40,427 bases of DNA from a virus. Below, in pieces: positions 1 to 40,427 of the stretch. The first letter of the stretch is position 1. The number at the start of each line of letters is the position of its first letter. The stretch is from the IMG/VR virus record IMGVR_UViG_3300021335_000034, positions 1 through 40,427 of that record; one strand, written 5' to 3'. The position numbers were made by a program, and so were the translations under genes. The notes beneath the pieces were generated by a model, which saw only the letters and a list, made by a program, of their open reading frames with translations, was not told the DNA's origin and made no database searches.

Positions 1-144
1 ATACGCTGCCGATCGCGCAACGCATGATGTGCCCGTCTGTGGTGGCGACGTTTCGCGGTTCAGGATTGCTCCCAGCATCGAGCTGGTCCATCCATGTATC
101 GCCATCCTTTTCTATCTGCGCTTGCGAGTTGGTACTAACCACGC
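1..144. repeat. Terminal direct repeat, left copy (circularity overlap)
   Basis: Bases 1-144 match 40284-40427 except at three positions: 127 (a versus c), 129 (t versus c) and 138 (a versus c). The first 126 bases are identical. The overlap lies inside the tail-tip gene and keeps the frame, which is what an assembly overlap of a circular or circularly permuted phage genome gives. It is not a regulatory repeat. Confidence 0.9.
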
Positions 145-2149
145 CAGTGCGGACAGTTTTAAAGGTTGCGTCAACGGTTAGAGTTGCGTTATCAACTTCA
201 GAGCTGAACGGACCATTGGTGCGGCTTGTGCAAACGGCAAGGCCAGTGCCAATTTTGTAGAGTTCGCCGACGATCAAAGAGTCGTCCCAAGTCTTTTGCC
301 GACCAGCTACAACAGATGCAATATCCTCACAGTCTTCCGAGTAGGCGTCTTTAATCGAAAACCAGCTAACAAACGTGAACGAGTCGGATGTTGTCGGATT
401 GGTCCAGCTGGAGTTTTTGCGATCAAACTTAAATGTTGGGTAATCTACTGTTGTGGTAACGCTAAGATCGTCAAACGTAACACTACCGCCAGAAAGGCTC
501 GTGCTATCAGTTAGCACAGTGATTCCATCAATAGTGGCAGTATCCTTGCTAAGGGAAGGTGCTGTGTAGTTTCTGCTATTTGAAAGACTGATCTCCTGCA
601 GGCTCTCGGATTCAACGAGGATCTTGTGGTATTGAACAACTGTTACGTCATCCTCGGGATCATCGTCTGTTAAATCGTTGCTAAATGTAATTTTAAATTT
701 GCTTGCTTTGAGTAGCTCAAGCTCAGTGTCAATAACGCCGTTGTTTGAGACGTTTTCGAGGCCGCTGCTGTCAAAACTCAGGTTTACCGCAATCCATGCC
801 ATGTTTGACTGAGTGCCACCACTAACATCAATAACAGTGGTGCCAGGCCAAGTAATAACAACGCTATCACCAACCTCAACGGCGGTAACGCTTACTGTTA
901 ATCTTGCAAGCAAGCTTGCAGTGAGTGATTGCAGGTTGCTGTCGCGGTACTTCAGGTTTGCGCTTGTTGATGAGCCGCTGCCTGTTGTATAGGGTTTCGC
1001 AAACGCACCCGGTGTCTCGGGTGTGATCAGCTCTTTGGTGATTGACCATTCACCTACTGTGGTTAGGTCTTTAATGTCACGCCCAAATACAGTGTCTTTA
1101 TCGCTCGACGAGTAGAGCGTGTAAGTTGTCGTGCCATCGATGCTGCCAAGGCCCTGCGCAGTAATACCACTGCGTGAACCGTAAAACGCTTGCGACTTGC
1201 GGCGTTGCGCCCACTTGGCTTCATCGAGCACGCATTTGACCTTGGTGCGACCTTCATCGCCTTCTGGCAAAAGCTGCGCCCTGACCTGCGGCTCGAACAC
1301 GGGATTGGGACGCATCCCAAAGTCATTGCCGCAAAATGCGTACAAGCCGAAAGTGGTCTGGTTGCTGGGGCGTTGCGCTGAACAGAAATCGGTGGTTACT
1401 GTATTGCCAATCCTGACGCCAAAGACATCCGTCGATCCAACGGTGATGTTGTTGGTGTTGCCAACGTCTTCGGCTGGATCGCGACCGTAAACATGATCAC
1501 TTGGCAGAATTCGCGTGGTCAGTCCGCTTGCATAACGTGCATAGACTGCCATCCGCGAACCAGTCTCGTTTGCGGTACTGCTGCCGAAGTCATAGCTTGT
1601 CAGCGTATTGCCGCCAGATGCAAAATTCTTCGCATCAATGGCGCCCATCGGACCTTCGCCGACCAAGAAGACAGCTCGCAGCATCTGCGATCCACCCAAG
1701 CTATAGATCTGCGACCAAAGCAGCTGCGTATTGACGCGGACGCCGCCATAAACTACGCCGCTGATTGTTTCCTTATTGGCGTACACCAATGGGATGATCG
1801 ATCCAAGTGTGGAGATTTCCTGCGTTGAGTTGAATCCATACCGAGGCGCAAACCGTTGATTGCTGGTGATGGCTTCACCACCACGACCAATCTCACGGAT
1901 CTCCGATGGCCGTCTTGCAGATTCCTGAGCAGTAACAGGCTTGGGTTTGAAGAACGAAGCCGCAATCGTGCTGCCAATGCCGATGACGATACTGATGATC
2001 GACAGCGTGATCGGATCGACACCAGCAATCACTGCTGGTTTCGGTTGCTCTGCAGCGCGGCGTTTTACTTCAGCCTTGAACCAAGCGTACTCCTCATCCG
2101 TCAACCCCAGCATTGAGGCAAGGTAACGATCGGATGGAAGTAAATTCAT
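1..2149 (-). CDS. Tail tip / host-specificity protein, N-terminal part (gene continues at 40283-38398)
   Basis: This frame is open from an ATG at 2149 to the window edge at position 1 (716 codons) and has no stop because the gene crosses the circular junction. Joined to 40283-38398 it gives 4035 nt, a protein of 1344 aa. That size and its place after tape-measure, gpL-like and NlpC-like genes fit a lambda gpJ-like central tail-tip protein that contacts the host. Residues about 47-66 form a hydrophobic segment followed by a lysine/proline stretch, as often seen at the start of tip-attachment proteins. The start overlaps the stop of the upstream NlpC-like gene by ATGA. The tail-tip role is inferred from size and synteny; the open frame and junction are read directly. 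Confidence 0.85.
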   Translation of the reverse strand, partial: MNLLPSDRYLASMLGLTDEEYAWFKAEVKRRAAEQPKPAVIAGVDPITLSIISIVIGIGSTIAASFFKPKPVTAQESARRPSEIREIGRGGEAITSNQRFAPRYGFNSTQEISTLGSIIPLVYANKETISGVVYGGVRVNTQLLWSQIYSLGGSQMLRAVFLVGEGPMGAIDAKNFASGGNTLTSYDFGSSTANETGSRMAVYARYASGLTTRILPSDHVYGRDPAEDVGNTNNITVGSTDVFGVRIGNTVTTDFCSAQRPSNQTTFGLYAFCGNDFGMRPNPVFEPQVRAQLLPEGDEGRTKVKCVLDEAKWAQRRKSQAFYGSRSGITAQGLGSIDGTTTYTLYSSSDKDTVFGRDIKDLTTVGEWSITKELITPETPGAFAKPYTTGSGSSTSANLKYRDSNLQSLTASLLARLTVSVTAVEVGDSVVITWPGTTVIDVSGGTQSNMAWIAVNLSFDSSGLENVSNNGVIDTELELLKASKFKITFSNDLTDDDPEDDVTVVQYHKILVESESLQEISLSNSRNYTAPSLSKDTATIDGITVLTDSTSLSGGSVTFDDLSVTTTVDYPTFKFDRKNSSWTNPTTSDSFTFVSWFSIKDAYSEDCEDIASVVAGRQKTWDDSLIVGELYKIGTGLAVCTSRTNGPFSSEVDNATLTVDATFKTVRTGVVSTNSQAQIEKDGDTWMDQLDAGSNPEPRNVATTDGHIMRCAIGSV

Positions 2150-2526
2150 TGCACAAAACGACGGTACTCGGATTCTCGCATGGCTCGTGGCGGCAACCAA
2201 CACACGCCACGTTTGTGATGCACAACCAAGACTCCGTTCTCTACTACGATACCGACGCCAAGACCATTTGCGCCGTTCTCGAATAAGCACACCGAAAACT
2301 CCTCCATGTCAGGCACTGGCTCGGTTGCGGCATCCCACAATGCTTGCAGCTCTTCCCATTCAGCAGCACGCGCCAGCTCAAGCCATCTTTCGTCAAATGG
2401 CGGATGGTACACATCAACGGAATCGAGGATTGCCCAAGCCATGATCAGGCAATCGGCACCGCGACCGTTGCCAGGATGCTCGCCGAACCGATGTGGCAAT
2501 CCAATCCAGCGGCGCCAGTCGATCAT
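2146..2526 (-). CDS. NlpC/P60-like tail assembly protein (gpK-like)
   Basis: This 126-aa protein has a GADCLIM motif with Cys26, which matches the nucleophile-cysteine helix of NlpC/P60 domains found in phage tail proteins such as lambda gpK. A later strand pair (GVGIVVEN, residues about 90-97) resembles the HVGIY motif of the family, but the usual histidine is absent there; the histidines seen are His103-His104 a few residues later. Its place between a gpL-like gene and the tail-tip gene is the lambda L-K-J order. The stop overlaps the tail-tip start (ATGA) and its own start overlaps the preceding gene by one base. A peptidoglycan hydrolase role in entry is possible; loss of the histidine may mean a purely structural role. 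Confidence 0.7.
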   Translation of the reverse strand: MIDWRRWIGLPHRFGEHPGNGRGADCLIMAWAILDSVDVYHPPFDERWLELARAAEWEELQALWDAATEPVPDMEEFSVCLFENGANGLGVGIVVENGVLVVHHKRGVCWLPPRAMRESEYRRFVQ

Positions 2527-2999
2527 CAGCTCACCACCAACGAGCCGCTGCTGGGTAACGCACCAACCAATTCAGTGCTTAGCACTCGGCGTGGTACGTC
2601 CGATCTGACGGCATCAAGAGGTGATGTCAGCTTCAACAGCACCTTTTCGGTGTCCATGTCGTAACTGGCAACGCGCCATAGCTCAGAGCGGATTAGGGCA
2701 TCGTCGCTGAAGTCTGTGATGTCAAGACTGACTGTTTTAAGTTCCAGCAGCCAGCGACTTTGAACGGCTTCGGCGAAGATGTTAACGCTGATGTCGTTCG
2801 TGCCAGCACCGAGGACTGCTTCGGATCGATCGCCGCCTTTGCTGCCAGCGCCGGTCGAGATGGCGAACGGCAGGAAGTTGTACGTCACTCCGGCGTACGT
2901 CCTGGTGACGTTGACGGAGAAGTTCTGATACGCATAGGCGGTTGCGGTTGAGGAGTTTACCATGAACCGCACATAGTTGACAAAGGCAAATGCGCTCAT
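2526..2999 (-). CDS. Minor tail protein, gpL-like / DUF1833-like
   Basis: This 157-aa protein ends with a segment, LDAVRSDVPRRVLS (residues about 128-141), that resembles the conserved end of DUF1833 and gpL-type minor tail proteins, which bridge the tape-measure/hub region of siphovirus tails. It overlaps the tape-measure stop by 4 bases and the next gene by one base, so it is part of a tightly coupled tail operon. The first 100 residues are beta-rich and otherwise not recognisable. The four Cys of iron-sulfur gpL proteins are not seen. Confidence 0.65.
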   Translation of the reverse strand: MSAFAFVNYVRFMVNSSTATAYAYQNFSVNVTRTYAGVTYNFLPFAISTGAGSKGGDRSEAVLGAGTNDISVNIFAEAVQSRWLLELKTVSLDITDFSDDALIRSELWRVASYDMDTEKVLLKLTSPLDAVRSDVPRRVLSTELVGALPSSGSLVVS

Positions 3000-5959
3000 A
3001 AGCCGACCTTCTTGCGTGTTTTCACGCTACCTTGCAACGCCTGCAGCGTCAGCGCTCGACCGCGTTCAGCGGCTTGCGCCATGCCTTTGCGATGCTGCTC
3101 AGCAGTGACGTATTCGACATTGTTAATTACGCTGGACTCGTATCGTACATCGATTGGATCTGGGCTTGCCAGCATCGCTTGGGATGCGCGTTCCACTTCG
3201 CGGATGCGGTTTGTTGTCATTGTATTTTGTTGTTTGATGAGCTGCTGACGGGTAGCTTCATTCCCACGCATCGCAGCATCTTGCTGCTCAAGCTTGTCGC
3301 GAGTGTCATTGCTCGACAGCACCATGCCACTACTAGATGGCATGAACAGCTCAGGCCCACGCTCGCCGACGATGTAAGGCTGGTTTGCGTTAACGGGGCC
3401 GCCGTTGGCGCGGGTGCCAAAACCTAGGAAACTGAGGATACCACCGCTGCCAGCGGGACCAGCGAGTTGATTCAAGCCAAGGTTCAGGAAGAAGCTACCA
3501 AGCTGGCTCAGCGTATCGCGCAGGATACTGTTCCAATCTGCCGTGCCATCAATCAAGCCATCGATAGCGGCACGTAGCTGGTTGCCGATGATGTCACCAG
3601 CACCGGCAAGAGCTTTTTGGAAGATATCTGCTTCTTTATTTAAGGCAGCCATGGCAGCAGTTCTGGCTTCAACCTGACCAAACGCTTGATCAAATGACAA
3701 TCCGCCATCCATCATAAGTTTTTTAATGTCGTTAAGACGTTCAACAAACTCTTTGCCTTTTTCGGCTTGCAATTCAAGCTCGCGTGTTTGATCCTGATAG
3801 CCGCCAATTACATCAGCTTGGCCTTGAATCAGTTGAACTGTACCCTGCAGGAATCTGCTTAAATACTCAAGCCTTTCTTTCTGAAGCTCATTCAATTTTT
3901 CATCAAGTTGCATTCCGTTTCGTTTCAGTTCAAGCTCTTCAAGCTGTGGGTCTAGTCCTTGATGTTGAATTTCAAGCTGGCGCTTATAAGCTTCAAGTTG
4001 TGCTTCCAAAACTTTATTGCCCGCCTGTCGAGCTTTTGAAATATCTTCTTCAACTTTGACAATTGCATTCAATTCAGCGACTTGCTGTGCAATGCTTTTT
4101 TTAGGTTTTGCGGCTTTGGTTTTTTTGGTTTTGCCGCCGCCGCCTGAAAGTGTTGGCGGCAGTCCTGGTAATTCCGGTGGTTCTGGTGGTTTAGCTGCTG
4201 CGGGAACCGGAAGATTCAAAATATCTCTTGCTTTTTGTTCCCTAGCCTTTAATTGAGCTGGTCGTGCGGCCATCTCTTCTTGGGATGACAATCCAACCAT
4301 AGGAGCCAACACGCCAAGAATCCCTGTAGCGGCTTGCTGCACTCTTGCGCCAGGAGTTCTGCTTTGCTTACGTTCAGCTTTAATAGCTTGCAATGTTTGC
4401 CGTGCCTGCTTTTGAGCATCTAAAACCGTTTGACGGTCAGCACCTTGGAATGTAGCTGCAGCTCCACCTGCTGCCTGTTCACCACGCAATTTTGCCAACT
4501 CAGCGTTTGCCTGCATCAAGGTTCCGACGCCTTTTACGATCACATCCACCCCGATCGTGATCACACCAATCAATGCCAGTGAACGAAGCACGCCAAGCAT
4601 TCCTCTAAGAACTGGCGTTGCAGTGGCCGCTTGAGCTTGCAGTGTTTTTGTATTTGCTGTATACAAAGCAAATGCAGACGCACTCGTTTTAGCGGCAGTG
4701 CCAGTGCTTGCAATTGCTCCGGCCTTTGCGACCATTGCCGCAACAAATGCGGTACGTAATGCAATAATTCCTTCTAGTGCTTTTTTGACCAGTAACAACT
4801 GAGCTATCAGTCGCACAAGTTCGGTAGCACCTTTTTTGACAGGTTCCGGCAACGCATTGAAAGCGTTAACCGCATTTGTTACCGCTGTCGTAGTTCCTTT
4901 AATTAGGTCCGTTAACGTTGGCCCAAATACTTCAAACAGCTTAACGCCCAAAGCGGTAAATGCCGTGTTAAGCGCTTTAATTTGATTTTCAACGCTTCCT
5001 TTCATTGTGTCAAAATCGCTCTGCGTTTTGCCAGCAGCACCGCCTAACCCTTCCAAAATTGTTCGATAATCTTTGCCACCTTTAGATGCAGCAGAGAACG
5101 CACCGCGCAATGCTTCTTGCGAACCAAGCAATCGAACGGCAGCCTCTTGATTGGTGCCCATTTTCTTGCCAAGCTCTTCAATAAGCCCATCAAAACCTTG
5201 GGCTTGCAATCCAGAAAGATTCCATGCGATGCCAAGTTCTTCGGCGGCTTCTTGGCTGCCTTTGGTTGGCTGCAGCAATGTGCTTAACGTCGCGCCAAGG
5301 CCAGTAAATGCAACTTCAGCCGTTGCGCCGTTTTTGGTTGCAGCCGCGATAAATGCGTTGACTTCATCTAGACTGACACCGGCAACTGCAGCAATTGACG
5401 CAACGCGGCCCAATTGGCTCGTGTAATCGGACCATTGAACTTGGCCATATTCAATCGCCTTGCTGATGCTATCCGTGACTTTAATGGCATCATTGCCGCT
5501 CATCCCATAAGCATTAAGCGTTTTGGTTGTAACTTCAACCACGCTGGTCACATCAACCAATCCGCCAACGGCGGCCTTAGTCGCGGCTTCAACTACCTTT
5601 GCGTTTTGTGCAGTTTCAGTAAATCCAGCCGATAACGCCTGATAACTTGCCGCTGCAAGCTCAGCTTTACCCGCAATGCCATCTACATTTTTGCCAACTT
5701 GATCTAATGCTTTGCTAAGACCTTGAACATCACCGCCAACAGTACCAAGCCTACGCAAATTAGTATCAAGCCTTGCTACGTCGTTGATAATTTTGCCCAA
5801 TGCAAACGTGGCGCCAAACGCTGTAGCAAGCCCAGCAAGAGATCGCGTCAGGCTATTGGTCGCCTTTTCAAGCGAAGATGTGCGATTTTGAACCTCACGC
5901 AGCTTGCCGACAGCGCCACGTGAATCAACATTGATTGCTACGTTGGCGACGACAGCCAC
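2996..5959 (-). CDS. Tail tape-measure protein
   Basis: At 987 aa this is the second longest gene and sits directly after the frameshifted chaperone pair, the usual place for a tape measure. The N-terminal third (about residues 110-330) matches the TP901-type tape-measure domain, with the pattern of an alanine-rich helix, a LDEVNAFIAAATKNG turn and GATLSTLLQP. A hydrophobic membrane-like segment lies near residues 450-480, followed by long charged coiled-coil helices and a C-terminal GERGPELFMP motif typical of the family. At roughly 1.5 angstrom per residue a tail near 150 nm is expected (inference). It sets tail length and is thought to pass into the cell during DNA entry. Confidence 0.93.
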   Translation of the reverse strand: MAVVANVAINVDSRGAVGKLREVQNRTSSLEKATNSLTRSLAGLATAFGATFALGKIINDVARLDTNLRRLGTVGGDVQGLSKALDQVGKNVDGIAGKAELAAASYQALSAGFTETAQNAKVVEAATKAAVGGLVDVTSVVEVTTKTLNAYGMSGNDAIKVTDSISKAIEYGQVQWSDYTSQLGRVASIAAVAGVSLDEVNAFIAAATKNGATAEVAFTGLGATLSTLLQPTKGSQEAAEELGIAWNLSGLQAQGFDGLIEELGKKMGTNQEAAVRLLGSQEALRGAFSAASKGGKDYRTILEGLGGAAGKTQSDFDTMKGSVENQIKALNTAFTALGVKLFEVFGPTLTDLIKGTTTAVTNAVNAFNALPEPVKKGATELVRLIAQLLLVKKALEGIIALRTAFVAAMVAKAGAIASTGTAAKTSASAFALYTANTKTLQAQAATATPVLRGMLGVLRSLALIGVITIGVDVIVKGVGTLMQANAELAKLRGEQAAGGAAATFQGADRQTVLDAQKQARQTLQAIKAERKQSRTPGARVQQAATGILGVLAPMVGLSSQEEMAARPAQLKAREQKARDILNLPVPAAAKPPEPPELPGLPPTLSGGGGKTKKTKAAKPKKSIAQQVAELNAIVKVEEDISKARQAGNKVLEAQLEAYKRQLEIQHQGLDPQLEELELKRNGMQLDEKLNELQKERLEYLSRFLQGTVQLIQGQADVIGGYQDQTRELELQAEKGKEFVERLNDIKKLMMDGGLSFDQAFGQVEARTAAMAALNKEADIFQKALAGAGDIIGNQLRAAIDGLIDGTADWNSILRDTLSQLGSFFLNLGLNQLAGPAGSGGILSFLGFGTRANGGPVNANQPYIVGERGPELFMPSSSGMVLSSNDTRDKLEQQDAAMRGNEATRQQLIKQQNTMTTNRIREVERASQAMLASPDPIDVRYESSVINNVEYVTAEQHRKGMAQAAERGRALTLQALQGSVKTRKKVGL

Positions 5960-5986
5960 TGCGTTACACCATTACCTAACAGCAGT

Positions 5987-6504
5987 TTACCGCCGTCGCT
6001 TCATCCGCGCTTCTTGCTCTTCGTTATATAGCTCAAAATACGCTGACCACAACATGACTTCCTCCAAAGTCATTTCTTGATTCAGCTTGACAAGGGTGTA
6101 GCCAAGCTCTTTAGCCACACCCATCTGGAGCCGTAACAGGTGATCCTGCTTCAGCTCCCGTTTCAGTTTTTTGCGTCTACCTCGTCCTCAGTATCTTCGC
6201 TGATCACTGCCAACATCAGTGCTTGCAGATCGGCGTCACGGACTTCGTTTTTCAGTTCTGCGATTTGACCAGCCTGAAACAGGCGCTGCCCGTTTTCGTC
6301 CATAGCTTTTTGCACCAGAAGCTGTAACGCAAAGGCATTTACGTCATCACCGGCAGGTTTTTGAGCGCGTTCCCGCTCAGCCATCGTCAGTGGAGTGCGG
6401 TAAAACTCAAACTGATCGCCGTTGCTAAGCTCAACGGTTTTCTTGACAGGGACAAGGTTCGCTGCCTTCTTCAGGCGATCCAATGCGGACAGCTTTGCGG
6501 TCAT
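5987..6504 (-). CDS. Tail assembly chaperone, frameshift product (gpGT-like)
   Basis: The short chaperone frame (6504-6163) ends in the codons AAA AAC TGA. The heptamer A AAA AAC at 6172-6166 is a classic -1 slippery site in the correct phase. After slipping, translation continues for 59 codons to a TAA at 5989-5987, giving a 172-aa fusion whose tail is charged and helical, ending in Arg-rich residues. This is the lambda G/GT arrangement: both forms bind the tape-measure protein and promote tail tube assembly, and the ratio is set by slippage. Nothing else occupies the 200 bases before the tape-measure gene. Confidence 0.85.
6163..6504 (-). CDS. Tail assembly chaperone, short form (gpG-like)
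   Basis: This 113-aa protein is the unshifted product of the chaperone gene. It contains a short beta-rich start (VELSNGDQFEFYRTPLTMAE, residues about 23-42) followed by acidic helices, as in the gpG / phage_TAC families, and ends on an acidic run. It lies between the major tail gene and the tape measure. The strong terminator just upstream (6542-6567) probably lowers its level relative to the tail tube protein. Confidence 0.8.
   Translation of the reverse strand: MTAKLSALDRLKKAANLVPVKKTVELSNGDQFEFYRTPLTMAERERAQKPAGDDVNAFALQLLVQKAMDENGQRLFQAGQIAELKNEVRDADLQALMLAVISEDTEDEVDAKN
6166..6172 (-). promoter_or_regulatory. Programmed -1 frameshift slippery heptamer
   Basis: On the minus strand these seven bases read A AAA AAC in the zero-frame phase X XXY YYZ. 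The zero-frame stop TGA follows at once, which favours pausing. The -1 frame is open for 59 codons downstream. Confidence 0.88.
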
Positions 6505-6541
6505 GCTCAGAAAATATCCTGTTCGTTGTTACTCTAGCAAC

Positions 6542-6567
6542 AAAAAAGCCCCAGCATTGCCGGGGCT
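6542..6567 (-). terminator. Rho-independent terminator after the major tail protein gene
   Basis: On the minus strand the RNA folds as AGCCCC, then a short GC-rich extension with a small loop, then GGGGCU, followed by a run of six T. It lies 21 bases after the tail tube gene stop and before the chaperone gene. This would let the highly expressed capsid-to-tube transcripts end here, with partial read-through into tape measure and tip genes. Confidence 0.85.
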
Positions 6568-6588
6568 GCTCTCTCCAGTGACAGCGTA

Positions 6589-7347
6589 TCAAGCGCTGGT
6601 GCTGAAGTCAAAGCTAGGAGCACCGGTCGGACGGAAGGTGATCTCGACCTGCTGAGCATCATCAGGGTTGATGTTCAGGCTGGCGGTCAGTAGCACGGCA
6701 TCCATGCTGATGCTGCGGCTCAGAGCTTCAGTGCCCTGCTTGTCGGTGTACAACTTAAAGGCGCAACCGACTTGGTTCCGCTGCAGCACATCCTCGACCA
6801 TGCGGTTGGAAAGTGCGGCATCCTCATCGGTCACGTAGACCGTAGCGGTGCCGTTGCCGTCTGCAAAGCCAGGAATGTAGGCACGGAATGGAGCGTACTG
6901 CGTACCGACCTGACCGATGGTGGTCACGTCGATTTCAGAGCGGCTGATCTCAAAGCTCCAGCTTTGCACCTGCCCGACAGCAGCGTAATCGGCATAGGCC
7001 ACTTGGAACTCGTTAGGAGCATTGGCAGTGCCATCATCGGTGATGGTGATGGTCGAGCCGCCAAGGGAAGCAGACACCTGCAGCACGCCGGTAGAAGCGG
7101 TGTAGCTGATGACGTAGTAAGTAGTGCCTCCGGTGATACCAGCAGGCAGAGTGCCGGTGCCGGAACCACCAGTTTGAGAATTGACAACGCTGAACACCAC
7201 AGGATCGCCAACCTGAAGGTTCAGGTAAGGTTGCACCGTGATTTCATCATCGGTGGTGTTGACGTTAGACTCACCAAACGTGCCGGTGGTCCCTGCGGGC
7301 TTGTAGTACAGAGCGCCGGACGTACCGGACAGAACGGTGACGGCCAT
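6589..7347 (-). CDS. Major tail tube protein
   Basis: The 252-aa product carries a segment at about residues 127-175 (SWSFEISRSEIDVTTIGQ and GNGTATVYVTD) typical of siphovirus tail tube proteins, where the beta-sandwich forms stacked hexamers. An inserted domain (residues about 30-115, threonine/glycine rich, with a YYVISYTASTG strand) looks like an Ig-like or surface decoration insert. It sits between the tail terminator and the chaperone genes, and a strong terminator follows, both fitting an abundant structural protein. No good Shine-Dalgarno sequence precedes the ATG. Confidence 0.85.
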   Translation of the reverse strand: MAVTVLSGTSGALYYKPAGTTGTFGESNVNTTDDEITVQPYLNLQVGDPVVFSVVNSQTGGSGTGTLPAGITGGTTYYVISYTASTGVLQVSASLGGSTITITDDGTANAPNEFQVAYADYAAVGQVQSWSFEISRSEIDVTTIGQVGTQYAPFRAYIPGFADGNGTATVYVTDEDAALSNRMVEDVLQRNQVGCAFKLYTDKQGTEALSRSISMDAVLLTASLNINPDDAQQVEITFRPTGAPSFDFSTSA

Positions 7348-7374
7348 GATAGGGAAAAGAATGAATGGCTAGCT

Positions 7375-7797
7375 CTAGTCTAAATACGCTTCAAAGGTTA
7401 TGCTCAGTTGCGTCTGGAAATAGGCCGCCTCTGGCTCTGATGGTGTGATGACGTTTGGCCCTGATGCAGCATCGAAAATAATGCTAGATACAGTTTGACG
7501 ATCAAATAAATCCTTGATGCGTTCTGCGATGGTGTAGTTTGCTGCAGCACCAACACCAACAGGCGTAAACGTATTGACCGTCAACAATCCGTTTTGTTTG
7601 TTGAAACCAGTGCTAGGACCGATGAGTGTGGCATAGCTGTTATCACCAAACGTCAGCGACACCTGCAGCCATGGCAGGTTGTTTGGTGGTGTGAACGGGA
7701 CGTTAGGGTAAGCGACGGGATAAGAAGGCGCTGATGCCATCTCAGTGGCAATACGGCCTTCAATAGCAGCGCGGACATCGTTGTAGGTGCTACTCAC
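7375..7797 (-). CDS. Tail terminator / tail completion protein (DUF4128-like)
   Basis: This 140-aa protein starts with a helix (YNDVRAAIEGRIATEMAS) and continues with beta strands containing PNVPFTPPNNLPWLQVSL, a pattern characteristic of the phage tail terminator family that caps the tail tube and joins it to the head. It overlaps the upstream neck gene by 4 bases (ATGA-type coupling) and lies just before the tube gene, as expected for this role. Confidence 0.75.
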   Translation of the reverse strand: MSSTYNDVRAAIEGRIATEMASAPSYPVAYPNVPFTPPNNLPWLQVSLTFGDNSYATLIGPSTGFNKQNGLLTVNTFTPVGVGAAANYTIAERIKDLFDRQTVSSIIFDAASGPNVITPSEPEAAYFQTQLSITFEAYLD

Positions 7798-8237
7798 GAT
7801 TCCCTCCCGATGCGGTCAGCATTTTTCTTAATAAAATCTTGAATATCTTTGGCCACCATGTTAGGGATGTAACCCTTTTGGATCTGATTACCCTTGGATC
7901 GCCAAGTGCCATTCCATGATGGCGGCAGGTTGTTGCCTGTTAAAACTGGTTCGACGTATGGCAGGTTGTTGTGAACGCTGTAGACGTTACCAAGCTTTTC
8001 TTGCGAGTAGTTGGTGCGATCCGGTGGTGTAATGGCACCATTGTATTGGCCTTCGGGCTTGGCGCCGCCCGATGCTGAGTTTTCACCGATCTGCCAACTT
8101 GCGCGCAGTCTGCCAGTATCAACTGGACTGGCTTGCTTAACACGCCTGTCAGTTTCGAGCACCGCAACACGGAGCAACTTTTCGTACTGCCCTTCGATGT
8201 AGTTCCCGATCTGCGATAGCGGGATGTTGCGTGCCAT
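7794..8237 (-). CDS. Neck protein, HK97 gp10-like
   Basis: This 147-aa protein has the early VKQASPVDTGRLRASWQIG motif (residues about 33-51), the hallmark of HK97 gp10 / minor capsid family proteins that act at the head-tail interface. The rest is glycine and asparagine rich, with a short helix at the end. It starts at the base where the closure gene stops. Its neighbours (closure protein before, tail terminator after) confirm a neck role. Confidence 0.78.
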   Translation of the reverse strand: MARNIPLSQIGNYIEGQYEKLLRVAVLETDRRVKQASPVDTGRLRASWQIGENSASGGAKPEGQYNGAITPPDRTNYSQEKLGNVYSVHNNLPYVEPVLTGNNLPPSWNGTWRSKGNQIQKGYIPNMVAKDIQDFIKKNADRIGRES

Positions 8238-8593
8238 TATGCCCTCAGGATCAGCTCGTAAGTGATGGGCTGGTTATCCTGCTCAATTGTGGCGATGCGG
8301 ACAACCTGATAGGTGACACCGCTGATGATGACACGATCGGCGGTGGTAGGCGCTGCGCTTACATCAGCCGCTGCGATCGTCAGCCTGCGGTCACCAGCTC
8401 GGATCAGATCGTTAACCTCACGGGCATTGACATCTTCCAACACGCCTTTGATGGATGTATCAGACGTAACCTCTGATGCGGTGCCGGTCGTTGGGTTATA
8501 AACGCCAGGCGTCACCGTACGCAACGTGACATCACCGCCAAACTTGCTCATCAGCTTGGTAGCGGTCTTCCGTAGCGAACCTGCAAGTGCCAT
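8237..8593 (-). CDS. Head closure / head-tail joining protein
   Basis: This 118-aa protein has a beta-barrel-like pattern (DVTLRTVTPGVYNPTTGT, then IKGVLEDVN, then DRVIISGVTYQVVRI) that matches head closure proteins of the SPP1 gp16 / HK97-type head-tail joining group. These dock under the connector and close the capsid after packaging. The order connector, closure, gp10-like, terminator is standard. The two 84-aa genes just upstream are an insertion in that order. Confidence 0.72.
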   Translation of the reverse strand: MALAGSLRKTATKLMSKFGGDVTLRTVTPGVYNPTTGTASEVTSDTSIKGVLEDVNAREVNDLIRAGDRRLTIAAADVSAAPTTADRVIISGVTYQVVRIATIEQDNQPITYELILRA

Positions 8594-8847
8594 CAGATTT
8601 TATAGGCGATACATGCCCCATTCTGCAGCTTGATGCTCGTGAAGTAACCCTCTAGGCTGGCACACTGGTCTACTGACGCACCGGCAAAGTTGTTGTCGAT
8701 GACGTTTTCGCTCAAGATAGCATCGATCGTGCTGTTCTCGTAAAAGCAGATGTGGCAAAACTTACCAGTATGCGCCGCTGTATCATTGATGATCTCAGCA
8801 CCGATGCTGTAATCGATTGGAGCGTGGCCGCCGCGTGCTTTAGACAT
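8593..8847 (-). CDS. Small structural-region protein, paralogue 2 of a tandem pair
   Basis: This 84-aa protein is clearly related to its upstream neighbour (8850-9104): both share YSIGAE, IND/VNDT, a HTG/YTG-type turn and an ending of the form IAY+I at equal spacing. It carries two extra cysteines near the first third. Similar short proteins are found in cyanophage head modules; a decoration or head-fibre role is possible but I do not recognise the function. It overlaps the closure gene by one base. Confidence 0.65.
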   Translation of the reverse strand: MSKARGGHAPIDYSIGAEIINDTAAHTGKFCHICFYENSTIDAILSENVIDNNFAGASVDQCASLEGYFTSIKLQNGACIAYKI

Positions 8848-8849
8848 GA

Positions 8850-9104
8850 TCAGATGTGGTAAGCGATGACAGCGCCGCCACTGTCAAGAGTGAAGGCAGT
8901 GAAGACGCCTTGGATTTCAAAACCAGCCGGCAGGTTTTCACCCACGATACTGTTGCCAGTCCAGTTCTGAGCAGTCAAGGCAGCAAAGCTGGTATTGTTT
9001 TTCAGAATGACAATGCGTCGCCAGCGCCCGGTGTACGCTGATGTGTCATTGACAAACTCAGCACCGATACTGTAAGACGGATCAATCAGCGTCTGATATA
9101 CCAT
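8850..9104 (-). CDS. Small structural-region protein, paralogue 1 of a tandem pair
   Basis: This 84-aa protein has exactly the length of the next gene and aligns with it end to end. A Shine-Dalgarno sequence AAGGAG lies a few bases before the ATG. Being between connector and closure genes it is probably a virion or assembly protein. Beta strands alternate with short turns, and no catalytic motif is visible. The pair looks like a recent tandem duplication that has diverged. Confidence 0.65.
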   Translation of the reverse strand: MVYQTLIDPSYSIGAEFVNDTSAYTGRWRRIVILKNNTSFAALTAQNWTGNSIVGENLPAGFEIQGVFTAFTLDSGGAVIAYHI

Positions 9105-9106
9105 GA

Positions 9107-9667
9107 TCAGCTCCTTTTGATAGCGATGTTACCCGGTCCACTTATTCTAAGCCCAGTCAGGTAACGCTCGACCATTGGCGGGATGCGATCAGCACCAGTA
9201 GCGCCGTACTGATTTGGCGTCACGTCGATGCTGCCGATTTTGACGTTCTTGTAATCCTCCAAGCCTGACAGCCCTATACCATCCTTGTTGTTGTTCAGAT
9301 AAACCGCCAGCGTGGCTTGAGCTTCCTTGATCTGTTGCGGGATCTCTGTATCCGTGAAATAGTCAGTGGTGATCCTGAAAGGAAACCCAACCGCATAAGT
9401 GTTGATGTAGGTATCAGGCTTCCGTACACCAGTGCGCGGCCACTGTAAAGCCTGAGTATCGGTAGCCCTTGCACCTAGATACCGCTCACGATCTAGCCTC
9501 TGCGTTGCGGTATAAAGCGCACGATTCTTTTGATCCGTCGTAGCAGTGCCCCACGCTACAACGTCATCGTTTTCAACCAAGCCATCAATGATGTCTTGCG
9601 CGTCACTCAGCGTCAGGTACGTATTTGCGTCGGCTGCGCCTGGTGTTGCTACTAGAGTGATCGCCAT
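9107..9667 (-). CDS. Head-tail connector (adaptor) protein
   Basis: This 186-aa protein begins with YLTLSDAQDIIDG and contains KNRALYTATQRLDRERYLGAR, then LQWPRTGV and a P-x-x-I-K-E-AQATLAVY helix. This series is typical of the gp6/DnaT-like phage head-tail connector family that sits under the portal. It lies downstream of the capsid genes and upstream of closure genes, as expected. Confidence 0.78.
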   Translation of the reverse strand: MAITLVATPGAADANTYLTLSDAQDIIDGLVENDDVVAWGTATTDQKNRALYTATQRLDRERYLGARATDTQALQWPRTGVRKPDTYINTYAVGFPFRITTDYFTDTEIPQQIKEAQATLAVYLNNNKDGIGLSGLEDYKNVKIGSIDVTPNQYGATGADRIPPMVERYLTGLRISGPGNIAIKRS

Positions 9668-9776
9668 CGGACTTGGCTTTAGAAGATTTAGGTTTCGGCG
9701 TTTCTAAAGGAAGAGAGGCCACTGCCGTAGCAGCAGCCTCACGTTCACGTAGTCGCCTAAATGCGAACAAACCCAT
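9603..9776 (-). CDS. Small basic protein overlapping the connector gene
   Basis: A 57-aa frame starts at ATG 9776, overlapping the TGA of the upstream gene as TGATG, and runs 65 bases into the connector gene. It begins MGLFAFRRLRERE and is rich in Arg, Lys and Ala. Small FAFRRLRERE-type proteins are often found between capsid and connector genes of related phages. The function is unknown; the coupled start is the main support. Confidence 0.6.
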   Translation of the reverse strand: MGLFAFRRLREREAAATAVASLPLETPKPKSSKAKSDGDHSSSNTRRSRRKYVPDAE

Positions 9777-10189
9777 CAAGCAACGGCAGAGGCAGTGCTG
9801 CCCAGACCATACAGGGTAATCGCTTCAGAGCCAGAAGCAACAGCGGTAACACGACCAAGGAAAACCTTGGAGGCATTTTGAACCACAGTCGCCACACCGC
9901 TCACGGTCACGTCAGTACCACCAGCGATGGTGATGGTATTGGCACCAGCCGAAGCGTTTAGCACCACCAGCATGAAGGTGGTACCAATGGCACAGTCGCC
10001 ACCGATAGCAGCCACGATTTCAGCGGCAGTAGCGGTGGTATAAGTTGCAGCAGCAGTAGGAACACCACGGATGATGGTGTTGTAGCTGTTAGCTGCACTC
10101 AGGGTTGCGGTAGCGGTGGGAGCTGCCAAACCCATCTGCCCTGGCAGAAGGCCGCCAGGGATATCACCGAGTTCAAAGATCGAAGCCAT
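9776..10189 (-). CDS. Putative capsid decoration / head fibre protein
   Basis: This 137-aa protein follows the major capsid gene and has a perfect Shine-Dalgarno sequence (GAGGAGG) 8-9 bases before its ATG, a sign of high expression. It is small, Ala/Thr/Gly rich and beta-prone (TFMLVVLNASAGANTITIAGG). Position and composition suggest a decoration protein on the capsid surface. No sequence family is recognised with certainty. Confidence 0.6.
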   Translation of the reverse strand: MASIFELGDIPGGLLPGQMGLAAPTATATLSAANSYNTIIRGVPTAAATYTTATAAEIVAAIGGDCAIGTTFMLVVLNASAGANTITIAGGTDVTVSGVATVVQNASKVFLGRVTAVASGSEAITLYGLGSTASAVA

Positions 10190-10203
10190 CGTTAGGTTCC
10201 TCC

Positions 10204-11241
10204 TCAGTCGAAGTTAGAGACGTTGGTGGCACGCACGATGCCGATGTTCTTCAGTTCATAAACCTTGGACCAGTTGGCCACGGTTTCGAGCTGAGTGCGG
10301 GTGGGGTTAGTGGTGGTCACTCCCCATTTAGCACCGACAGGGTGGTAGCAGTAGTGCAGGTCGATTGACATGGCATCGCTCTTAGCGAGGATGTCACGAT
10401 CAGTTTCGGTCTGCATTGCCATCTGTTCACCGGAGGCAACAGCGCCAGCGGTGAAGAAGTAGGTGGCGTACTCGGTGGTAGCACCGGAACCAGCAACGTT
10501 TACGTCATCGGAAACGATCACGCGCAGACCCATGAAGGTCGGAACGGAGACGTTACCGAAGGCGTTTTGGATGCTGCCGCCGAAAGCGTCCTCAGCAGTG
10601 CCGAGAGCGGTTTGGCGAGCTTCACCAGCGGTCACGTAATCAATGGCGCGACGCTCAACAAGGTCGTAGTAAACCTTGGAGTGCATTGCCACAGCGGTCA
10701 GCTTGTCGCCCTGATCGCCAAGGATGGCGCGGGCTTGAGCAACGTGACGGGGAGACAGTGCAGTAGGAGTGTCACCGCTTTCGGAATCGATGCAGAGATC
10801 GAAGAAAGCAGAGCTGCTGGTGTTAGCGTTCAGCGAACCGAACACACCCTGCAGGCAGGACAGCAGATCCTTTTGACGCTGGTTAGCAACGTAATCAGCG
10901 ACTTTGGCGCCGATAGCGGCCATGGGATCGGAACCAGCAGCCAGAGCAGCAAGGTCACGAGCCTCAAAGGCACGACCACGGTGCAGGATCACACCGACTT
11001 GCTTGTCGGCTTCGATTTTGCCAGGAGTCAAAGAAGAGCTGTCAGACAGCACTTCAAAATCACCGGACAGGTTTGCTTTCCAGAAGGGGACGTTGATAAA
11101 ATCACCACCCTCAGTGGCATTCAGCTCCGCCATGGGCTGCACCACACCGGAAGCCAAGAAGGCATCACGCTGAGTGGTTTGCTCAATGACATAAGGCGTA
11201 AATACCTCAGGGATGATGATGTCAGAGCGAAGGGTCGCCAT
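10204..11241 (-). CDS. Major capsid protein
   Basis: This 345-aa protein is at the standard place after the scaffold gene. It starts with IIIPEVFTPYVIEQTTQRDAF, has INVPFWK and GRAFEARDLAALAAGSDPM, a MHSKVYYDLVER helix and a VIVSDDV strand, which together match a family of HK97-fold siphovirus coat proteins. A GAGGAT ribosome site precedes the start. The codon choice is GC-rich and regular, as for a highly expressed gene. Confidence 0.88.
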   Translation of the reverse strand: MATLRSDIIIPEVFTPYVIEQTTQRDAFLASGVVQPMAELNATEGGDFINVPFWKANLSGDFEVLSDSSSLTPGKIEADKQVGVILHRGRAFEARDLAALAAGSDPMAAIGAKVADYVANQRQKDLLSCLQGVFGSLNANTSSSAFFDLCIDSESGDTPTALSPRHVAQARAILGDQGDKLTAVAMHSKVYYDLVERRAIDYVTAGEARQTALGTAEDAFGGSIQNAFGNVSVPTFMGLRVIVSDDVNVAGSGATTEYATYFFTAGAVASGEQMAMQTETDRDILAKSDAMSIDLHYCYHPVGAKWGVTTTNPTRTQLETVANWSKVYELKNIGIVRATNVSNFD

Positions 11242-11325
11242 GACTAATCCTCAAAGAATGGTTTACGGGTTGGGCGCAGCCCGAGGCTCAATGCGGCGCA
11301 GCCATCACGAGCGAACAATTAGATG

Positions 11326-12003
11326 TTAGCGTCCTGCTGCTGCTTTCATCCGATCGTACAAATCACGGTCAGTTTTGAAGAGACGTGATTGCTCGGTAAG
11401 ATTGAACGATTCGGGCAGGAACGGATTTTTTATTCCTGCCGGGATTTCGTTACCACCACGACCTGCAGGTGCTCCGCTGCCTTGCGGCTTGGGTTGCTTC
11501 TGCATCCAAGCTGGTAGCGTTGCCTTTGCCCATTCGGTTACAGGCTTGCGTTCGTAACCATCGACAACGACAACGGTGCCATCGGCTTCACGTTCGATCT
11601 TGTCTGCTGAGAGCTTGGTTTTGAGCACCAGATCAGGATCATGCACAATGTCAGCCAAGGCCGATACAGCAGGACTGATCAGCTCCAGTTCTTTGACTCG
11701 GGCTTCAAGTTCTGCAATGCGCTGGTCCTTCTGCGCCGCCGCCTCACGGAACTGTTGCTCCAAAGCCTGTCTTGCTTCGGAGTATTTCCCTTCGGCTTCA
11801 AGCTTGGATTGCTCGGCTTGGCGTTTAAATTCGACGAGTTCTTCAATGTTTACACCTTCTGGCACCTTGGATGCTTTTGATTTTGCAGCACGCAACTCAG
11901 CGATAAGTTCGCTGTTTTTGCGTTCCAAGGCTTCGATGCTGCGTTGCATCGCGTCAGTATCGTGCGATACGTCAGCGGTTTGCTGCGTCTGTTCTTCGGA
12001 CAT
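11326..12003 (-). CDS. Scaffolding protein
   Basis: The start at MSEEQTQQ (12003) is preferred over one four codons upstream; the product is 225 aa. Residues about 18-110 form a long charged coiled coil (ALERKNSELIAELRAAKSK, EQQFREAAAQKDQRIAELEARVKELE) and the end is Pro/Gly rich followed by a short basic helix, as in capsid scaffolds that bind coat protein through their C-terminus. It lies directly before the coat gene. Confidence 0.78.
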   Translation of the reverse strand: MSEEQTQQTADVSHDTDAMQRSIEALERKNSELIAELRAAKSKASKVPEGVNIEELVEFKRQAEQSKLEAEGKYSEARQALEQQFREAAAQKDQRIAELEARVKELELISPAVSALADIVHDPDLVLKTKLSADKIEREADGTVVVVDGYERKPVTEWAKATLPAWMQKQPKPQGSGAPAGRGGNEIPAGIKNPFLPESFNLTEQSRLFKTDRDLYDRMKAAAGR

Positions 12004-12038
12004 TGTAAAGCGCAATTATGAATGATTGCGTCACGATT

Positions 12039-12260
12039 CTATCGCTTTGGCGCAGCTTTTACTTCAGAACGCTTTTTTAGGACTGGATTGCCGGTGGATT
12101 CTGACTTGATCCGCACGATCGGATCGTCATCAGTGCCGACGCGAGTGACGGTGCCGCCATTTGGAGTATTGATCGTGGCGCGTTTGCCGCCAATGCTGGT
12201 AATGACACCGTAGGTGCGCTTGCCTTGATAGGTCCAGCTCACCCGATCACCGCGTTTCAC
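12039..12260 (-). CDS. Small DUF2945-like (Tudor-fold) protein
   Basis: This 73-aa protein begins MKRGDRVSWTYQGKRTYGVI, the typical opening of DUF2945 small beta-barrel proteins. It ends in a basic tail. It starts with GTG at 12260, overlapping the TGA of a lysine-rich micropeptide (GTGA), so the two are probably translationally coupled. Its role in the head region is unknown; a nucleic-acid or protein-binding role is possible. Confidence 0.65.
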   Translation of the reverse strand: MKRGDRVSWTYQGKRTYGVITSIGGKRATINTPNGGTVTRVGTDDDPIVRIKSESTGNPVLKKRSEVKAAPKR

Positions 12261-12325
12261 TTCTTCTTGCCTCCCTTTTTACCCATGGGCTTTTGGGGCT
12301 TCTTTGGTCCGGTGTATTTTGGCAC
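12257..12325 (-). CDS. Lysine-rich micropeptide
   Basis: A 22-codon frame from GTG 12325 to TGA 12257 encodes MPKYTGPKKPQKPMGKKGGK followed by two lysines. The stop overlaps the GTG of the next gene. Nine lysines in 22 residues would let it bind nucleic acid or capsid. It is too short to be sure; coupling is the only support. Confidence 0.35.
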   Translation of the reverse strand: MPKYTGPKKPQKPMGKKGGKKK

Positions 12326-12349
12326 GATGGTAATGCAAGTGCATTCAGG

Positions 12350-12502
12350 CTAACCACGCTTGCGTGTTGGCTTACGCTTGCGGGATTTACCAGCTTGAGA
12401 GTAGGCAATGGCTGCAGCCTGTTGTCGGCTGTACCCTTCCTTGATTAGCTTACGGATGTTTTGCGAGATTGTAAGCTGCGAGCTACCTTTCTTGAGTGGC
12501 AC
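12350..12502 (-). CDS. Small basic protein, DUF6496-like
   Basis: A 50-aa frame starts with GTG at 12502 inside the end of the MuF-like gene. It reads [20 protein letters not shown] followed by a Gln/Ala helix and a Lys/Arg tail. The opening [14 protein letters not shown] is a pattern known from small phage proteins grouped as DUF6496. The function is unknown. Confidence 0.65.
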
Positions 12503-13688
12503 CGTAGCGTCTCCGTAGCTGCTCCAATGTTACTTCGGATCCGTCGTCACGGACAAGTTTTGCCATCGCATCACGGGCGCCGTATTTGCGTGCAAGAAGT
12601 CTGAAGTATGGTGCTTTATTGCCAAGGACTTCTTGTTGCTGTGCTGCGCCTTGGTCAAGCAACCATTGACCGTAGTTGGTGTCCGAATCCACCATGCCAC
12701 CTTTGGCTGCACGTTTACCAGGACGCGGTGGTTCAAAGCCTAGGTCTTCATAATCGATAACTGGCACGATAGTTGACCTACAACCAAAATGCTGCGGTGG
12801 TGTTGGACCTTTACCGTATTCAAACTCACGACCATCTAAGGCGCGACAGATTGCAGATGTACGGCTATCAAGCGTTGCAGTGTATCTGTATTTTTTGGTG
12901 ATGTCTTGATTAGCTTCATATACCTGCTGGCTTGCAGCGTTAGCCACTTGGTTGATGCTGGTGCGAACGATGCTGACAACCTGATAATTTGCCATTTTTG
13001 TCAGTTCACCACCGGACAAAGCAAGCTGCTTAACTGTTTTGCCTTCCTCTCCAAAGTCAAGCCTGCCACGTAGCTTGCGGGCGATGTCTGGTGTTGGTTC
13101 ACCAGTCAACAAGCCTTGCCGCACAACGCTATTGAAGCGCTCAGCCTGTGATTCCGCTAAGCCACGAAACGCTTTTTGTATTACTTGACCATTGGGTAAC
13201 GTGATTGTGGCACCCTTAGCTGCTGTCAAACTGAACGTCTGCGGTGCGCCTTGTACTGCTGCAAACAGATCATCCGACAATGCGACGACATTAACCTGTG
13301 TCGGATCAGTGGTGACGACAGACTGGGCGAATTGTGGACTGATCTCAACGGTACGTACCATGTCACGCCCAGCAGCAGGTAAGGCACGTCGTAACTGGTC
13401 TTCGACAAACTCAGACTGCAACTCCGCCAAGCCCTGAAGTTCCAATGCGGTGATCTCTGTACTATCACCAGCCCAAGTCGCAAGGCTTTCTTTTAGTTGT
13501 GCAAGGATCGCACGCAGTCTGGCAGCTTTTACCGGTGCAGATAATTCGTCAATCGTCTGTAATTGATTGACAGCATCAATGATGATGTCGTTGTAGATGT
13601 TAATGATACGACGAGCAACGCTATTGCTGTACCGATTAAGATCAATCGCATTACGAAAAATTGCTTGGAAATTTGGTGGTAAAGTCAT
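12483..13688 (-). CDS. Minor head protein, phage MuF / SPP1 gp7-like
   Basis: This 401-aa protein has the C-terminal MuF signature: [21 protein letters not shown], then [21 protein letters not shown] and [14 protein letters not shown] (residues about 235-320). The N-terminal half is helical. Proteins of this family bind the portal and a few copies are packed in the capsid. The gene overlaps its upstream neighbour by 4 bases and follows the portal, as usual. Confidence 0.85.
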
Positions 13689-14002
13689 TGGTCAACATAA
13701 ATACCAAGACTTGCGGCGTTGTATTCTGTCAGGATAGAGACGTCAGCGCCAGTCTTTAACGCCTCAACCACTACCTTAGAGAATCCATCCTGAATACCTT
13801 CTTCTTCTTCTAGAATCACCTCATCGATCCGATGCGGTTTACCATCTCTGTACCAAGTAAGTCTTAAAACTGCAAAAATCTCAGGCGGCAGCTCACGCTC
13901 AGAAACGTAAAGAACACGTTGTCGTTCGTCCGGTTTCATGCGCCTCCGTAGCACCCATTGAATCATAGGCGTCAGGAAGCACAGGTTGAACACAGAGATC
14001 AC
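13685..14002 (-). CDS. Hypothetical protein between portal and MuF-like gene
   Basis: This 105-aa frame opens with GTG at 14002, overlapping the portal TGA (GTGA). Starts further in (for example MKPDERQR) are possible. The core RVLYVSERELPPEIFAVLRLTWYRDG is beta-strand like and is followed by an acidic patch (EEEEG). No family is recognised. Overlaps on both sides make it part of the head operon. Confidence 0.6.
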   Translation of the reverse strand: MISVFNLCFLTPMIQWVLRRRMKPDERQRVLYVSERELPPEIFAVLRLTWYRDGKPHRIDEVILEEEEGIQDGFSKVVVEALKTGADVSILTEYNAASLGIYVDQ

Positions 14003-15396
14003 GCTCCAGGCTGCGGGCTAGGCTGCTGCATCTCGATCAGGCCACCATTTTGCGTAGCCTCTAGCTCTTCTTCAATATCAAAATCGTCACCAAGGATTTC
14101 GCCTTCGGCAAGTTGTGTTAACAGAGTTTCTTGCGTGATGGTGCCAGCGGTGTAAAGCTGCAGCAACGCTTGGATCTCTTGTGGTTCAAGGCGTGAACCA
14201 AGGAAGTCACGATTGATGTAGCTGCTACCAGCTTGAGACTCACCCAAGAACTGTGCATGAAACTGCAGGCAGTTGTCGATGGCATCCTGCATGTTTTGAG
14301 CGATCACCATCATGGTGCTATCGCCTTGACTGCGATCGATGCGTTTTGCTTCAGCGGTTTCGGCTGATAGCTTCTGACCCAAAACAGCGGACAAGCCAAG
14401 CTCGTTGATCTGCGATGCGATCTGCTCCAAACGCTTAAATTGTGCATCGTATGACTTGCCATCAGGCTCGATGTACTCTGCGCGACCTTCAGCAGGAAAG
14501 GCCAAAGCTTCACCAGGACCAGCCGATACCTCTTCAGCCGACGATGGGAAACCAAAGAATGCCAGCATCGGCACTGCGCTGATGTGCAGTTGATTGTCCA
14601 GATCAGACTGAACCTGATACGCTTTTAGGTTTAGCTCTGCGATGTCTTCCAGTGGTGGTCTGGATTCCATCATGTTGTAACGATTGGAAAAGGCTACAGC
14701 GAATGGGATTTCTTGCAGACTGGTGGTGCCTTCATCAATGATGCGGAAGTCGCCTTTCTTGTCACGACGGTGAATTTGATACTCACCTGGCTTTAGGACG
14801 CGGATTTGCTCAACCTGCTCTTCACCATATTCGCTGTCGTCTGATGGCACGATGACAGATTCGAGCAAACGAAGCTGCGTGAGTTGCGTACTGCCATCTT
14901 TGATTTCGGTGCGGAAACCAAGGATTTCGCGTGGTGTGTAGCTTACCCAATATGGACGACCACCATCTGACGGTGCATCGACAAGAATGCCGACGTGACC
15001 GTAACGAATCATTTTGCGGGCGGTTTCGTAGGTCCAAGTGTTCAGATCGTTGCCTTGCAGGTCAACGTCAAACAGTTGCTCGCGGATGGTGTCAGTAACG
15101 TCGTTGAGCCTGACGGGCTTGCGGGTTAGCATACCAGCCAGCATCCGTTCTAGGCGTTGGTAGTATGGCGGGCAAACGCTGCGGGCTAAGCGGTTGTCGT
15201 AGCTATCGTCAAGCTCTCGCGGTTCCTGCGGCAGGTAACGGCGATGCTTTTTACGCATACCGTAGGTGCCGGAAATTAGATCCTCGATCAGTACCCAGTG
15301 CGGCTCTTGCGCGTACCAAGCCGTGTTGGGGTCGTTGACTTTGGTGACAGCACGCTGAGCTTGCGGGCGATCGTAGAAGTTATAGCCGGTGTACAT
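13999..15396 (-). CDS. Portal protein (DUF4055-like)
   Basis: At 465 aa it has a portal-like order: an N-terminal region with YDNRLARSVCPPYYQRLERMLAGML, a beta region with PYWVSYTPREILGFR, then IPFAVAFSN, and a long C-terminal helix set around SAETAEAKRI and MQDAIDNCLQFHAQFLG. This matches the DUF4055 family of siphovirus portals. It lies downstream of terminase and before the MuF-like gene. It forms the dodecameric DNA channel. Confidence 0.85.
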   Translation of the reverse strand: MYTGYNFYDRPQAQRAVTKVNDPNTAWYAQEPHWVLIEDLISGTYGMRKKHRRYLPQEPRELDDSYDNRLARSVCPPYYQRLERMLAGMLTRKPVRLNDVTDTIREQLFDVDLQGNDLNTWTYETARKMIRYGHVGILVDAPSDGGRPYWVSYTPREILGFRTEIKDGSTQLTQLRLLESVIVPSDDSEYGEEQVEQIRVLKPGEYQIHRRDKKGDFRIIDEGTTSLQEIPFAVAFSNRYNMMESRPPLEDIAELNLKAYQVQSDLDNQLHISAVPMLAFFGFPSSAEEVSAGPGEALAFPAEGRAEYIEPDGKSYDAQFKRLEQIASQINELGLSAVLGQKLSAETAEAKRIDRSQGDSTMMVIAQNMQDAIDNCLQFHAQFLGESQAGSSYINRDFLGSRLEPQEIQALLQLYTAGTITQETLLTQLAEGEILGDDFDIEEELEATQNGGLIEMQQPSPQPGA

Positions 15397-15438
15397 CAGC
15401 CGCGCTGTCTTGCAGTGATTCTATTTTAGGCACGCATT

Positions 15439-15461
15439 AAAAAAACCCCCGAAGGAGGCTT
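15439..15461 (-). terminator. Rho-independent terminator upstream of the portal gene
   Basis: The minus strand reads CCTCC, TTC, GGGGG, then seven T. The stem has five pairs with one G-U pair. It separates the 76-aa gene from the portal gene, so the head operon may have its own promoter in the 40 bases before 15396, where a TAAAAT box (-10 like) is visible but no clear -35. Confidence 0.7.
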
Positions 15462-15482
15462 GGGTGATCCAAGGATTGTTGA

Positions 15483-15713
15483 TCATGGGAGTGGTTGGAT
15501 AGGTAGTTCAGAAATCGGCACCCACCAAAGCTCGGTGGTCCAAATGCCGCCGGTTCGCATTAGGCGGTGCTCATAAACGACAAACTCTTCGGTTTCGCCA
15601 TCTGGTATGCAGGTCTCACCGCGTGCGTGTGGCAATGAAGCTGGAATGTAAATTGCCCGCTTGCATGGCGGCCAAAAGCCTTGTGCGCGGTACTGCTCGT
15701 AGGTGAATCGCAT
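15483..15713 (-). CDS. Hypothetical protein, 76 aa
   Basis: The product starts MRFTYEQYRAQGFWPP and has several Trp and Cys residues (two CKRA/CIPD-type cysteines), suggesting a compact fold. A GC-rich hairpin (15721-15738) lies 7 bases before the ATG, and a terminator follows. No family is recognised. It lies between the terminase and portal genes. Confidence 0.55.
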   Translation of the reverse strand: MRFTYEQYRAQGFWPPCKRAIYIPASLPHARGETCIPDGETEEFVVYEHRLMRTGGIWTTELWWVPISELPIQPLP

Positions 15714-15720
15714 AAGATTA

Positions 15721-15738
15721 GGGGCGCCGGAGCGCCCC
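15721..15738 (-). promoter_or_regulatory. GC-rich hairpin directly before a start codon
   Basis: GGGGCG and CGCCCC pair around a six-base loop, with no T run after it. It ends 7 bases before the ATG of the 76-aa gene. It may end or stabilise the transcript of the preceding gene, or be a leader hairpin of the same kind as the one at 16029-16040. Confidence 0.5.
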
Positions 15739-15746
15739 GATACGGG

Positions 15747-16013
15747 TTAGGTAAATGCTTGATTGTTGAGCATGTTGTTGGCGGTGTTCAGCCGCTGAAA
15801 CAGTTGCGGCAGGATGTAAAAGTGACCTTCACGCTTGGCTGCTTCGATCATGTTAAGGGTCTCGGTGCGAAACTCTTGCCACTGTTGGCGGTGGGAGGGC
15901 TTGGTGGCTTGAGCTGCGGGCCGGAGAGTGACGACTTTAGTGGCTTGAGCGAGGTTGGCAGCCTTAAAAGCGGCGGTCTCAGTTGCGGTGCGGGTGGGGT
16001 TGAAGCGAATCAT
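15747..16013 (-). CDS. Hypothetical protein, 88 aa, with hairpin leader
   Basis: The protein is helical and basic (MIRFNPTRTATETAAFKAAN, later REGHFYILPQLFQRLNTANN). I do not recognise it. It is worth noting for its upstream region, which carries a promoter and hairpin leader nearly repeated at 20795-20886 before another small gene. It lies between terL and portal, so its promoter may start a separate transcript. Confidence 0.6.
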   Translation of the reverse strand: MIRFNPTRTATETAAFKAANLAQATKVVTLRPAAQATKPSHRQQWQEFRTETLNMIEAAKREGHFYILPQLFQRLNTANNMLNNQAFT

Positions 16014-16099
16014 TTGCTTGTGTGTGGTGGGGTTTCCCCCTGACTCCTCAAGTATGCACCAGCTAAGCCCTGCTTCACCGTGTTGTGTGCAGTTTTTGC
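16014..16099 (-). promoter_or_regulatory. Promoter with 5' hairpin leader, copy on the minus strand
   Basis: Reading the minus strand from 16099: GCAAAAACTG, ACACAACACGGTGAAGCAGG, then TGGTGCATACT with CATACT (16056-16051) as -10, ten bases, the hairpin GGGG-GAAA-CCCC (within 16040-16029), ACCACACACAAG, and the ATG at 16013. The same blocks in the same order precede the gene at 20887. There is no purine-rich ribosome site next to the ATG. Confidence 0.6.
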
Positions 16100-16106
16100 A
16101 ACTGGC

Positions 16107-17459
16107 TCAGTAGATCCTGATTCCAGTGCCCCGCCCAGCACCAGCCTGCAGCGGGTTGAACTCACGCCACACTAGATAGGAAGCGGCATCATTCATATGG
16201 TCGTAACCGCCTTCTTTGTCTGGCTCACTCTTCTCGTTATAGCTCTGCAGCTCTAAGCATTCGATCAGCTTTTTGCATTTCGGGTCGATCTGCAGCCTGA
16301 TCTCACCTTTGCCATTTTCTAGCAACGCTTGGACAGCAGCCACACGATCCCGCACGGGAGGGTTTGCCTTTGGCGATTGGTTTGACATGCCGTAGCTTTC
16401 AAGAATCTGGATGTCGGTTTGCGTAGCATTTGTTGATCGTGCTGCACCTGAAGCATCAGGGTAAACGTAGATGCGGCGGTAAGGGTAACGTCTGCGGATT
16501 TCTTGCGCGAGTGCGTCGGTGTCATGGGCCTTAGCGATCTCGTCAATAAAGAGTAACTTGTTTTGCGTGCGGATAGCAATGGCAGCATTCATGTTGCCGA
16601 TGTTAAAGTCAATGCCAATTCTTAGCGGCTGATCAGCGTCGTCTTTGATGGCGGTAACGTGCTTAGACCGATCAAAACGATCGTATACCTGCCCAGTGTT
16701 GAGGTTGACAAACTCGCCGTCAAGATACGCTTTTAGCAAGCTTGGGTCATAGTTTGCTTGCAGGCGTTCAATAAAATCTGATGGTAGATGCGGGTTGTCT
16801 ACTGTCCGCATTTTGATCAGTTTTCGGTCATCGCGATTCTGAGCATCGTCGCTGCCGAAGGTGTTATACATCCAGCGGAAGCCTTCCGGCGTGGATGCTG
16901 CACCAAACTGTCTTGTATTGCCAGAGCGTAAACGACCGAGAATTTTGGGGAATGCGCGATTAGCAATGCTAGGCGTTACCGTGTCGATCTCATCGGCCAG
17001 TACCCATGCGAGGTTGAGGCCAATGATACGCGACCAATTCTCGAAGCTACGGCACAGAATCTTTGTATCGCCTCCTGGTAGGTGCAGGACGTATTCAGGG
17101 AGTGGTGATGCTCTGAAGGTGTACGGGATGTTGTAATGCTCAAGGAAATTATCGAAGTCTGTTTGCCAAATGTCACGGATCAACGGACCAGTGGGCTCCA
17201 TCACGGTACCGATGAAACCTTGATTGGCAGCAGCTAGGGTAACGGCTTTGGCGCATAGGGCACGAGTTTTGCCAGCGCCGTAACCAGCCGAGATACCAAG
17301 GATCTGCGTGGAGTTATCGGAAACAAAGGAAAGCTGCCCTGGATGCAGGTCAGCGTAAATCTGCTGCAGCGTGTTATCTAGATCGAAGTGCTCAGCGCGA
17401 TCTAAGACTTGAACTTGCAGTTCAGCGAGTCTGGCAAAGACGGCGCTAGTCTTCCGCAT
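16107..17459 (-). CDS. terL: Terminase large subunit
   Basis: This 450-aa protein has the packaging ATPase with Walker A GISAGYGAGKT (residues about 55-65) and Walker B LAWVLADEID (about 174-183), and the C-terminal RNase-H-like nuclease with GIDFNIGNMN (about 277) and VYPDASG. It cuts concatemers and drives DNA into the prohead with TerS. It overlaps terS by 14 bases. The nuclease and ATPase motifs are intact. Confidence 0.95.
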   Translation of the reverse strand: MRKTSAVFARLAELQVQVLDRAEHFDLDNTLQQIYADLHPGQLSFVSDNSTQILGISAGYGAGKTRALCAKAVTLAAANQGFIGTVMEPTGPLIRDIWQTDFDNFLEHYNIPYTFRASPLPEYVLHLPGGDTKILCRSFENWSRIIGLNLAWVLADEIDTVTPSIANRAFPKILGRLRSGNTRQFGAASTPEGFRWMYNTFGSDDAQNRDDRKLIKMRTVDNPHLPSDFIERLQANYDPSLLKAYLDGEFVNLNTGQVYDRFDRSKHVTAIKDDADQPLRIGIDFNIGNMNAAIAIRTQNKLLFIDEIAKAHDTDALAQEIRRRYPYRRIYVYPDASGAARSTNATQTDIQILESYGMSNQSPKANPPVRDRVAAVQALLENGKGEIRLQIDPKCKKLIECLELQSYNEKSEPDKEGGYDHMNDAASYLVWREFNPLQAGAGRGTGIRIY

Positions 17460-17919
17460 CTACCAGCTCCTGGCCGGTTTTTGCTTGAATGCGTAACAGG
17501 ATGGTGCGTTCTTGTTCTGGGGTAAGACCTGCTTCGGAGATGGCGGATACGGCAGCTTCTACGCCTTCAGCGCGAGCACGAGTTACGGCAGCATTATCGG
17601 AATATTGGCGACGGTAAGCAGGTGAGTGCGTGAGCATCCATTGAGCGGATTTGCTATCGCCGTCTTGAGCGCAGTTGGTGATGATATTTATGAACTTGTG
17701 AGCACCTTTAGCGCGACCTTCATTAAGAGCAGCTAAAAGAGATAGTTCATCTTCGGTAGGATTGTCACCTTTTGCATTAGAAACCCAGTTTTTTAGGGAA
17801 GCGTAGCTTACCCCAACAGCGGGTGCGATATGTTCTAAAGCTGCGCCATATTCTGCGAGGACGCGCACTTTTTCAATGACATCAGCATTGAGTTTATAGT
17901 GGCGGCGTCGTGGTTTCAT
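17446..17919 (-). CDS. terS: Terminase small subunit
   Basis: This 157-aa protein begins with a basic segment and a helix-turn-helix (VIEKVRVLAEYGAALEHIAP, then GVSYASLKNWVSNAKG, residues about 10-50), the DNA-recognition domain of small terminases. The rest is helical. It starts with ATG after TACAAT at 17931-17926, with only four bases between, so transcription from that box would be leaderless (speculative). It directly precedes terL. Confidence 0.85.
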   Translation of the reverse strand: MKPRRRHYKLNADVIEKVRVLAEYGAALEHIAPAVGVSYASLKNWVSNAKGDNPTEDELSLLAALNEGRAKGAHKFINIITNCAQDGDSKSAQWMLTHSPAYRRQYSDNAAVTRARAEGVEAAVSAISEAGLTPEQERTILLRIQAKTGQELVDAED

Positions 17920-18079
17920 AGGAATTGTAGGATTTACGTAGGCAAGCTTCCCTTAGTCTGGGGCGTTTTTCTTCGATTAGATGCATACTGCTTACATGAG
18001 TGCAAGCTGTAACACCGTTTAGGGACAGGCAAACGCGGTACATGTCATCTGGGAGATGTTCGTACCAGAACTGCTCCAT
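17894..18079 (-). CDS. Hypothetical protein, 61 aa
   Basis: It reads MEQFWYEHLPDDMYRVCLSL with three cysteines and a basic end. It overlaps terS by 26 bases and the upstream gene by 35 bases. Overlaps on this scale are common in this small-gene cluster. No family is recognised. Confidence 0.45.
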   Translation of the reverse strand: MEQFWYEHLPDDMYRVCLSLNGVTACTHVSSMHLIEEKRPRLREACLRKSYNSYETTTPPL

Positions 18080-18236
18080 GATGGGAGTTTAGGGTTTGCT
18101 TAAGTTTAGTGTAGCGCTCCGGTGGACGTTCGGGGTTGCATAGGGTGGAGTGAAGTGCAGTGTAGTAATCGTCGTAGGTTGAGAGGATGTCGCGGATGGT
18201 GTCGTCAGAGGGGTACAGATGAGGGTGTAGCGTCAT
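18045..18236 (-). CDS. Hypothetical protein, 63 aa
   Basis: It starts MTLHPHLYPSDDTIRDILST and is mostly helical with many Tyr and His. It lies in a run of small overlapping minus-strand genes upstream of terminase, and overlaps the next frame by 32 bases. The role is unknown. Confidence 0.45.
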   Translation of the reverse strand: MTLHPHLYPSDDTIRDILSTYDDYYTALHSTLCNPERPPERYTKLKQTLNSHHGAVLVRTSPR

Positions 18237-18405
18237 TGATGTTTTCGCAGAGGTAGTCGATGTCGCGTGCGACGAGTAGTTTGATGCGATCTTGAAAGAG
18301 GTTGGTGTAAAGCCCGTCAGTGCGACCTGAGGTTTGATATAAGGCTTCGATGTAATCAGCGCGTAGCTGTTGCTCGATAGGGTCGCAGGGATTTTGTTTG
18401 GTCAT
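18205..18405 (-). CDS. Hypothetical protein, 66 aa
   Basis: The protein is helical (MTKQNPCDPIEQQLRADYIE, then FQDRIKLLVARDIDYLCENI). Its ATG overlaps the stop of the RHH-like gene (ATGA), which supports it being real and coupled. The function is unknown. Confidence 0.55.
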   Translation of the reverse strand: MTKQNPCDPIEQQLRADYIEALYQTSGRTDGLYTNLFQDRIKLLVARDIDYLCENINDATPSSVPL

Positions 18406-18641
18406 GCTGCGGCAAGGGTAGAGATTGCGATAGCTGCGACGTGTTCAGCTTGTTGACGTGTGAGGGTACCGTTTGTGCGTTGACGAATAGCTGTGGTAAG
18501 AGAGTGTAAAGCGTTAGCACTAAGACCAGTAGCGTGCAGGTTACGGCGAATGATGTCCGCACGAGTTGTTTTGTTTTCTGAGGCTAGGTTATCAAGAAAT
18601 TGCAGATCAGACTCTTCTAGTCTTACTTTGATTTCACGCAT
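18402..18641 (-). CDS. Ribbon-helix-helix-like DNA-binding protein
   Basis: The 79-aa product begins MREIKVRLEESDLQFLDNLA and ENKTTRADIIRRNLH, the strand-helix-helix pattern of Arc/CopG-like repressors (residues about 1-32). The second half is a helical tail that may dimerise. It is a candidate early regulator. It overlaps both neighbours and is downstream of the initiator gene in the same direction. Confidence 0.65.
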   Translation of the reverse strand: MREIKVRLEESDLQFLDNLASENKTTRADIIRRNLHATGLSANALHSLTTAIRQRTNGTLTRQQAEHVAAIAISTLAAA

Positions 18642-18829
18642 GATGCAGATTCAATTGCCGCCTGAATGCGACAGAGATCGTTGTTGAAGGATGCTAGCAA
18701 ATCAGCGGGCAAGGGTAGCTGATCTTCCATAGCGTTATCGAGGATAGCACGCGCTTGAGCTTTGGCTAAATCGAGCGTGTCGGACAGGGATTGAACGACA
18801 GGTTCTTGACGGATGGTGAGAGGTTGCAT
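18623..18829 (-). CDS. Hypothetical helical protein, 68 aa
   Basis: The ATG at 18829 (MQPLTIRQEPVVQSLSDTLD) is chosen because it follows the preceding stop by four bases; a longer frame from 18961 would cover most of the upstream gene. The protein is nearly all helix. The function is unknown. Confidence 0.5.
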   Translation of the reverse strand: MQPLTIRQEPVVQSLSDTLDLAKAQARAILDNAMEDQLPLPADLLASFNNDLCRIQAAIESASCVKSK

Positions 18830-18833
18830 GGGA

Positions 18834-19049
18834 TCAGAAATCTTCAGGTGAGATGATTTGTTCGGAGCGGAGAAGGTTTTGATGTCGGACGCCACGGTAA
18901 CCGTTGGGGAAGGTTTTCCAGTTGACGTGCATGTTGTCTTTGAAGCCTGGCGATGGGTCATCGAGGCATTCGAGGGTGATCAAACCACGATCGAGCATGT
19001 GCTTAAGGGTTTGACGGACGGAGACTAGATCAAAGGCGAGCTTGGACAT
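18834..19049 (-). CDS. Small protein with C-terminal IISPEDF motif
   Basis: This 71-aa protein has a winged-helix-like pattern (SVRQTLKHMLDRGLITLECL). Its last seven residues, IISPEDF, are identical to those of the exonuclease at 22743-23528 although the proteins are otherwise unrelated. The ATG overlaps the TGA of the initiator gene (TGATG), so it is coupled to replication initiation. A binding partner shared with the exonuclease is a reasonable guess. Confidence 0.6.
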   Translation of the reverse strand: MSKLAFDLVSVRQTLKHMLDRGLITLECLDDPSPGFKDNMHVNWKTFPNGYRGVRHQNLLRSEQIISPEDF

Positions 19050-19852
19050 CAGAAGAGATTTTGAAGGACTGGGTTTGTGACGGGCTCATCATCAAAACCA
19101 TGTTGCGCTGTAAATACCCGTGATGCAGGGTGCTTCGCCGTGACGACTTCAGAGGCGCTGTAAGGCGCCTGAGGGCGTGGTTTGAACACATCCCCCCAGC
19201 CACTAGCAATAGCACGCTCTAAGGCGCTCCTGCGGTCGTCTGTGCTCCATTGCCGCAGTTTGTTGCAGATGCGCTTGAGGACGCTGCTAGATCGCGTGCC
19301 TTTCTTCGTGGCCCAAAACTCGACGAGCAGATCAGCGCAGTCGTCCAGCTCAAACGGGATCGACGTACGCGGCAGCTTCTTCGTTCGATTCGGATCAAGC
19401 CCTTTTTCCGCGCTTGCGCGTTGGGTTCTTGTTCTTGGGTTCTTGTTCTTGGGTTCTTGTTCGTAGGTCGTTTTCGACCTAGGGGGTAGGTCGTTTTCGA
19501 CCTGGGGGGTAGGTCGTTTTCGCCCTAGGGTACCTAGGTCGTTTTCGACCTGGGTCAAATTCGACCTGGGTGTCGGAGACTCGATTTTGACGTGGTAAAC
19601 GGTGGTGTAACCCAAGCGTGGTTGCGCTTCGATCCAGCCGATTTCCTTTAACCACTTCAAAGACCGTTGGATGACCTTGCGGCTGATACCGGTTTCAACG
19701 TGGATGGTGTGTAGCGAAGTCCAGCAGCCTTGATCGGATCCCCAGCCATGGCGATGCAGCACGGCATATACCGCCCATGTGACAGCATCAGCCTGATCCA
19801 TGAGCTTGTATGGGATCGCGGCGAAACCGCTAGCGGAAATTTTTGTGGGCAT
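19049..19852 (-). CDS. Replication initiator-like winged-helix protein (lambda O-like role)
   Basis: The 267-aa product has an N-terminal winged helix-turn-helix (about residues 15-92: AVTWAVYAVLHRHG, CWTSLHTIHVETGISRKVIQ, LKWLKEIGWI), a low-complexity linker (about 93-150), and a helical C-terminal domain (about 165-240). The linker DNA holds five copies of a palindrome and three of a 14-bp repeat. This is the layout of lambda O, where the origin iterons are inside the initiator gene. No helicase or loader gene was seen nearby, so it may recruit host proteins. The function is inferred from architecture. Confidence 0.65.
   Translation of the reverse strand: MPTKISASGFAAIPYKLMDQADAVTWAVYAVLHRHGWGSDQGCWTSLHTIHVETGISRKVIQRSLKWLKEIGWIEAQPRLGYTTVYHVKIESPTPRSNLTQVENDLGTLGRKRPTPQVENDLPPRSKTTYEQEPKNKNPRTRTQRASAEKGLDPNRTKKLPRTSIPFELDDCADLLVEFWATKKGTRSSSVLKRICNKLRQWSTDDRRSALERAIASGWGDVFKPRPQAPYSASEVVTAKHPASRVFTAQHGFDDEPVTNPVLQNLF
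19421..19462. repeat. 14-bp tandem direct repeat, three exact copies
   Basis: TTGGGTTCTTGTTC occurs three times head to tail. It lies in the linker of the initiator gene next to the palindromic iterons. As 14 is not a multiple of three, the three copies are read in three different frames of the same gene (giving EQEPK, NKNP and RTRTQ). Confidence 0.9.
19465..19567. repeat. Palindromic iterons, candidate replication origin
   Basis: The 16-bp palindrome AGGTCGTTTTCGACCT is at 19465, 19488 and 19536 (perfect), 19511 (one base changed) and 19552 (several changes). The first three are spaced by 23 bp, about two helix turns, with a G-rich AGGGGGT spacer. They lie inside the initiator gene, as with lambda ori within O. 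An initiator dimer on each arm pair is the natural reading. Confidence 0.75.
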
Positions 19853-19885
19853 GGTAAAGTCTTCATGAAAGGAACTTTGGACCTA

Positions 19886-19911
19886 GCGGCGGCTGCAACC
19901 GTCGCTTTTTT
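19886..19911 (+). terminator. Hairpin with T run on the plus strand
   Basis: GCGGCGG and CCGTCGC pair (one G-T pair) around CTGCAA, followed by six T. No plus-strand gene was found upstream, so it may stop antisense transcription. On the minus strand it lies about 35 bases before the initiator start and could be a leader hairpin. Confidence 0.4.
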
Positions 19912-19923
19912 ATTGGCCGTAGG

Positions 19924-20151
19924 TCAGTCTAAGCAGTCATACCAAGCCTTTACGGTTTGCTCATGACGGCATAACAATGAGTCAGCAGCGCTTTTGATCG
20001 TTGCTTCTTTTTTGTAATCAATCCATGACGGCTGACCTGTAGACCAGTAAGCTGCCTCTTCTGCAGCGATCTGAGCAGCGATAAGGTCATGTGACCTACG
20101 TGTTGCCGCCAAGTCGTCCTTTAAGGCTTGCAGCAGGGCTTTGGTGTTCAT
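19924..20151 (-). CDS. Hypothetical protein, 75 aa
   Basis: The start MNTKALLQALKDDLAATRRS at ATG 20151 is preferred because a longer frame (to 20238) would overlap the divergent RusA gene. The protein is almost wholly helical with one Trp-Ser-Thr-Gly turn. It is the first gene of the leftward block. No family is recognised. Confidence 0.55.
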   Translation of the reverse strand: MNTKALLQALKDDLAATRRSHDLIAAQIAAEEAAYWSTGQPSWIDYKKEATIKSAADSLLCRHEQTVKAWYDCLD

Positions 20152-20181
20152 GGGCAAAATGGATGGCACGCCACCTTTGCT

Positions 20182-20601
20182 GTGATTCAGCTTTCTGTCA
20201 ACGGCTTGGAGCCAGCACCCCAAGGCAGTAAGCGCCACGTCGGTGGTGGCAGGATGGTCGAGGCAAGCAAGCGCGTAAAGCCTTGGCGTGCAGCGGTAGC
20301 AGCAGAGGCTGAGCTAGCGGGTGAGCAGATCGCTGGTGCGTGCGCCATCAGCATCGTGTTTCGGTTCTGCCGCCCCAAAGGTCATTTCAAAGCCAGTGGT
20401 GATCTGCGCGACACTGCACCACGGCATTGCATCGTGAAGCGGAACGACATCGATAAGTGCATCAGGTCAACGCTGGATGGGCTGGTACAGGGCGGATTGC
20501 TAGTGGACGACTGCCTTGTGGTGACGATCAACGCGGAGAAACGGTACTGCGTTGGGGCTGAACCGCCTGGTGCGCTGATCGACGTGATGGCACTGGGTTG
20601 A
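20182..20601 (+). CDS. rusA: RusA-like Holliday junction resolvase
   Basis: With a GTG start at 20182 the protein is 139 aa. It has the RusA core: an N-terminal strand with NGLEPAPQGSKRH and the catalytic region RNDIDKCIRSTLDGLVQGGL followed by VDD. Asp89, Asp91 and Asp110 have the same spacing (2 and 19) as the three catalytic aspartates Asp70, Asp72 and Asp91 of E. coli RusA. Earlier non-ATG starts would run into the divergent gene. The stop is inside the -35 box of the next promoter. It resolves branched DNA before packaging. Confidence 0.85.
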   Translation: MIQLSVNGLEPAPQGSKRHVGGGRMVEASKRVKPWRAAVAAEAELAGEQIAGACAISIVFRFCRPKGHFKASGDLRDTAPRHCIVKRNDIDKCIRSTLDGLVQGGLLVDDCLVVTINAEKRYCVGAEPPGALIDVMALG

Positions 20602-20626
20602 CGCACGGCGAAGCAGGGTGTACGAT
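20598..20626 (+). promoter_or_regulatory. Sigma-70 type promoter, TTGACG-17-TACGAT
   Basis: TTGACG (20598-20603), a 17-bp spacer and TACGAT (20621-20626). The spacer begins CACGGCG and the same 13-base string TTGACGCACGGCG forms another promoter at 21661. The TGA stop of rusA lies within the -35 box. Confidence 0.7.
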
Positions 20627-20794
20627 GGAGGCACGCCATAAGCCAGATGTGCCCTCGGGCAGGCGCTGGATTCTCGCCCATAGAGACACGAGCTATGGGG
20701 TTGGAAACAGATCACACGACCAACTGAAAAACGAGATCAACATGGCCTGACTAAGCCTGCATCGCCGGTTGGCCCGGCACCACATTTCAGCCAC
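20602..20794 (+). other. Region without a clear gene between rusA and the second promoter
   Basis: A 41-codon frame starts with an ATG at 20625 that overlaps the -10 box, so transcripts from that promoter would lack it. No ribosome site or family match is seen. Short inverted repeats (TGCCC/GGGCA near 20660 and GCCGG/CCGGC near 20763) are present. I see no supported gene here. Confidence 0.4.
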
Positions 20795-20886
20795 GCAAAA
20801 AACTGTTACACAACACGGCGCAGCAGGGTTGAGATGGTGCATAATTACATCAAGCGGGACACGAGCCCGCACCACCCCACAAAATC
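20795..20886 (+). promoter_or_regulatory. Promoter with 5' hairpin leader, first plus-strand copy
   Basis: GCAAAAAACTG, then ACACAACACGGCGCAGCAGG, then TGGTGCATAAT with CATAAT (20840-20845) as -10. Eight bases later comes the hairpin GCGGG / CCCGC (20854-20870) with a seven-base loop, then ACCACCCCACAA and ATG at 20887. All blocks recur before 16013 on the other strand. The -35 is not consensus, so the conserved CACGGCG-GCAGGG block may bind an activator or a different sigma factor. Confidence 0.6.
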
Positions 20887-21063
20887 ATGTTCTACATCGC
20901 CCGCAACACACTTCCCTTCACACGCAACATGAGCAAGAAAGCCGCCTTGGCTCTTTGGGAAGCCAACAAAAGCACTGAAGCCACAGACAGCGCTCTTTAC
21001 CAGCTCTGCAAAGCCACAGCTACCAGCAGCATTAACCCTGTGGTCGTCATAAATTTGGTTTGA
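20887..21063 (+). CDS. Hypothetical protein, 58 aa, with hairpin leader
   Basis: ATG 20887 to TGA 21063 encodes MFYIARNTLPFTRNMSKKAA and a Thr/Ser/Ala-rich remainder. It lies after a strong leader element and 4 bases before the methylase-like gene, so it is probably expressed early. No family is recognised. Confidence 0.6.
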   Translation: MFYIARNTLPFTRNMSKKAALALWEANKSTEATDSALYQLCKATATSSINPVVVINLV

Positions 21064-21067
21064 TGCA

Positions 21068-21664
21068 ATGCGCGTATTAGTCGCTTGCGAATACTCAGGT
21101 CGTGTCCGTGATGCTTTTAGGCGTTGCGGACATTTTGCTATGAGCTGCGATTTGCTGCCCACTGAGGCTGATGGACCGCACTATCAAGGACCAGTCGAAG
21201 ACGTGCTCGTTGAAGGCTGGGATCTCATGGTTGCTCATCCACCCTGCACGCATCTCGCCGTTTCCGGCTCTCGGCATTTTCCTGCCAAAATTGCCGATGG
21301 CAGGCAGCAGGCAGCTCTTGATTTTGTTCGACTGCTTATGGATTCACCGATCCCGCGTTGGTGCATCGAAAATCCAGTCAGCGTAATTAGCTCTGTCATC
21401 CGGCGTCCAGATCAAATTATCCAGCCTTGGCAGTTTGGGCATGGTGAAACCAAGGCAACATGCCTATGGCTAAAAAACCTCCCAAAACTCAAGCCAACAA
21501 ATTGCGTAGAAGGCCGTGAAGCACGGATTCACTTGATGCCGCCAAGTCCTGATCGTTGGAAAGAGCGCAGCCGCACCTTTGAAGGCATTGCTTTTGCCAT
21601 GGGCGAGCAATGGGGCAATGCGCCTTTGCCAGCAATTGCAGATCAGTTAAGCCTTTTAGGTTGA
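21068..21664 (+). CDS. Cytosine-C5 DNA methyltransferase-like protein
   Basis: The 198-aa product has a Rossmann-like start (MRVLVACEYSGRVRDAF), HPPC with Cys60 at the place of the catalytic PC motif, and ENPVS (residues 101-105) as the ENV-type motif. It is much shorter than usual Dcm enzymes and lacks an evident target-recognition domain and the FxGxG motif in standard form. It may modify phage DNA against host restriction or make a modified base. Activity is uncertain. Confidence 0.65.
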   Translation: MRVLVACEYSGRVRDAFRRCGHFAMSCDLLPTEADGPHYQGPVEDVLVEGWDLMVAHPPCTHLAVSGSRHFPAKIADGRQQAALDFVRLLMDSPIPRWCIENPVSVISSVIRRPDQIIQPWQFGHGETKATCLWLKNLPKLKPTNCVEGREARIHLMPPSPDRWKERSRTFEGIAFAMGEQWGNAPLPAIADQLSLLG

Positions 21665-21727
21665 CGCACGGCGCATCACGGTCTACCGTCTCAGCAAGCA
21701 GGCCCAGCCTGCACCACCCCACAAGCC
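21661..21727 (+). promoter_or_regulatory. Promoter with 5' hairpin leader, second plus-strand copy
   Basis: TTGACG (21661-21666), 17 bp, TACCGT (21684-21689), eight bases, then hairpin GCAGG / CCTGC (21698-21712) and ACCACCCCACAAGCC up to ATG 21728. Compared with the copy at 20854 the third stem pair changes from G-C to A-T, keeping the pairing. The TGA of the methylase-like gene is inside the -35 box. Confidence 0.7.
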
Positions 21728-21835
21728 ATGATCACCGTCATCCGCAAGCAGCGTCCTGTACTGCCAGGTGAAACGCTGCCGCCTGCACCACCGAGCTACA
21801 AAAAACCCGCACCGCAACTGCCGCCAATCAAATGA
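21728..21835 (+). CDS. Proline-rich small protein, 35 aa
   Basis: ATG 21728 to TGA 21835 encodes MITVIRKQRPVLPGETLPPA and a further Pro-rich end (10 Pro in 35). It begins the transcript with the hairpin leader and overlaps the next gene by ATGA. The function is unknown. Confidence 0.55.
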   Translation: MITVIRKQRPVLPGETLPPAPPSYKKPAPQLPPIK

Positions 21836-22113
21836 ACATCCCAACAGATCAGCAACTAGGCCACCGTATTGAATCCATCGTCCGCACCATCGCTGTTATC
21901 GCTGCTTTTGTTTACACCACGGGGTTCACCTGCGGGCAAGCAATCCATTGGTTATCAGCCAACCTCACGCAACTGCACATCCATCTCCTAAAACCCAATG
22001 ACGCCAAAGCCGGGCATGTTGACACGCATCCTGTTGTTCTTACTCCCGACTTTGACAATCGCGTCAATATTGGACGCACACGTACAACCAGCTCTAAAGG
22101 TTTTGCCGCATGA
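21832..22113 (+). CDS. Small membrane protein, 93 aa
   Basis: It has one likely membrane segment (TIAVIAAFVYTTGFTCGQAI, residues about 19-38) and a hydrophilic, His/Thr-rich C-terminal part. It overlaps both neighbours by ATGA. The role is unknown; an early protein acting at the host membrane is possible. Confidence 0.55.
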   Translation: MNIPTDQQLGHRIESIVRTIAVIAAFVYTTGFTCGQAIHWLSANLTQLHIHLLKPNDAKAGHVDTHPVVLTPDFDNRVNIGRTRTTSSKGFAA

Positions 22114-22253
22114 ACAAGAAAAGATTTTACTTTGCCATTCCCGAGGCGAATGTATTTGAATGCGTCTGGGCTTTTAGCTTTACGGAAGCCAAGCAACTTG
22201 TAGCAGCAGAATGGCTGCCATTTTGGAACAAAATCGAATGGATCAACCAATGA
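22110..22253 (+). CDS. Hypothetical protein, 47 aa
   Basis: ATG 22110 to TGA 22253 encodes MNKKRFYFAIPEANVFECVW and continues with four more Trp or Phe-rich turns, ending WINQ. It overlaps its neighbours by four bases on each side. It is aromatic-rich and unrecognised. Confidence 0.55.
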   Translation: MNKKRFYFAIPEANVFECVWAFSFTEAKQLVAAEWLPFWNKIEWINQ

Positions 22254-22438
22254 CGCAAAAATTCAAGCCAATGGACCTTGTTTATGTCCGTAACTGGCCA
22301 TTGAACGAGCACGTCGAAGTTTTGCAGCGCATTGACGTCATGACGCCATTGCCGCATTACATCGTACGGACAAAACACGGCGCCAAGTATCAGATCAGTC
22401 AACTTGAGCTATCAAAGCACAAGATCGAGAAATCGTGA
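22250..22438 (+). CDS. Hypothetical protein, 62 aa
   Basis: ATG 22250 is chosen because it overlaps the previous TGA (ATGA). The protein looks like a small beta-barrel (FKPMDLVYVRNWPLNEHVEV, then PHYIVRTKHGAKYQIS) of the KOW/SH3 type. The function is unknown. It closes a four-gene coupled run that began at 21728. Confidence 0.55.
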   Translation: MTQKFKPMDLVYVRNWPLNEHVEVLQRIDVMTPLPHYIVRTKHGAKYQISQLELSKHKIEKS

Positions 22439-22490
22439 GGACTCGCGCCGCTGCCACCCCTGGTCAACGGCGCTATCCCACCTGACTGTA

Positions 22491-22545
22491 TCGACAACGC
22501 CCTTACCCGTGGTACACTGTGCTCAGTCCCGCTGGACTCCACCCC
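22491..22545 (+). promoter_or_regulatory. Promoter with 5' hairpin leader, third plus-strand copy
   Basis: TCGACA (22491-22496), 16 bp, TACACT (22513-22518) with TGG before it (extended -10), six bases, then hairpin AGTCC / GGACT (22525-22538) with loop CGCT, CCACCCC, and ATG at 22546. The stem sequence differs wholly from the other copies but position and the CCACCCC tract are kept. Confidence 0.65.
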
Positions 22546-22746
22546 ATGATGACTACCACCCTCAACAAAATTCAGGAGCACCATACGCTCCTTACTGCCC
22601 GTCGTTTTGGCGGCACCTTTATTAGCACCATTGCTCAGGCTGGAATTTTTGCTGATCCAGAAAACCGCAAGCGTGTTTTTGCTGCATTCCCAGAACTGGT
22701 TTATCAGTACGGACCTTCAAGTCACTTCTATTCCGAAGATCAGTGA
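22546..22746 (+). CDS. Hypothetical protein, 66 aa
   Basis: The ATG at 22546 follows the hairpin leader. The protein (TLNKIQEHHTLLTARRFGGT, then DPENRKRVFAAFPELV) is mixed helical and unrecognised. It overlaps the exonuclease GTG by four bases, so it leads the recombination operon. Confidence 0.55.
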   Translation: MMTTTLNKIQEHHTLLTARRFGGTFISTIAQAGIFADPENRKRVFAAFPELVYQYGPSSHFYSEDQ

Positions 22747-23528
22747 ACAACGACGAATATCATGCTGACCCAGCCGTCAGCGCATCGCATCTTCATGCTG
22801 TCGCAAAATCACCAGCGCACTACTACGCTCGTTACATCGATCCCAATCGCAGGCCGACCATTCCTACTGCGGCAATGAAACTCGGCACTCTTGTACACAC
22901 TGCTGTACTGGAGCCTGACGAGGTTTACAAACGCTACGCAGTCTGCCCACCACGTAACACCAAAGCTGGCAAGGAAGCTGCAGCAGAAATGGCAGCCAAT
23001 GGCATCGAAACCGTTACCCAATCCGATTGGGATATGGCACGGGATATGTGTGAGGCTGTCTACGCCCATCCGATCGCAGCAGAACTGCTATCAGAAGGTG
23101 CGCCAGAGCAATCAATTTGGTGGACAGACCCAACCACCAAACAACGCTGCAAATGCCGTCCTGACTGGCTCAAAGGCGATGGCACCATCATTGACCTTAA
23201 GACCACGCAGGATGCCAGCGCTAACAGCTTTGCCAAGTCTGTAGCCAACTTCCGTTACCACGTCCAGCAAGCCCACTACCAAAACGGCACGAGCGCTGAG
23301 CGGTTCATCTTCATCGCAGTTGAAAAGTTCCCGCCTTACGGTGTTGGGATTTATGAACTCGACGCTGAAGCGGTTGCGGAAGGCAGTAGGCTAGCTGCTC
23401 GTGATCTTAGGCGCATCGCAACCTGCCATCAAATTAACGAATGGCCAGGTTACAGCCCAGCAATCACGCCATTATCTTTGCCGACTTGGGCATACAACGG
23501 CGACATTATTTCACCTGAGGATTTTTGA
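22743..23528 (+). CDS. RecE-like PD-(D/E)XK exonuclease (DUF3799)
   Basis: The 261-aa protein starts with GTG. It has an N-terminal YHADPAVSASHLHAVAKSPAHY block, LGTLVHTAVLEP, CKCRPDWL and the nuclease core GTIIDLKTTQDAS (residues about 150-160: D and K of PD-DxK), and a later HVQQAHYQ helix with the QxxxY motif. These match the DUF3799 / exodeoxyribonuclease VIII family. Its neighbour encodes an annealing protein, a RecE/RecT-type pair. It ends in IISPEDF, shared with the protein at 18834-19049. Confidence 0.85.
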   Translation: MNNDEYHADPAVSASHLHAVAKSPAHYYARYIDPNRRPTIPTAAMKLGTLVHTAVLEPDEVYKRYAVCPPRNTKAGKEAAAEMAANGIETVTQSDWDMARDMCEAVYAHPIAAELLSEGAPEQSIWWTDPTTKQRCKCRPDWLKGDGTIIDLKTTQDASANSFAKSVANFRYHVQQAHYQNGTSAERFIFIAVEKFPPYGVGIYELDAEAVAEGSRLAARDLRRIATCHQINEWPGYSPAITPLSLPTWAYNGDIISPEDF

Positions 23529-24193
23529 TGGCTTTCCCGAATCTTGCTGGCATCATCAAAAAAGATGATGTCTACAAAAAAGGCACCGGCAGCTTTACCG
23601 CAAGTTACGTTGCATGGGCCAGAATTGCACAGTTGCTGCACGAACATGCACCAGGAGTTGATTTCCACCTTGAGCCGACGCCTGATGGCCAGATCGTGCA
23701 TAAAGCGCCTGATGGTACTGGCTATGTTCTGTGCTATTTCACCAACGCTGAAGGAAAGCAAACCAGTCTCTTCCCGTTCCCGTGCATGGACCACCGGAAC
23801 AACGCAATCCCGTTTGACAAGATCTCAGCGCGTGTCTTAACTGATACGCATCGTCGTGGTCTTTGCGCTGCAGCAGCATTTCACTTCAGCCTTGGTTCTG
23901 AGCTTTGGGCTAAACAAGAGCTTGAAGATGCAGGCGTTGCAACGGATGTCGAGCAACCCAAGCCGCAACTTAAAAAAGATTCAGTTACAACAAAACCCGC
24001 CACTGTGCAGTCTGCATTGCAATCTCAAGCGGCCAAGGCAGGCGCTAAAGCGATCTCTCAAGCCAAAACGCTAGAAGCTATCAGCCAGCTAACTGAACGC
24101 CTTACAGCGCGTCACGAAGCCGGTGACATAACCGATGCAGAGCACAAAGAGCTACTGCAAATGCTCATTGACAAGGAGGACACCGTGAAATGA
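23528..24193 (+). CDS. Single-strand annealing protein (DUF1071-like)
   Basis: The ATG at 23528 overlaps the exonuclease TGA (TGATG). The 221-aa protein has the DUF1071 opening with SYVAWARIAQLLHEHAPGVD and a central beta-rich part, then DTHRRGLCAAAAFHFSLGSELWA, typical of this Rad52/Sak-like group. The last 70 residues are a Gln/Lys/Ala linker and a helix. With the exonuclease it probably mediates recombination of phage ends and concatemer formation. Confidence 0.78.
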   Translation: MAFPNLAGIIKKDDVYKKGTGSFTASYVAWARIAQLLHEHAPGVDFHLEPTPDGQIVHKAPDGTGYVLCYFTNAEGKQTSLFPFPCMDHRNNAIPFDKISARVLTDTHRRGLCAAAAFHFSLGSELWAKQELEDAGVATDVEQPKPQLKKDSVTTKPATVQSALQSQAAKAGAKAISQAKTLEAISQLTERLTARHEAGDITDAEHKELLQMLIDKEDTVK

Positions 24194-24411
24194 TGCACGA
24201 TGACACGCAAGCGTATCTGACAACAGAACAGCTTGCTGAACGCTACGGATTAAAACCTGCCACCATCAAAGGGTGGCGCATCAGAAAACAAGGTCCGACG
24301 TGGTATCAAGTGCCACGCATCGGACTTAGCCCAAGACAAGCACGGACGCGGTATCGACTCGCAGATGTGCTTGCCTGGGAGCAATCCACTAACATCACCC
24401 CCATCAACTGA
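24190..24411 (+). CDS. Excisionase/MerR-like helix-turn-helix protein
   Basis: The 73-aa product has TTEQLAERYGLKPATIKGWR and RLADVLAWEQ, a DNA-binding winged helix of the AlpA/Xis kind. It overlaps the previous stop by ATGA. No integrase was found, so a regulator is more likely than an excision factor. Confidence 0.7.
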   Translation: MMHDDTQAYLTTEQLAERYGLKPATIKGWRIRKQGPTWYQVPRIGLSPRQARTRYRLADVLAWEQSTNITPIN

Positions 24412-24413
24412 TC

Positions 24414-24704
24414 ATGACCGAACTGAACGCATCTTTTAGCCTGTTCCCCGCTCAGGAGAAAAAGTCTGAGCGTAGCCCTGATTACAGCGGAGTTATCGAA
24501 ATCCCTGCGGATCAGGTTGATGCACTTGTCGCGCATCTTGGTACGCAGCCTGAGAATAACTGGAAGGATGAGCCTGTTTTGAAGCTGCGGATTGCTGGCT
24601 GGAAAGCCCAAAGCCAAGGCGGCAAGAACTACCTGAACGGAAAGATCAGCGTGCCGATGCAGCAGCAGACGGCAGCCACTAGCAATGACGACATGCCATT
24701 CTGA
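24414..24704 (+). CDS. Small SSB-like protein with DDMPF tail
   Basis: The 96-aa protein has a beta-rich core (YSGVIEIPADQVDALVAHLG, VLKLRIAGWKAQSQGGKNYL) and ends in a short flexible part and DDMPF, close to the acidic DDDIPF tip by which SSB binds partners. Its place after the exonuclease and annealing genes fits single-strand binding. It overlaps ThyX by one base. A classic SSB fold is not certain. Confidence 0.6.
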   Translation: MTELNASFSLFPAQEKKSERSPDYSGVIEIPADQVDALVAHLGTQPENNWKDEPVLKLRIAGWKAQSQGGKNYLNGKISVPMQQQTAATSNDDMPF

Positions 24705-25426
24705 TGACTGATCCGTATTTCACTGTTAAGTGCCTGAACCGCACAGAGCAGCCGCAAACACTGATCTGGCAGGCAATGCACCAGGATTACAGCGAGGAAT
24801 GCGTAGCCTATGAGCATCCACCATGCGAATCAGAGGCTGGCGACATCGCTGTCAAGCGGCTTCTGCTAGGTGGTCGTGGGCATTATGGTCCGCTTGAGCA
24901 TCCCAGCATCACGTTCAATGTTGGCTGGTTCCCGCATTCGGTGATGCAACAGGCTCGAACTCATCGCGTTGGAGTGAGTTTTGACGTGCAGTCGATGCGC
25001 TATACCGGTCAGCGTGTGGCGCAGATTGCTCGCGGCAAGGTTGATCTTGAGGAGGTGTTCTATCTCAGGCCCGTCGGCGAATACACCGACCGCCAAGGCA
25101 AGAAGTACAGCTACACACCAAAGCTCAGGGCGCAGGATGCTGAGCGTTGTTATGACGCGGCTGAAGCCTATGCAGCCAAACTTAAGTTGGGCTTTGCCGA
25201 GGAACATGCTCGCGCATTGCTGCCGTTCGACTTCCGGCAGCATTTTGTCGTCAGCTTCAACGTGCGATCGTTGATGCACTTCTTGGACCTTCGCGCCAAG
25301 GCTGATGCTCAATGCGAGATTCAGCAGTTGTGCGATTTGATGTTGCCGCATTTCATCGAATGGGCGCCTGCGATTGCAGACTGGTACGAGAAGAACCGTT
25401 GGGGTAAAGCGAGGTTGGCACCATGA
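24704..25426 (+). CDS. thyX: Flavin-dependent thymidylate synthase ThyX
   Basis: The 240-aa protein has HYGPLEH (residues 60-66), the signature RTHRVGVSFDVQSMRY (85-100) corresponding to the ThyX RHRxxSxxxxSxR motif with one extra residue, and a C-terminal NVRSLMHFLDLRAKADAQCE typical of the family. It makes dTMP from dUMP with methylene-tetrahydrofolate and FAD. It starts on the stop of the SSB-like gene. With dCTP deaminase it adjusts nucleotide supply. Confidence 0.95.
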   Translation: MTDPYFTVKCLNRTEQPQTLIWQAMHQDYSEECVAYEHPPCESEAGDIAVKRLLLGGRGHYGPLEHPSITFNVGWFPHSVMQQARTHRVGVSFDVQSMRYTGQRVAQIARGKVDLEEVFYLRPVGEYTDRQGKKYSYTPKLRAQDAERCYDAAEAYAAKLKLGFAEEHARALLPFDFRQHFVVSFNVRSLMHFLDLRAKADAQCEIQQLCDLMLPHFIEWAPAIADWYEKNRWGKARLAP

Positions 25427-25557
25427 CTGAACCATCCCGCCGCGAGCGTTACCTAAAAGCGCTTGAGATTGCAGAACGCCATGGCAACAGGTTTATGGCA
25501 CAGAACATCCGCGCTGAGTTGCGGAAGCTTGATTCACAGGAGACTCGCAATGACTGA
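25423..25557 (+). CDS. Hypothetical basic protein, 44 aa
   Basis: ATG 25423 (overlaps ThyX stop as ATGA) to TGA 25557 encodes MTEPSRRERYLKALEIAERH and a short helix. It overlaps the next gene by eight bases. The function is unknown. Confidence 0.5.
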   Translation: MTEPSRRERYLKALEIAERHGNRFMAQNIRAELRKLDSQETRND

Positions 25558-25750
25558 CCACCCCATCACCCCACCGCCTGAGCTGGTGCAGCAGTGGATG
25601 AACGAAATTTACGACGATCCCAACGGTGTTGATCAATTTGTTAGTTCAGACGACAGAGCCTTGGCTGCCCGCGCCGCTCAATGGGGTTACTTGCAGCACG
25701 AAAAGGCACTGCTCGACGCCATGCACGCCACCGAACTTCCTCCCTCATAG
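25550..25750 (+). CDS. Hypothetical protein, 66 aa
   Basis: The start MTDHPITPPPELVQQWMNEI at ATG 25550 is preferred over an earlier one at 25463 because that would cover the 44-aa gene. It has QWGYLQHEKALLDAMHA at the end, a pattern I associate with small cyanophage proteins near nucleotide genes. The role is unknown. Confidence 0.6.
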   Translation: MTDHPITPPPELVQQWMNEIYDDPNGVDQFVSSDDRALAARAAQWGYLQHEKALLDAMHATELPPS

Positions 25751-25756
25751 TGAAAC

Positions 25757-25782
25757 CGTTTAATAAGGTGTTCGCTTATTTA
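25757..25782 (+). promoter_or_regulatory. AT-rich inverted repeat before the DUF3310 gene
   Basis: TTTAATAAG and CTTATTTAAA flank a seven-base loop. It lies 24 bases before the DUF3310 start. It may be a weak terminator, operator or leader hairpin; there is no T run. Confidence 0.35.
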
Positions 25783-25805
25783 AAGTTCAACGCACATCTT
25801 TTAAC

Positions 25806-26030
25806 ATGCCCGATTCAATCAATCACCCTGACCACTACAATCAAGGCAAAATTGAGTGCATTGACGCAATTGAAGCAGCCTTGACATCAGATGAGTTTCG
25901 CGGTTTCTGCAAAGGCAATACCATGAAATACATCTGGCGTGAACGCGGTAAAGGCAACGCAGAATCCTTAGCAAAAGCTAAATGGTATCTTGCGAAGCTC
26001 ATAACCCTAGAACACGGCTTAGACCGTTAA
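25806..26030 (+). CDS. DUF3310 protein
   Basis: The 74-aa product carries HPDHYNQGKIECIDAIEAAL and GFCKGNTMKYIWRERGKG then LAKAKWYLAKLI, the full DUF3310 signature found in many phages, often fused to or near nucleotide-metabolism genes. The molecular function is not established. It has no close Shine-Dalgarno site. Confidence 0.85.
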   Translation: MPDSINHPDHYNQGKIECIDAIEAALTSDEFRGFCKGNTMKYIWRERGKGNAESLAKAKWYLAKLITLEHGLDR

Positions 26031-26056
26031 AATAGATACGATGCAGCGCCTTGCCC

Positions 26057-27208
26057 ATGGCGGCTGATGAACAACTCAAGTTCACCTGTCGCCGCACGCG
26101 CCGCTGCCGCGAAAAACTTCCTGCTGATTTGCTCATTCGTGATGCTGCCACGGGTGAGCTTTTTTGTAAGCCTGGTCATTGTCCCAAAGGTAAAGGCGAT
26201 ACGCAAGAAGCACTGACACAACTGCAGATCGAAAATCGCCGCTTGCGAGAGCAGGTGCGTGGTCAAACCAGCGATCAGGACAGGCTGCTTAGCAAAGTCG
26301 AAAGCCTGCAGGATCAGCTAGCCACGGCTTTGGAAATCCGTGACATTGAGCAACCCGCACCGCTCGCAGCAAATGCCACAGGTAAACGCAGCGAGACTGT
26401 CCCCCTACTGCTGTGCTCAGATTGGCATTGCGGTGCGATTGTCGATCCAGCTACCGTCTGCGGCCTAAACCGCTACGACGTTGACATCTTCCACGAACGT
26501 GCCAATGCTTTGTTCCGCAACACGCTGCGAGTCGTGCGGATGCTGCGCTCGACTGCTGAAGTGCGTCGCTGCGTGATCTGGCTTGGGGGTGATCTGATCG
26601 ACAACTGGTTGCACCCTGATCAAGTCGAAACGCAGATCCTGAGCCCGACGCAGCAGCTTATCGAATGCGAGCGTGCCATTGTTGTTGGTCTGGATTACCT
26701 ACTAGAACACGGCGACTTCGAGCAGATTATCGTGCCTTGCTCCTTCGGCAACCATGGCCGCACAACGGAGAAGATGCGTGCTGGCAACGCCGCAGCCACC
26801 AGTTACGAATGGTTGATGTTCAAATCCCTTGCTCGCCATTACCGCAAGGAACAACGCATCAGCTTTGACATTAGCGATGGCAACATTCATTACGTAGACA
26901 TCCTTGGCCATCGTCTTCGGTTCCATCACGGCGATGCCATTCGCTATGGCGGTGGCGTCGGAGGTATTACGATCCCGCTGCAAAAATGGATCTACCGCCA
27001 AGACCAAGGCATTAAGGCCGACCACACCTTTATGGGCCACTTTCACCAGCTCACGATGGGTCAAAACTGGTCAGTCAATGGCAGCCTGATTGGCGCCACG
27101 CCCTACGGTATGAAACTAGGCTTTGCCCCAGAACGCCCGCAACAGCTCCTACGCTGCATCGACTCAGAGCGAGGTTTCACAATATCAGCGCCTATCCTTA
27201 CTGATTAG
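26057..27208 (+). CDS. Calcineurin-like metallophosphoesterase with Cys and coiled-coil N-terminus
   Basis: With the ATG at 26057 the protein is 383 aa. Residues 11, 17, 37 and 42 are cysteines that could bind zinc. A coiled coil follows (about 51-95). The catalytic domain has SDWHCG (121-126), GGDLID (177-182), GNHGR (231-235), HHGD (290-293) and GHFH (327-330), which are the five metal-binding motifs of calcineurin-like enzymes. The substrate (DNA ends, nucleotides or protein phosphate) cannot be told from sequence. Confidence 0.88.
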   Translation: MAADEQLKFTCRRTRRCREKLPADLLIRDAATGELFCKPGHCPKGKGDTQEALTQLQIENRRLREQVRGQTSDQDRLLSKVESLQDQLATALEIRDIEQPAPLAANATGKRSETVPLLLCSDWHCGAIVDPATVCGLNRYDVDIFHERANALFRNTLRVVRMLRSTAEVRRCVIWLGGDLIDNWLHPDQVETQILSPTQQLIECERAIVVGLDYLLEHGDFEQIIVPCSFGNHGRTTEKMRAGNAAATSYEWLMFKSLARHYRKEQRISFDISDGNIHYVDILGHRLRFHHGDAIRYGGGVGGITIPLQKWIYRQDQGIKADHTFMGHFHQLTMGQNWSVNGSLIGATPYGMKLGFAPERPQQLLRCIDSERGFTISAPILTD

Positions 27209-27532
27209 GTGGATCACTGCATTGATGGCTGCTACCTTGTGCCACGTCGTCGCGCCAAACGCGAGTTCAGACAATCCATCCTTGAAGCCTGGCAGCATCA
27301 TTGTGCTTACTGCGGCAAACCAGCCACAACACTGGATCACGTCAGACCACGCAGCAAAGGTGGCGAAACCGTCCGTAGCAATCTGATCTCATGCTGCGCC
27401 AACTGCAATTCACGCAAGGGATCATACGAATGGGTCGAATGGTTCCGGCTGCAACCGTTTTGGTCCGCTGAACAAGAGGGAACCATTTGGTTATGGTTAC
27501 ATCAAGACTACAAAAGCGAAGACGCCGCTTGA
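27209..27532 (+). CDS. HNH endonuclease
   Basis: The 107-aa protein starts with GTG directly after the phosphoesterase stop. It has CAYCGKPATTLDHVRPRSKG (CxxC and the first His of HNH), then RSNLISCCANCNSRKGS (Asn, second CxxC). All HNH residues are present. It may cut phage or host DNA, or be a homing enzyme. It is not next to terminase, so a packaging role is less likely. Confidence 0.85.
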   Translation: MDHCIDGCYLVPRRRAKREFRQSILEAWQHHCAYCGKPATTLDHVRPRSKGGETVRSNLISCCANCNSRKGSYEWVEWFRLQPFWSAEQEGTIWLWLHQDYKSEDAA

Positions 27533-27571
27533 AATAACTGCTAAGCTACCGCCGGTCATCATTACCACCCC
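27533..27571 (+). promoter_or_regulatory. Leader of the sigma-factor gene with ACCACCCC tract
   Basis: TGCTAAGCT (extended -10 like) is followed by a tract ACCACCCC abutting the ATG at 27572. Only a three-pair hairpin is visible, and no -35. It is a partial match to the leader elements at 20854, 21698 and 22525. Confidence 0.35.
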
Positions 27572-28498
27572 ATGAGCGCCGACGTTCTTCGTGACTACCT
27601 CAACGAGGTAGGAAAATATCCGCTTTTGACAACATCGCAAGAAATCGAGTTGTCACGCCGAGTACAGCGCTGGCGAGAATTGAGAGACTTGGAACGAGAG
27701 CTGACTAAGGCTGAACGACGCGAAATTAAAGGAGGGCAAAAAGCACGCGAACAACTTGTCAAGTGCAACCTTCGATTAGTCATCCATATCAGTCGTCGTT
27801 TTGTTTCACGAATTAAAACCGCTGGCATGGATCACATGGATCTGATTCAAGAAGGCGCTCTAGGGCTGCAGCGTGCCGCAGAATTATTTGATGGCACAAA
27901 AGGCTATAAATTCAGCACCTATGCTTATTGGTGGATCCGGCAGGCGATGTCACGCAGCATTGAGATGCAGGATCGCGTGGTTCGTATTCCTAGCAATGCA
28001 CTGGAAAAAGTCAATAGAGCTTTTAAGATTCAACACGAGTTTACGCAAGCGCATGGGCGCGTCCCAAGCATTGACGAGATTGCCGAAATCATGGACATGA
28101 AACCAAAGGAACTAAGACTAGTTATTGAACGCTCAACAGCGCATACAAGCCTAGACAGCTTAGCCATTCAAGACGGCACCGCTTTGGTTGACATGCTTTC
28201 AGAATACGAAGACCTGTACGATCACGTTGATCATTCGGAAAGATACGCTGATTTTGAGTTTGCCTACAATCAATTAGACGACTTTGATCGTGAAATTGTT
28301 GCAAAATATTATGGTCTTTACGGTAACGATGCACGGGCTTTACACATTATTGCAAAAGAGCATGGTGTTTCGCGTGAACGCATTAGGCAGCGACGTGATC
28401 GCGCCTTAAATAAAATTGGTAAAGCATTGCGTCATACGGCAACCTTTACGCCTATAGTGGAAGGTCAGCACATGCAGCAATTGACTCTAGTTCAATGA
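27572..28498 (+). CDS. Phage-encoded sigma-70 family factor (group 2-like)
   Basis: The 308-aa protein starts with region 1.2 (VLRDYLNEVGKYPLLTTSQE), has region 2 with NLRLVIHISRRF, MDHMDLIQEGALGLQRAAEL and FSTYAYWWIRQAMSRSIE (residues 66-131, -10 recognition and melting), region 3 (145-190), and region 4 with HGVSRERIRQRRDRALNKIG (264-283, -35 recognition). Region 1.1 is absent, as in group 2 factors of cyanobacteria. It is the last clear plus-strand gene and may direct host RNA polymerase to middle or late promoters. Confidence 0.92.
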   Translation: MSADVLRDYLNEVGKYPLLTTSQEIELSRRVQRWRELRDLERELTKAERREIKGGQKAREQLVKCNLRLVIHISRRFVSRIKTAGMDHMDLIQEGALGLQRAAELFDGTKGYKFSTYAYWWIRQAMSRSIEMQDRVVRIPSNALEKVNRAFKIQHEFTQAHGRVPSIDEIAEIMDMKPKELRLVIERSTAHTSLDSLAIQDGTALVDMLSEYEDLYDHVDHSERYADFEFAYNQLDDFDREIVAKYYGLYGNDARALHIIAKEHGVSRERIRQRRDRALNKIGKALRHTATFTPIVEGQHMQQLTLVQ

Positions 28499-28676
28499 TC
28501 CGTCCAGTAGCTTGTTTTATCAAAACTTGCTGTAGGTGATTTTGTTTTATGAGCTGAGCGCAGAGCCTGCGAACTTGTTCTGTATCATCACAGGACAAAG
28601 GCACGCGGGCTTGCTTCTCTAGACTGAGTTGCTCCTCTAGGGGCAGTTCAACGATCATCCATTGCGCCCAGCTCAT
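28452..28676 (-). CDS. Hypothetical protein, 74 aa
   Basis: The start MSWAQWMIVELPLEEQLSLE at ATG 28676 is preferred over an earlier one. It is helical and leucine rich. It overlaps the end of the sigma gene by 47 bases on the opposite strand. Its ATG and that of the plus-strand frame at 28675 share CATG. One of the two may be false. Confidence 0.45.
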   Translation of the reverse strand: MSWAQWMIVELPLEEQLSLEKQARVPLSCDDTEQVRRLCAQLIKQNHLQQVLIKQATGRIIELESIAACADLPL

Positions 28677-28824
28677 GAAACCTCCAACATTAGAAAAACA
28701 TAATGACATTTGGCGTGTCATCTATGCTGGAATGATAAAAGAACACAGGCAAGAATGGCAAGCCCGTGTATTTTATCAACAAGCTCTTCAGCTTTACACT
28801 GAACGCATGAGGCGTGTATTTTAA
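28675..28824 (+). CDS. Hypothetical protein, 49 aa
   Basis: ATG 28675 to TAA 28824 encodes MKPPTLEKHNDIWRVIYAGM and a helix ending RMRRVF. It fills the space between the 74-aa gene and dcd and overlaps the dcd stop by four bases. It may belong to the plus block after the sigma gene. Confidence 0.4.
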   Translation: MKPPTLEKHNDIWRVIYAGMIKEHRQEWQARVFYQQALQLYTERMRRVF

Positions 28825-29339
28825 GCTACATTTGGCATTACACGCAGGTGATTATTGTAATGACCGGTTACGGCATAGGATCGTGCCGGTGTGCTGCTCA
28901 TGCGATGAAATACCATTTGACCGATCTTTAGGCCGGAATATAACGGCAAACGATGGTGCCGCAAATTGTTTTTAAGCTCTAACGTCAGTTTGCTATTGTT
29001 CCAGCCTGGATCGCACCATCCAGCAAGCATGTGATTGTATCCTTCCCTAGCACGGCTAGATTTGAGCACAAACTGAGCGCTAATAGTATTTGGCAAATTG
29101 AATTGCTCTACCGTTTCGGCAAGGCAAAACTCGTTAGGTAGCATCCAGTAAGGATCCTGCTCAGTACGCTCAGAAATATCCATCCGCACTAAATCGCGTT
29201 GATCGGCAACCTCGATCATGATCTCATTGCCAAGAGTCAAATCAAGGCTGGCAGGATTTAATAACTCAGGCCGGAATGGCCATACCATTTGCTGTTGTTC
29301 GCATAACTGACGGATCTCAAGATCGCACAGAATTGTCAT
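28821..29339 (-). CDS. dcd: dCTP deaminase
   Basis: The 172-aa protein has NPASLDLTLG (28-37), KSSRAREG (93-100) and GWCDPGWNNSKLTLELKN (107-124) with the catalytic Glu121 of the family, then GLKIGQMVFHRM. This matches Dcd, which deaminates dCTP to dUTP and so feeds dUMP to ThyX. It is the last gene of the minus block and starts one base after the endolysin stop. Confidence 0.88.
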   Translation of the reverse strand: MTILCDLEIRQLCEQQQMVWPFRPELLNPASLDLTLGNEIMIEVADQRDLVRMDISERTEQDPYWMLPNEFCLAETVEQFNLPNTISAQFVLKSSRAREGYNHMLAGWCDPGWNNSKLTLELKNNLRHHRLPLYSGLKIGQMVFHRMSSTPARSYAVTGHYNNHLRVMPNVA

Positions 29340-29340
29340 G

Positions 29341-30462
29341 TCAAAATTCCGGTCTTACCAGAATAGCCCAGCCAGTGCTAGCACCATCAGCTTCCCAGCG
29401 CCGCAACCAATTCTTGCGGCTGTACTCAACACGAACACCAAGAGAAGCAGAATTACCGATGTAACCGCCATTGATCATGTCAGCTTCACCATTTGGGTCG
29501 TTATGGACGATCGTATCTTCGGTGTACCCAATCACGCAAGTCCAATGACCGCCGCCATGTGGGTTTTGTACAGAACCATTGTGCAACCAACCAACAGCAA
29601 CAGGACGTCCTGCATTGATTTCAGATTCAAGCGTCTTGACTGAACAGTCAGTGCGGAACCTAGCGTCAAAACCCAGTGACCTTAAAGCCTCGACCTGTGC
29701 ATGTGGGTTTGTTGTATCGCCATATCTAGCGCGAATTTTGTTGTATTCGTCATCGCTTTTAACTTTGCCATAGTATCGAGCAATCATGGCGCAGGTGCTG
29801 CTAAAGCACTCGCGGTATCCGGTACCTGATGCGTTATCGAGTTGATACTCGTAGGGCACATCAAGGATGCGTTCACCTGGCTTGCCGAGCTGCGAATCCA
29901 TGATCGCGATCAGTTTCTCGGCATACTTCGGATCAGTTGCATAGCCTTCTGCGACCAGCAACCGAGCGCATTCGTTGCGATCATTAGCGCGGTTCACGCC
30001 TTGATGCTGTTGGTAGTTCTGATACCACCGCGAAACGAGGTACTCAACGCAAGCAGCAAGAGACGGGAAATCGATAAAGCTATCGGTGATGGTGACCCAT
30101 TGCCCATCCAAGAATTCGCGTGTTGTGGTGGATGTGCCGGATCCCTTCAGCCCGAAGTAATTGTGCTGGCCTGAGACGTGCTTACCCCATCCTGATTCGA
30201 GTGCCCACTGGGCAGCAACGACTTCAGGGAATTTGGCACCAGCAACTGCAGCAGCGGCCATGATGCCGTTCCAATCATTGTCGTAACTGGCAGGCGCCTC
30301 AACTGCCGATGACCACGTTGAATACCAGTCTTGATCACGCGCAAGCAAACCAGGAGCTGCGGCATTGATGGCCTGTTCTAGCTCGTTGATGGCAGCCGTC
30401 TGGTGTCCCAGCTTCTGGTAGTAGCGGAACAGGTCAATCAGTCGGATCGGTGTCGCGTTCAT
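29341..30462 (-). CDS. Two-domain endolysin: glucosaminidase plus C39-like peptidase
   Basis: With the start MNATPIRLIDLF (30462) it has 373 aa; a start at 30552 is possible. Residues about 62-190 are a GH73/FlgJ-like glucosaminidase with Glu89 in QWALESGWGKH and HNYFGLKG. Residues about 200-370 are a C39-like cysteine peptidase with ECFSSTCAM (Cys219), GGGHWTCVIGY (His306) and HNDP (Asp322). It cleaves both glycan and peptide of the cell wall at lysis. It has no signal peptide, so it needs the holin. Confidence 0.82.
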   Translation of the reverse strand: MNATPIRLIDLFRYYQKLGHQTAAINELEQAINAAAPGLLARDQDWYSTWSSAVEAPASYDNDWNGIMAAAAVAGAKFPEVVAAQWALESGWGKHVSGQHNYFGLKGSGTSTTTREFLDGQWVTITDSFIDFPSLAACVEYLVSRWYQNYQQHQGVNRANDRNECARLLVAEGYATDPKYAEKLIAIMDSQLGKPGERILDVPYEYQLDNASGTGYRECFSSTCAMIARYYGKVKSDDEYNKIRARYGDTTNPHAQVEALRSLGFDARFRTDCSVKTLESEINAGRPVAVGWLHNGSVQNPHGGGHWTCVIGYTEDTIVHNDPNGEADMINGGYIGNSASLGVRVEYSRKNWLRRWEADGASTGWAILVRPEF

Positions 30463-30646
30463 CGAACCAAGGAGCACGGATGTGTAGGTCGTCGAGCCGC
30501 CCTGGTGGCTGAACCGTAGGCGGCTGGGTTTTGTGCCAGTCTTCGATGGCACGATCCAGTCGGGGTTTTAAGGTCGCGTGGAATTTGCGGCGGTTGATCG
30601 CACGCTGCAGATCCTGCAACGGCGAGCGTGTGTCGAACCGCCACAA
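30434..30646 (-). CDS. Hypothetical protein, 70 aa
   Basis: A frame from TTG 30646 encodes MWRFDTRSPLQDLQRAINRR and an Arg/Asp/Pro-rich end. It overlaps the endolysin start by 29 bases. It resembles small basic proteins near cyanophage lysis genes but is not recognised; its start is doubtful. Confidence 0.45.
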   Translation of the reverse strand: MWRFDTRSPLQDLQRAINRRKFHATLKPRLDRAIEDWHKTQPPTVQPPGRLDDLHIRAPWFDERDTDPTD

Positions 30647-30666
30647 CCAACGACCGTCAGCAGGGA

Positions 30667-30816
30667 TCAGCCCTTTTTTGCTTTGAGGTGCTTCAGGACT
30701 TCGAAAACCAGCTGAATCACGCTGTTTTCGCGCAAAGGCGACAGGGCGATGATCTCAGATGCGGCGGCGATCACAATCCAGGTGATCGGCGAGGCGAGGA
30801 TTTCTTCGAGGTGCAT
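30667..30816 (-). CDS. Small membrane protein, holin-like candidate, 49 aa
   Basis: ATG 30816 to TGA 30667 encodes MHLEEILASPITWIVIAAAS, a single membrane segment (about residues 8-26), then ALSPLRENSVIQLVF and a Lys-rich tail. Charged tail and length fit a small holin or holin partner. It lies between the coiled-coil membrane gene and endolysin. Confidence 0.6.
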   Translation of the reverse strand: MHLEEILASPITWIVIAAASEIIALSPLRENSVIQLVFEVLKHLKAKKG

Positions 30817-30843
30817 TGGAGGTGTATTACTCTTGCCTCAACT

Positions 30844-31089
30844 CTAGCGATCCTTGCTTTCAAGTAATGTGATCCTGTTGGCATGTTCGTTAAGCCTTGT
30901 ATAGATCGTTTTTCGGTCTTCCTTCATATCCTGATGCAACTCCTCCAGTTTTCCAGCGATCGACTCGACCGCTGCAGTAAGACGTATCACGGCTTCGCGG
31001 GATTCACTGGTACGTCGGGTGAAGCCGGATACGGACATGCCAGCAATGCCAATCGAGGCACCTAAGACCGCTGCGTAGATTTCGATCAC
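30844..31089 (-). CDS. Small membrane / coiled-coil protein, holin-like
   Basis: The 81-aa product has an N-terminal membrane segment (MIEIYAAVLGASIGIAGMSV) followed by a coiled coil (REAVIRLTAAVESIAGKLEE, then KTIYTRLNEHANRITLLESK). This order is seen in holin-region proteins of siphoviruses. It starts with GTG. It probably works with the neighbouring 49-aa protein and endolysin in lysis. Confidence 0.6.
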   Translation of the reverse strand: MIEIYAAVLGASIGIAGMSVSGFTRRTSESREAVIRLTAAVESIAGKLEELHQDMKEDRKTIYTRLNEHANRITLLESKDR

Positions 31090-31116
31090 TGGTGCCTCGG
31101 TGCCTCCGGTTACAGT

Positions 31117-31248
31117 TTAACTCCGCGTGGCCGCAGCTTCATAGGCGGCAATAGCCTGACGGATTTTTTCCATCGTGGCAGTGTATGCCTCGACGCGACC
31201 GTAATACCAGTGGCGTTCAAACTCGCGGAACAGATCGATCAGTTCCAC
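31117..31248 (-). CDS. Hypothetical protein, 43 aa
   Basis: A frame from GTG 31248 to TAA 31117 encodes MELIDLFREFERHWYYGRVE and a helical end. It lies between the homing endonuclease and lysis genes. Short and supported only by position and a plausible helical composition. Confidence 0.4.
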   Translation of the reverse strand: MELIDLFREFERHWYYGRVEAYTATMEKIRQAIAAYEAAATRS

Positions 31249-31338
31249 GGCACACCGGTGATTTCTACTGCAGTTTAAGGCATCTTAGCTGCCGAGCGCC
31301 TCGATCATTTGGTAGGATAGTGTTTTCGTCGCTGTGCT

Positions 31339-31842
31339 GTGACTGGGCTGCCAAACCCTTGCTTGCCGCTGGAAATTGCCGAAAGCTGGTTTTCATGCGA
31401 TTTTGAAAACGGAATTCTTTACTGGAAAAAAGGCCGAAGGAGGGGCTATCCGGCTGGCACCGTAAAGCCACACGGGTATCGAATCTTAACTCTAAACAAA
31501 AAGTACTATCCTGTTCACAGGATTATATGGATGCTTTACACCAAAAAAGACCCGTATCCGCTATGTGTAGACCATGCAAATGGGGTGCGTAGCGACAACA
31601 GAATAAGCAACCTTAGGCTGGCAACAAAAGCGGAAAACACTCAAAACCAAAAAATAACTAAACGCAATACTTCTGGATACAAAGGTGTTAGCTACATAAA
31701 AAGTAGAAGCACCTGGGACGCGAGAATAATGAAAAATCGCAAAGTTTACTGGCTAGGCGCATTCAAAAGTAAAGAGGAGGCTTTTGCCGCTTATCAAAAA
31801 GCAGCGCAAGACCTCCATGGAGACTTTGCTCGCTTAGCTTAA
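31339..31842 (+). CDS. AP2-HNH homing endonuclease
   Basis: The 167-aa product starts with GTG. It has HRIIWMLYTKKDPYPLCVDH (His60, Asp78-His79) and NRISNLRLATKAENTQNQ, the HNH core of phage homing enzymes, followed by NTSGYKGVSYIKSRSTWDAR and LGAFKSKEEAFAAYQKAAQD, an AP2 DNA-binding domain. It is on the plus strand inside a minus-strand block and is visibly richer in A and T. It is probably a mobile free-standing homing gene. Confidence 0.88.
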   Translation: MTGLPNPCLPLEIAESWFSCDFENGILYWKKGRRRGYPAGTVKPHGYRILTLNKKYYPVHRIIWMLYTKKDPYPLCVDHANGVRSDNRISNLRLATKAENTQNQKITKRNTSGYKGVSYIKSRSTWDARIMKNRKVYWLGAFKSKEEAFAAYQKAAQDLHGDFARLA

Positions 31843-32150
31843 GCCCAAGGCACTCCAGCAGCTTTTGTGGGACTTCTTTTCTCATCGAGCTGCGCTTGCA
31901 GTGCGGCCTCGATTTCAACGACTTTCTCATCACCGAACGCATCTTTGATCCAGCCGACGACAATTTCTTCGGTAAGGCTGTCGAAGGGGATCATGGTATC
32001 AGGCTCAGGCGCTTCAAGCCTAAGTGACCCATACGTTCCAGAAGAATGGAAATTATCATTTGCTGAAACCGTATAATGAACGGCAAAAACGACGCCATTA
32101 GCAGTGTGGCGTTCCATGTTGGCGATGCGCCAAGAAAAGATGGTGTTCAT
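31839..32150 (-). CDS. Small tail-region protein (DUF7936-like)
   Basis: The start MNTIFSWRIANMERHTANGV at ATG 32150 gives 103 aa and is preferred over 32192. It has VVFAVHYTVSANDNFHSSGT and a C-terminal helix with IVVGWIKDAFGDEKVVEIEA; similar proteins occur next to cyanophage tail fibres. A TACAAT box (32177-32172) lies upstream. It overlaps the homing gene on the other strand by four bases. Confidence 0.65.
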   Translation of the reverse strand: MNTIFSWRIANMERHTANGVVFAVHYTVSANDNFHSSGTYGSLRLEAPEPDTMIPFDSLTEEIVVGWIKDAFGDEKVVEIEAALQAQLDEKRSPTKAAGVPWA

Positions 32151-32279
32151 GATATTTAAAAGCCTGTTGACATTGTAGCGCAAAACCCCCATGGGGACAT
32201 AAGTCGGTTATCGCGGCAGGGCGAGTAGAGAGTAGGACTTAGAGGTCTAGCACAAAAAGCAGCGCTAGCGAACTTGGTT

Positions 32280-34280
32280 TCAAGTGTAATCGGAGCCAAA
32301 AATAGTTCGGTACGTCACATAAAGAGTTGTAGTAAAACTAATAGCTCCACCATGAGTTGGCGTAATCTGAAGGATTTCATCAGAACCAGAAGTAGTAGCT
32401 GTGGCCGTCAAGTCTGTATATGTTCTGTTGCCAGTATTTAAATTACTAGAGTTGGTGATCGATTCCCGCAGTACATTCCGAGTGTTTGAGCCCGATTGAC
32501 CATTTACTTGCCAAAGGAATCGCGCTGTTATGACTGAATTACCAGCCCCAGCAACCGCTGATACAAGCACTTCAACTACTTTAGTGCCAAAACCTGGAGT
32601 AGGTGTTGTCAAAACAGTAGTAGCAACTCCACTGCTGACTGAACCAACGGATGTTGTGCCTTGTTGTGAATTACCTATTTGAGCGGTTCCATTTACTGTG
32701 AGTGTATGGGAACCACTAGACGTGTTAACTAAGAGCCTGCGGGAACTACTGTCAACAAACAAAACATCTGTATTGATCGCCAGGTTTCCAGTTGTCTCGA
32801 CCGTCTGGCTGCCGAAGTCGGGGTCGATCTTCGTGCCAGCAATCGCAGCACTGGCATTGACATCACCGTCAACGATCACGCCAGATGCGATCGAGGTAGA
32901 GATGCTTGCGCCACTGGTCAGATCACTGCTGACCGTACCAGTCACATCTCCTGTGACTTCGAATGTGCGGCTGCTGTCGAGCTTTGTCGCCGTCGCAGCA
33001 TTGCCGCTAGTGTCTTGATTACCTGTAGTGTTAACGCCTGGCAGGTTGATATTGGCAGTGCCATCAAACGACACGCCGCCGATGTCACGTGCAGTTTCTA
33101 GCGCCGTTGCAGTATCGGCATTACCTGCCAGATCAGCAGTGATCGTGCCAGCAGTGAAATCACCGAACGCATCCCGCGCAACAATGGCGTTTGCTGTGTT
33201 GGAATCAGTTGCGGTGGTGGCGCTATTGCTGACCTTACCTGCAGTGCTGATGGTGTCGAGCTTCGTGTCAGCAATGGCAGCCGAAGCATTGATGTCACCG
33301 TTGACGATGGTGTCATCCAAGATCATCGTGCTGGTCACCGTGCCAGTGTCGCTAGTGGTGACAACTGTGGAATCGAGATAAGCCGCATCAATCGCGTCGC
33401 CTTCCCAAGTACCAGTAGCGATGGTGCCGACGCTGGTCAAACTGGAGTTAACAACACCGCTACCAAGCGTGGTGGCATTGAGCACACCATTGCCGTCGAT
33501 GTAAAACTCTTTGCCGCTTGCTAATTCGACGTGCTCGCTGCTGGTCCAAGCATCAGTGGCATTGACCCAGTTGATCGTTTTATCGGTTGCACCCTTCAGC
33601 GTGATGCCGCCACCGTCAGCGGTTGTGTCGGTTGGGGTGCCAACAACACCAAGCTCAATGTTTTTGTCTTCAACGACAAGCGTCTGCGTTTCAAGTGTTG
33701 TTGTCACACCTTCAACCGTCAGATCACCGACAACTGTCAGATCACCGCCGATGGTGCCGTTGCTACTGACATCAAGCGTGCCAGTGATGCCAAGCTCATT
33801 GCCATCAAAGGTAAGGTTGGCGCTGTCTTCGAGTTCGCCGCTCGCACCAGCAATGACGACGCGATCTTCAGTCAGATCAGAAACGGCTGCACTGGCAAGC
33901 GTGGATTGACCGTCTACGTCAAGCGTCGAATCCAATGTGGTGGCGCCCGTTACGTCAAGCGTTCCAGGAACATCAACGTTATTGGTCCATTCAACGCCAT
34001 TACCAGCGGCGTCGGTTTGAAGCAACTGCCGAGCAGCACCATCAGCCAGCTTGCTAACGGCGATCTCGGCGTTGGCGTTTACATCCGCGTCAACGATCAC
34101 ACCAGCAGCGATCGAGGACGTGCCATCGGTGGCAACGTCTACATCACCTGTAATCTTGCCGACGACCTCACCGACACTGACTTTTTTGGTCACATCGGCA
34201 TCAACATCCACCACCGGCATAACGTCAGTGGTGGACGGATCCGTTAGATTGGTCAGTTCTGTGATCTTGATGTTAGCCAC
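32280..34280 (-). CDS. Tail fibre protein with repeated strand motifs
   Basis: The 666-aa product begins MANIKITELTNLTDPSTTDV, a fibre anchor pattern. It has repeats of the type VIVDADVNANAEIAVSKL / VIVDGDVNASAAIAGTKI, and TTLDSTLDVDGQSTL-like beta-helical repeats. The last about 115 residues (from SVSSGVATTVLTTPTPGFGT) are homologous to the end of the next gene. It starts with GTG. It is likely a side fibre that binds the host surface. Confidence 0.8.
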   Translation of the reverse strand: MANIKITELTNLTDPSTTDVMPVVDVDADVTKKVSVGEVVGKITGDVDVATDGTSSIAAGVIVDADVNANAEIAVSKLADGAARQLLQTDAAGNGVEWTNNVDVPGTLDVTGATTLDSTLDVDGQSTLASAAVSDLTEDRVVIAGASGELEDSANLTFDGNELGITGTLDVSSNGTIGGDLTVVGDLTVEGVTTTLETQTLVVEDKNIELGVVGTPTDTTADGGGITLKGATDKTINWVNATDAWTSSEHVELASGKEFYIDGNGVLNATTLGSGVVNSSLTSVGTIATGTWEGDAIDAAYLDSTVVTTSDTGTVTSTMILDDTIVNGDINASAAIADTKLDTISTAGKVSNSATTATDSNTANAIVARDAFGDFTAGTITADLAGNADTATALETARDIGGVSFDGTANINLPGVNTTGNQDTSGNAATATKLDSSRTFEVTGDVTGTVSSDLTSGASISTSIASGVIVDGDVNASAAIAGTKIDPDFGSQTVETTGNLAINTDVLFVDSSSRRLLVNTSSGSHTLTVNGTAQIGNSQQGTTSVGSVSSGVATTVLTTPTPGFGTKVVEVLVSAVAGAGNSVITARFLWQVNGQSGSNTRNVLRESITNSSNLNTGNRTYTDLTATATTSGSDEILQITPTHGGAISFTTTLYVTYRTIFGSDYT

Positions 34281-34376
34281 AGCGGTAAACCCATGCTATT
34301 TTTAGTTTAGCCTAGCACGTCGAACCTGCGCTAAACCGCTTGACTGTATTGCTAAGCCCAGATTCGTAGTTATCAA

Positions 34377-36365
34377 TCAAGAAAAATCGGTGCCAGTTAC
34401 AGTTCTGTAAAATATCTCACCTGTTGAGCTAAAACTAATCGCTCCCCCATGGGTAACAGTTATTTGCAGTATTTCATCGCTTCCAGAAGTGGTTGCTGTA
34501 GCTGTAATGTCAGAAAAAGTTCTGTTGGAAGAATTTAGATTACTAGAAGTTGATATAAAAATTCGATCAACTTGCCTGGTGTTTGATCCTAATTGTCCAT
34601 TTACAGTCCATAGAAATTTTGCAGTTCTTGAACAGTTTCCGTTAGCAATAGCATTAACAGTGACTTCAACTGTTTTGACGCCAAAGCCAGGCTGAGCCGT
34701 ACTTAAAACTGTGACAGGAGATCCGTTGCTTAAAGATACACTTTTTGTTCCCTGCTGAGATCCATCAAGAATTAAATCCCCGGAAGAGGTAAACGAGGCT
34801 TTTTCAACACCTTCAACACTAAAAGCTAGATCACCATCTGAATTTTGGAACAATCCTGTATTGCGTGTGCCTATGCCCACCGATGGGCCTCCCGCCGATC
34901 CGTCTTCAAATTGGCATTTAGTAATGACATCATTAACACCACGGACGAACACTTCGCCGGGGCAAGCAACAAACTCATCTACAACAACTGTTGCCGAAGT
35001 TGTGGTTGGTTGGAAATAAATTGCTGGCGCATTTGTTCTATAATATCTCCAGTCTGAATCAACAGTGCTATCTACAGTGATAATATTAGACGCTCCTCCA
35101 GTTGCGCGTAATTGTGCCGTCCCGGATGTAACCTTGTACTTAACATAGAATCCGCCGGACTCACCTAAATCGAAACCATTTCGCTGGGTGGAGGACATGG
35201 TGAATTCAACATGACCGTCACCATTGATAGCTGGTGTGGCACTTGATGCAGTAGGGGAATAAGTTAAAGCAGCAGCAGCCGCATCGGTAGAGCAAGAAGT
35301 ATCAGGAAAAAGGTTTATAAGCTGTCTGGAAGCAAAAAATACTGCGTTATTATTATTTATACATGTAACACCAGTAGTGGATGAAGCCGCAAGAAAATTA
35401 ACAAACAACCCTTGAATTTTAGCTGCAGAATTTGCATCAATTTTTATTAGAGACCCTGGCAAAAATTTAATGCCTTCAAAAGAAGCACCAGAAGTTGTCA
35501 GATCAAAGGCTGGTCTGTCGTAACACTCCCAATAACCACCGGAAATGCTAATGCCATCACAATTTGTAAATTTTACCCCTTGATTTTGAGCGTTACACCC
35601 TTGCAAGGTAATTCCCTCCGAGCCATTGACATCTAAACAGTCATTTGTGCTTGGACTGGTTGGAGATGCGTGCCAAAAAGTGCAAGCCGAAAAAGTCACC
35701 GCATTTAGAGTTTGACTGTTAGGACTTAAGACTCCAGTGTTACAGTCTTTCCAGTAGCAATTTACAAATGTACTCCAGTAAAAATTACCTTGAACATCTA
35801 AAGCAACATCGCAAGTAAAAAATCTTACACGGTCAAATTTAAGGTTGTACGTGGCTCCAGATGTCTGTATCAGATTTGTGGTACCGCTACTCCCTAAAAA
35901 TTGAAGGTCTTGAAAAACATGCTGGCTTCCCGATAAAGTTATACCGTAACCCGAAGAAGAAATCGCCTTGATCGTGGTTTGCCTGTAATTATCTCCTACA
36001 AATGTTTTGTTGTCACCGCTGATTGATAAACCATCAACAATGTATGTCCCAGATGGGAAATAAATTTTAGTCCCAGAGTTTATAGCGTTTTCAATAGCAG
36101 TCGTATCGTCCGTTACGCCATCACCTGTCGCTCCAAAGTCCTTAACGCTTACAAAATCTTGCAATTTGCTTTCAACACTACGCGCAACTGATCCGTTACC
36201 GGTTTGCTCAAAGTTGCTAATAAATTCTTGAACAACTCCGTTTGTGTCTTCTATATACAGTTTTGCATCCGCTGCATTAACTCCAATCTCGCCAATATCA
36301 AGATCGCTCGGAGCAGGTGCCTGCCCAGAGCTTGTATTGTTTTTGTGGATGATCTTAAGCGTCAT
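34377..36365 (-). CDS. Tailspike with pectate-lyase fold
   Basis: The 662-aa product has an N-terminal APSDLDIGEIGVNAADAKLY anchor motif, then VSVKDFGATGDGVTDDTTAI (residues about 72-91) opening a pectate lyase superfamily beta-helix, with right-handed helix repeats to about residue 330. The C-terminal about 120 residues are shared with the fibre gene. Base use is more AT-rich than in the head genes, suggesting transfer. It may bind or cut surface polysaccharide. Confidence 0.85.
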   Translation of the reverse strand: MTLKIIHKNNTSSGQAPAPSDLDIGEIGVNAADAKLYIEDTNGVVQEFISNFEQTGNGSVARSVESKLQDFVSVKDFGATGDGVTDDTTAIENAINSGTKIYFPSGTYIVDGLSISGDNKTFVGDNYRQTTIKAISSSGYGITLSGSQHVFQDLQFLGSSGTTNLIQTSGATYNLKFDRVRFFTCDVALDVQGNFYWSTFVNCYWKDCNTGVLSPNSQTLNAVTFSACTFWHASPTSPSTNDCLDVNGSEGITLQGCNAQNQGVKFTNCDGISISGGYWECYDRPAFDLTTSGASFEGIKFLPGSLIKIDANSAAKIQGLFVNFLAASSTTGVTCINNNNAVFFASRQLINLFPDTSCSTDAAAAALTYSPTASSATPAINGDGHVEFTMSSTQRNGFDLGESGGFYVKYKVTSGTAQLRATGGASNIITVDSTVDSDWRYYRTNAPAIYFQPTTTSATVVVDEFVACPGEVFVRGVNDVITKCQFEDGSAGGPSVGIGTRNTGLFQNSDGDLAFSVEGVEKASFTSSGDLILDGSQQGTKSVSLSNGSPVTVLSTAQPGFGVKTVEVTVNAIANGNCSRTAKFLWTVNGQLGSNTRQVDRIFISTSSNLNSSNRTFSDITATATTSGSDEILQITVTHGGAISFSSTGEIFYRTVTGTDFS

Positions 36366-36385
36366 AGCAAAACCGCGATATTAGA

Positions 36386-36415
36386 ATTGTAGCTCATATC
36401 AAGCGACGCCTTCAA
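36386..36415 (-). promoter_or_regulatory. Promoter candidate before the tailspike gene
   Basis: On the minus strand TTGAAG (36415-36410), an 18-bp spacer, and TACAAT (36391-36386). The tailspike ATG is 21 bases downstream. It overlaps the end of the preceding gene. Confidence 0.5.
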
Positions 36416-37592
36416 GTAGCTCGACATCCCTGACAGTAACGAAGTTTGCCGATCCAGTGATCACCTCTGTTGCCCGTGTGCTGATAGCCGTGCTTGTGAT
36501 CAAAATCTGCGCTCTGTAGTACAGGTCACCTGGCAGCAGCGTGTAGGTGTAGCTTACCCGATCACGCTGGTCAGGATCGATCATCCAGAATTCAGCAGTT
36601 GCTTCGGCCTGCTCTGCGGTATTGAGCAGCAAACGCAGCAGATTACTAGTACCAACGCTGGCAGGCACCTGATCGGCAAGTTCGCCAATCTCGCTACGCG
36701 GCGTAATATTCGCATTGTCATACGGATCGGTACCCGCATCTAAACTTGCGTCATCATAGTCTGGACCGTAATCCGCAAGGCTTCCTGATGTTCCAGTGAT
36801 ATTTGCTGAGTTGTATGTCAGGTTTTCTTCAACGCCAACGAAGCAGCGTGCATTGGCATAGTCATCTCGATTGACGATTGCGGTTGTTCGCGTGTCAATA
36901 GACTCACGCTCCACCAAGAAATCCAAGCTGCCACCGCCTTGAATCAGCGATTTAACGCCATCAAAGAACTGATCGCCAAGTCCCGTCGTGTCGATTTCAT
37001 TGCCATTAAGGCTCAGCTCCCAGCTCTGCAGCGAACACTCCAGCTTCCATTCATTGACTAGCCTTAGCTCAACACTGGCAGTCGTGTCGATAAAATCATC
37101 AAAATCAATGTTTTCGCGTGTTGCACCTGACGCTCCAGCCAAGGCGGCAGCTCTCGTTCTATAAAACGAGAGCCTATTTAGTTGATCGACGTGTACATAT
37201 AACTGATTTCGATACGGTTGCTGGTCTACGGCTACTGGTTCAATGACAAGAGCATCACCGCTTTGGGTTGTCAGCGGTTCGTTTCCCTCTGTGCTCAGCC
37301 ACCTGAACGGCCTTAACAAGCCTGATGGGTAGGCGACGCTGTAGTCAACAGCTTCGGCCCAATCCTGGTGCTGGTACGTGTTGGCGTACGTTGGCACCAA
37401 CCGCGAATCGAAAAGGTAGTCATTAGGCCAGTTGTCAACGCTCGCAACCTCAACAAGATCACCAGTTCTAAAACTCGGAGCTGAGAGCAGGACGATGTTC
37501 TTGTCTTGATTCAGGTCAGTAACGTCAACGACAACAGGTGTTGGCGCCGAGCGGTTGAGAATGACCCTGCCATTGGTGCCAAGGACTGCCAT
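36399..37592 (-). CDS. Tail structural protein with tail-tube-like domain
   Basis: The 397-aa product has an unrecognised N-terminal half (Ig-like strands with RTGDLVEVASVDNWPNDYLF) and a centre with SWELSLNGNEIDTTGLGDQF, matching the strand-turn motif of the tail tube protein. It starts on the last base of the upstream gene. It probably extends or caps the distal tail, but its exact role is unknown. Confidence 0.6.
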   Translation of the reverse strand: MAVLGTNGRVILNRSAPTPVVVDVTDLNQDKNIVLLSAPSFRTGDLVEVASVDNWPNDYLFDSRLVPTYANTYQHQDWAEAVDYSVAYPSGLLRPFRWLSTEGNEPLTTQSGDALVIEPVAVDQQPYRNQLYVHVDQLNRLSFYRTRAAALAGASGATRENIDFDDFIDTTASVELRLVNEWKLECSLQSWELSLNGNEIDTTGLGDQFFDGVKSLIQGGGSLDFLVERESIDTRTTAIVNRDDYANARCFVGVEENLTYNSANITGTSGSLADYGPDYDDASLDAGTDPYDNANITPRSEIGELADQVPASVGTSNLLRLLLNTAEQAEATAEFWMIDPDQRDRVSYTYTLLPGDLYYRAQILITSTAISTRATEVITGSANFVTVRDVELLEGVA

Positions 37593-37978
37593 TACGTTGA
37601 GGAGATGGTCAGGTCACCAGTGAACGTAAATGCAACATTTGTGCTTGTGACATCACCGACAGTCACAGTTGAACCAACGCTTGTAATTAGGACGCTGCCG
37701 GAGATTGTTTTGCCTGTGGTCAATGTCAGCGTTGCAGTGATAGCGCCTTGCGAATCTGTGTTGATTTTTGCGTAAACGTCGTCAAGTAAGCTATTTTCGT
37801 ACAGCAAAGTTGCGCTACCGGACGCACCACGCAAACCTGTGACGTATGTCCTGCTGGAATCACCTAAATTTGTGGTTTCTAGTGTATCGCGTGAAATGTC
37901 AACACTTGCATCACGAACCACAACCGTCGAGTCGAGCCCGGTGATCGAGAAATTGCCTGTAGTGCTCGTGACTGCCAT
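37592..37978 (-). CDS. Tail-tube-like protein, 128 aa
   Basis: This 128-aa protein has VVRDASVDISRDTLETTNLG and TYVTGLRGASGSATLLYEN, the same order of strands as the major tail tube protein, at smaller size. It lies after the tail tip genes, so it is not the main tube subunit. It may form a distal ring. Confidence 0.6.
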   Translation of the reverse strand: MAVTSTTGNFSITGLDSTVVVRDASVDISRDTLETTNLGDSSRTYVTGLRGASGSATLLYENSLLDDVYAKINTDSQGAITATLTLTTGKTISGSVLITSVGSTVTVGDVTSTNVAFTFTGDLTISST

Positions 37979-37990
37979 GAGGGTTGCCTT

Positions 37991-38398
37991 TTAGCTAATT
38001 CTAAGCTCTGCCGTCAAGCTGACGCTAACATTCGACCTGCCAGGTGCAACGCTTTCAACCTGAGGTGGTGAGTCCTCAGAGAATGCCCAAAGCAGCCCCG
38101 CACCAGTAGCGCTTGCGTTCAGCCAGCTGGTTAGCGTCGTGTCCGCTCCATCGAATAGCACGCTGGGTAGCGTAAGGCTATCGACAGAGCCCTTTGCGGT
38201 GTTGTATGCGTTAAGGATCGCGGAAGTGTCCGTGTCGTCGATGTTGTTGAACTGCAGCGATAACGTGGCGCGGCTTGGGCGGCTGCCCCATAACCTGCGA
38301 GTTATCACGCCGGACTGAGAGGTTTGCGTTTGCGTGGGCCAACGCGGTGCGACAAAACTGCGGCCTGTTGGAGCGATACTCGGAAATGTAGTTGCCAT
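37991..38398 (-). CDS. Minor tail protein, 135 aa
   Basis: The 135-aa product starts with TFPSIAPTGRSFVAPRWPTQ and has RRLWGSRPSRATLSLQFNNI, a pattern seen in small minor tail proteins of cyanophages. Its ATG overlaps the tail-tip stop by one base. It is predicted to be a tail-tip accessory protein; the exact role is unknown. Confidence 0.6.
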   Translation of the reverse strand: MATTFPSIAPTGRSFVAPRWPTQTQTSQSGVITRRLWGSRPSRATLSLQFNNIDDTDTSAILNAYNTAKGSVDSLTLPSVLFDGADTTLTSWLNASATGAGLLWAFSEDSPPQVESVAPGRSNVSVSLTAELRIS

Positions 38399-40427
38399 CA
38401 GCCTCGAATCGTCCAGTTACCGGCAGTGTCAAAGCCATCGGCAAGCTCAAGAATATCTGAGCTGTTGGTTGGCATGTGGACTGCTTCTATTGTAAATGTA
38501 CCTTCTTCCGTTGGCGTGATCCGCTCGATCTGATACGTGCGGACCTGAGTGCTGGGTAGCTTAACCGTAAAAACAATGCCAGTTGGTGAGCCAGTCTTGC
38601 CGCTATCGCTGACAGTCAGAGTGGCATCGGCTGGTTCGGTATCAGCGTCACCGTTCCAGGCAATGACGGTATGGGTGCCGTCGGTGAGCGTTTTGGTGCT
38701 GACCAGTGCGCCCTCGGGTGTGACGACGCCGTTATTAAACTCGTCGTACTCGGTGGCATCCATGCCGACTTTGATGTAATCACCTGGCGCCATAGCCATC
38801 AACACACCTTCATGCGTTGTGGTGAAGCTGATGGTGTGCGTCGGAATGCGACGCATCCTGATCACGAACTTGGCAGCATCAATCGCGTGGTCACGACTGG
38901 TGCAGTAGTCCGACATATCAATGGTTTCGAGCGCCACGCTAGAGCTGGCGGATGATTCACGTACCAGCACCTCGCGCACAGTCGGGAACATGCCGGGGTT
39001 GTCGTAGTTGGTGCTGACTCGCTCTTCGCGGTAACGAACGGAAACCTGAATCGGATCGCGTTCCTCGGGGTCGAAATATTGCAGCTTAAAGCTGTTTTCG
39101 ACGATGTTGCCTGCGGTGAACAGACCCTTGACTGTTACCGCATCGAATTGCAGCGCTGGCCGCAGGAAAAACTTGCCGTCTGATTCGCCGAAGATCAGCA
39201 GATGCGTGGCAGCAACATCAGCGCACCACTGCCGGATGTTGACTTGATCCCCAATAACGCCGTCGTAGAAATACTTGCGGGTGTAACACCAGTCCGCTGC
39301 ATCTTCGAACTCAGTCAGGTTGATCATGTCATCGGTGATTAGATCGCCACGTCCATAGGTTGTATTGGTCAGCAGATCCAGCACGATGTCAGGGAACAAA
39401 TGCGTCGCTCCAGTGGTCAAGCTGTCACGTAATCTGCGGCAGGTTTTGCCGCCAGTGACGTAGCAGCTGAATTGGTTGAACTGCTGCCACTCAACCGAAG
39501 AATTGATGTTGACGCCGATCAAGGCAAGATTGTCATAGGTTGGTGCAGAATCGTTTGTGACGATTTCGTTCATGTAAACAATCTCGTGCTCTGGGCCGCT
39601 TTCCGCTGAAGTCGTGATCTCCTCAAAGATGAATTTCTCGGCCAGCTTGCCCCAGGTGTCGATCAGTGACGTGTCGCCGTTGCTGTAGTCGACATCGCTT
39701 TGCGGATAGTTAAGCTGCCCTGATGCAGATGGCCTACGACCAACCGTGATCGCAAATGTGTCAGCGCTGTTAGTCACCGACACGCCAGTAAACATCACGC
39801 CAACACTACCGGTTTCGGTGATGTTGACAATCGTACCAAATGCGTAGCTTGCGTCTAATACGTAAAGCGTCTTGCCGCTTGAATGATTCCGCACTTCGTA
39901 ACCGGATACAGGCTCGAACTGGAACTCCCATTGCTTGATACTGGGCATGTTGAGCTGAATGTAATTAAATATCGGTTGCGATGTTGCGCTACGCACTCCA
40001 TAAAGATTTGCAAATGCTGTGAACGCACCAGTGCTGCCTGCGACTCTGTAACTAATCTTGAAGAAGCTATAACGCTCAGAACTGGTGGAGATCGTGTTGG
40101 AACGATGGACGTCGGTGTAGAGCGCTGTGCCTTCGTTCAGGACATCATCCTTGTAATCAAGGCAAGCGCGGTTATCGCACTCGGTAAAACCCTTGGCTGA
40201 GTTGAAATTGGTGATGCCATTGATGCGGATGCCAAGCGTTGACTTCAGGCCAAACTCAACCACTTTGCATGGTCTTGTCGTAGATACGCTGCCGATCGCG
40301 CAACGCATGATGTGCCCGTCTGTGGTGGCGACGTTTCGCGGTTCAGGATTGCTCCCAGCATCGAGCTGGTCCATCCATGTATCGCCATCCTTTTCTATCT
40401 GCGCTTGCGCGCTGGTACTACCCACGC
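38398..40427 (-). CDS. Tail tip / host-specificity protein, C-terminal part
   Basis: This is the 3' part of the gene that begins at 2149. The last 144 bases of the window repeat the first 144, and the reading frame is the same in both copies. The apparent ATG at 40425 is therefore not a real start but a codon inside the 1344-aa protein. The C-terminal part is rich in beta-strand-like sequence and contains a stretch (near 39310-39060) typical of gpJ-like tail hub proteins, with a conserved Trp-Cys-rich region. It is followed at 38398 by the 135-aa minor tail gene, which starts at the base where this gene stops. It probably forms the tail hub and tip at the distal end of the tube. Confidence 0.82.
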   Translation of the reverse strand, partial: VGSTSAQAQIEKDGDTWMDQLDAGSNPEPRNVATTDGHIMRCAIGSVSTTRPCKVVEFGLKSTLGIRINGITNFNSAKGFTECDNRACLDYKDDVLNEGTALYTDVHRSNTISTSSERYSFFKISYRVAGSTGAFTAFANLYGVRSATSQPIFNYIQLNMPSIKQWEFQFEPVSGYEVRNHSSGKTLYVLDASYAFGTIVNITETGSVGVMFTGVSVTNSADTFAITVGRRPSASGQLNYPQSDVDYSNGDTSLIDTWGKLAEKFIFEEITTSAESGPEHEIVYMNEIVTNDSAPTYDNLALIGVNINSSVEWQQFNQFSCYVTGGKTCRRLRDSLTTGATHLFPDIVLDLLTNTTYGRGDLITDDMINLTEFEDAADWCYTRKYFYDGVIGDQVNIRQWCADVAATHLLIFGESDGKFFLRPALQFDAVTVKGLFTAGNIVENSFKLQYFDPEERDPIQVSVRYREERVSTNYDNPGMFPTVREVLVRESSASSSVALETIDMSDYCTSRDHAIDAAKFVIRMRRIPTHTISFTTTHEGVLMAMAPGDYIKVGMDATEYDEFNNGVVTPEGALVSTKTLTDGTHTVIAWNGDADTEPADATLTVSDSGKTGSPTGIVFTVKLPSTQVRTYQIERITPTEEGTFTIEAVHMPTNSSDILELADGFDTAGNWTIRG
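40284..40427. repeat. Terminal direct repeat, right copy (circularity overlap)
   Basis: This is the right copy of the 144-bp overlap. The three mismatches against the left copy lie in its last 18 bases and all change an amino acid of the tail-tip protein (Ser to Ala, Asn to Ser, Val to Gly, left to right copy). They point to mixed variants in the sequenced population or to low-quality contig ends. Confidence 0.9.

Follow-up and report, generated by a model that had tools for sequence, protein, structure and literature searches.

A family of hairpin-and-tract leaders upstream of genes in a group of related cyanophages

Leader sites and genes in the window

The window, by which we mean the whole stretch of DNA that was analysed, is a 40,427-base virus contig. 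It is related to cyanophage KBS-S-2A (identity is 83% across 68% of the compared stretch), while the Synechococcus phages S-CBS1 and S-CBS3 are more distant relatives. Among its genes are a sigma factor (PHROGs) and exonuclease VIII. Near the middle of the window, we found three small plus-strand ORFs that each follow the same layout, which consists of a –10 box, a short hairpin, an A/C-rich tract and an ATG (sites B, C and D; Table 1). The preliminary description had proposed this layout for three plus-strand sites, and all three are present; the shared layout holds at B, C and D with two corrections, namely that the stem of site D lies just 7 nt from its ATG and that site B has no convincing –35 box. 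Site E, on the minus strand, is a fourth copy of the layout beyond those three.

Table 1. Positions of leader elements and associated genes in the window.
Feature	Position	Strand	Remarks
Site E tract ACCACACACAAGCAA	16014..16028	–	5' of an 88-aa ORF starting at 16013
Site E hairpin GGGG-GAAA-CCCC	16040-16029	–	GNRA loop; matched by a model built without site E
Site E –10 box CATACT	16056-16051	–	10 nt to stem
Promoter A TTGACG-17-TACGAT	20598..20626	+	consensus match; CACGGCG.AGCAGGGT block common to sites B and C
Structured leader RNA	20627-20783	+	core 20700-20778
Pseudoknot	helix 20700-20704/20720-20724 interleaved with helix 20710-20713/20735-20738	+	covariation
Small hairpin in core	20744-20746/20755-20757	+	middle pair changed among homologs
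Terminal hairpin of core	20764-20768/20774-20778	+	invariant GCCGGUUGGCCCGGC, which belonged to the search pattern (constancy partly by selection); often continuing into an A/C tract
Site B –10 box CATAAT	20840-20845	+	8 nt to stem; from sequence
Hairpin B GCGGG-ACACGAG-CCCGC	20854-20870 (arms 20854-20858/20866-20870)	+	covariance model 31.3 bits; seed sequence
Site B tract ACCACCCC	20871-20878	+	ATG at 20887
ORF B, small, 58 aa	20887..21063	+	no PHROG family
DNA methyltransferase-like gene	21068-21664		between sites B and C; PHROG 757, E 2e-70
Site C promoter TTGACG-17-TACCGT	21661-21689	+	8 nt to stem
Hairpin C GCAGGC-CCA-GCCTGC	21698-21712	+	covariance model 42.9 bits; seed sequence
Site C tract ACCACCCC	21713-21720	+	ATG at 21728
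ORF C, small, 35 aa	21728..21835	+	kept in KBS-S-2A and relatives
Site D –10 box TACACT	22513-22518	+	6 nt to stem
Hairpin D AGTCC-CGCT-GGACT	22525-22538	+	double changes among orthologs
Site D tract CCACCCC	22539-22545	+	abuts the ATG at 22546
ORF D, small, 66 aa	22546..22746	+	no PHROG family
Tract ACCACCCC without hairpin	27564..27571	+	directly 5' of the phage sigma-factor gene

The sequence of hairpin B also precedes another gene in KBS-S-2A. In that phage, different genes lie between the positions of B and C, and a B-type leader is found 5' of ORF C, so the leaders seem to move as cassettes.

In a plain sigma70 scan of the window, promoter-like sites were no commoner than in shuffles; our promoter assignments therefore rest on conservation instead. 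The block CACGGCG.AGCAGGGT lies just 5' of the –10 boxes at sites A, B and C (20604-20619, 20814-20829 and 21667-21682) and could be a candidate regulator site. A 39-nt block upstream of site B (20808-20846, plus strand) recurs at 85% before site E (16050-16088, minus strand). This promoter block, ACACAACACGGYGMAGCAGGG...TGGTGCATAMTT, has no clear –35 box, is shared by genes on opposite strands and is also found at L003:6290-6340 and L476:200-240; perhaps it marks promoters that are read by the phage sigma factor, or a regulator binds there. Elsewhere in the window, tandem repeats at 19421-19570, inside a minus-strand ORF (19049-19852), are of two kinds: TTGGGTTCTTGTTC, which recurs every 14 nt, and GTAGGTCGTTTTCGACCTAGGGG, whose unit is 23 nt.

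Geometry, pairing and distribution of the leader family

Relatives were first gathered by protein, and a hairpin-plus-tract scan then gave many similar leaders with other stems. Because such a scan selects for pairing, we searched the viral collection again by promoter letters alone (TTGACNNNGGNNGNNNANGGTGTAGGAT). In this promoter-only search, in which pairing was not used, a GC-rich hairpin lies 6-11 nt past the –10 box in 61 of 80 distinct leaders, as compared to a shuffled expectation of 4.05. When leaders were selected by promoter plus tract, a hairpin was present in 65 of 72 long leaders (5.95 expected) and in 1 of 18 short leaders (0.35 expected).

The geometry of the 65 hairpin leaders is nearly constant: the distance from –10 box to stem is 8-9 nt in 60, the gap from stem to tract is 0 nt in 61 and the distance from stem to ATG is 15-17 nt in 60. 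Such a fixed spacing from the –10 box would put each stem right at the beginning of the message, as the preliminary description had predicted; with start sites read from the promoters, the 8-9 nt spacing would leave 1-3 unpaired nucleotides 5' of the stem. The stems have 4-8 pairs and the loops 3-9 nt, giving 27 distinct stem-loops. Where the loop has 4 nt, it is a GNRA loop in 9 of 10 distinct stem-loops (GAGA, GAAA, GCGA, GCAA), and G-U pairs are present in GGAGGC/GCTTCC stems. The letters and length of the stem vary, as does the size of the loop; what stays constant is the pairing, the position and the adjoining tract.

To quantify the conservation of pairing, we used 31 distinct leaders, in which 95.5% of cells are paired and double changes occur at 4 of 5 pairs. 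Covariation of the leader hairpin is 0.514, whereas slid versions do not exceed 0.117 and shuffles have a mean of 0.155, and the value of 0.514 was reached in 0 of 500 shuffles; the rows are related, so these shuffle counts and covariation figures are not probabilities. A MAFFT alignment of all leaders displaces sites D and E; neither was counted with the family, and for D we compared its orthologs separately. At this position 5' of the orthologous gene, the stem is AGTCC/GGACT in the window and KBS-S-2A, AGTTC/GAACT in L125 (where the exonuclease is 98% identical) and AGCTC/GAGCC in L126 and L128, where the outermost pair of the hairpin is lost. Two pairs have changed on both sides, and slid versions have none. 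Pairing is therefore conserved in related phages although the stem bases differ, both among the site D orthologs and across the family, which bears out an earlier claim made from the window's sites. Because pairing has been preserved while stem letters changed, the hairpins very likely act in RNA.

The preliminary description had also suggested that cyanophage genomes be searched with a covariance model. Across 0.61 Mb of related phages, our model, R1, gave 50 sites at E ≤0.01, a number that includes the seed sequences, and there was no match at this threshold in 0.85 Mb of control DNA from S-CBS2, S-CBS4, Syn5 and cyanobacteria. Site E, absent from the R1 seed, ranked fourth in the window (E = 0.18). 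In four whole host genomes, the leader model gave one match at E = 0.0009, whose flanks have no clear layout, and otherwise weak matches; the top leader-model match in host loci (L254) was inspected and does not resemble a leader. A blastn search with the leader consensus found no match in phage records. The leader seems to belong to one Synechococcus phage group and not to its host.

In the window, CCACCCC occurs 7 times, always on the plus strand, as compared to 2.9 expected, and 2 of 100 shuffles reach 7. The tract by itself is weakly above chance. The combination of promoter, hairpin and tract is not chance, given the promoter-only, promoter-plus-tract and covariation tests. In short leaders (about 22-31 nt from –10 box to ATG), the tract is kept and the hairpin is absent, and most end in ...TCCCACCC-ATG or ...TTCCACCC-ATG. 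Since the tract stands alone in these leaders, it can be separated from the hairpin; the two are distinct modules rather than the single element that had been proposed. The sigma-factor gene is preceded by the tract in KBS-S-2A and S-CBS1 also. Nor is the tract obligatory, because the KBS-S-2A counterpart of site E, which keeps the promoter and has a different first hairpin, carries a second hairpin in the tract's place.

We tried the exact string GCACCACCCCACAA as a wider marker in IMG/VR and rejected it, as nearly all matches outside close relatives read as chance. Two contigs found by the exact tract (L036:4500-4560 and L086:3660-3720 (+)) have a weak hairpin, GACC-ACG-GGTC, followed by GCACCACCCCACAAGC and, some 10 nt beyond, an ATG; they possibly represent other phages with this type of leader. 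The idea that the tract is a phage copy of a host signal was also dropped; ACCCCAA is not clearly enriched before picocyanobacterial starts (0.4% versus 0.2%).

The leaders had been described as lacking a ribosome site. We found that pairing with the anti-Shine-Dalgarno sequence at ≤ –4 kcal/mol occurs in 1% of 69 leader genes. The share is 25% among phage genes and 37% among host genes, the host figure saying little about real Shine-Dalgarno (SD) use because host shuffles reach 35%. In this absence of SD pairing, the leaders are like the SD-less, S1-dependent leaders of cyanobacteria. The predicted unpaired probability near the start is 0.72 in leaders, 0.49 in other phage genes and 0.59 in shuffled leaders, so the start region is predicted to be unusually open.

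A neighbouring pseudoknot RNA and a GCCGGA element

Promoter A, upstream of site B, leads into a structured RNA (Table 1) of which we collected 68 distinct sequences from related cyanophages, S-CBS1 and S-CBS3 included (for example L141:8974-9050, L166:8277-8352 and L004:3963-4041). The two interleaved helices of its pseudoknot are GUUGG/CCAAC with GAUC/GAUC in the window; elsewhere they are CGCG/CGCG with GGGU/GCCC, GGGG/CCCC with GAGC/GCUC, or CGGCC/GGCCG with GCGC/GCGC. Across 47 distinct cores, 99.5% of cells are paired, and covariation is 0.370 as compared to at most 0.069 for slid versions. In the relatives, a stem-like block lies 7 nt past the –10 box in 45 of the 48 leaders with a readable –10. 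The window copy deviates in its 5' part. Among the homologs, a second pseudoknot (loop GCGG with downstream CCGC) looks likely in the 5' part of the RNA.

When we searched 300 host-family genomes, one had a full copy of the pseudoknot RNA (93.8 bits) and a second had a partial, weak one (24.9 bits). The full copy sits 5' of a small ORF resembling S-CBS3 gp41, and the locus looks like a prophage or phage remnant. Structured RNAs of cyanophages, often in leaders, are already represented in Rfam by manA, wcaG and PhotoRC-II (PMC2864571); the present RNAs are likewise structured and from cyanophages, but no Rfam 15 family reached the gathering threshold in the window or in the five relatives scanned. 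In open-access full texts, we found no description of the hairpin-tract leader or of the pseudoknot RNA. The covarying pseudoknot RNA appears to be an undescribed RNA family.

Another structured element, GCGGC-CC-GCCGGA-GCCGC-ACCCAA-TCCGGC, lies just 5' of an A/C tract and ATG at L156:2086 and in many relatives, and at L127:1090. Its general form is GCGGC..GCCGGA..GCCGC..TCCGGC with an N6 spacer, and it is not bound to the leader promoter. It could fold into two hairpins that exclude each other or, alternatively, into a compact H-type pseudoknot; the inner stem hardly varies.

Possible functions of the leaders

The explanation we favour, with roughly even confidence, is that these are phage-specific modular mRNA leaders in which 5' hairpin caps protect the message ends and an open region without an SD sequence serves the start. 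Transcription from a sigma70-type promoter would begin about 0-4 nt ahead of a short GC-rich hairpin, and the 5' triphosphate end would be tucked against the stem. The 3' arm of the stem would pass directly into an unstructured A/C-rich tract, with the start codon about 15-17 nt past the stem (7 at site D), approximately at the edge of the ribosome footprint. By analogy with E. coli, the hairpin would most likely hinder 5'-end-dependent decay, both at an RppH-like removal of pyrophosphate and at RNase E entry. In E. coli, RppH and RNase E need single-stranded 5' ends and 5' structure slows both, which accounts for stabilisation by such structure (PMC3997798). The G-poor tract would keep the start open, and ribosomes would load without SD pairing. 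A further role of the hairpin, keeping the SD-less start region clear, is suggested by the constant stem-to-ATG distance and the openness of the A/C tract. Start sites, decay protection and use of the tract by ribosomes are what we infer. With stems and loops as diverse as these, a generic barrier is a better fit than a site recognised by one specific partner.

A less probable alternative is that the hairpin serves translation and not decay, insulating the start from upstream RNA and leaving, about 17 nt before the AUG, an open standby region on which ribosomes could load with no SD sequence. The stem-to-ATG spacing that is constant in 60 of 65 leaders would follow from this, as would the predicted openness of the start region, and the promoter-independent GCCGGA elements also precede A/C tracts and an ATG. 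However, it leaves the equally constant –10-to-stem distance unexplained, site D has just 7 nt between stem and ATG, and short leaders manage without a hairpin.

It is improbable that the hairpins act on RNA polymerase, as put- or boxB-like signals for antitermination in cis or for pausing. Like lambda boxB and the HK022 put sites, they are short promoter-proximal hairpins of phage transcripts, present on several transcripts per phage, and some of their GNRA loops are reminiscent of boxB. Lambda boxB, however, has a constant GNRA-fold pentaloop on a 5-bp stem with boxA 5' of it, whereas the 27 stem-loops found here, with 3-9 nt loops of many sequences, offer no constant loop for a protein. Their stems would begin at about +2 to +4, and the approximately 1-3 nt of predicted transcript before the stem leave no room for a boxA. 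The HK022 put sites are also larger than these hairpins. Slightly less probable again is that the hairpins are sites at which a phage or host RNA-binding protein regulates these genes, as might be suggested by the several copies per genome and the GNRA loops in a subset, but stem letters, stem length and loop size are all variable. Lying near +3 of the promoters, the palindromes could also be read as DNA operators that overlap the start site. We consider this very unlikely, because they have no common sequence and their G-U pairs and GNRA loops suit RNA and not duplex DNA.

Protective 5' caps, the explanation we favour, have counterparts in known messages. Early mRNAs of T7 are phage messages that end at a hairpin, and these ends are made by RNase III processing; in contrast, the present hairpins would be placed at the 5' end by promoter position. 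The leader of E. coli ompA is described as carrying a 5'-terminal stabilising stem-loop (Emory 1992, as cited in PMC7509114). The phage leaders resemble it in having a hairpin at the putative extreme 5' end with a single-stranded start region downstream and, like ompA-type hairpins, they conserve pairing and not sequence. They are unlike ompA in that they occur in several copies per genome, have the stem fused to an A/C tract, lack an SD sequence and have stems that are 4-8 pairs long and often capped by GNRA loops; stabilisation is assigned to them by analogy.

It is possible, and we put this forward tentatively, that one phage lineage evolved interchangeable 5' RNA caps, comprising the hairpins and the undescribed pseudoknot RNA, all leading through a hairpin into an A/C tract, which replaced host leader signals and set both message life and translation without SD pairing. 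The 5'-terminal hairpins known so far belong to single model messages. If a phage group uses one repeatedly, on several transcripts and with fixed geometry, its naturally occurring compensatory variants would offer a ready means of testing how mRNA life is governed by 5' structure, and the same leaders would serve for studying SD-less ribosome starts in picocyanobacteria.
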